From: an uncultured Bacteroidota bacterium
GTDB taxonomy: Bacteria; Bacteroidota; Bacteroidia; Bacteroidales; FEN-979
DNA: 35,957 nucleotides
Reading direction: 5' to 3'
Assembly (NCBI GenBank): GCA_937862805.1
Contig: CALMDO010000052.1
Span: forward strand, 1-35,957
The position numbers and the translations under genes were made by a program. Of this stretch, positions 1-35,957 are shown piece by piece. Numbering within the stretch: the first letter of the stretch is position 1; each line of letters opens with the position of its first letter. The notes beneath the pieces were generated by a model. That model searched no databases and had not been told where the DNA came from. It worked only from the letters and a program-made list of their open reading frames with translations.

Positions 1-1377
1 ATCCGGTTGAAAAGGGCTTATAAACAAGGAGAACAAGCCACCGTGGTTATTTTTTATCGGCACGCGGAGGTCATGGATCAGGCAGTATTTTGCGGTAACG
101 GTTGGTTTTTCACCGATTCCCCTCCGGAAGGAGCCCGCAAGTGGTTTCCTTGTCAGGATCTTCCGTCGGACAAAGCTTTGTGGGAACTGGAAGCCAAAGT
201 CCCTCCTACTGTTCGCCTGGGTTCAAATGGTTCGCTGGCCGATTCTGTCTTGGTAGCAGATACACTTGTGTACCATTGGGTTTCAAAGGATCCGCTGGCT
301 ACCTATCTGATGTCGGTATCCTCGCGTACGCATTGGATGGTGTACCACGGTTCCCTCTCTCATAAGGGGAACCCGGTGGAGAAAATTCCCCTGCTACTCT
401 ATTATAAACCCGGTGAATCCCTTGAGAAAGCAGTTGAGGCGCTTGAAAGCATCACCGCTTTTTATGAAGCGTGTTTTGGTCGGTATCCTTTTGAAAAAAT
501 CGGTTTTGCTACACTAAACAATCTGTTTCAATGGGGCGGTATGGAGAACCAGACAATGATCAACCTGCAGCCCGGCGGATACGAGGATCCGAACCTGCTG
601 GCCCACGAGCATGCCCACCATTGGTTTGGCGATCTGATCACCTGCGCAACCTGGGCCGATGTGTGGCTGAATGAAAGTTTTGCAACCTATTGTCAGAACC
701 TTTGGGTAGAAAATACACGTGGCGACAGTACATACAGGGAGGGCATGAGAACCATCGCCGGCTATTACCTGAGTGATAATCCCGGGTGGGCCCTTTATCA
801 GCCCGCATGGATGGACGAAGTGCCGCCTGGAAATATTCTCTACAGCCTGCCGGTCGTCTATTACAAAGGGGCCTGTGTCCTTCATCAACTCAGGTACGTT
901 TTGGGAGATTCTGTTTTTTTTACGACCCTGAAAAGTTATGCCACCGACCCTGATCTGATGTTTAAAAACATTTCGACCCGCACGGCTGTTGGGAAATTTG
1001 AAAGATATTCCGGAACAAAGCTGGAATGGTTTTTTGATGAATGGGTATATCACCCTGATCATCCGATCTATGAAAATCATGTTACCCTCTCGACCGAGCC
1101 AAATGGAGGCTACCGGATGGATATCAGGATCGACCAACTGCAAAAGGGAACCTGTTTCTTTACCATGCCGCTTGAATTCAGAGTGATTTTCAGCGATGGT
1201 TCCGACACGTTGCTCCGGGTGATTAACAGCGTCAATCACCAGCAATTTGATTGGATTTTCACTCATCGGCCGGTGAAAGTGACCTTCGATCCGTACGACA
1301 AAATATTGCTGAAAAAGCAGACTACCTTTTTTATCGCAGAACCATCCACTCCCTTATTGCCTTCGTCGGATAATTAG
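1..1377 (+). CDS. M1 family metallopeptidase (aminopeptidase N-like), 5' end cut by window
   Basis: Zinc aminopeptidase of the M1 (gluzincin) family, removing N-terminal residues from peptides. Counting from base 7, the exopeptidase motif GGMENQ is at residues 177-182, the zinc site HEHAH at 200-204 with the third ligand Glu in NESFA at 223 (exactly HEXXH-X18-E), and the transition-state Tyr in the VYYKGA motif near 285. A C-terminal beta-rich segment follows from about residue 370. The frame is open to base 1 and the only nearby initiation codon is TTG at 7, in mid-domain, so the N-terminal beta domain begins upstream and this entry is partial. Secretion signal cannot be judged. It ends tail-to-tail with lon, 36 bases away. 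Family certain; substrate range unknown. Confidence 0.93.
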   Translation: MRLKRAYKQGEQATVVIFYRHAEVMDQAVFCGNGWFFTDSPPEGARKWFPCQDLPSDKALWELEAKVPPTVRLGSNGSLADSVLVADTLVYHWVSKDPLATYLMSVSSRTHWMVYHGSLSHKGNPVEKIPLLLYYKPGESLEKAVEALESITAFYEACFGRYPFEKIGFATLNNLFQWGGMENQTMINLQPGGYEDPNLLAHEHAHHWFGDLITCATWADVWLNESFATYCQNLWVENTRGDSTYREGMRTIAGYYLSDNPGWALYQPAWMDEVPPGNILYSLPVVYYKGACVLHQLRYVLGDSVFFTTLKSYATDPDLMFKNISTRTAVGKFERYSGTKLEWFFDEWVYHPDHPIYENHVTLSTEPNGGYRMDIRIDQLQKGTCFFTMPLEFRVIFSDGSDTLLRVINSVNHQQFDWIFTHRPVKVTFDPYDKILLKKQTTFFIAEPSTPLLPSSDN

Positions 1378-1413
1378 CTATGGTTAAGGTCTTGCCAAAG
1401 CGTCGTACTCCTT

Positions 1414-3858
1414 TTACTCGAAACGGATCGGATGGGAGACTTTTTCGGGGGTGAGCGCCAGTTCGCCGATCTCCTTCATCTCTTCGATATAGTGAAAGGT
1501 CAGCCCTTCAATATAATCTTGTTTGATCTCTTCGATATCTTTCCTGTTCTCTTTTGAGAGAACGATATCGGTGAGGGAAGCCCTGCGTGCAGCTAACATC
1601 TTTTCACGGATTCCTCCTACCGGCAAAACTCTCCCCCGAAGAGTTATTTCTCCGGTCATCGCCAGGTGGTTACGGACTTTCCGTTGGGTGAAGGCAGAAG
1701 CCAGGGCGGTAAACATGGTGATCCCTGCACTGGGGCCGTCTTTCGGAGTGGCGCCTTCAGGGACATGGATGTGAACATTCCATTTCTGAAAAACTTCAGG
1801 ATCGATTCCAAAGTCCTCCGAATGTGCTTTCAGATAAGCCAACGCGATGGTAGCCGACTCTTTCATGACGTCGCCCAGGTTCCCTGTCAACGTCAGATCG
1901 CCTTTCCCTTTACTCAGGCTCACTTCCACAAAGAGAATTTCTCCACCGGTCATAGTCCATGCTAATCCTGTCACTACTCCTGCCAGGTCATTGGGAAGCG
2001 ATTTCTCCACTTTAAAAATCGGGATCCCCATGATGGTTTTAAGGCTTTCTTGGTCAAGATTTTTATTAAACTTTTCTTTATTGACGATCATCCTGGCTTT
2101 GCTCCGGATGATCTTTGCGATGCCTTTTTCAAGACCTCTTACTCCCGATTCACGGGTGTAATCTTCAATGATCTGGCTGAGAAGTTCAGGTGAAAAGACC
2201 AATTGGTTCTTTTTCAGACCGTGTTCTTTCATCTGTTTCGGAACGAGGTGACGGGAGGCGATCTCCACTTTTTCTTCCATCAGGTAGCCCGGTAATTCAA
2301 TGATCTCCATGCGGTCACGCAATGCCGGGTGAATTGTATTCAGTGTATTGGCCGTGGCAATGAACATGATCCGCGACAAGTCGTAATCAACCTCCATGAA
2401 GTTGTCGTGGAAGGCATTGTTCTGTTCCGGGTCAAGCACTTCCAATAAAGCGGCTTGAGGATCGCCGTTAATATTCATTCCCAATACTTTATCGATTTCA
2501 TCAAGGACAAAGACGGGATTCGATGATTTCACTTTCTTCAGACTTTGCAGGATACGGCCCGGCATGGCCCCGATGTAGGTCTTGCGGTGTCCGCGAAGTT
2601 CCGATTCATCGCGCAATCCACCCAACGACATCCGGGTGTATTTTCTGCCAAGTGCCCGTGCAATTGATTTCCCAAGGGAAGTTTTACCCACTCCCGGGGG
2701 ACCAACCAGGCAAAGAATGGGCGATTTCAGGTCTTTTTTCAGCTTGATCACGGCAAGGTATTCGATGATCCGTTCTTTGACTTTTTCCAGTCCGAAATGG
2801 TCTTCATCCAGAATTCGCCTCGCATGGTCAAGGTCCAGATTGTCTTCAGTATATTCACTCCATGGCAGTTGGACGAGGGTTTCCAGGTAGTTCACCTGCA
2901 CGGAGTATTCTGCAGCCATAGGGTGCATCCGTTGCAGTTTGGCCATCTCTTTTTCGAAGACCTCATTGACTTCTTTGTTCCACTTCTTCTTTTTTGCCTG
3001 TTCACGGAGCACATTAATTTCCTGGGCGTTTGGATTTCCTCCCAACTCTTCCTGGATCGTTTTAAGCTGCTGGTTCAGAAGAAAGTCGCGTTGTTGCTTG
3101 TCAAGGTCAGTTTTCACCTTGTTCTGAATCTGCTGTTTCAGGTCAAGCATCTGAAGTTCTTTGGTCAGCTGGAGCAGTACTTTGTTTCCACATTCAGCCA
3201 GATCAATGATTTCCAGTAGTTTTTGTTTTTCATTCACATCGATTGTAAGGTTTGAAGAGATGAAATGAATGAGAAACGAAGGGCTTTCAATGTTTTTGAT
3301 CGCAAAAGCTGTCTCAGATGGAATATTGGGTGATTTGGAGATGATCTGAACGGCCAGGTCTTTAAGAGAGGAGATCAGTGCATGGAATTCGCTGTCGTCG
3401 GCCGGTAAGGGATTGTTTTTTTCGAAGGGAGTCACCCGTGCCATGATGTACGGTTCAGACTGGATCATTTCATTCAGTCTGAACTTTCTTTTTCCCTGGA
3501 TGATGGCCGTATTGCTCCCGTCGGGCATCTGCAGGATTTTAAGTATATGTGCAACGGTTCCTACCTGGTGAAGATCCTCAAAATCGGGGTCTTCCATCTC
3601 TGATGCTTTCTGCGCCACGACGCCAATCGTACGGTTTCCTTTGTAATAATCGCGGATCAGCCGGATCGATTTATCGCGTCCTACGGTGATGGGAATTACC
3701 ACACCGGGAAAGAGAACTGTGTTGCGAAGCGGAAGGATGGGAAGAATTTCAGGGATCTCTTCACTGTTCATCACTTCCTCATCTTCGGAGGAGAGCAAAG
3801 GGATATATTCTGTTTCGGAATCCATGATGTCGGACAAGAAGAGGTTATTTTTTTCCAT
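1414..3858 (-). CDS. lon: ATP-dependent Lon protease
   Basis: Cytoplasmic AAA+ serine protease that unfolds and degrades damaged and regulatory proteins. The 814-residue product has all Lon parts: N-terminal substrate-binding LON domain (about 35-240, beginning [16 protein letters not shown]), coiled-coil middle, AAA+ module with Walker A GPPGVGKT from residue 386 and Walker [10 protein letters not shown], and a C-terminal protease domain with catalytic Ser710 in KDGPSAG and Lys753 in REKMLAA. The Ser-Lys spacing of 43 equals that of E. coli Lon. Length is normal for a bacterial LonA. ATG start with an acidic leader ([19 protein letters not shown]). It lies downstream of the glmU-like gene on the same strand, but a probable terminator separates them. 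I found no clear promoter or heat-shock operator in the 95-base gap. Confidence 0.98.
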
Positions 3859-3891
3859 TCAGAAAGCTATTACCAGTTACGTCAAAATGTC

Positions 3892-3917
3892 AAAAACCCT
3901 GGCCAAAAGGACAGGGC
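3892..3917 (-). terminator. Probable rho-independent terminator of the glmU-like gene
   Basis: Read on the minus strand the gap between the glmU-like gene and lon contains CCCTGTCC-TTTT-GGCCAGGG, a stem of five plus two pairs with one mismatch and a four-base loop, directly followed by TTTTT. It sits about 40 bases after the glmU-like stop and 34 bases before the lon start, so it would uncouple the two genes. The stem is short; moderate confidence. Confidence 0.55.
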
Positions 3918-3953
3918 TTAGGCAATGACAATATTTGTGCCAGATTGAAAAGT

Positions 3954-5144
3954 TTACAGGAACTTGTTTTTCATAGTAATGCTGTAAACGTTCGTCAGGA
4001 GCTCTTTTTCAATATCATCAAGAGTCCGGTGCCGGCGTTTGAAAACGATCTCTGCTACTTTTAGGGCCTTTTTAATGTCGTAATTGGTATGGCCGGCGGT
4101 ACCGCCCCAGGTAAAACTTGGAATAAAATTCCGTTGCAGCCCTGATCCAAAAATATTGGCGCTCACTCCAACTACTGTCCCGGTATTGAATTGCGTATCG
4201 ATGGCACATTTAGAATGGTCGCCCATGATCAATCCGCAAAACTGAAGGTGTGTATCGACAAAAGTTTGTTTGCCATAACTCCACAACCGCACGTTGTCAT
4301 AAGTATTTTTAAGGTTGGAAGTGTTGGTGTCGGCGCCCAGGTTACACCATTCAGCGATAACGGAGTGCCCCATGAAACCATCGTGTGCTTTGTTCGAAAA
4401 ACCGAACAGGACCGAGTTATTGATCTCCCCGCCCACGCGGCAACAGGGACCGATCGTAGTAGGCCCGTATATTTTGGCAGCCATTTTTACCTGAGCTCCC
4501 TCACAGAGTGCGAAAGGTCCCCTGATTGTGGCTCCCTCCATGACCTCAGCGTCTTTTCCGATGTAAATAGGTCCCGTTGTAGCGTTGAGGATAGCACATT
4601 CTACTTTAGCTCCTTTTTCGACGAAGATCTCGTTCTCACCAAAAACACGGTTCGTGCCGCTGATTTTTTGTGATTTCCTGCCCTTTGTTAAAAGCGTGAA
4701 ATCCTCGCGGATGGCTATGTCATTCTTGGAAAAAATTTCCCAGGTATGGTTGATTTTGAGAGGCGGGTTGGAGAGCTTGATTTCTTCGATCCCTTCAGAA
4801 GCCGATTCACCTATTTTATCCAGTTCTCCTTCCATTACGTGAAGGGCAATGATGGTATCGTTGAACAGGATAATCTGGTTTTTCTTCAGGTTTTTAATGG
4901 CGGAGATCACCTCCTCGTTCGGACAGACCGAGCCGTTGATCAGGACATTTTCATTTTCACGGATGATAGGAAATTTCGGGGTAAGATAATTTTCTGTCAG
5001 TGAAGATGTTTTAGCTTTTAATTGCTTTTCCCACTTTTCACGGATGGTCAGGATGCCCACGCGGATGTCGGCCACGGGTCTCATAAAGGTTAGGGGCAAC
5101 AGATTGGTCCGGACAATGCTCTCATCAAAAAGGATATAGTTCAT
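3954..5144 (-). CDS. Alternative GlmU-family protein (sugar-1-phosphate nucleotidyltransferase/acetyltransferase, left-handed beta-helix)
   Basis: The 396-residue product resembles the Bacteroidetes 'alternative GlmU' family, proposed to make UDP-GlcNAc for peptidoglycan and LPS. The N-terminal half (1-150) is nucleotidyltransferase-like with the family signature LPLTFMRPVADIRVGILTIR, but lacks the classic L-x-x-G-x-G-T-R-M loop of pyrophosphorylases. Residues about 165-345 are hexapeptide repeats of a left-handed beta-helix (for example GPIYIGKDAEVMEGATIRGP). The protein ends with a short helical tail. ATG start. It stands alone, with an exact minus-strand -7 box about 35 bases upstream and a hairpin terminator separating it from rpmE2. 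Which of the two GlmU activities it keeps cannot be told from sequence. Confidence 0.85.
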   Translation of the reverse strand: MNYILFDESIVRTNLLPLTFMRPVADIRVGILTIREKWEKQLKAKTSSLTENYLTPKFPIIRENENVLINGSVCPNEEVISAIKNLKKNQIILFNDTIIALHVMEGELDKIGESASEGIEEIKLSNPPLKINHTWEIFSKNDIAIREDFTLLTKGRKSQKISGTNRVFGENEIFVEKGAKVECAILNATTGPIYIGKDAEVMEGATIRGPFALCEGAQVKMAAKIYGPTTIGPCCRVGGEINNSVLFGFSNKAHDGFMGHSVIAEWCNLGADTNTSNLKNTYDNVRLWSYGKQTFVDTHLQFCGLIMGDHSKCAIDTQFNTGTVVGVSANIFGSGLQRNFIPSFTWGGTAGHTNYDIKKALKVAEIVFKRRHRTLDDIEKELLTNVYSITMKNKFL

Positions 5145-5177
5145 GTGCTCCTGGTAGTTATATGGTTGTGTTGGTTA

Positions 5178-5185
5178 CAAAATTA
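5178..5185 (-). promoter_or_regulatory. Candidate -7 box for the glmU-like gene
   Basis: The minus strand reads TAATTTTG, an exact match to the Bacteroidetes TAnnTTTG -7 element, ending 33 bases before the ATG at 5144. No TTTG -33 element is found at 19-21 bases upstream, because that position falls in the terminator A-run. Hence low to moderate confidence. Confidence 0.4.
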
Positions 5186-5198
5186 GAAATTATTAAAT

Positions 5199-5235
5199 AA
5201 AAAAAAGGCCCCCTTTTGAGATGGAGGCCTTTTTT
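5199..5235. terminator. Rho-independent terminator after rpmE2
   Basis: An inverted repeat AAAAAAGGCC-n-CC ... GG-n-GGCCTTTTTT with one internal mismatch and a loop of about nine bases. The flanking A- and T-runs make it able to act in either direction. It lies 16 bases past the rpmE2 stop on the minus strand and ahead of the glmU-like gene, so its natural role is to end the rpmE2 transcript. Confidence 0.8.
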
Positions 5236-5250
5236 ACAGGGTTGAGCGGT

Positions 5251-5520
5251 TTATCTTGCTGCTTTCATCTCCATGTGTTTCTGATAGCGGCTTTTAAACT
5301 TATCCACACGTCCGGCAGTATCCACCAGTTTCATCTTACCGGTGTAGAAGGGATGAGAAGTATGAGAAATTTCCAGTTTGACCAGCGGGTATTCCAGGCC
5401 ATCTTCCCAAACGATCGTCTCTTTGGTTTTCACTGCTGATTTTGACAGAAAGGCATATTCGTTCGACATATCTTTGAAAACCACCAATCTGTAATCTTTC
5501 GGATGAATATCTTTTTTCAT
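5251..5520 (-). CDS. rpmE2: 50S ribosomal protein L31, type B
   Basis: Small ribosomal protein of the large subunit, 89 residues. The start [17 protein letters not shown] and the motif [21 protein letters not shown] are typical of L31. There is no cysteine at all, so it lacks the zinc-ribbon CxxC pair of type A and is the zinc-independent type B (C- form), the usual form in Bacteroidetes. Monocistronic: it has its own complete -33/-7 promoter just upstream and a strong hairpin terminator just downstream. ATG start. Confidence 0.97.
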
Positions 5521-5545
5521 TGGAAGAAGGTTTTTTATGAGGGTG

Positions 5546-5576
5546 CAAAAGTAGGGAATTCTTTTTGAATTACAAA
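5546..5576 (-). promoter_or_regulatory. Bacteroidetes-type promoter of rpmE2
   Basis: On the minus strand TTTG (5576-5573) is followed after exactly 19 bases by TACTTTTG (5553-5546), matching the consensus TTTG-N19-TAnnTTTG. The -7 box ends 25 bases before the rpmE2 ATG. It lies in the short gap after the acyl-CoA reductase stop, so rpmE2 is not dependent on readthrough. Confidence 0.75.
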
Positions 5577-5580
5577 GGAT

Positions 5581-6630
5581 TTATTCATTTATTGACAGAA
5601 GAAAATCCATTGTATCGATCTGATCGGCATAATCCCAAAGTTCAGGAGACTGAGCTTTGCCAAAAGATACGGTTGTGAAAGGAAGCGTAGATTCGCCGAC
5701 AATGCATTGGATTTGATCTTTTTCCTGCTCCAAACGGTTAGCCAACACTGATAAATCGTCATAAAATTCATAATGAATCACCCCGATGGGAGAAGCGATG
5801 GTGCGATCTTCAACCCACAGGAGCGGTCCGGCATCGGTATGGGGAACGTTGTTCATCGTCAGGATGGTCTTCCGATATTGGTGGTTGTTGGCAAATTTAT
5901 GATGATCAAGATAGTTTGAAAAGGGAATCAATTCATTGATTATTCGCTGTTTATCAAATGTTTTCGGAAGAAAAAGTTTGGAAACACTGCGGCATCCCAG
6001 TCCGAAATAGTGAAGGATATCACCCGCCAACTCTTTTAATTGATGAGAGGTTTCATTACCGGTCAGGACAGCAATGCTGTTCCGGTTTTTCCGAATAATG
6101 TGGGGATATTTTCCAAAATAGTATTCAAAATAGCGGGCCGTGTTGTCATTTCCGGTAGCAATCACGGCATCAAATCCTGACAGGGTTTCTGTAACATACT
6201 CAATCCGGTTGTTCCAGGCGGGCTCAAGCTCTGTAAGGCAACGGGTGATGGAAGGAATCAGCAACTGGTCGGAAGAGGAAAGTTTTACCTTAACAGTATC
6301 TCCTGCTGCCAGAACACACAGTAAGTCGTGAAAACCCACGGCCGGAATGTTACCTGCCATCACCAAACCGACTACACGGGGTTGGTGGGACGGATCGAGC
6401 CGGTCGCGGTAGGGAGTCATCCACCGCAGCACTTTTTCTGATTCCAGCATTTCTCCCAAAGCTTTGAACGACATCAGGATGTTGCTGATCGTAAACCATG
6501 GATTAGCAATTGCGGCTTTTTTTACAATGTAATAAAGTTCAGCGTATTTGACGTTTTCTGGAGTTGAAGAAAACGCTTTCAGCCACCTGCCCAGCCGGAT
6601 AAAGGAATCGATCCGATCGTCGGGAATCAT
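5581..6630 (-). CDS. LuxC-type acyl-CoA reductase
   Basis: A 349-residue member of the LuxC family (ALDH superfamily), which reduces fatty acyl-CoA or acyl-enzyme to aldehyde with NADPH. Visible family features are GLVMAGNIPAVGFHDLL near residue 86, the segment DAVIATGNDNTARYF near 153, and the thioester-forming cysteine in GLGCRSVSK (Cys213). Length is shorter than Vibrio LuxC (about 480) but normal for the Bacteroidetes homologues. No luxD/luxE partners or luciferase genes are near, so bioluminescence is not implied; physiological substrate unknown. ATG start at 6630, with a full promoter overlapping the divergent region shared with serC. From general knowledge this gene is a frequent neighbour of serC in Bacteroidetes. 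Confidence 0.88.
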   Translation of the reverse strand: MIPDDRIDSFIRLGRWLKAFSSTPENVKYAELYYIVKKAAIANPWFTISNILMSFKALGEMLESEKVLRWMTPYRDRLDPSHQPRVVGLVMAGNIPAVGFHDLLCVLAAGDTVKVKLSSSDQLLIPSITRCLTELEPAWNNRIEYVTETLSGFDAVIATGNDNTARYFEYYFGKYPHIIRKNRNSIAVLTGNETSHQLKELAGDILHYFGLGCRSVSKLFLPKTFDKQRIINELIPFSNYLDHHKFANNHQYRKTILTMNNVPHTDAGPLLWVEDRTIASPIGVIHYEFYDDLSVLANRLEQEKDQIQCIVGESTLPFTTVSFGKAQSPELWDYADQIDTMDFLLSINE

Positions 6631-6642
6631 AATGGTTTTTTA

Positions 6643-6675
6643 CAAAAATAGACGAAATCATTCAATTGCAGCAAA
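6643..6675 (-). promoter_or_regulatory. Bacteroidetes-type promoter of the acyl-CoA reductase gene
   Basis: Minus strand TTTG (6675-6672), 21-base spacer, TATTTTTG (6650-6643): both elements exact, spacing within the known range. The -7 box ends 12 bases before the ATG, implying a very short or nearly leaderless transcript. Confidence 0.65.
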
Positions 6676-6699
6676 ACCATGGAAAGAAAAGGTTAATGA

Positions 6700-6731
6700 T
6701 TTGCTTTTAGGGAATTAAATTTATATTTTTG
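6700..6731 (+). promoter_or_regulatory. Bacteroidetes-type promoter of the serC-serA cluster
   Basis: TTTG (6700-6703), 20-base spacer, TATTTTTG (6724-6731), an exact -7 element. It is back to back with the acyl-CoA reductase promoter. The predicted leader to the serC ATG is about 80 bases and A/T-rich; I see no riboswitch-like structure in it. Confidence 0.65.
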
Positions 6732-6818
6732 AGATCCGAAATAATTTGACGTACTTTGTTTCGTGAATTATACTGCTCATTCAACATTAATCAATTATAA
6801 CTCAAAAAACTCATTGTC

Positions 6819-7889
6819 ATGAAAAAACACAATTTTAATGCCGGGCCTTCTGTTCTGCCGCGCATCGCCATTGAGAATTCTGCTAAAGCGGTCCTCGACC
6901 TGAACGGTATCGGATTATCCCTGCTGGAAATTTCCCATCGCAGTAAAGACTTTCAAGCTATCCTGGATGAGACCATGGCATTGTTCAAGGAGCTGTTGAA
7001 CATTCCCGCAGGCTACCAGGTGATCTTTCTTGGCGGAGGAGCCAGTCTGCAGTTCTGTATGGTTCCTTACAACTTCCTCAAACAAAAAGCAGCCTACCTT
7101 GAAACCGGTGTCTGGGCTGAAAAAGCAATCAAAGAAGCTAAATTTTTCGGAGAAGTGAATGTGGTCGCATCCTCCAAGGATAAAAACTTTACTTATATTC
7201 CCAAAGGTTTTACCATCCCGACCGATGTGGATTATTTCCATATCACCACCAACAACACGATCTATGGTTCCGAATTGCGGACTGATATCGACAGTCCTGT
7301 TCCCCTGATCGCCGACATGTCATCGGATATCCTCAGCCGGCCTGTTGACGTTGCCAAATATGACCTGATTTATGGCGGCGCACAGAAAAACCTGGGCCCT
7401 GCAGGAGTCACTTTCGTGATCATCAAAGATGGAATTCTCGGAAAAGTTGACCGCAAAATTCCTTCCATGCTCAATTATGCCACTCACCTGAAGGATCCTT
7501 CGCTGTACAATACTCCGCCGGTATTTGCCATCTATACCTGTATGGAAACCCTCCGTTGGATCAAGAACCTTGGCGGTGTGAAAGCAATCGAAGCCAACAA
7601 CCTGAAAAAAGCCGGAATGCTATATGATGCCATCGACAACAGCAAAATGTTCGTCGGTACTGTTGAAAAGGAGAGCCGCTCCCTGATGAACATCTGCTTC
7701 GTTATGAAAGAGCAGTACAAAGATAAGGAAGAGGCCTTTATGGAATTCGCCAAATCCAAAGGAATGATCGGTATCAAAGGTCACCGTTCGGTCGGAGGAT
7801 TCCGCGCTTCCACTTACAACGCCCTGCCACTTGAAAGCATCCAGGCCTTAATCGATGCAATGCACGAATTTGAAAAACAAAACCTGTAA
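6819..7889 (+). CDS. serC: 3-phosphoserine/phosphohydroxythreonine transaminase
   Basis: Converts 3-phosphohydroxypyruvate and glutamate to phosphoserine and 2-oxoglutarate, the second step of serine synthesis, and can also serve PLP synthesis. The 356-residue product begins with the SerC hallmark [10 protein letters not shown] and has the PLP-binding lysine in [12 protein letters not shown] (Lys190), plus GGGASLQF near residue 68 and [15 protein letters not shown] at the C-terminus. Full length for the family. First gene of a rightward cluster; serA follows after six bases. ATG start. Confidence 0.97.
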
Positions 7890-7895
7890 ACGACC

Positions 7896-8819
7896 ATGAC
7901 AAAAGTATTGATTGCCACCGATAAACCTTTCGCCCCTGCCGCCGTAAAGGGGATCCGGAAGGTGGTTGAAGAGGCAGGATTCGAATTGAACCTGTTAGAA
8001 AACTATACCAGCCAGGATGATTTTATCAAAGCCATCGCAGATGTTGATGCCGTGATCATCCGCAGCGACAAAGCAACCAAAGCGGTTATTGAAGCCGGTT
8101 CCCACCTGAAGATCATTGTCAGAGCCGGCGCTGGCTACGATAACATTGACCTGGCTGCAGCCACCGCCCGCGGTGTTGTAGCTATGAACACCCCCGGCCA
8201 AAACTCCAATGCAGTTGCTGAATTGGCCCTGGGTATGATGGTCTATTACGCCCGGAATTTCTACAATGGAAAATCCGGAAGCGAACTGATGGGCAAAAAA
8301 CTTGGGATCCATGCCTACGGCTACGTTGGCAAAAATGTCGCCCGCATCGCCCGCGGATTCGGCATGGAAGTGTACGCCTTTGATCCTTTCATCCCCCGCC
8401 AGGAGATAGAAAAAGACGATGTAAAGTGGATAGCAACAGTGGAAGAACTCTACCAAACCTGTAATTTTATCTCCCTGCACATCCCTGCCAACAGCCAGAC
8501 TAAACAATCCATCAACTACGCTCTCCTGTCCAAGATGCCTGCCCCTGCCTGCCTGGTCAATACCGCAAGGGCCGAGGTGATTCACGAACAAGACTTGCTG
8601 AAAATGTTTCAGGACAGGAAAGATTTTGCCTACCTGTCAGACGTTGAACCAACCAATAAAGCCGAAATTGAAACTGGTTTCAAAGCAAAATTCTTCTGCA
8701 CTCCCAAAAAAATGGGTGCACAGACCGAGGAAGCCAACATCAACGCCGGAATCGCTGCCGCAAAGCAAATCGTCAATTTTATCAAACATGGCGATAAAAC
8801 TTTTCAGGTGAACAAATAA
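7896..8819 (+). CDS. serA: D-3-phosphoglycerate dehydrogenase, Lys-type (type IIIK)
   Basis: Oxidises 3-phosphoglycerate to 3-phosphohydroxypyruvate, first step of serine synthesis. The 307-residue product is the short form without the C-terminal ACT/ASB regulatory domains, so serine feedback through ACT is unlikely. The Rossmann segment reads IHAYGYVGKNVARIARGFGM, with the first Gly of GxGxxG replaced by Ala. Catalytic Arg225 is in NTARAEVIHE. At the position of the usual catalytic His (TPHxG) it has TPKKMGAQ (Lys271-Lys272), the feature described for Bacteroides/Entamoeba type IIIK enzymes. Six bases after serC, clearly co-transcribed. GC-richer codon use at its 3' end than the AT-rich spacers but like its neighbours. 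Confidence 0.94.
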   Translation: MTKVLIATDKPFAPAAVKGIRKVVEEAGFELNLLENYTSQDDFIKAIADVDAVIIRSDKATKAVIEAGSHLKIIVRAGAGYDNIDLAAATARGVVAMNTPGQNSNAVAELALGMMVYYARNFYNGKSGSELMGKKLGIHAYGYVGKNVARIARGFGMEVYAFDPFIPRQEIEKDDVKWIATVEELYQTCNFISLHIPANSQTKQSINYALLSKMPAPACLVNTARAEVIHEQDLLKMFQDRKDFAYLSDVEPTNKAEIETGFKAKFFCTPKKMGAQTEEANINAGIAAAKQIVNFIKHGDKTFQVNK

Positions 8820-8866
8820 ATCCTGCCATCCGATCTCTTGACCAAACGATTTAAGCCACCCTCAGC

Positions 8867-9292
8867 ATGGAAAACGAACACGAAAGACCTGCTACCTTCT
8901 TCAGGTTTGAAGATCTGAGAATCTACCACAAAGCCCTGGACTACGTCGAATGGGTTTACCAGGTAGCTAAAAACATGGCCGGCGACCCGCTTGCCAAGAC
9001 TTTTTTTGACCGTTTCCTCATCTCTGCTAACGGTATTGCCCTGAACATTGCCGAAGGATCATCGAGAAATAAAAGTCAGTTCGTTTACTATTTGAAAATG
9101 GCAAAAAGTTCAGTCAGGGAATGTGTGGTCCTTTCCACCATTGCCAGGAACCACTCTTTTATCTCTGCTGCCGCATTTGATGACTCAAAAAATCATCTGA
9201 TGGAAATGACTAAAATGATCGGCGCACTGATCGGATCGCTTCAACGCAGTGTTAAACCGGGAGAATCAGAAGAAGAGGAAGAAGATATCTGA
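8867..9292 (+). CDS. Four-helix-bundle protein (23S rRNA intervening-sequence protein family)
   Basis: A 141-residue S23-type protein, a small basic-faced four-helix bundle first seen encoded in intervening sequences of 23S rRNA genes and now found at many loci, often near other genes. Recognised by FEDLRIYHKALDYVEWVYQ at the start of helix 1 and ISANGIALNIAEGSSRNKSQF in the middle, both strong family signatures. It ends with an acidic tail (SEEEEEDI). Molecular role unknown. There is no rRNA here: the gene lies between serA and DUF1015, 47 bases after serA and 105 bases before the next start, in the same direction, so it appears to be inserted into the serine cluster. ATG start. Confidence 0.85.
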   Translation: MENEHERPATFFRFEDLRIYHKALDYVEWVYQVAKNMAGDPLAKTFFDRFLISANGIALNIAEGSSRNKSQFVYYLKMAKSSVRECVVLSTIARNHSFISAAAFDDSKNHLMEMTKMIGALIGSLQRSVKPGESEEEEEDI

Positions 9293-9397
9293 CCTTCCCC
9301 GAAAAGAAACAATCAAACGCTATCGATGAAGGGCCTGAACGGCGCTTCATTATGACTTATTCTATTTACATCTTATTTATCACTATTTTATTTAACT

Positions 9398-10645
9398 ATG
9401 GCTATTTTAAAACCATTCAGGGGACTCAGACCCCCAAAGGAGATCGTCAGCAAACTGGCATCCAGACCGTACGACGTGTTGAATTCTGAGGAAGCAAAAA
9501 CAGAAGCCGAAGGAAATCCTTGCTCACTGCTTCACATCATCAAACCTGAAATCGATCTTCCGGAAGGAACCGATGTCCATGCCGAAGAAGTTTATCTTAA
9601 AGCAAAAGAAAATTTCTTACAATTCAGGGAAAAAGGTTGGTTGCAACCCGATGACAAGGAGTTGCTTTACATCTACGCCCAAACCATGAATGGGAAAACC
9701 CAGTACGGGATCGTGGGATGTGCCGGCGTGGATGATTACATGAACGGCATCATCAAAAAACACGAACTCACCCGAAAAGACAAAGAAGAAGACCGGATGA
9801 AACATGTTCGTATTACCAATGCCAACATGGAACCTGTCTTCTTTACCTACCCTGCCGTTCCGGCCATCGATGCCATCATCGCTGCTTACATCAAACAAAA
9901 TGCACCGGTCTATGATTTCATCGCCGTCGATGGTGTAGGTCACCACTTCTGGGTGATTGACAACGACCAACTGATCCGCCAAATCACTACCCTCTTTGCC
10001 GCCATTCCGTTTACCTATGTGGCCGATGGCCACCATCGTACTGCTGCAGCTGCCCTGGTGGGAAATGAAAAACGACTGAACAATCCCCACCACAACGGCA
10101 TGGAAGAGTACAACTATTTCCTGGCAGTACACTTTCCCGACAACCAATTGTCGATCATCGACTACAACCGGGTGGTAAAAGACCTTAACGGCCTGACTCC
10201 CGCCGGTCTTTTGGAAAAACTCTCAAAAGTATTCACCGTAACGAAAATCGGCCGTGAAATTTACAAACCCGGGCACCTGCACAACTTCGGAATGTATTTA
10301 GAAGGAGAATGGTATTCGATGACTGCGTTGCCGGGAACTTACCAGGATAACGATCCTATCGGAGTACTTGATGTCACCATCCTTTCCCGACTGGTACTCG
10401 ATGAAATCCTGGGGATCAAAGACCTTAGAACCTCCAACCGGATTGATTTTGTAGGCGGTATCAGAGGTCTTGGCGAATTAAAGAAAAGGGTTGACAGCGG
10501 GGAGATGAAAGTTGCCTTCGCGTTGTATCCCGTCTCCATGAAACAACTGATCGATATTGCCGATTCCGGTAACATCATGCCTCCGAAAACTACCTGGTTC
10601 GAACCCAAATTGCGCTCCGGACTGGTAGTTCATACGTTGGATTAA
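9398..10645 (+). CDS. DUF1015 family protein, serine-cluster associated
   Basis: A 415-residue protein of unknown biochemical function. It starts ILKPFRGLRPPKEIVSKLAS with the YDVL motif, has the family signature HELTRKDKEEDR near residue 126, and the strongly conserved ADGHHRTAAA (Asp210, Gly211, His212, His213, Arg214). That motif looks like the nucleotide-binding box of the ParB/sulfiredoxin fold, which includes serine kinases, so a role in phosphotransfer on serine or phosphoserine is an inference from motif and context only. The serC-serA-DUF1015 order is a recurring one in Bacteroidetes. Preceded by an A/T-rich 105-base gap in which I found no exact -7 box; probably co-transcribed with serA. 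Stop codon is one base from that of the opposing sulfatase. Confidence 0.88.
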   Translation: MAILKPFRGLRPPKEIVSKLASRPYDVLNSEEAKTEAEGNPCSLLHIIKPEIDLPEGTDVHAEEVYLKAKENFLQFREKGWLQPDDKELLYIYAQTMNGKTQYGIVGCAGVDDYMNGIIKKHELTRKDKEEDRMKHVRITNANMEPVFFTYPAVPAIDAIIAAYIKQNAPVYDFIAVDGVGHHFWVIDNDQLIRQITTLFAAIPFTYVADGHHRTAAAALVGNEKRLNNPHHNGMEEYNYFLAVHFPDNQLSIIDYNRVVKDLNGLTPAGLLEKLSKVFTVTKIGREIYKPGHLHNFGMYLEGEWYSMTALPGTYQDNDPIGVLDVTILSRLVLDEILGIKDLRTSNRIDFVGGIRGLGELKKRVDSGEMKVAFALYPVSMKQLIDIADSGNIMPPKTTWFEPKLRSGLVVHTLD

Positions 10646-10646
10646 G

Positions 10647-12503
10647 CTACTTATCCATGTAATCTGAAAAAACCGTCTGCAGGTAAGCCTGGCCCTGCAG
10701 ACGGTTTTTTTCATTTAAATGCGGATCGCTCCACCAGTAATAAAAATCGGTTCCTTTATCGTAAGTGAAATACCCGTCGGGAGAAAACCAACCCACACCA
10801 TCTTCAGTGGAATAATAGGCAAAATCGGGTACCAGGGGGTTTAAAAGGTTTTTACTGTATCGAAAAGGAGCAGAAGATATTCCCATCTGCGCCAGCAGGG
10901 TAGCGGCTATATCATGCTGATTACCGGTCTTGCTGATGGTGGTGCCCCGGTACTCCTCCCTGATGACCGGTCCCACAAACAATAACGGGATCCTGTGGTA
11001 CTCCTTCGATTGGGGATGCCAGTTGCGATAAGAGTTATGGCTGTGGTCAGCTATCAGGATGAAAAGGGTGCTGTCGTACCAGTTTGTCTGGCGAGCCTGT
11101 CTGAAAAAATTTCCCAGGCAGCGGTCGGTGTACCAGGCTGCATTGATGTACTCCTGTTCATTATCACCCCATTTCAGAGGCTTTTCGGAAGGCTGGTCCC
11201 AGGGAGAGTGAGTGCTGAGTGTAAAAAGTGCGGCGAAAAAGGGTTGTTTGCTCCTGGCCAGGTCATGCTCCATGTAGCCGAGTGTAAACTGATCATGTAT
11301 ACCCAACTTGCCGCGGGGCAAGGATTTTGGGAAATCATACACCTCCATTATCTTCTCGAAACCATTGTAAATAATGTACCCTTTAATATTGCCATAGATG
11401 AGCTGCCCCCCAAAGTAAAAAGCGGTAGCGTAGCCCTTCTCTTTAAGGGTCAGTACAAGGCTCGGGAGTTTCACAAATTTATCCGGCTGGACCGTTATAG
11501 AACTCACCGGATGGGCGGGAAAACCTCCAAAAATGGATGCCATTCCTTGTTCCGACCGTGATCCCGAGGCATAAACCTGGTCAAAGAGAATCCCCTCCTT
11601 TTCCAGTTGATGAAATTCGGGAGTGATCCCTGCTTCTCCTCCCAGCGATTGGATCAAGTCGGCCGACCAACTTTCAAGAATGATCATGACAATATTGGGC
11701 CTTGTCGCGGTCAATATTTTAACAGTGGAATCCGCGGGAGTGGCATAAATCTGTTTGAAAATGGTATCAGCCCGGCTTTGATCCATAAACACATAAGGAT
11801 CTCTTTCGAAATTTTGAAGGTTTTCAAAAACACTGATATAAAGATTAAAAGCATTGTTGACTGCGGCGATGTTCAGAATATTGTAACCCGAAAAATAGGA
11901 TTGGCTTTGATTGATGGGTATCTGCTGGAAACCACCGCGCATACCTGCCACGAGAAATCCGGGGACAAGCAACAATAACCCGCCTGAAAACCACAGGTTC
12001 CGTTTGACTGCGTTGAGTTCCCGATAAAAAAATCGGAGGTACAAAAAAATACCGGAAGCCGAGATCACCACAAAGATGGCCAGAAGCAGGTAAAATGTTC
12101 CCGTCTCCGCTGAATTATATATCTCAGAAGGATGGCTCAGGTATTTGATCACCTTATAGGTCAGTTTGGTCTTCCATTCTGAATAGATACCCATCTCCCC
12201 TGTCGTTGTCAGGGAATAAAACACTATAAGAAGAAAGGTATAAATCTGGTTGACCCGGTTCAGCCAGCGTGGACTGTATAGACTCTGTACCAACAAAAGT
12301 AGAAATGGAATAAACATAAAATAGCAAGCCGTTGCCAGGTCGAGTTTGAAGGAAAACCAAAAAACTCCGAGAAGTTCTGCCAAAGGAATCCGTTCCACCC
12401 TGATAATCGGCCAATGGTAAAGCAGGAAGACAGCCCGCGTCAAATTGAAAAAAAGGATCCAGAAGAGAAACTGGAGGAGAAAACTGTGAAAGATTTTTTT
12501 CAT
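10647..12503 (-). CDS. LTA synthase family membrane sulfatase/phosphoglycerol transferase
   Basis: Inner-membrane enzyme of the LtaS/OpgB (alkaline phosphatase superfamily) type, with about five N-terminal membrane segments (roughly residues 5-29, 41-75, 84-103, 135-158 and 170-188) and a periplasmic sulfatase domain from about 260. Metal-site signatures are NIVMIILESW, THSPW and LIADHSHNS. In the nucleophile segment ASGSRSEQGMASIFGG a Ser (Ser317) stands where Thr is usual. Likely transfers a phosphoglycerol or phosphoethanolamine-type head group to an envelope glycan or lipid; acceptor unknown. I place the start at the ATG at 12503: a frame extension to 12638 would overlap the opposing yggS gene and cross its own promoter. 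The last 15 codons coincide with a terminator-like hairpin. Confidence 0.85.
   Translation of the reverse strand: MKKIFHSFLLQFLFWILFFNLTRAVFLLYHWPIIRVERIPLAELLGVFWFSFKLDLATACYFMFIPFLLLLVQSLYSPRWLNRVNQIYTFLLIVFYSLTTTGEMGIYSEWKTKLTYKVIKYLSHPSEIYNSAETGTFYLLLAIFVVISASGIFLYLRFFYRELNAVKRNLWFSGGLLLLVPGFLVAGMRGGFQQIPINQSQSYFSGYNILNIAAVNNAFNLYISVFENLQNFERDPYVFMDQSRADTIFKQIYATPADSTVKILTATRPNIVMIILESWSADLIQSLGGEAGITPEFHQLEKEGILFDQVYASGSRSEQGMASIFGGFPAHPVSSITVQPDKFVKLPSLVLTLKEKGYATAFYFGGQLIYGNIKGYIIYNGFEKIMEVYDFPKSLPRGKLGIHDQFTLGYMEHDLARSKQPFFAALFTLSTHSPWDQPSEKPLKWGDNEQEYINAAWYTDRCLGNFFRQARQTNWYDSTLFILIADHSHNSYRNWHPQSKEYHRIPLLFVGPVIREEYRGTTISKTGNQHDIAATLLAQMGISSAPFRYSKNLLNPLVPDFAYYSTEDGVGWFSPDGYFTYDKGTDFYYWWSDPHLNEKNRLQGQAYLQTVFSDYMDK
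10667..10711. terminator. Bidirectional terminator hairpin inside the 3' coding end of the sulfatase gene
   Basis: Perfect 17-bp inverted repeat: AAAAAACCGTCTGCAGG at 10667-10683 and its complement at 10694-10710, loop of ten bases, ending in a run of seven T on the plus strand and six on the minus strand. It begins 22 bases after the DUF1015 stop, the right place to end the serine-cluster transcript, yet all of it is coding for the sulfatase on the other strand (KNRLQGQAYLQTVFS). Confidence 0.88.
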
Positions 12504-12517
12504 GCAGATCAAAAGTG

Positions 12518-12548
12518 CAAAGGTACACCGAAGATGGATAACCTCAAA
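12518..12548 (-). promoter_or_regulatory. Bacteroidetes-type promoter of the sulfatase gene
   Basis: Minus strand TTTG (12548-12545), exactly 19 bases, TACCTTTG (12525-12518): a full consensus match. It lies 14 bases ahead of the ATG at 12503, supporting that start. Confidence 0.75.
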
Positions 12549-12552
12549 TTTG

Positions 12553-12560
12553 TAAATTTG
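12553..12560 (+). promoter_or_regulatory. Candidate -7 box for yggS
   Basis: TAAATTTG, exact TAnnTTTG, 18 bases before the TTG start at 12579. No TTTG at the right spacing upstream. It abuts the divergent sulfatase promoter, so the two may interfere. Confidence 0.45.
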
Positions 12561-12578
12561 CCGGTATAAAGTAAAAGA

Positions 12579-13253
12579 TTGAGTTCCATCGAAGAAAATA
12601 TCGCCTGGTTGAAGGCTCAGTTGCCGGAAAGGGTCCAATTGGTTGCAGTTTCAAAGACCCAACCCGTTGAGATGATATTACAGGCCTACCAATGCGGACA
12701 GCGGGTTTTCGGGGAGAACAAAGCCCGGGAGATGGAGGAAAAACACCAGCAGCTTCCGGCTGATATCGAATGGCATTTTATCGGTCACCTCCAATCGAAC
12801 AAAGTAAAGTACATTGCCCCTTTTGTTCACCTGATCCAAGCTGTTGACCGTGAGGAACTGCTGCCTGTGATCAACAGGGAAGCGGTCAAAAATAAACGGA
12901 TCATCCACTGCCTGCTTCAATTTCATATTGCCACAGAGGAGACCAAATATGGGATGAATTGGGAGGAAGCTGCACACTTGCTCGAAAGTGAAACATTAGC
13001 GCAGTGTGACCATCTCAGGATCATCGGTGTCATGGGAATGGCTAGTTTTACTGAAGATACAGCATTGATTCGCAAGGAATTCTCTACTCTTTACCACTAT
13101 TATCTTCTGATGAAGAACAGCTATTTTCGGGATAACCCTGACTTTAAGGAGATTTCCATGGGCATGTCGGGTGACTATCCCCTGGCCATTGAGGAAGGGA
13201 GTACGATGATCAGGGTGGGAACACTGCTTTTCGGGGAGCGAAACCTCCGTTAA
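12579..13253 (+). CDS. YggS family PLP homeostasis protein
   Basis: Cytoplasmic PLP-binding protein of the YggS/PROSC (alanine racemase N-terminal fold) family, which buffers pyridoxal phosphate and affects amino-acid metabolism; not itself a racemase. The 224-residue product shows the PLP lysine in LVAVSKTQ (Lys26), FGENKAREM, WHFIGHLQSNKVKY, the segment MGMSGDYPLAIEEGSTMIRVGTLLFG (phosphate-binding) and the usual ending FGER. Start codon is TTG at 12579, chosen because the homologous region begins at once (SSIEENIAWLK) and no ATG is available; weak start. It converges on prmC with the two stop codons directly adjacent. Confidence 0.93.
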   Translation: MSSIEENIAWLKAQLPERVQLVAVSKTQPVEMILQAYQCGQRVFGENKAREMEEKHQQLPADIEWHFIGHLQSNKVKYIAPFVHLIQAVDREELLPVINREAVKNKRIIHCLLQFHIATEETKYGMNWEEAAHLLESETLAQCDHLRIIGVMGMASFTEDTALIRKEFSTLYHYYLLMKNSYFRDNPDFKEISMGMSGDYPLAIEEGSTMIRVGTLLFGERNLR

Positions 13254-14171
13254 TTACCCCTTATCAGCATACCAATAGGAAGTATCCCTGATTTCAGTCC
13301 GGACATCTGCCCTGACATAGCGGTTTCTGCCATAAAAATCGCGGAAGATCGTAACTTTCGAAAAACCGAGATGCCTCAACAAATCGCAGACCTGCTCTCC
13401 CATTGCACTGTTTATTTCAAGATAAAGCTGACCCGGCCTGCGGAGGTGGTTCATTGCAAAACGACCTATTGAGTGATAGAAGCACAACGGATCATCATCC
13501 GGCACGAAAAGCGCCCAATGAGGCTCGAAACCTTTCACATTCAGATGCATTTCTGCTTTTTCCGACTCCCTTACGTAAGGAGGGTTGCTAATGATCCAAT
13601 CGAAAAAACCGAAATCTCCCCAACCATCTTCATTCTTTATATCAGCTTGGAATAAATTGATATTAAGACCGTTAAGTATGGCATTGTCACCAGCTACAGC
13701 CAATGCCTCTTTTGAAATGTCGATGGCAGTGACCTCCGCGTAAGGGAATGCTTTTTTAACATCAAGGGCGAGGCAGCCGGAACCGGTGCCGATATCAAGA
13801 ACGGTTGTTTCCTCATACTGTCGTTGTATGTTTTCCGCCCGGATCAACCGGCTCAATTCTTCTGTTTCGGGGCGTGGGATCAGTACCTCCCTGGTCACTT
13901 TCAAATCCAGGTCGTTGAAAAAGGTTTTACCGGTGATGTATTGAACAGGTTCTCCCTGGCATAACCGTTCCAGCGCCTCATTAAACAACCGGCTGGTGTC
14001 GTGGGGAAGTTTCGCATCGGGTGAGAGGTGGAGCTGTGTTTTCGTCCATCCCGAAAAATGTTCAAAGAGAAGGTAGGTTATCGACATGATTTCAGTAACC
14101 GGGTAAAGACCGGCAAGCCGTTCTTTATACTCCCGGAGGATTCCGCTGACAATTTGCCCTTCATATTCCAT
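13254..14171 (-). CDS. prmC: Peptide chain release factor N5-glutamine methyltransferase
   Basis: S-adenosylmethionine-dependent methyltransferase that modifies the GGQ glutamine of release factors RF1/RF2, needed for efficient termination. The 305-residue product has the N-terminal helical domain with PVQYITGKTFF-like recognition (GEPVQYITG), the linker VTREVLIPRPETEEL, SAM loop VLDIGTGSGCLALD and the catalytic NPPY (Asn196-Tyr199). Slightly longer than E. coli PrmC (277). ATG start; gene stands head to head with yigZ, 33 bases apart, and tail to tail with yggS with no spacer. Confidence 0.95.
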   Translation of the reverse strand: MEYEGQIVSGILREYKERLAGLYPVTEIMSITYLLFEHFSGWTKTQLHLSPDAKLPHDTSRLFNEALERLCQGEPVQYITGKTFFNDLDLKVTREVLIPRPETEELSRLIRAENIQRQYEETTVLDIGTGSGCLALDVKKAFPYAEVTAIDISKEALAVAGDNAILNGLNINLFQADIKNEDGWGDFGFFDWIISNPPYVRESEKAEMHLNVKGFEPHWALFVPDDDPLCFYHSIGRFAMNHLRRPGQLYLEINSAMGEQVCDLLRHLGFSKVTIFRDFYGRNRYVRADVRTEIRDTSYWYADKG

Positions 14172-14204
14172 CCGGCGAAGGTAAAAAAAAGTAATTTAGC
14201 AGAA

Positions 14205-14858
14205 ATGGACAACGACCAGGACACCTTTCTCTCCATAGAGGCGGAATCGCAGGGGCTATATCGCGAAAAAGCCAGCAAATTCTATGCTTTTGCTATTCCT
14301 GTGACCAGTGAAGCAGAGATCAAAGCGGCGTTGGAACGTTTCCGGAAAACACACCACGGGGCCAACCATTTCTGTTACGCCTACCGGTTGGGCTATGAAA
14401 AATCGCTGTACCGGATGAATGATGACGGAGAACCTTCCGGCTCTGCGGGGAGACCCATCTATGGACAGTTGCTCTCCTTTGACTTGTCGGATGTTTTAAT
14501 TGTGGTGATCCGATATTTCGGAGGGACCAAGCTCGGTATCCCCGGATTGATCAACGCCTATAAGACAGCCGCCAGAGAAGCGTTGGAGCAAGCACAGATC
14601 ATTGAGAAAACCATCATGCTGCCGGTCACGATCCGCTTCAACTACCCGGCCATGAACGACATCATGCGGATCATCAGGGAACGGGGCGCTAAAATTACCG
14701 GGCAGGGTTGGGAAAACCAATGTACCCTTCATCTTTTCATCAGAAAAAGCCAGGTTCCCGTTCTCCATGAAAAAATTAACCTTCTCCGTGATCCGGCAAT
14801 TGATCTGCAAGTGGGTGATCCCTTATCAGTTAATGAACCCGGTAAAATCGAAGCATAA
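14205..14858 (+). CDS. YigZ/IMPACT family protein
   Basis: A 217-residue member of the UPF0029/IMPACT family, of uncertain biochemical role; some members bind nucleic acid and the eukaryotic homologue regulates the eIF2alpha kinase Gcn2. Diagnostic motifs are CYAYRLG, the DDGEPSGSAGRPI box (residues about 73-85) and RYFGGTKLGIPGLINAY, followed by a ferredoxin-like C-terminal domain (DUF1949-like). The open frame extends back to 14028 across the opposing prmC start, but homology begins at the ATG at 14205, which I use. A near-consensus TAATTTAG lies just upstream. Confidence 0.92.
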   Translation: MDNDQDTFLSIEAESQGLYREKASKFYAFAIPVTSEAEIKAALERFRKTHHGANHFCYAYRLGYEKSLYRMNDDGEPSGSAGRPIYGQLLSFDLSDVLIVVIRYFGGTKLGIPGLINAYKTAAREALEQAQIIEKTIMLPVTIRFNYPAMNDIMRIIRERGAKITGQGWENQCTLHLFIRKSQVPVLHEKINLLRDPAIDLQVGDPLSVNEPGKIEA

Positions 14859-15116
14859 CAGATACATAATTATTTTGCAAATATCGTTAATCTTTAATGA
14901 ATTAATATTTTAGAAAAAATTTAAACAGTACCCCGTTTCAGTTTTTCGCACCTTACAATGAATTGATGGAAAGTTAAATAAATGGATTTCGAGGATTATC
15001 CAATGATTCCTAAGATAATTCAGTATACATTTTTCAATAAAAATCAAGGGGAATTTATTTTTTTTATAAACTTTTTTTGCGAAAATTTGTTAATTAAATT
15101 GAACTTTCCGACATCG

Positions 15117-15145
15117 ATGGATTTTTCTCATCACAAAAAATCCAT
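15117..15145. repeat. 10-bp inverted repeat in the dnaA upstream region
   Basis: ATGGATTTTT at 15117-15126 pairs perfectly with AAAAATCCAT at 15136-15145 around a nine-base loop. A run of T does not follow on either strand in the way of a strong terminator, so I read it as a possible protein-binding or cruciform element. Confidence 0.55.
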
Positions 15146-15188
15146 TTCATTGATGTTTAGCTATATAAGAAAGAAAAAAATCAACTGA

Positions 15189-15203
15189 TTCAATGTCATT
15201 GAA
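15189..15203. promoter_or_regulatory. 15-bp palindrome abutting the dnaA start codon
   Basis: TTCAATG-T-CATTGAA, a perfect 7-1-7 palindrome ending three bases before the dnaA ATG. Position suggests an operator or a translational control hairpin for dnaA. No binding protein can be named from sequence. Confidence 0.4.
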
Positions 15204-15206
15204 TTA

Positions 15207-16643
15207 ATGGAAAAGTACGCCGTTGAGGTCTGGGATAACTGTTTGAAAGTAATTAAAGACAACATCAACTACCAGAGTTTTAAGACATGGTTTTTGCCCA
15301 TCAAAGCGATCAAACTAAAAGACCAGGTGCTGACTATCCAGGTACCAAGTCAGTTTTTTTACGAATGGTTGGAGGAGCATTACATCGGGTTGCTTAAAAA
15401 GACTATAAAGAAGGAGCTGGGAAGTGACGGAAGATTGGAATACAGTATTATCGTTGACAGTTCGGAGCAGGATCCGGGACCTTATACCGTTAATATACCC
15501 ACGGGTATCAAGAATTCAACAACAAATCCTTCGGTATCTATGCCTATCGATATAAACAAAGGTACATCCAAGGAGATACCCAATCCTTTCATCATACCTG
15601 GATTGAAGAAGATCAGTATCAATTCACAACTGATTGAAAGTTATTCTTTCGATAATTTTATTGAGGGCGATTGTAACCGTTTGGCACGTTCAGCCGGCTA
15701 TGCGGTAGCCAACAATCCCGGTAAGACTGCATTCAACCCCCTGCTCATATACAGCAGCACCGGCCTTGGAAAAACACACCTTGCCCACGCCATCGGTCTG
15801 CAGGTGAAAGCCAACTTCCCTGAAAAAACAGTGCTGTATGTCACGGCCGATCAATTCATGAGCCAATTCATCGATTCGGTTAGAAACAACAACCAGAACG
15901 ATTTCATCCATTTTTATCAAATCATTGATGTACTGATCATTGATGATATCTACCATCTCGCCGGCAAGGAGAAGACCCAGGATGTCTTTTTCCATATTTT
16001 CAATCACTTGCATCAGAAAAGCAGCCAGATCATTCTTACTTCCGACAAAGCGCCGGTTGAAATGAAAGGGATTGAACCCCGCCTTTTATCAAGGTTCAAA
16101 TGGGGCCTCTCGGCCGACTTGCAAGTTCCGGACCTGGAAACACGTATTGCCATTCTTCAGAAGAAGCTTTACAACGACGGAATCCAAATCCCTCCGGAAG
16201 TCGTTGAATACCTGGCATACAGCATCAATTCAAACATCCGGGAACTGGAAGGGGCCTATATCTCACTTTTAGCCCAATCTTCCCTCAACAAAAAAACCAT
16301 TACCCTGGAGCTGGCCAGGCAGATGATCGATAAATTCGTTAAAAACACCTCCCGCGAAATATCGATCGACTATATTCAAAAGGTTGTCTGTGATTATTTC
16401 AACATACCGGTGGAGATGATCCACACCAAGACCAGGAAAAGGGATATTGTACAGGCGCGTCAGCTTTCCATGTATTTTTCCAAAAAGCATACCAAAGCAT
16501 CACTGGCAAGTATCGGGCTCCATTGCGGCAATAAAGACCACGCCACCGTGCTTCATGCCTGCCGTACGGTCACCAATCTTGTTGAAACCGACAAACAGTT
16601 CAGGCTTTTCGTTGAAGAGCTCGATAAGCGCATTAAACTATAA
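15207..16643 (+). CDS. dnaA: Chromosomal replication initiator protein DnaA (atypical P-loop)
   Basis: AAA+ initiator that binds DnaA boxes and opens oriC. The 478-residue product has domain I (1-85, with YQSFKTWFLPIKAIK), a variable linker, AAA+ domain III from about 150, and domain IV with the DNA-binding signature GNKDHATVLHACRTV. Walker B is LIIDDIYHLAG (Asp246, Asp247) and sensor/arginine region SRFKWGLSADLQ is normal. The P-loop reads YSSTGLGKTH (182-191) where GG(V/S)GLGKT is standard: the first invariant Gly is Ser183 and the second Ser184, while Gly188-Lys189-Thr190 are kept. Otherwise the sequence is close to ordinary Bacteroidetes DnaA, so it is probably functional, but a second paralogue elsewhere cannot be excluded. 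Confidence 0.93.
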   Translation: MEKYAVEVWDNCLKVIKDNINYQSFKTWFLPIKAIKLKDQVLTIQVPSQFFYEWLEEHYIGLLKKTIKKELGSDGRLEYSIIVDSSEQDPGPYTVNIPTGIKNSTTNPSVSMPIDINKGTSKEIPNPFIIPGLKKISINSQLIESYSFDNFIEGDCNRLARSAGYAVANNPGKTAFNPLLIYSSTGLGKTHLAHAIGLQVKANFPEKTVLYVTADQFMSQFIDSVRNNNQNDFIHFYQIIDVLIIDDIYHLAGKEKTQDVFFHIFNHLHQKSSQIILTSDKAPVEMKGIEPRLLSRFKWGLSADLQVPDLETRIAILQKKLYNDGIQIPPEVVEYLAYSINSNIRELEGAYISLLAQSSLNKKTITLELARQMIDKFVKNTSREISIDYIQKVVCDYFNIPVEMIHTKTRKRDIVQARQLSMYFSKKHTKASLASIGLHCGNKDHATVLHACRTVTNLVETDKQFRLFVEELDKRIKL

Positions 16644-16660
16644 ATTCGTTCTGTCTCAGC

Positions 16661-17620
16661 ATGATCCCGCCGACCCTGCCCGGTCCCGACCAGATACTGG
16701 AAGCAGCGACCAGGATTGGAAAGCTGATCAACCATACACCCGTAGTCACCTCGGCCTACTTTGACAGCATCACCCGTTCGCACCTCTTTTTCAAGTGTGA
16801 AAACCTTCAAAAAGTCGGTGCCTTCAAAGCCCGGGGAGCAACCAATGCCATCCTTACCCTTGAGAAACAATTCCTTATACGGGGAGTGGCCACTCACTCT
16901 TCAGGAAACCACGCCCAAGCTCTCTCATGGGCAGCATCAAAAGCCGGCATCCCGGCCTATATCGTGATGCCATCCAACGCCCCTGCAGTCAAAGTGAATG
17001 CAGTTCATGATTACGGCGGAAAGATCACTTTCTGTAAACCAACCCTCGAAGCCCGCGAAGAGACCCTTCGTGATGTGATGCGCGAAACAGGCGCTACCGA
17101 GATACATCCTTACAACAACGAACGCATCATCGCCGGACAGGCCACTGCCGCGCTGGAACTGAATCAGGAAATTCCGGATCTGGAAATCGTCATGGCTCCT
17201 GTTGGTGGCGGAGGACTCCTCAGCGGTACCGCCCTCGCGTCGAAATTTTTCAACCCGAAAGCGAGCGTTTTCGGTGCAGAACCCGAAAAGGCTAACGACG
17301 CATGGCGCTCCTTTACCACCGGTCAACTGACCCCCTCCGTCAATCCCGAAACCATCGCCGACGGACTAAGGACATCACTGGGGTCCCTGACCTTTCCCGT
17401 CATCCTCGAATGTGTTGACAACATCCTCACAGTAAGCGAGGAAAGTATTGTTCACGCCATGCGGACCGTCTGGGAAAGGATGAAACTTCTTATTGAACCC
17501 TCTTCGGCTGTACCCGTCGCGGCGCTGCTCACTTACCCTGAACTTTTTGCCGGCAGAAAGACCGGGATCATCCTGTCAGGGGGCAATTGTGATCTTGATC
17601 ATTTACCATGGTTACCATAA
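16661..17620 (+). CDS. Serine/threonine dehydratase or serine racemase (PLP fold type II)
   Basis: A 319-residue PLP enzyme that deaminates L-threonine to 2-oxobutanoate and/or L-serine to pyruvate, or racemises serine. The Schiff-base lysine is Lys56 in GAFKARGA; substrate loop SSGNHAQAL; phosphate-binding glycine loop GGGGLLSG; and the C-terminal LSGGNCD. There is no ACT domain, which is the catabolic/racemase-like short form rather than biosynthetic IlvA. Starts 17 bases after dnaA and overlaps the following methylase gene by 13 bases, so the two are translationally linked. Exact substrate not assignable. Divergent from the serC-serA cluster in location but related in metabolite. Confidence 0.9.
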   Translation: MIPPTLPGPDQILEAATRIGKLINHTPVVTSAYFDSITRSHLFFKCENLQKVGAFKARGATNAILTLEKQFLIRGVATHSSGNHAQALSWAASKAGIPAYIVMPSNAPAVKVNAVHDYGGKITFCKPTLEAREETLRDVMRETGATEIHPYNNERIIAGQATAALELNQEIPDLEIVMAPVGGGGLLSGTALASKFFNPKASVFGAEPEKANDAWRSFTTGQLTPSVNPETIADGLRTSLGSLTFPVILECVDNILTVSEESIVHAMRTVWERMKLLIEPSSAVPVAALLTYPELFAGRKTGIILSGGNCDLDHLPWLP

Positions 17621-18333
17621 CCAAAAACGGTACACTGTTCCTCATCCCTGCACCCATCGCTGAAGGAACGACCAATCTGGTAATACCTCAGGGTACCCTG
17701 GAGGTGATCAGAAGACTCAAATTCTTTGTCGTTGAGGAGATCCGCACTGCCCGCAGGTTTTTGAAAACAGTCCCTACCCCATTCCCGATTGAATCGCTCA
17801 CTTTCAGTGTGTTCAATGAACATTCCAAAGAGTTGGATGCACGGGATATCCTGATGCCGGCTCTTACGGGAAATGATATGGGATTGCTCTCAGAAGCGGG
17901 TCTCCCGTGTGTGGCCGATCCCGGTTGGCAGATCGTAGCACATGCCCATCAATTGAGCATTCCCGTGGCACCTTTGACCGGACCTTCTTCGCTGATGATG
18001 GCACTGATGGCCTCTGGATTGAACGGCCAACGATTTGCTTTTTCAGGATACCTGCCAACTGAAAAAACCCTGTTGATCAGGAAAATAAAAGAGCTGGAAA
18101 AAAAAGCCCGGGAATTTAACGAGACCCAACTATTTATCGAAGCACCCTACCGGAACCTCAAACTTTTCCAAACACTGGTAACAACCTGTCAGGAATCGAC
18201 CTTGCTATGCCTCGCAATTGACCTGACCGGAACTCACAACCAGATAGTAACCAAAACAATAGGAGCCTGGAAAAAATTGACTCCGGACATCCATAAAGTA
18301 CCTGTTTTGTTCCTGCTTAATACTGAGACATGA
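17608..18333 (+). CDS. Tetrapyrrole-methylase-fold SAM-dependent methyltransferase, RsmI-like
   Basis: A 241-residue SAM-dependent methyltransferase of the TP-methylase superfamily, nearest to the RsmI (16S rRNA C1402 2'-O-methyltransferase) branch. Visible are the LFLIPAPIAEG start (RsmI normally LYLVATPIGN), ETR-like VVEEIRTARRFL, GNDMGLLSEAGLPCVADPG (RsmI box), LTGPSSLMMALMASGL and FIEAPYRN. It is shorter than E. coli RsmI (286) and diverged at the N-terminus, like a second RsmI paralogue common in Bacteroidetes; target therefore uncertain. ATG at 17608 lies inside the end of the dehydratase gene. Confidence 0.87.
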   Translation: MVTITKNGTLFLIPAPIAEGTTNLVIPQGTLEVIRRLKFFVVEEIRTARRFLKTVPTPFPIESLTFSVFNEHSKELDARDILMPALTGNDMGLLSEAGLPCVADPGWQIVAHAHQLSIPVAPLTGPSSLMMALMASGLNGQRFAFSGYLPTEKTLLIRKIKELEKKAREFNETQLFIEAPYRNLKLFQTLVTTCQESTLLCLAIDLTGTHNQIVTKTIGAWKKLTPDIHKVPVLFLLNTET

Positions 18334-18424
18334 CAGAACAACGTTTAAGGTAAATTAATGTAACAATTTCTGAAACCAATCGTCTAAAATCTTACAACCC
18401 ACTCCTTCCAACCCATAAGTCTAT

Positions 18425-19321
18425 TTGAAAACCATTTTATCCATTCAACGACTTTCCAAACGATACGGAAAGATCCAGGCCATCAAAGATCTTTCGCTGA
18501 AAGTTGAACAAGGCCAGATCTTCGGTATCCTGGGGCCGAACGGCAGCGGAAAAACCACGACCCTCAGCATCCTTCTCGATCTGATCAAATCTGATCAGGG
18601 CAGCTTTGAATGGTTTGGGGAACCAGCCCATTATGAACTCAGGAAAAGAATCGGCTCAGTAATCGAAAGCCCGAATTTCTACCCTTATCTTTCCGCAGCC
18701 ACCAACCTCCGGCTCGTAGCAGCCATCAAAGAATCAGGGGCAGATGACATCGACCGGGTCCTGCAACTCACCGGCCTGGAACAACGAAAAGATACAAAGT
18801 TCAAAACCTTTTCATTCGGGATGAAACAAAGGTTGGCCATTGCCTCTGCCCTGTTGGGAAAACCCGATGTCCTGATCCTCGATGAACCAACCAACGGACT
18901 TGATCCGCAGGGCATCGTGCAAATCAGGGAACTAATCATGATGATCGCGCGTGAAGGGACCACTATCCTGCTGGCCTCCCACCTGTTGGATGAAGTACAG
19001 AAAATCTGTACCCATGTAGCCGTACTGAGCAAAGGAATAAAGTTGTTCGACGGCAAAGTGAGTGAAGTCCTTGCTGTTTCAGATTCTTTCGAACTGGCAG
19101 GCGATGATATGGAAAAACTGTTGAAGGTGATCCGGGAACACCCGGCGTATCAATCCCATCAGGTCAACAATTCATTCATACAAGTTTATTTCAAAGAAAA
19201 AGTATTACCCGGTGCTTTAAACAACTGGTTATTCTCACAGGGTGTGATACTTAGCCACCTTTCGGAACGCAAAAGAAGCCTTGAACAGCATTTTTTAGAA
19301 CTCTTACAAAACAACCAATGA
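18425..19321 (+). CDS. ABC transporter ATP-binding protein
   Basis: ATPase subunit of an ABC-2 type transporter, 298 residues. Walker A GPNGSGKTT (37-45), Q-loop region VIESPNFYPYLS, signature FSFGMKQRLAIASALL (a variant of LSGGQ), Walker B VLILDEPTNGLDPQG and H-loop LLASHLLDEV. A C-terminal extension of about 80 residues follows, as in bacitracin/lantibiotic-type exporters (BcrA-like). Start is TTG at 18425; homology starts immediately and no ATG is close. The gene overlaps the permease by four bases (ATGA), so the two form one unit. Substrate unknown. Confidence 0.93.
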   Translation: MKTILSIQRLSKRYGKIQAIKDLSLKVEQGQIFGILGPNGSGKTTTLSILLDLIKSDQGSFEWFGEPAHYELRKRIGSVIESPNFYPYLSAATNLRLVAAIKESGADDIDRVLQLTGLEQRKDTKFKTFSFGMKQRLAIASALLGKPDVLILDEPTNGLDPQGIVQIRELIMMIAREGTTILLASHLLDEVQKICTHVAVLSKGIKLFDGKVSEVLAVSDSFELAGDDMEKLLKVIREHPAYQSHQVNNSFIQVYFKEKVLPGALNNWLFSQGVILSHLSERKRSLEQHFLELLQNNQ

Positions 19322-20148
19322 TCCGGCTGCTAAAAATCGAATGGACTAAGATCAAGACCTACAAAGTATTCTGGATTCTCTCAGGGCTCTATTTTGTGTT
19401 TCTTGCACTCGGAATTATCATGGCCGAATTCATGATCAACAACATGATCGACAACATGAACAAACACCTTCCGATCCCTGTACCTCACGTGAATATATAT
19501 TTCTTCCCGGAAGTTTGGCAAAACATCACTTTTTTTGCCAGTATCCGGTATGTACTGCTCTTTCCGGCAATCCTTGTCATTATATTGATCACCAATGAAT
19601 TCACCCATAAAACGATTCGTCAGAATGTTGTGAACGGATTGAGTAAAACGGAATTCCTGCTGTCGAAACTGTATATGATCCTCCTGATCTCCATCATCAT
19701 CACTGTTTTTGTAACGATCAGTGCCTTAATTATTGGTATTTCACATACCTCCGACATTACCGCCGGAATGGTCACTGATAAACTGGTTTTCATCCCCGGT
19801 TTTTTCATCACGATCCTGACGATCATGCTTTACGCTTTTTTCTTTGGTTTTATCTTTCGCAACACAGGGTTATCGATTGCGCTGTTTACCCTTTATACCC
19901 TGATCATCGAACCGGTTTTCTATTATTTTCTTAAAAGTCCGCTGGTCTTTAAAAACGACATTTCGACCTACCTGCCGGTCAATGCTGTCTTACGTGTTAC
20001 CGAGTACCCAGCCATTCCGGTACTGAAAAAGATGATGGGACTAAACCTCCAGGATACTGTAACCATGGGAGCAGCACTCATACCCCTTCTTTACGCAACC
20101 CTCATGGTTGCAATAGTTTTCAGAACCCTGATAAAAAAGGATCTTTAA
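19318..20148 (+). CDS. ABC-2 type transporter permease
   Basis: Membrane subunit partner of the preceding ATPase; 276 residues with about six hydrophobic segments: 14-38, 78-98 (VLLFPAILVIILI), 120-142 (MILLISIIITVFVTISALIIG), 160-182, 186-205 and 250-268. Between the first two is a loop of about 45 residues predicted outside. The segment NEFTHKTIRQNVVNGLSKTEFLLSKL is typical of ABC-2 permeases. Coupled to the upstream gene by an ATGA overlap. Ends two bases from the stop of the opposing VWA gene. Transported substrate cannot be assigned. Confidence 0.88.
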   Translation: MIRLLKIEWTKIKTYKVFWILSGLYFVFLALGIIMAEFMINNMIDNMNKHLPIPVPHVNIYFFPEVWQNITFFASIRYVLLFPAILVIILITNEFTHKTIRQNVVNGLSKTEFLLSKLYMILLISIIITVFVTISALIIGISHTSDITAGMVTDKLVFIPGFFITILTIMLYAFFFGFIFRNTGLSIALFTLYTLIIEPVFYYFLKSPLVFKNDISTYLPVNAVLRVTEYPAIPVLKKMMGLNLQDTVTMGAALIPLLYATLMVAIVFRTLIKKDL

Positions 20149-20150
20149 GA

Positions 20151-22223
20151 TTACAATCCCTCCCTTTTTCTTACGATCCATTCAAGGGTCAGCAGCGCCA
20201 CGATCAAAACAAAGAGCCATGGGGCTCCGGTAAGGTCGGAGAACTTTCTTTCATTGATCGCGACCGATTTCAGATCATCACGTTGCAGCAAGTGATCAGC
20301 AATCGTTTCCGTTTGCGCAGGATAGACCATCTTGCCTTCATGCGAATTTGCTATCCTGTAAAGCAGCGGATGGTCAGCCACAAGGTTGTAAAACTCTGCG
20401 TTGATCGGTTCTATGAAGAAGATCCCTTTTTTTTCGTACCGGTTCTGCCCGACCCGTGTGGATGCAACATAGGTGTAATTTCCAGGAGGAAGAATTCCGG
20501 CATTAAGAAAATAGGATTGGTTGGTTCTGCTAAAGACAAAGGGAAAATTCCGGCCATCGGAATTGGTAATCGTGATGTCGACCTCCGGATCGTTGATCAG
20601 TTCATACGAAGCATTAAACAATTCGGCTTCCATGACAACCGGGTCATTTTCATCAAACCGGGATTCGGCCGTAATCCGGAATAAGCTCTTATCCTCCGCA
20701 ACAGCCAGATAATGTACAGTTTTGTTGATCAGCCGGTCGAATGCTTCAGTGTTGTTTTCCTGTGCATAATTAGCCAATCTCCATCGCCAAATGTTTTCCC
20801 CTGTCAATACCCCGGTTTTTCTTTGCATCTCGCGAATGAAAACAAGGAGCGGATCGCGGGTGATCACCGATCCGGTACGCTGGAAAAACAATATTTCCGC
20901 AGTGGCAGCTGATTGGTAAAGACCGAATGGAGCCTGCAACGGTGGAAATTTGCTAAACAAGGGCGGGTCATTCGGCTCAAGGGTGAAAAGCGAAAAGCCG
21001 GGATTGAAAGAAGGTTGAACATCGTTGAAATTATCCGGTTTGGCAGTTATTATCAGACCGGTTTTTAGATTGTTGAATGCATTGATATCAGAGTTGGAAC
21101 CGAGCACATATAACAATGAGGTTCCGGATTCTGTGATTTTTTTCAGGTCGGCAACACCGGCAATCGAGGGCAACTGGTACAGGATGATCAGGTTATAATG
21201 ATCCTTCACCGGATTAAACTCCTTCAGACTGAACAGGCTGATCTCAAAACGGGGTGATCCTTCCAGTGCTTTGACCAAGGCTGCAATATCGGGGTGGGGA
21301 GCATCATAAACCAAGGCGATCTTTTGGCGTGTCTCTGAAACCTCCACGTAAAAATCCATCCGGTTGTTCTTAAGGTTCACCTCTCCTTCGACAGGAGCCA
21401 CATCTACCGTGTATCGGAAATGCCCGGCCTTTTCAGCGTGAATTGAAAAAGTGGTTTTGGTAACTGTCCGGTCATAAGTGGCCCGGATCTCTTTCTCTGA
21501 CAAAACTTTATCTCCCTCTAAAAGACGAACCATGGTCTTTGAACCCGACAGTTTATCCACTTCGGTGATGGCTTCGACTTGCAGTTGATCGCCTTTGTAA
21601 ACTGTTTTGTTGACCAGGATTTTCTGAACCAGGGCATCTTTTTTCCGGGTTGTGTCACCGAGGGCAATCGTGTAGATCGGGTAATCAATCTTACGGGCGG
21701 AATAGTAAGGATCTGTCCCTTTGTTATAAAGTCCGTCGGAGGCAATGATCAAAGCACCCGTATTTCTGTTTGAAAAGCGTGTTTCCATCTCTTCGATAAA
21801 GGATGCCATGTCAGTTTCCTTGTCTTTAAAGTCACCCGGGAAATGGTTGGATAGTTTTTCTCCGAAGGTAAAGACTTTGACTTCACATTTTTTCTCAAGC
21901 CTATCGATCAACCGGTTGATCATCTGCGGGAATTGAACCCGGACGGAAGCGGAATCGGGGGTTTGAACGACTGATGAGGAGTTATCGATCCCAATGATGA
22001 TGACAGGTTTTTCGATGCTTTTGATATTCCTGCGGATCATGGGAGAAAGAAGCAATGCTGAAATAAGAAAGACTGCGAGGAAGCGCAGAACAGCCAGAAA
22101 CAGGATCAGACGGGGTGATGTTTTTCGTTTTTTATCGAAGAAATAAAGTAAAAACGCGTAAACTACTCCGGCTAAAAGGCATATTACCAAATAGATGGCG
22201 GGGTTTTCAAAAACAATTCCCAA
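20151..22223 (-). CDS. Membrane-anchored VWA domain protein
   Basis: About 690 residues of unknown function. Two membrane helices at the N-terminus (about 7-28 and 38-61), then a von Willebrand A domain with a MIDAS site DNSSS (Asp80, Ser82, Ser84) and the later ASDG, a glutamine-amidotransferase-like middle, beta-sandwich segments, and one C-terminal helix (GAPWLFVLIVALLTLEWI) followed by a basic tail. This is the topology of BatA/BatB-like or gatase-VWA proteins of Bacteroidetes. No ATG is available: the frame opens at TTG 22259 inside fabG, but TTG 22223, 14 bases after the fabG stop, precedes the hydrophobic start FENPAIYLV and is preferred. Last gene of the leftward run. Confidence 0.8.
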   Translation of the reverse strand: MGIVFENPAIYLVICLLAGVVYAFLLYFFDKKRKTSPRLILFLAVLRFLAVFLISALLLSPMIRRNIKSIEKPVIIIGIDNSSSVVQTPDSASVRVQFPQMINRLIDRLEKKCEVKVFTFGEKLSNHFPGDFKDKETDMASFIEEMETRFSNRNTGALIIASDGLYNKGTDPYYSARKIDYPIYTIALGDTTRKKDALVQKILVNKTVYKGDQLQVEAITEVDKLSGSKTMVRLLEGDKVLSEKEIRATYDRTVTKTTFSIHAEKAGHFRYTVDVAPVEGEVNLKNNRMDFYVEVSETRQKIALVYDAPHPDIAALVKALEGSPRFEISLFSLKEFNPVKDHYNLIILYQLPSIAGVADLKKITESGTSLLYVLGSNSDINAFNNLKTGLIITAKPDNFNDVQPSFNPGFSLFTLEPNDPPLFSKFPPLQAPFGLYQSAATAEILFFQRTGSVITRDPLLVFIREMQRKTGVLTGENIWRWRLANYAQENNTEAFDRLINKTVHYLAVAEDKSLFRITAESRFDENDPVVMEAELFNASYELINDPEVDITITNSDGRNFPFVFSRTNQSYFLNAGILPPGNYTYVASTRVGQNRYEKKGIFFIEPINAEFYNLVADHPLLYRIANSHEGKMVYPAQTETIADHLLQRDDLKSVAINERKFSDLTGAPWLFVLIVALLTLEWIVRKREGL

Positions 22224-22237
22224 TGAATTACTAGTTT

Positions 22238-22990
22238 TCAGGTATGGAGGCCTCCGCAAACCGGGATGGCCTGTCCGGTGATGTAGGTACTCAGGTCAGA
22301 AGCCAGAAAGAGGGCCAGGTTGGCAACATCTTCCACTGTTCCTGGTCTTTTCAGAGGTATGTCCTGGATCCATTTATCCCTGAACTCCTGAGGAATCCTT
22401 GCTGTCATCTCTGTTTCGATAAAACCCGGTGCGATGGCGTTACAACGGATATTCCTGGAGCCAAGCTCCTGGGCCATTGATTTGGTAAAACCAATGATTC
22501 CTGCTTTGGAAGCAGCATAATTGGATTGGCCGCTGTTGCCCTCGATCCCTACCACAGAACTCATGTTGATGATAGAACCAAACCGTTGTTTGATCATCAC
22601 CTTTTGAATTGCTTTGGTGAGGTTGAAAACCGATTTCATGTTAACATTAACCACCATATCCCAATCGTTTTCACTCATTCTGAGCAACAGATTATCACGT
22701 GTAATTCCGGCATTGTTGACCAGGATGTCAATGGTTGTAAAATCATTGGTCACCTGGTTGATCAATTGTTCAGTGGCAGGGAACGAACTGGCATCGGAAG
22801 CATAACCTTTCGCTTTTACCCCCATTGCCTTCAGTTCATTTTCCAGTGCCACTGATTCGTCATTATGGAACAGGTCGGAGAACGCAATGTTGGCGCCCTG
22901 TTCAGCGAATTTTAAGGCGATGGCTTTGCCAATGCCCCTGTTGGCGCCTGTGATCAGGGCCGTTTTTCCTTCAAGAACTTTGTTGATCAT
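22238..22990 (-). CDS. fabG: 3-oxoacyl-ACP reductase
   Basis: NADPH-dependent short-chain dehydrogenase that reduces 3-oxoacyl-ACP in fatty-acid elongation. 250 residues with ALITGANRGIGKAIA (cofactor loop), NNAGITRDN, and catalytic Ser145, Tyr158 and Lys162 in the SSVVGIEG and YAASKAG segments. The ending TGQAIPVCGG is the FabG type. It follows the glycogen phosphorylase fusion by 56 bases on the same strand and has no evident promoter or preceding terminator, so it may be transcribed with the glycogen genes; no functional link is obvious. ATG start. Confidence 0.94.
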   Translation of the reverse strand: MINKVLEGKTALITGANRGIGKAIALKFAEQGANIAFSDLFHNDESVALENELKAMGVKAKGYASDASSFPATEQLINQVTNDFTTIDILVNNAGITRDNLLLRMSENDWDMVVNVNMKSVFNLTKAIQKVMIKQRFGSIINMSSVVGIEGNSGQSNYAASKAGIIGFTKSMAQELGSRNIRCNAIAPGFIETEMTARIPQEFRDKWIQDIPLKRPGTVEDVANLALFLASDLSTYITGQAIPVCGGLHT

Positions 22991-23046
22991 TACTCATTAT
23001 GGATTGGTTCAATATATTTTCAAAAAAAATGAAAAAAGATTCGGGG

Positions 23047-26000
23047 TTAAATCCACCGGATCAGTGTAAAGTCCTGGCGGTGAGGAAGAAGCGGACTTTT
23101 AGGAAAAAGTCTGAAGACAAAATCATAAACCCCGGCCTGGTTGATTGGTATATCGCAGACAAACGATGCAATGTTTTGTTCATTTCGGTTCAGTGTCATC
23201 TCTTCAATGAAATCAGGTTCTTTGACCTCATCATTCACTTTTTTCCCGAAAAGCACCTCAATACCGATGTCGGTTGCAGCTAATTCATTGAGATTAAGTA
23301 CTACTTCAGCTTTAAATGATTCTCCCAGCGACAACGGGTTCTGGTTGGAATCGGGTCCTTTCACCGATAACACTTCGATCCGGTCCCATCCCCTGATCAT
23401 TTTCCTTTTCCAACTGGCTATGTGACGGGCCATTTCGTAGTTTTTACCGGTCATTACCCTGGTCCGCTTAAACATGGGTTGGTAATATTGGCGGTAATAG
23501 TCATCCAATTGCCTTTTCATTGTAAAATGAGGAGCGATCTCGGAGATGGTGTTCTTGATATAAGATACCCATTTGACGGGGATATTTTGCGCATCCACAT
23601 GATAGAAAAGAGGGATGATCTGTTCCTCCAAGAGTGTATAGATTGTTTCGGCATCCAGGTCATCCTGGAAAACGGGGTTATCATAAGTCGACTCCTCCTG
23701 GATGGCCCAACCTGCATTGGGGCGGTAACCTTCGGCCCACCAGCCGTCGAGTACACTGAAATTGATAACCCCGTTCATCACGGCTTTTTCGCCGCTGGTG
23801 CCTGATGCTTCCAGCGGGCGGGTCGGGGTATTAAGCCAGATATCCACACCCTTGATTAAATACTTGGCCAACTCCATGTCGTAATTCTCTACAAACAAGA
23901 TTTTTCCAAGGTATTCAGGCATGCGGGATATTTCAAAGATCCTTTTTATCAGGTCCTGACCTGCTTTGTCGTGAGGATGGGCTTTGCCGGCAAATACGAA
24001 CTGGACGGGTTTCTCTTTGTTGTTGATGATCCTGGATAAACGGTCGAGGTTGCTGAAAAGCAGATGGGCTCTTTTGTAAGTGGCAAAACGACGGGCGAAA
24101 CCGATGGTGAGGGCTTTGGGTTGTGCATTCTCACGGATTTTGAAGATCAGTTTTGGGTTATCATGCCGCAAGGTCATGTCGCTGTATAACCGCTGAAGAA
24201 GGTATTCAGCCATTTGGGTTTTCTGCCGGAGTTTGGTTCTCCAAATCAATTCATCGTCAACCTGGTGGATTTTTTTCCAGTAAGTCGGGTTGGATTGGTC
24301 TTCGAGAAAACCCTCACCAAATTCCTTTAAATACAGCTGTTGCCATGATTTTGCCGTCCAGGTGGGGAAGTGAACGCCATTGGTGACATAACCGATATGG
24401 AGTTCTTTGGGGTAGTATCCGGGATATAGATCCCGGAACATATCCCGTGTGACCTTTCCATGGATTTTGCTCACGCCATTTATCTCCTGGGATAGTTTCG
24501 CTGCCAGTACACTCATGGAGAACAACTCTGCAGCATTGTCATCGATCATCCGGCCCAGGTTCATGAATTGGTTCCATTTAAGGGTCAGGTGGTCGGGATA
24601 ATGGGAAAGATAACGCCGCAGAAGGTCTTCAGGGAAGGTATCATGTCCTGCAGGGACAGGGGTATGGGTCGTAAAAAGGGTGGAACTGCGCACTACTTCC
24701 ATGGCTTGGGGGAAGGTCAGTTTCTCATTTTGTATGAGTTTCCTGAGTCTTTCCAGACTGATGAAAGCAGAGTGACCCTCATTGCTGTGGTAAAGGTCCG
24801 GTTTGATGTCGAGCAGGTCAAGCATCCGGATGCCGCCCAGGCCGAGCAGTAATTCCTGACAGAGGCGGTTTTCAAGGTCTCCTCCATAGAGTTGATGGGT
24901 AATCTTGCGGTCGTTCTCTTCATTTTCCTCAATGTCGGTATCCATCAGAAACAATGGAATACGCCCAACGTCACAACGCCAGATTTTCGCTACCAGGTTA
25001 CGTCCGGGAAGAGCAAGGGTAACTTTCAGCATGTTTCCCTGATCGTCACGGATCGGGACCAAGGGTAAATGGGTAAATTTCTGTGGGGTGAAGCTGGCGA
25101 TCTGGTCGCCGGAGAGAGAGAGAGATTGTTTAAAATAGCCATACCGATACAACAATCCGATACCTACGATGTTGACGTTCGAGTCGCTTGCCTCCTTCAG
25201 GTAGTCGCCCGCCAACATTCCCAACCCTCCCGAAAAAATCTTGATTGTATCATGAAGCCCGTACTCCATGCTGAAATAGGCAATCATTTCGCGCGGTTTT
25301 TCAGCAGCACAAGCCATGTAAGAGTCGAACTTGGATGTGACTTTGTTAAGTTTTCCTACAAACTTTTCGTTATTGCTAAGATTCTGTAATTCTTTGTATG
25401 AAAGGGATTCCAGCAATGCGATCGGGTTGAATTTGAATTCATACCAGCGTTGTTTGTTGATCATTTCAAAAAGTTCGGATCCTTCATAGTTCCACGACCA
25501 CCAGAGGTTTTTTGCCAACCGTTCGAGGCTGGCCAGGTTTTCGGGAATGGTTTGTTGGATCAGGACCTTTTTCCATTCAGGTTTGAGGGGAACCGTGGTT
25601 TTGAGCGACAGGGTTTGCGCCTGTGGTTGCTTACCGGCATAAAGTTCAGCACGCGATTCGCTGATCTCAAGCGTATTGGAATAGGCTTCCCGGTAATGGG
25701 AAATCAGGTTATCCCACAAAACCGATCGAGAAATCTCGTAAGCTTTGATCCTTGCCTTAATAATTTCTTTTTCAGCCTTTGCGCTGCAATTGATGATGGC
25801 CCTGACGATTTCTTCGACCACCTCTTTTTCGTTATCATCGTTCCGGTCGAGAATGGTGGTGCAGTCTTTCAGGGACGGGAAAAGTGATCTGACCCATTGG
25901 CCAAAACCAGAAAGGTTGGTGGTGATGGTGGGAATATGGAATGCAAGACTTTCAAGGGCTGCATAGCCCCAGGGTTCATAATACGAGGGGAAAACAGAAC

Positions 26001-27294
26001 CATCAAAACCGATCAACAGGTCATAATACATCAAGTTGAATACACCATCCATCCCATTCAGATTCACTGGTGAATAGATCACCGTCACTTTATCCTGGGG
26101 GTTGTTGCTCAAACCATTGGTCCTGATGCGTTTTAATATCAAATCATTTTCCGGCTCAGCTAACGTGTGGGTCAGGCAATCATCTGAGTAAAACGGCACC
26201 GCATCCGGATGTTCCAGCCTGTCGACAAGATCCTTCCTGGGCCCGGTTTGTGCCGTAGGAAAAGCAATCAATGCGATAATTTTTTGTTGCAGTTTTGGAT
26301 GCTTGTTCAACAAACCCAATGAATCAATGAACAAATCAACTCCTTTGTTGTGAAATTCATACCGCCCACTGTTGAACAGCATGATACAGTCGTCTGTCAA
26401 CGTTTCCCCGGTCAATGCGCGGGTTACTGCAAGAACTTTTTCCCTCGCTTTGATCCGTTTCTGGTTGTACTCTTCTTTGACCGGGACAAAGGAGTTGTCG
26501 AACCCGTCGGGGGTAAGCAAATCGACCTCCTTGTCGAGAAATTTTTCACATTCGTTAGCGATCAACTGGCTGACCGTGGTAAAACAATCGGCTTCATGGG
26601 CTGTCAGCTTTTCAAGCGAGTACTTTGCCATTACATTAAATTGTTTCGCAATGGCTTCGGCATGATAATTTTCAAAATTTTTGTACAAGGGCAGACCGCT
26701 TCCCGCAATGCAACGGCCAATCACTGTTCCGTGAGTAGTAAAGACTGTCCCAATCTGCGGAACCCGCTCTTTGAGGTACAAAACGCCTGTCCCTGTCAGC
26801 CATTCATGAAAGTGGGTAATGATTTTATCGAAATGGGAGAGGTGAAAATTGTAGAAGCTCTCAATGGTCTTTCCAACAGCATAACCGAAAAGCACTGGTT
26901 CGACATAATTCCAGTCGCCGCTGATTGAATCCAGTTTATATCGTTCCCAGAAATGGGCTAAAATTTTGTCTTTATCGGAAAAATAGGGAGTGAAATCGAT
27001 CAGTACAACGACCGGACGGCCGGGGATGTTCCAGCGACCCAATTTGATCCTGAGTCCTTCACTTTCCGCTTTTTCCCTCCATCCTTTATAGAGGAACCGG
27101 TCCTCAATGAATTCCGGGTTTTGGTGTGTCTCCTTCCATACATCAGGACCAAAAAGGATATAGTTGTCCTTGTATTCTTCTGCTAACAAATGTGCTTTGG
27201 TTGAAATAACGGTATGTATCCCTCCTACTTTATTGCAAATTTCCCAGCTTGTTTCGAACAGATAATCTGAAATCAGCATTGGCCTTTCTTTCAT
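23047..27294 (-). CDS. Fused glycogen synthase (GT3) - alpha-glucan phosphorylase (GT35)
   Basis: A single open frame of 1415 residues joining two opposed enzymes. Residues 1 to about 555 match eukaryotic-type glycogen synthase (GT3, UDP-glucose using by family): start FETSWEICNKVGGIHTVISTKA, and the catalytic SYYEPWGYAALES motif with Glu440 and Glu448, followed by TTNLSGFG. From about 581 (IPENLASLERLAKNLWWSWN) it is the short-type alpha-glucan phosphorylase with its DUF3417 N-terminal region and PLP lysine in ASGTSGEKAVMNG (about Lys1170). A beta-sandwich tail covers about 1300-1415. The linker (about 555-580) is short. Both active sites look intact. No frameshift or stop is needed. Fourth of five consecutive glucan genes. 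Confidence 0.94.
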   Translation of the reverse strand: MKERPMLISDYLFETSWEICNKVGGIHTVISTKAHLLAEEYKDNYILFGPDVWKETHQNPEFIEDRFLYKGWREKAESEGLRIKLGRWNIPGRPVVVLIDFTPYFSDKDKILAHFWERYKLDSISGDWNYVEPVLFGYAVGKTIESFYNFHLSHFDKIITHFHEWLTGTGVLYLKERVPQIGTVFTTHGTVIGRCIAGSGLPLYKNFENYHAEAIAKQFNVMAKYSLEKLTAHEADCFTTVSQLIANECEKFLDKEVDLLTPDGFDNSFVPVKEEYNQKRIKAREKVLAVTRALTGETLTDDCIMLFNSGRYEFHNKGVDLFIDSLGLLNKHPKLQQKIIALIAFPTAQTGPRKDLVDRLEHPDAVPFYSDDCLTHTLAEPENDLILKRIRTNGLSNNPQDKVTVIYSPVNLNGMDGVFNLMYYDLLIGFDGSVFPSYYEPWGYAALESLAFHIPTITTNLSGFGQWVRSLFPSLKDCTTILDRNDDNEKEVVEEIVRAIINCSAKAEKEIIKARIKAYEISRSVLWDNLISHYREAYSNTLEISESRAELYAGKQPQAQTLSLKTTVPLKPEWKKVLIQQTIPENLASLERLAKNLWWSWNYEGSELFEMINKQRWYEFKFNPIALLESLSYKELQNLSNNEKFVGKLNKVTSKFDSYMACAAEKPREMIAYFSMEYGLHDTIKIFSGGLGMLAGDYLKEASDSNVNIVGIGLLYRYGYFKQSLSLSGDQIASFTPQKFTHLPLVPIRDDQGNMLKVTLALPGRNLVAKIWRCDVGRIPLFLMDTDIEENEENDRKITHQLYGGDLENRLCQELLLGLGGIRMLDLLDIKPDLYHSNEGHSAFISLERLRKLIQNEKLTFPQAMEVVRSSTLFTTHTPVPAGHDTFPEDLLRRYLSHYPDHLTLKWNQFMNLGRMIDDNAAELFSMSVLAAKLSQEINGVSKIHGKVTRDMFRDLYPGYYPKELHIGYVTNGVHFPTWTAKSWQQLYLKEFGEGFLEDQSNPTYWKKIHQVDDELIWRTKLRQKTQMAEYLLQRLYSDMTLRHDNPKLIFKIRENAQPKALTIGFARRFATYKRAHLLFSNLDRLSRIINNKEKPVQFVFAGKAHPHDKAGQDLIKRIFEISRMPEYLGKILFVENYDMELAKYLIKGVDIWLNTPTRPLEASGTSGEKAVMNGVINFSVLDGWWAEGYRPNAGWAIQEESTYDNPVFQDDLDAETIYTLLEEQIIPLFYHVDAQNIPVKWVSYIKNTISEIAPHFTMKRQLDDYYRQYYQPMFKRTRVMTGKNYEMARHIASWKRKMIRGWDRIEVLSVKGPDSNQNPLSLGESFKAEVVLNLNELAATDIGIEVLFGKKVNDEVKEPDFIEEMTLNRNEQNIASFVCDIPINQAGVYDFVFRLFPKSPLLPHRQDFTLIRWI

Positions 27295-27363
27295 TGAATG
27301 AGGATTATATTGTTATTTTGTTATAGTAATGACATGCTTACTGGTTGGCAGCAGGGGCTCTGG

Positions 27364-28767
27364 TCATTCTTTCTTTGTCGATTTTGTGGAACGTTTGGGT
27401 TGAGTCGAAGGTTTATCTTTTCCTTTTGCTTTTTTTCCGGTGGCAGTTTTTGTTTTGGTCGTGACCTTATTCGCCACTTTCTTTATGGTTTTTGGTCTGA
27501 TTGTTTTCTTTGTTTTTGAGGGCACAGATTTTGGTTTTTCTACTTTTTCCCGGAAAGGAAGTGCTTCACTTGCTTTCAATTCGAGATGGTCATCGACTCT
27601 GATCATAAAATCAGAAAGCACGTTCATGTAGTTGATAAACGCTTCATAAGGAGAGCCATAAGGATTGAAATACTGATGAACTTCACCTGCAGAGAACCAT
27701 TTGGTGCACATGTAGTAAAAATGGTTGCTCGTTTGGAGGTAAAGCCAGTCACGTTGCAGGTCAGGATCAGTGCAGTTTTTCATTTTTGCGCCGTAGGAAT
27801 AGAGTTTTGCAAAGGCTTCATCCTGCAGTTCATTACCCAGCCAGGCGGTAAGATCCCTTTCTTCATCGGCCCAGGAGATGGGGTGGAGTACGGTAATGGC
27901 AGATACCGGCTGCAGTTCCTTATAAAGGTTATCCGGTGTACTGAAGGTAAAGTTGGATTTTGAAAGAACGGTGGAAGGCAAATGACGGAAAAAATCGAAG
28001 ATTCCTGTCTCTTTCCATTGATGTTCACCGATGGTCTCGTAATCGAGGAAAAGGTTGACCACCTCCTCTTTTTTATCAATGGTATTGAGCCAGCGGACAA
28101 ACTTTTCGGTGGTTAGCGGCCATTCTGACCAATCCTGGTTGGAGAAGCGGAAGGTCAGGTCGTCGCTGAGCCTGAAATTTCTCAATAATACCTTCAGTTT
28201 GGGGTTGATGTTATTGCAGTACATGTAGTTTGGGCTCTTCCATCCCATGATATGCCTTGCACCTTCCGTCAGCATGGTATGAAATCCCATGTCCGCTACC
28301 ATCTCCCCTATCTTGTCAGAATAGATCAATTCAGTATTTCTGAAAGTAACTGGTTTTTGTCCGAAAAGTTCTTCGATTTTATCGCTGTGAAGCGCTACCT
28401 GTCTGACGAATTCTTCGCTATTCTTCAGGCACGACAGGGAATGAGCGTAGGTCTCGGCAATAAATTCTACCTGTCCTGTGGCTGCTAAATCCTGAAAACT
28501 CCTGATTACTTCCGGAACGTGGATTTGAAGTTGTTCCAGTGCCATTCCTGAGATGGAATAGCTCACTTTGAAAGCGTTTCCAAACTCTCTGATCAGGTCA
28601 AGCATCATTTTGTTGGCCGGCAAATAACATTTTTCGGCCACTCTTTTAATAATATGACGATTCTGGTAGTCATCATAATAGTGATGGTCTTCTCCGATGT
28701 TGAAAAACCGGTAAGTTCTCAACCTGAACGGCTGATGGACTTGAAAATATAGACATATCGATCTCAT
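27364..28767 (-). CDS. Glycoside hydrolase family 57 protein (alpha-amylase-like) with basic Lys/Thr tail
   Basis: 467-residue GH57 retaining enzyme acting on alpha-1,4-glucans (amylase, glucanotransferase or branching types exist). Conserved regions: CLYFQVHQPFRLR at the start, nucleophile Glu146 in FRNTELIYSD, acid/base Asp242 in LDYETIGEH. The catalytic barrel ends near residue 400; the last 60 or so residues are a low-complexity Lys/Thr/Pro tail ending STKSTKKE. No signal peptide, so cytoplasmic. I use the ATG at 28767, four bases after the GT4 stop; the frame reaches a TTG at 28803 inside the GT4 gene, but homology starts at MRSICLYF. Role with the fused synthase/phosphorylase: trimming, transfer or branching of glycogen chains. 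Confidence 0.92.
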   Translation of the reverse strand: MRSICLYFQVHQPFRLRTYRFFNIGEDHHYYDDYQNRHIIKRVAEKCYLPANKMMLDLIREFGNAFKVSYSISGMALEQLQIHVPEVIRSFQDLAATGQVEFIAETYAHSLSCLKNSEEFVRQVALHSDKIEELFGQKPVTFRNTELIYSDKIGEMVADMGFHTMLTEGARHIMGWKSPNYMYCNNINPKLKVLLRNFRLSDDLTFRFSNQDWSEWPLTTEKFVRWLNTIDKKEEVVNLFLDYETIGEHQWKETGIFDFFRHLPSTVLSKSNFTFSTPDNLYKELQPVSAITVLHPISWADEERDLTAWLGNELQDEAFAKLYSYGAKMKNCTDPDLQRDWLYLQTSNHFYYMCTKWFSAGEVHQYFNPYGSPYEAFINYMNVLSDFMIRVDDHLELKASEALPFREKVEKPKSVPSKTKKTIRPKTIKKVANKVTTKTKTATGKKAKGKDKPSTQPKRSTKSTKKE

Positions 28768-28771
28768 ATGA

Positions 28772-30058
28772 TCATTTATATACAGCTTTGTTATACACTT
28801 CAATTACATTCAGGGCAGCATTTTCCCATTTCAGGTTATCGACTTCTGCTTTCCCGTATCGAACGAACATACTGCGCAGGGCATCGTAGTGGAGAATACC
28901 GTAAATTGCGTCAGCCAATGCATCGATGTCCCAAAAATCGACTTTAAGGGCATGTTTCAGCACTTCGGCAACCCCCGATTGTTTGGAGATCACCACCGGC
29001 ACATTGGAGCGCATGGCTTCAAGAGGCGAGATTCCGAAAGGCTCAGAGACCGATGGCATCACATACACGTCGCTCATGGCGAACATGGTATCGACTTCCT
29101 GGCCTGCCAGGAATCCTGTGAAATGGAATTTGGTAGAGATTTTTAGTTGGGCTACACGGCGGATCATCCGGTTTAGCAGATCGCCCGAACCGGCCATTAC
29201 GAACCGTACATTGGGATCCCGTTGCAACACTTTGTAAGCAGCTTCTACAAAGTAATCGGGACCTTTCTGATAGGTCACCCTCCCAAGGAAAGTGACGATT
29301 TTTTCCCTGACATGTTTTTGGACTCCTTCCATTCCCGGACGATCGACCGGTTCAACGGCGTTGTGTACCGTAATGACTTTTTCCGGGTCGATACCATACC
29401 GCTCGATTACAATTTGGCGGGTCAGGTTGCTTACGGTAATAACCAGGTCAGCTTCCGTCATACCTCTCCGCTCTATATCATAAACCGGTTGGTTTACGTG
29501 TTCTCCCGAACGATCAAATTCTGTGGCATGAACATGAATTACAAGCGGTTTACCGGTAATCTCTTTGGCAGCTATACCTGCAGGATAGGTCAGCCAATCG
29601 TGAGCATGGATCACATCAAAACTGTTGTTCTGAGCAATGGACGAGGCGACCAGTGCATACCTTGACACCTCTTCCATAAGGTTGGGCCCGTATTTACCCG
29701 AAAAGGTGAAATGCCTGGAAAAAACACTCCTTTTAACCTCTTCCCCGGTCTTTATATCGGAAACATTCAGCTTTTCAAACTCCTCCGGATCCAGGTAAGG
29801 CACCAGGTTGGAACCAATTTCCAGATACTTTATTTTCTCCCAGAACTCCTGGCTCTCTTTCTGATGAAAGTCAAGCGTTACTTCACTGGCATTGACCAGG
29901 CGAAAACCCTCTTTGGTTTCATCACCAAAAGCTTTCGGGACGACAAAGATCACCTCGGTACCATGTTTCACAAGTCCTTTGGTTAACCCGAAACAGGCCG
30001 TACCCAAACCACCGGTGATGTGGGGAGGAAATTCCCAGCCAAACATTAATACACGCAT
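28772..30058 (-). CDS. GT4 family glycosyltransferase (glycogen cluster)
   Basis: 428-residue GT-B glycosyltransferase of family GT4. N-terminal acceptor domain begins MRVLMFGWEFPPHITGGLGTA; the nucleotide-sugar domain has FLGRVTYQKGPDYFVEA and the E-x7-E motif SEPFGISPLEAM, with VIHAHDWLTYPAG typical of glycogen/starch synthase relatives. It follows the debranching gene by 33 bases and precedes GH57 by four, so it is part of the glucan operon. Donor and acceptor not assignable: it could extend alpha-glucans or prime them. No signal peptide; soluble. ATG start. Confidence 0.9.
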   Translation of the reverse strand: MRVLMFGWEFPPHITGGLGTACFGLTKGLVKHGTEVIFVVPKAFGDETKEGFRLVNASEVTLDFHQKESQEFWEKIKYLEIGSNLVPYLDPEEFEKLNVSDIKTGEEVKRSVFSRHFTFSGKYGPNLMEEVSRYALVASSIAQNNSFDVIHAHDWLTYPAGIAAKEITGKPLVIHVHATEFDRSGEHVNQPVYDIERRGMTEADLVITVSNLTRQIVIERYGIDPEKVITVHNAVEPVDRPGMEGVQKHVREKIVTFLGRVTYQKGPDYFVEAAYKVLQRDPNVRFVMAGSGDLLNRMIRRVAQLKISTKFHFTGFLAGQEVDTMFAMSDVYVMPSVSEPFGISPLEAMRSNVPVVISKQSGVAEVLKHALKVDFWDIDALADAIYGILHYDALRSMFVRYGKAEVDNLKWENAALNVIEVYNKAVYK

Positions 30059-30091
30059 ATAGTTCGATGATTGACGATTTACAATATAATT

Positions 30092-32038
30092 TTACTTTTG
30101 GTATTGTTCTATCAGATAAGTCATTCGTAGCAATTCTGCCACCGAAGTGGCGTACGAGATAGCGCCCCGCGGTGTGTGTGGAGGATCTCCATCGTAAATT
30201 TCGGAGATCGATCCGATACCATGTTCCGTCATCACTGCTTCAAAGCCCTGGAAAATCCCTTTAATGATCGACAAGCCGCTTCTCCCATGGATTTTCAGGT
30301 ATCCTTCCGTAAAATGACCTAAAAGCCATGGCCGTACGGTCCCCTGGTGGTAGGCGCTCTCTCTTTCAGTGTTATTCCCGAAATAGGATCCTTTGTAAAC
30401 AGGGCTTTTGGGTGTGAGTGTGCGAAGGCCCCGGGTAGTCAGTAACTCTTGTTTGGTACGGCTGAGGATATCTTTCCTTATCTCCTCGCTTACCGGACTG
30501 TAAGGCAACGATGCAACGAAGATCATGTTAGGCCGTACGGCCCAATCTTTATAGGTTCCATATACATGGTCAGCCATATAACGTTTGGTCGGATTCCAAA
30601 AGGTTTCGAGGAACGAGGCAGGGATTTTCTCAACCAGTGGTTCCCAATCATTGATAAACTGCTGATCGTTTGCCAAATGTGCCATTTCAATGCTAAAACA
30701 GATCGCATTATACCAGAGGGCATTGATTTCAACACATTTACCCATTCTGGGTGTTACCGGTTTCCCATCAACATACGCATCCATCCAGGTCAGCGCCATG
30801 CCGGGGACCCCGGCCGAAATCAGTCCGTCGGGTTCCATGGAAATACCAAAATCGGTACCATCCCGGTATGCTTCAAGGATCAATCTCATCGTTTTTCCAT
30901 AAAGAGGCCATATTCCGCCGCGGGTACCCGTAAATTCAGCATATTGCTGCAAGGCCCAGAAAAACCATAAAGGAGTATCTACGGCGTTGTATGTGGCCGA
31001 ATTTCCTTTGCCGGTGTTGGGAAAGAAAGGCCCTCTCATCTCCGAGATCATGGTATCGATCACCGCTTTACAGGTCTTATAATCCCCATGGATCAGTGTC
31101 AGTCCGGGTAAAGCCACGAAAGTGTTCCGGCCGATCCTGCCAAACCAGGGAAAACCGGCCAGGATATCGACTTTTTTTCCGCTTTTCACAATGAACTGCA
31201 TCGCAGAATTGATCAGGCAAGCCTTGAAATCGTTCCGGGGAAGCCTCGTCCGAAGCTCCGTGTCAAAGAGCCGCTTGATTTTTAAAGGGTTCAGTTCAGC
31301 AGTGCCCAGCGAAAGATAAATACTCTCCCCCTTGGCAAGTGCAAACTCGAAAAATCCGGGGACATAAAGATCTTCTCTGCACTCGTAGCCCCGGTTCATC
31401 TCCTCCTGGTATTCGATGTTATAATACCAATCGGGGACATGGGTGTATTCATCCGGTTTGGAAAACTGGATGAACAGCTCCGTATAACCATGGTACATCC
31501 TTAACTTGATTCCGTTAGGGATCTTCTCGTACTTTTTATCAGCAAATATGTTCTCTTTACTCAGTGAATGGATATTGCGGAAAGCCAGAAAAGGCCGGAT
31601 ACGGATTTGCGTCGGGGAGTGAGCATCTACCAGCGTGTAACGGATGATCATCCGATCTTCACTGTTAATGAAAGCAAGTTCCTTCGTAAGGATCACCCCC
31701 CCTACCCGGTACGTCAGTTTGGGTAAAGGTTCAGAAACAAAATCACGAATGTATTTGTGCCCCTTTGGATTGTAAACATTGTTCGGATACCGGTGAATGC
31801 CAAGGTTGAACTCTGATTCCATCTGGATGATGGTTTCATCGATCGCTGATACGAGTACATGATTTTCATGGTCCACTCCCGGTTGGGGGGTAATCAGCAT
31901 GCCATGGTACTTTCGGGTATTGCAGTTGATAATTGTCGAATTGGCGTAGGCTCCGGAACTGTTCGAACGGAGCAGCTCCCGGCTCAACGAATACTCCAGG
32001 TTGATCAGTTGGGTCTTATCAAAATTGATGTAACTCAT
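30092..32038 (-). CDS. Glycogen debranching enzyme (amylo-alpha-1,6-glucosidase, GH133 type)
   Basis: 648-residue enzyme that hydrolyses alpha-1,6 branch stubs. N-terminal bacterial GDE domain (1 to about 260; starts LEYSLSRELLRSNSSGAYAN, CNTRKYHGML), then an (alpha/alpha)6 GH133 domain with FPWFGRIGRNTF, LTWMDAYVDGKPVTPRMGK, EINALWYNAI and YHQGTVRPWLLGHFTEGYLK. The Asp in TWMDA and the C-terminal QGTVWPW-like segment (here QGTVRPW) are the usual catalytic region. First gene of the leftward glucan run; candidate -7 boxes lie just upstream. No signal peptide. ATG start. Confidence 0.94.
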   Translation of the reverse strand: MSYINFDKTQLINLEYSLSRELLRSNSSGAYANSTIINCNTRKYHGMLITPQPGVDHENHVLVSAIDETIIQMESEFNLGIHRYPNNVYNPKGHKYIRDFVSEPLPKLTYRVGGVILTKELAFINSEDRMIIRYTLVDAHSPTQIRIRPFLAFRNIHSLSKENIFADKKYEKIPNGIKLRMYHGYTELFIQFSKPDEYTHVPDWYYNIEYQEEMNRGYECREDLYVPGFFEFALAKGESIYLSLGTAELNPLKIKRLFDTELRTRLPRNDFKACLINSAMQFIVKSGKKVDILAGFPWFGRIGRNTFVALPGLTLIHGDYKTCKAVIDTMISEMRGPFFPNTGKGNSATYNAVDTPLWFFWALQQYAEFTGTRGGIWPLYGKTMRLILEAYRDGTDFGISMEPDGLISAGVPGMALTWMDAYVDGKPVTPRMGKCVEINALWYNAICFSIEMAHLANDQQFINDWEPLVEKIPASFLETFWNPTKRYMADHVYGTYKDWAVRPNMIFVASLPYSPVSEEIRKDILSRTKQELLTTRGLRTLTPKSPVYKGSYFGNNTERESAYHQGTVRPWLLGHFTEGYLKIHGRSGLSIIKGIFQGFEAVMTEHGIGSISEIYDGDPPHTPRGAISYATSVAELLRMTYLIEQYQK

Positions 32039-32064
32039 TGCTTTTGATTTTCATCAGGAAAGTT

Positions 32065-32095
32065 CAAATATAATCTAAACAACGGTGCAAAATTA
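32065..32095 (-). promoter_or_regulatory. Candidate -7 boxes for the glycogen operon
   Basis: Two exact TAnnTTTG matches on the minus strand, TATATTTG (32072-32065) and TAATTTTG (32095-32088), 26 and 49 bases ahead of the debranching ATG. Neither has a TTTG at 19-21 bases upstream, so either could be the active one. A T-rich region lies further upstream. Confidence 0.4.
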
Positions 32096-32167
32096 CAATA
32101 TTATTGGTTTTTTCCGTTAGCCTTATATCTGGCCAATTTTCTTTACCTTTAAAACCAAAAACAGCGC

Positions 32168-33580
32168 ATGCAAAGGCGTTTTTCAATCCACCACCTGATT
32201 CTGTTTGCAGCCCTGCTGCCCGCTTTCCTCTCCTGTTCAAAAAAAGACATGGTTGATGACAGTCCTGACATTCGCCTCGCGTTTTCAACCGATACCGTAT
32301 TCTTTGACACCGTTTTTCCAACGGTCGGATCGATAACCAAGAGTTTGGTTCTATACAATACAAACAAGAATAAGCTACAGATTTCCAACATCCGGCTCAT
32401 GGGAGGTGAAGGCTCCTGCTATCGTATCAATGTGGATGGAACACCGGGTGTTTATTTTACAGATGTAACCATTCCCGCAGACGACAGCATATATCTTTTT
32501 GTAAGGGTTACTCTTAACCCAAATGACCAAACTTTACCCTATATTGTTAACGATTCTCTTGAATTCCAAATCAACGGGAACATCCAGCGGGTCCAGTTGG
32601 TGAGCTGGGGACAAAATGCTTTCTTCTACCGGCAAGCCAACCTTCAGGGCAATGTGATCTGGGATAGTCTTAAAGCACATGTCATCTACGGATCCCTGCG
32701 CATCGATACCAATGCCAGCCTCACCATCCTTCCCGGAACCAAGGTCTATTTCCACAAAAACGCTTATCTCGCTGCATCGCAGGGTTCCTCCCTCAGGATC
32801 ATGGGAACCCTTGATCATCCGGTACGTTTCCAGGGCGACCGGCTCGATCCATTTTACCGTGATTTGCCCGGACAATGGAACGGGCTCTTCCTGGAAGCCG
32901 GAAGCAGCAACCACGAGATCAATTACGCCATCATTAAAAACGGAATTTACGGCATTGCCATTGATGAGCCCCGGGGCGCCGCCGAACCGATGCTGACGTT
33001 AGACAACACGATCATTCAAAACATGACCGGCAGCGGGATCTTCGCTTACGGTACTACCGTCCGCTCAACCAATTGCGTGATCGGCAACTGCGGCCGTGCA
33101 GCGCTGGAAGTAGAATATGGCGGGAGTTACGATTTCCGGCAACTCACCATTGGAAACTTCTGGAGCAGCTCCGTACGACTCTCTCCTTCGGTTTACCTGA
33201 GTAATTACAGTTATGACACTACCGGTCAGAAAATCGTGAATCCTCTGAACAGCGCCTACTTCGGAAATCTCATTCTTTACGGTTCCAACGCCTCAGAGAT
33301 GGTCCTCGATTCCGTCGCAGGGACGGCTTTCCATTGCTTCTTTGATCATTCCCTGTTGAAGACCACCCTGAACACCGCTGATCCGGCAAGATACCAGCAA
33401 TGCCTGATCAACCAGGATCCCCGGTTCATCAACGGCCCGGCGATGGATTACCGGATCGACAGCCTTTCACCGGCTATTCAAAAAGGAATTCCCTTAGGAA
33501 TTTTATTTGATATTCAGGGAGTTGAAAGGGGTGCTACCCCCGACTTGGGAGCGTACCAATACAAACCAAGGACAGAATGA
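32168..33580 (+). CDS. Right-handed beta-helix lipoprotein, function unknown
   Basis: 470 residues. Signal peptide with a lipobox ending FLSC (Cys23), followed by SKKDMVDD; SPase II processing is expected, with surface exposure possible but not shown by a clear acidic export tag. After an N-terminal beta domain, residues about 160-350 form repeats of the parallel beta-helix kind (SLRIDTNASLTILPGTKVYFHKNAYL, GIYGIAIDEP, NTIIQNMTGSGIFAYG), as in carbohydrate- or wall-binding proteins. The C-terminus ends DIQGVERGATPDLGAYQY, a choice-of-anchor-like ending common to right-handed beta-helix proteins. No catalytic residue is recognised. Stop lies 10 bases from that of sucD. ATG start, near-consensus TACCTTTA upstream at 32144. 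Confidence 0.82.
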   Translation: MQRRFSIHHLILFAALLPAFLSCSKKDMVDDSPDIRLAFSTDTVFFDTVFPTVGSITKSLVLYNTNKNKLQISNIRLMGGEGSCYRINVDGTPGVYFTDVTIPADDSIYLFVRVTLNPNDQTLPYIVNDSLEFQINGNIQRVQLVSWGQNAFFYRQANLQGNVIWDSLKAHVIYGSLRIDTNASLTILPGTKVYFHKNAYLAASQGSSLRIMGTLDHPVRFQGDRLDPFYRDLPGQWNGLFLEAGSSNHEINYAIIKNGIYGIAIDEPRGAAEPMLTLDNTIIQNMTGSGIFAYGTTVRSTNCVIGNCGRAALEVEYGGSYDFRQLTIGNFWSSSVRLSPSVYLSNYSYDTTGQKIVNPLNSAYFGNLILYGSNASEMVLDSVAGTAFHCFFDHSLLKTTLNTADPARYQQCLINQDPRFINGPAMDYRIDSLSPAIQKGIPLGILFDIQGVERGATPDLGAYQYKPRTE

Positions 33581-33590
33581 TCAAAAAGGG

Positions 33591-34469
33591 TTAACCCTTA
33601 TTCCGGAGTGCCAGAACCATCGCTTTTCCAATATCCGCCGGGGAATCGACGACGATAATTCCGCAACCACGCAGGATCTCTTTTTTGGCTTCGGCAGTAT
33701 CTGATTTTCCACCAACAATGGCCCCCGCATGGCCCATGGTTCTTCCCTTTGGTGCGGTAGCACCCGCGATGAAACTCACAACCGGTTTGGTACCGTGTTC
33801 CTTAACCCAATAGCCGGCATCCGTCTCCATGTTCCCACCAATTTCCCCGATCATAACAATCCCTTCTGAATCAGGATCATCCATAAAAAGCCTGACCGCT
33901 TCCGCGATGGTCGTTCCGGGAATCGGGTCTCCTCCTACCCCGATCATGGTGCTTTGTCCCAAACCGGTTTTGGTGATCTGATCTACCGCTTCATACGAAA
34001 GGGTGCCGGAACGGGATACAATGCCGATGGTACCCGGATGGTGAATGAATCCGGGCATGATCCCTATTTTGGTATCCGGAGGGGTAATAATTCCCGGACA
34101 GTTAGGCCCGACCATCCGCACATTGCGACTACGCAAATATTCTTTCACCAAGATCATGTCTTTCACGGGAATCCCTTCGGTGATGCAGACAATCAGCTTT
34201 ATCCCGCCATCGGCTGCTTCAAAGATGGCATCCGCAGCCAGCGGAGGCGGAACGAATATAACAGAAACATCGGCTCCCGTGGCCTTTACAGCGTCCGACA
34301 CAGTATTGAAAACAGGCCGGTCAAGGTGCACCAGACCCCCTTTACCGGGAGTAACCCCGCCGACAATGCAGGTACCATATTCAATCATCTGGGAAGCGTG
34401 AAAAGATCCTTCGTGGCCGGTAATACCCTGCACAATAACCCTGGAATTGTGATTGACGAGAATACTCAT
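33591..34469 (-). CDS. sucD: Succinate--CoA ligase subunit alpha
   Basis: Alpha subunit of succinyl-CoA synthetase; carries the phosphohistidine and the CoA-binding Rossmann domain. 292 residues: ILVNHNSRVIVQGITGHEGSFHA start, CoA site GGVTPGKGG, GPNCPGIITP, and active-site His247 in MGHAGAIVGG. TCA cycle enzyme; the beta subunit sucC is not in the window. The frame runs back to 34580 past the mnmE start, but the ATG at 34469 matches the family N-terminus and is used. A -7 box is about 28 bases upstream. Confidence 0.96.
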   Translation of the reverse strand: MSILVNHNSRVIVQGITGHEGSFHASQMIEYGTCIVGGVTPGKGGLVHLDRPVFNTVSDAVKATGADVSVIFVPPPLAADAIFEAADGGIKLIVCITEGIPVKDMILVKEYLRSRNVRMVGPNCPGIITPPDTKIGIMPGFIHHPGTIGIVSRSGTLSYEAVDQITKTGLGQSTMIGVGGDPIPGTTIAEAVRLFMDDPDSEGIVMIGEIGGNMETDAGYWVKEHGTKPVVSFIAGATAPKGRTMGHAGAIVGGKSDTAEAKKEILRGCGIIVVDSPADIGKAMVLALRNKG

Positions 34470-34497
34470 GAAGATTTTCCTTTTTCTATTGACCTCC

Positions 34498-34505
34498 CAA
34501 AGATA
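34498..34505 (-). promoter_or_regulatory. Candidate -7 box for sucD
   Basis: Minus strand TATCTTTG, exact TAnnTTTG, ending 28 bases before the sucD ATG. No TTTG at the right spacing. Confidence 0.45.
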
Positions 34506-34528
34506 ATCTCTTTCATGATTATATTTTA

Positions 34529-34536
34529 TACATTTG
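34529..34536 (+). promoter_or_regulatory. Candidate -7 box for mnmE
   Basis: TACATTTG, exact TAnnTTTG, ending 23 bases before the mnmE ATG, divergent from the sucD box. No clear -33 element. Confidence 0.45.
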
Positions 34537-34559
34537 TTTGAGAACGTAAAACCACAGCC

Positions 34560-35957
34560 ATGAAGTTTCAACCTGCCCATGATACGATCTGTGCTTTGGC
34601 CACCCCTCCCGGAACCGGGGCCATTGCCGTGATCAGGCTTTCAGGCCCTATGACTTTCCCGGTTATCGGGAAGATCTTTCACCCTGTCGAAAAAAGAACA
34701 GACCTGTCGAAAGTTGCCGGTTTTACCCTTCATCTCGGAATGATCGGAGAGGGCAACAGCCTCCTGGATGAGGTGTTGGTGGCTGTTTTCAAAGCACCCC
34801 ATTCCTATACCGGTGAAGACCTGGCAGAGATCTCCTGTCATGGTTCACCCTATATTCAGCAAAAGATACTGGAGCTTCTGTTACAGCAAGGATTGCGGAT
34901 GGCCGGTCCCGGTGAATTCACCCTGAGGGCGTTTATGAACGGAAAATTTGATCTTTCACAGGCAGAAGCCGTGGCCGATCTCATCGCTTCGCATTCATCC
35001 TCTTCCCATGAACTGGCCTTACAACAGATGAGGGGAGATTTCTCAAAAAAGATCAGGGCACTCAGGGAGAAGTTGATAGAATTTACTGCTTTGATTGAAC
35101 TTGAACTCGATTTCAGTGAAGAACAGATGGAATTTGCGGATCGTGGCAAGATGGATGAATTGCTGCGGATGATAACCACAGCCTTGCAGGAGCTCGTCGA
35201 TTCTTTCCGCCTGGGCAATGTGATCAAACACGGGATACCGGTAGCCATCATTGGAAAACCGAATGTAGGCAAATCGACTTTGCTGAATGCCATTCTGAAT
35301 GAAGAAAAAGCAATCGTGTCGGAAATTCCCGGTACTACCCGCGATGCAATCGAAGATACCATCGTGATCGGGGGATACAGTTTCCGTTTCATTGATACCG
35401 CGGGACTCAGGGCTTCGGTGGATGCCATTGAGACCATGGGCATCGAACGGACCTGGAAAAAAATAGCCGAAGCCACCATCATCCTCTATGTATTTGATGT
35501 AACAGCCCATTCCTTTGAAGATGTAATGGAGGCTATCGGAGAGTTACAGGAACTCACTGCCGATAAAAGCCGGCATCTTTTACTGATTGGCAACAAGACC
35601 GATTTGTTGGAAGAGTTGCCACGAGGGTTCAGGAATTTCGTGGAATATGAAACGATTTTTGTCTCAGGAAAACGTTCCGAAAACATACACCTGATCGCCG
35701 CTTCTCTTCAGAACCTGGTGCAGCATGCCGAACTTTCTGACCACACCCTGGTCTCTAATACCCGTCACTACGAAGCGTTGCAACGTGCGTTGGAAGCGAT
35801 CCATTCCGTAGAGCAGGGATTGCACACCGGCATCTCCTCCGACCTGTTGACCACCGATTTAAGGAAAGCCCTTTATCACTTGGGAGAGATTACCGGTGAA
35901 ATCACAACGGATGAAATCCTTAGCAACATTTTCAGCAGGTTTTGTATCGGAAAGTAA
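34560..35957 (+). CDS. mnmE: tRNA uridine-5-carboxymethylaminomethyl(34) synthesis GTPase MnmE
   Basis: GTPase that with MnmG (GidA) installs cmnm5 at U34 of tRNAs. 465 residues: N-terminal folate-binding domain (1-120, DTICALATPPGTGAIAVIRLSGP), helical domain, G domain with GKPNVGKST (232-240), GTTRD, DTAGLR and NKTD, and the C-terminal signature FCIGK, whose Cys is functionally important. Full length; the stop is the last three bases of the window. ATG start, divergent from sucD with its own -7 box. Confidence 0.97.
   Translation: MKFQPAHDTICALATPPGTGAIAVIRLSGPMTFPVIGKIFHPVEKRTDLSKVAGFTLHLGMIGEGNSLLDEVLVAVFKAPHSYTGEDLAEISCHGSPYIQQKILELLLQQGLRMAGPGEFTLRAFMNGKFDLSQAEAVADLIASHSSSSHELALQQMRGDFSKKIRALREKLIEFTALIELELDFSEEQMEFADRGKMDELLRMITTALQELVDSFRLGNVIKHGIPVAIIGKPNVGKSTLLNAILNEEKAIVSEIPGTTRDAIEDTIVIGGYSFRFIDTAGLRASVDAIETMGIERTWKKIAEATIILYVFDVTAHSFEDVMEAIGELQELTADKSRHLLLIGNKTDLLEELPRGFRNFVEYETIFVSGKRSENIHLIAASLQNLVQHAELSDHTLVSNTRHYEALQRALEAIHSVEQGLHTGISSDLLTTDLRKALYHLGEITGEITTDEILSNIFSRFCIGK

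Follow-up and report, generated by a model that had tools for sequence, protein, structure and literature searches.

A glycogen synthase and an alpha-glucan phosphorylase joined in one polypeptide are the commonest form in the order Bacteroidales

The window, that is, the whole stretch of 35,957 nucleotides that was analyzed, comes from the draft genome of an uncultured Bacteroidota bacterium. At positions 23047 to 27294 it carries a gene with an ATG start encoding a GT3-DUF3417-GT35 fusion of 1415 residues. A previous sequence-only reading had placed the gene at the right coordinates but had omitted its strand, which is minus, as it is for every feature described below; the reverse complement translates into 1415 residues without a stop, whereas translation of the plus strand runs into many stops. 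The glycogen synthase half of family GT3 occupies approximately residues 10 to 545 (positions 25660 to 27267; PF05693, Glycogen_syn, E = 6.2e-95, 319.6 bits against a cut-off of 27). It is followed by a linker of about 33 residues (approximately residues 546 to 578, positions 25561 to 25659) with variable sequence, near-constant length and low model confidence, and by a DUF3417 domain at residues 583 to 683 (positions 25246 to 25548; PF11897, E = 1.9e-30). The catalytic part of the GT35 phosphorylase spans residues 671 to 1273 (positions 23476 to 25284), and the C-terminal part of the phosphorylase half spans residues 1274 to 1415 (positions 23050 to 23475), where the match to the structure 20yr reaches the last residue. 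The uninterrupted frame and the Pfam and NCBIfam matches bear out the earlier proposal that GT3 and GT35 share one 1415-residue polypeptide, and the search of the whole protein that it had called for recovered GT3, DUF3417 and GT35 alike.

The phosphorylase half matches the NCBIfam alpha-glucan phosphorylase profile TIGR02094 along its entire length (profile positions 1 to 600 of 600; 837.9 bits against a cut-off of 191.7) and Pfam Phosphorylase with an E value of 2.2e-34. It scores 738.9 bits against the Thermococcales maltodextrin phosphorylase profile NF041129, below the equivalog cut-off of 1500. The half had been called a "short-type" phosphorylase; it is instead of the DUF3417/TIGR02094 type, with about 830 residues, like the solved glycogen phosphorylase of Segatella copri (PDB 9l6i and 20yr), to which it is 46 to 47% identical over 817 to 821 aligned residues. 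Unlike the window fusion, the S. copri enzyme stands alone as a chain of about 852 residues without a synthase half. The whole phosphorylase half matches 20yr with an E value of 1.9e-275, and structural comparison with it gave a Z score of 44.0 (rmsd 3.5, 817 aligned residues). An AlphaFold2 model of the GT3 half (pLDDT 88.1, pTM 0.87) aligned with yeast Gsy2 (5sul; Z 37.2, rmsd 2.8, 530 aligned) and human GYS1 (8z0a; Z 37.8, rmsd 3.4, 539 aligned), so that in its predicted structure this half takes the glycogen synthase fold. A model of residues 290 to 1415 had a pTM of 0.63, with the linker at low confidence, and gave no support for docking of the two halves.

Alignment was used to locate the catalytic residues. 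In yeast Gsy2 we take R199, R320, K326, E509 and E517 to be the catalytic residues of GT3. Their equivalents are all present in the window protein: R194 (positions 26713 to 26715), R311 and K317 at the ends of the motif RYEFHNK (positions 26344 to 26364), and E440 and E448 at the ends of EPWGYAALE (positions 25951 to 25977). On the phosphorylase side, the pyridoxal phosphate (PLP) lysine is K1170 (positions 23785 to 23787), and the phosphate-site residues R1069 and K1074 (positions 24073 to 24090) are also present; these are the equivalents of K680, R569 and K574 of the muscle enzyme. The motifs lie where they had been reported, with NKVGGIHTV at residues 21 to 29, EPWGYAALE at 440 to 448, and K1170 placed by alignment, and the description of both halves as complete agrees with the intact active-site residues tested in each. 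The full set of five GT3 residues is kept in 95 of 100 distinct full fusions and in all 46 split copies, and the tested GT35 residues occur in every one of the 107 full rows, which represent 100 distinct fusions.

The glucose-6-phosphate (G6P) site differs. In Gsy2 this site is formed by H500, R583, R587, Q283, H286 and K290. In the window protein the equivalent of R587 is kept, and H500 is replaced by D, R583 by I, Q283 by N, and H286 and K290 by R; D stands at the H500 position in 99 of 100 fused proteins. Between the two stretches of the GT3 profile the window protein has 25 residues, compared with an insert of 82 in yeast, which we assume to hold the tetramer helices of eukaryotic synthases. 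With the insert missing and the G6P site mostly missing, the window protein falls outside the eukaryotic-type, G6P-regulated GT3 enzymes, and because most of the G6P-binding residues are not conserved, activation of its synthase by G6P is unlikely.

The next gene upstream of the fusion encodes a GH57 glycosidase (positions 27364 to 28803; PF03065, E = 1.4e-74). Further upstream in the same run lie a GT4 glycosyltransferase gene (positions 28772 to 30058; PF00534, E = 5.1e-36), whose product scored 116.1 bits against glgA_Coryne, under the cut-off of 302.4, and a glycogen debranching enzyme gene (positions 30092 to 32038; GDE_N, E = 3.7e-74; GDE_C, E = 1.3e-92). Scoring loci cut by contig ends as misses, the upstream neighbors of 99 distinct full fusions included a debranching enzyme in 57, GT4 in 60 and GH57 in 60. 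In the draft genome no GT3 or GT35 gene other than the fusion was found, and no GT5 synthase scored over its cut-off. Predicted promoters (17 in the window, 14.6 in shuffled sequence) and terminators (7 and 11.7) were uninformative, and no tRNA genes were found in the window.

The guess that the fusion is widespread in Bacteroidales was upheld when the proposed count was run on 295 genomes of the order. A GT3 frame of fused length, defined as at least 1000 residues, was found in 193 of them, a separate GT3 in 51, and no GT3 in 36. Twenty of these 36 were searched for GT35, and some lineages keep the phosphorylase alone. A scan of public genomes with six peptides of the window protein, which reaches close relatives only, found both halves in one frame at 34 of 39 loci. 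The one-frame architecture at these loci, together with the fused-length frames in 193 genomes, excludes a chance fusion; within Bacteroidales no other arrangement is as common. One genome (G035) has a frame of 1891 residues that was considered as a triple fusion; its extra 480 residues match no neighboring protein of the window, were read as a stop-free upstream stretch, and were not counted as a longer fusion. The split genomes encode the same two families in two genes. In 46 of the 51 the phosphorylase gene directly follows the GT3 gene on the same strand, and in the other 5 it lies elsewhere. No GH57, GT4 or debranching relatives above 150 bits were found in the fetched stretch around the 46 split pairs.

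Compared with known systems, the synthase half shares its fold and key catalytic residues with yeast Gsy2p and human GYS1 (28 to 32% identity among the top matches), but these have no phosphorylase half, and the yeast enzyme has a G6P/arginine site. Eukaryote-like, unfused GT3 proteins also occur in Bacteroidota; in all 13 genomes from outside the order with matches over the cut-off, GT3 is an unfused frame of 607 to 669 residues. They belong to the same GT3 family, but H500, R583 and Q283, missing from the window protein, are kept in 22 of 22, and the insert is present in all. PMC11046441 describes other cases in which a pair of glycogen-metabolism enzymes shares one chain, TreS-Mak and the GlgB-MalQ of Neisseria; in neither is a synthase linked to an opposing phosphorylase.

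The GT3 and GT35 gene trees each need a single change between fused and split forms. In an outgroup-rooted FastTree of GT35 the split clade is nested inside the fused one, which would make the two-gene state the younger. It is also conceivable, though in our judgment rather unlikely, that the fusion is the younger state, with adjacent genes being ancestral and fused once outside the split lineage. The gene trees leave room for this order: the root of the GT3 tree was left unresolved, and approximately unbiased (AU) tests on GT35 did not reject separate genes first and a single fusion (p-AU 0.565, with the held tree 3.63 log units better; p-AU 0.309 in a second test). The direction of change thus rests on the RpoB tree, a tree of one gene for which 30 genomes were queried (G240 had no rpoB match, and the genome of the window was represented without its second rpoB copy). 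In this tree the split genomes are nested within the fused ones, and an arrangement holding the fused genomes together was rejected with a p value of 3.8e-60. One fused genome, G133, falls among the split ones, a placement that points to transfer; as it could alone force the rejection, the test was repeated without it, and the arrangement was again rejected (p-AU 4.81e-05). The gene tree by itself leaves the direction undecided, but the RpoB tree favors fission: the chain was probably divided a single time, giving two neighboring genes, in a lineage whose phosphorylases include one from a Bacteroides.

We consider it likely that the window protein is a bifunctional enzyme of glycogen chain ends, fused at one to one, whose direction is steered by substrate levels. 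The N-terminal GT3 half would add glucose from a nucleotide sugar (UDP-glucose, by family) to non-reducing ends of glycogen, and the C-terminal GT35 half would remove it again as glucose 1-phosphate. The distance across the linker is 45 to 47 residues in 96 of 112 rows (a count that leaves out L198 and L199), and a linker of such nearly fixed length may hold synthase and phosphorylase at one to one, both presumably working on a shared glycogen particle. Net direction would then depend on how much nucleotide sugar, phosphate and glucose 1-phosphate is present rather than on an allosteric switch of the synthase. No measured activity was found for any fused member.

Plant Pho1 has been proposed to act in the making direction by priming or lengthening short chains. 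A similar synthetic partnership in the fusion, with the phosphorylase priming or lengthening short chains from glucose 1-phosphate and the synthase then extending them, seems unlikely to us. The near-constant length of the linker does suggest joint work, and according to the review PMC11046441 the GT3 enzymes of eukaryotes depend on glycogenin for their primer. However, the debranching enzyme gene in the same run fits breakdown, and the phosphorylase-only lineages suggest that the phosphorylase is useful without a synthase.

At least one of the five key GT3 residues is changed in 5 of the 100 distinct full fusions (L006, L027, L201, L202 and L204), and two further short fusions (L198 and L199) are without most of the second GT3 lobe; the tested phosphorylase residues are present in all seven. 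Because the GT3 slice of L198 and L199 ran into the phosphorylase, their GT3/GT35 distance ratios are spurious and were not used, nor were their aligned residues beyond about 250 or their branch in the GT3 tree. These relatives, among them L006, which groups with the window protein in a clade of 13 rows and whose genome shows no other GT3 gene, speak for a scaffold in which the GT3 half mainly binds glycogen or keeps an oligomer together while catalysis falls to the phosphorylase. We regard this as decidedly unlikely for the window protein: its five GT3 residues are intact, as they are in 95 of the distinct full fusions, and its genome shows neither another GT3 gene nor a GT5 synthase that passes the cut-off. 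The earlier suggestion that one half serves as a scaffold therefore finds no encouragement in the window residues but may hold for some relatives with a changed GT3. Loss is mostly in the synthase half, not confined to it as we had considered: in L119, a fusion cut by a contig end, T replaces the PLP lysine, the sole such case seen, and no other TIGR02094 gene was found in that draft genome (rows L242, L243 and L250, taken from the wrong frame of their locus, were left out of the lysine check). The change or loss of the GT3 half in several lineages that keep the phosphorylase, and the lysine change in L119, argue that the pairing is not indispensable. Finally, it is very unlikely that the frame arose by misassembly or conceals a stop or frameshift where the halves meet, and this can be set aside even with a source genome of 329 contigs and 3.3% contamination. 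Frames of this arrangement and length are found again in other assemblies: of 179 loci examined, 106 have full frames, 7 being duplicates, and the single-contig genomes G214 (L123) and G224 (L137) are among the sources.

The bifunctional enzyme favored above may have a longer history. Tentatively, and at somewhat less than even chances, we suggest that a single-chain synthase-phosphorylase without a G6P switch was ancestral in the order, underwent one later fission, and has since had its synthase half inactivated or discarded several times. One molecule would then extend and shorten the same chain ends, with metabolites alone setting the direction; the one fission would have given rise to the separate enzymes now found in Bacteroides and its close kin, and some lineages would be left with a phosphorylase carrying a silent synthase fold.

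In the textbook account of glycogen control, synthase and phosphorylase are separate enzymes switched in opposite senses. No description of a GT3-GT35 fusion was found in the open-licence literature searched. A fusion present across the order, with a near-constant linker and without the known synthase switch, makes the question of a futile cycle testable in one purified protein. The results also suggest that the two-gene state of the Bacteroides lineage is derived, so that what is concluded from that lineage need not apply to the numerous Bacteroidales that have the fused form.

The fusion gene runs from 27294 to 23047 on the minus strand and encodes 1,415 residues without an internal stop, in the single frame that the sequence-only reading had described, and the GT3 and phosphorylase motifs lie at the positions it named. 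Its claim of a complete GT3 synthase joined to a complete phosphorylase was borne out by domain matches and by retained key residues in either half; that observation was right and, if anything, understated. GT3 glycogen synthase occupies about residues 10 to 545, DUF3417 residues 583 to 683, and the TIGR02094 alpha-glucan phosphorylase core residues 671 to 1273, with the phosphorylase running on to the C terminus. Alignment showed retention of the catalytic residues R194, R311, K317, E440, and E448 in the synthase half (R199, R320, K326, E509, and E517 of yeast Gsy2) and of R1069, K1074, and the PLP lysine K1170 in the phosphorylase. The GT3 half was confidently predicted (pLDDT 88.1, pTM 0.87), and its model matched yeast Gsy2 (5sul; Z 37.2, rmsd 2.8, 530 aligned) and human GYS1 (8z0a; Z 37.8, rmsd 3.4, 539 aligned), the best match other than a glycogen synthase having Z 27.1 (rmsd 3.1, 370 aligned). 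The phosphorylase half matched 20yr, the glycogen phosphorylase of Segatella copri, with Z 44.0 (rmsd 3.5, 817 aligned). Both halves look able to work. A description of a GT3-GT35 fusion was not found in the literature searched, and the protein is a new variant assembled from two known families.

Genes for GH57, GT4, and debranching enzymes lie directly upstream and a FabG-like reductase gene lies downstream, all on the minus strand. The GT4 gene at 28772-30058 scores under the glgA_Coryne cutoff; a review (PMC11046441) considers it unclear what GT4 genes do in archaeal glycogen metabolism. Behind the FabG gene is a 702-residue frame (20151-22259, minus strand) without a Pfam or NCBIfam match at the cutoff used; of 99 distinct full fusions, 24 have a relative of it downstream. 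In the window's draft genome (91.8% complete), the fusion frame was the sole GT3 gene and the sole GT35 gene found, and no GT5 synthase exceeded the curated cutoff. An N-terminal GT5 fragment is present in a 284-amino-acid frame, and similar fragments occur in all 15 genomes queried (frames of 266 to 310 amino acids); the same review notes that Bacteroidetes have a fragment of this kind. Two partial rpoB copies are present in the window's genome, on separate contigs (C119 and C248; L288 and L289), so the draft probably mixes two strains or species.

In yeast synthase, H500, R583, R587, Q283, H286, and K290 bind glucose 6-phosphate. The window protein keeps only R587, with D, I, N, R, and R at the positions of H500, R583, Q283, H286, and K290, respectively. 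At the H500 position, D occurs in 99 of 100 distinct fused copies and in all 46 split copies, and at the R583 position, R occurs in 12 of 100 fused copies, whereas the eukaryote-like unfused GT3 of Bacteroidota retains H500, R583, and Q283 in 22 of 22 cases. Where yeast has an insert of 82 residues, the window protein has 25, compared with 73 to 78 in eukaryote-like GT3 by a slightly different count that gives the window protein 26. Since split copies also lack the glucose 6-phosphate site, the missing site characterizes this GT3 type and is no proven result of fusion. Between the halves, 42 to 49 residues separate two conserved tryptophans, W527 and W574 (45 to 47 in 96 of 112 loci, leaving out the truncated L198 and L199). 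This linker was modeled with low confidence in the window protein and varies in sequence among fusions; because its length is nearly kept without conserved sequence, it may be a tether of set reach.

A GT3 match was present in 259 of 295 genomes of the order, which was recognized as Bacteroidales from its named relatives. With frame length as a proxy for fusion, 193 of the 295 had a GT3 frame of at least 1,000 residues (at least 1,370 in 179 of them), and 51 had a separate GT3 gene: 50 frames of 520 to 660 residues, plus genome G209, where a 1,442-residue stretch has a stop between the halves. The rest comprised 12 contig ends or fragments, 3 genomes with eukaryote-like unfused GT3 only, and 36 without GT3. 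We directly examined 179 loci (39 from the scan and 140 fetched, picked so that split and odd cases were included; 7 are duplicated between the two sets). These comprised 106 full fusions, 14 short or cut fusions, 46 adjacent separate pairs, 8 loci with GT3 only (3 at contig ends), and 5 with GT35 only. One genome has similar fused genes on two contigs (L016 and L017), each running off its contig at query residue 1184. In a 395-genome sample of the phylum, the cutoff was exceeded in 13 genomes outside the order, all of which had unfused frames (607 to 669 residues).

All 51 split genomes were fetched. In 46, the phosphorylase gene comes directly after that for the synthase, in the same orientation, with a spacing of -74 to 162 bases in 44; in the other 2 the frames overlap by 772, the phosphorylase frame being open far upstream. 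The phosphorylase gene lies elsewhere in the genome in the remaining 5 (G041, G087, G189, G245, and G277), as it does in Bacteroides caecigallinarum (L034), whose phosphorylase was placed in the split clade of the GT35 tree. The split frames in G209 (L212) are exactly three bases apart, listed as one TAG codon, and three-base gaps also occur at L109, L165, and L167.

For the fused and split genes, one change of state suffices on the gene tree of either half. That the halves were first separate and were fused once was not rejected on GT35 in two AU tests (P = 0.565, the held tree being 3.63 log units better, and P = 0.309). The outgroup-rooted GT35 tree nested the split clade among fused genes, and an RpoB tree of 29 genomes nested split genomes among fused ones. 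Holding fused genomes together on RpoB was rejected in the AU test (P = 4.81e-05 with G133 left out; P = 3.8e-60 with it included). The RpoB of G133, a fused genome, pairs with that of split G019, yet the fusion gene itself (L207) clusters with fused genes, which suggests transfer. Provided that inheritance was mostly vertical, a single fission event gave rise to the two-gene state, likely in the lineage of Bacteroides.

At the level of sequence, decay is lopsided, affecting mainly the synthase half, though this is no strict rule. At least one of five key GT3 residues was changed in 5 of 100 distinct full fusions (E509D in L006 and L204; K326R and E517C in L027; R199S, K326E, and E509K in L201; R199N in L202), and none of these 100 had changes in the tested GT35 residues. 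Two fused frames, L198 (6953-10423; 1,157 residues) and L199 (1063-4626; 1,188 residues), lack most of the second GT3 lobe, their GT3 matches ending at residues 250 and 264; a leftover of the last GT3 helix still precedes the linker, and the phosphorylase is whole. Their genomes share one genus, in which a third listed genome, G241, has a frame of 1,437. The exception is L119 (3-3803, minus strand; cut by a contig end), where T replaces the PLP lysine and the GT3 residues are kept. This could be a single base error; no other TIGR02094 gene was found in its draft genome, G282 (86% complete). G282 also carries a eukaryote-like GT3 (L042).

Several phosphorylase-only genes group with fused ones: L240 and L241 with L136 (support, 89), L242 with L204 (99), L245 to L247 with L148 (99), L248 with L130 (100), and L244 within a set of six, the others all fused (98). 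L245 to L247 come from the three genomes whose sole GT3 is eukaryote-like, and this combination reads as replacement of the fused synthase by a foreign one. These genomes belong to one family; their unfused phosphorylase gene is preceded by the debranching, GT4, and GH57 genes usual at this locus, with the eukaryote-like GT3 elsewhere. A TIGR02094 phosphorylase was found in 5 of 20 GT3-less genomes queried, and the one from G096 (L243) falls with the outgroups. The sample, gathered via GT3 or the window protein, is biased against detecting fusions that lost GT3 and partly against detecting other losses.

With both activities inferred from residues, the fusion is most likely a bifunctional enzyme acting at chain ends, whose net direction would be set by metabolites. 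Its interest lies in its spread over Bacteroidales, the likely fission in the Bacteroides lineage, and repeated losses of the synthase half.
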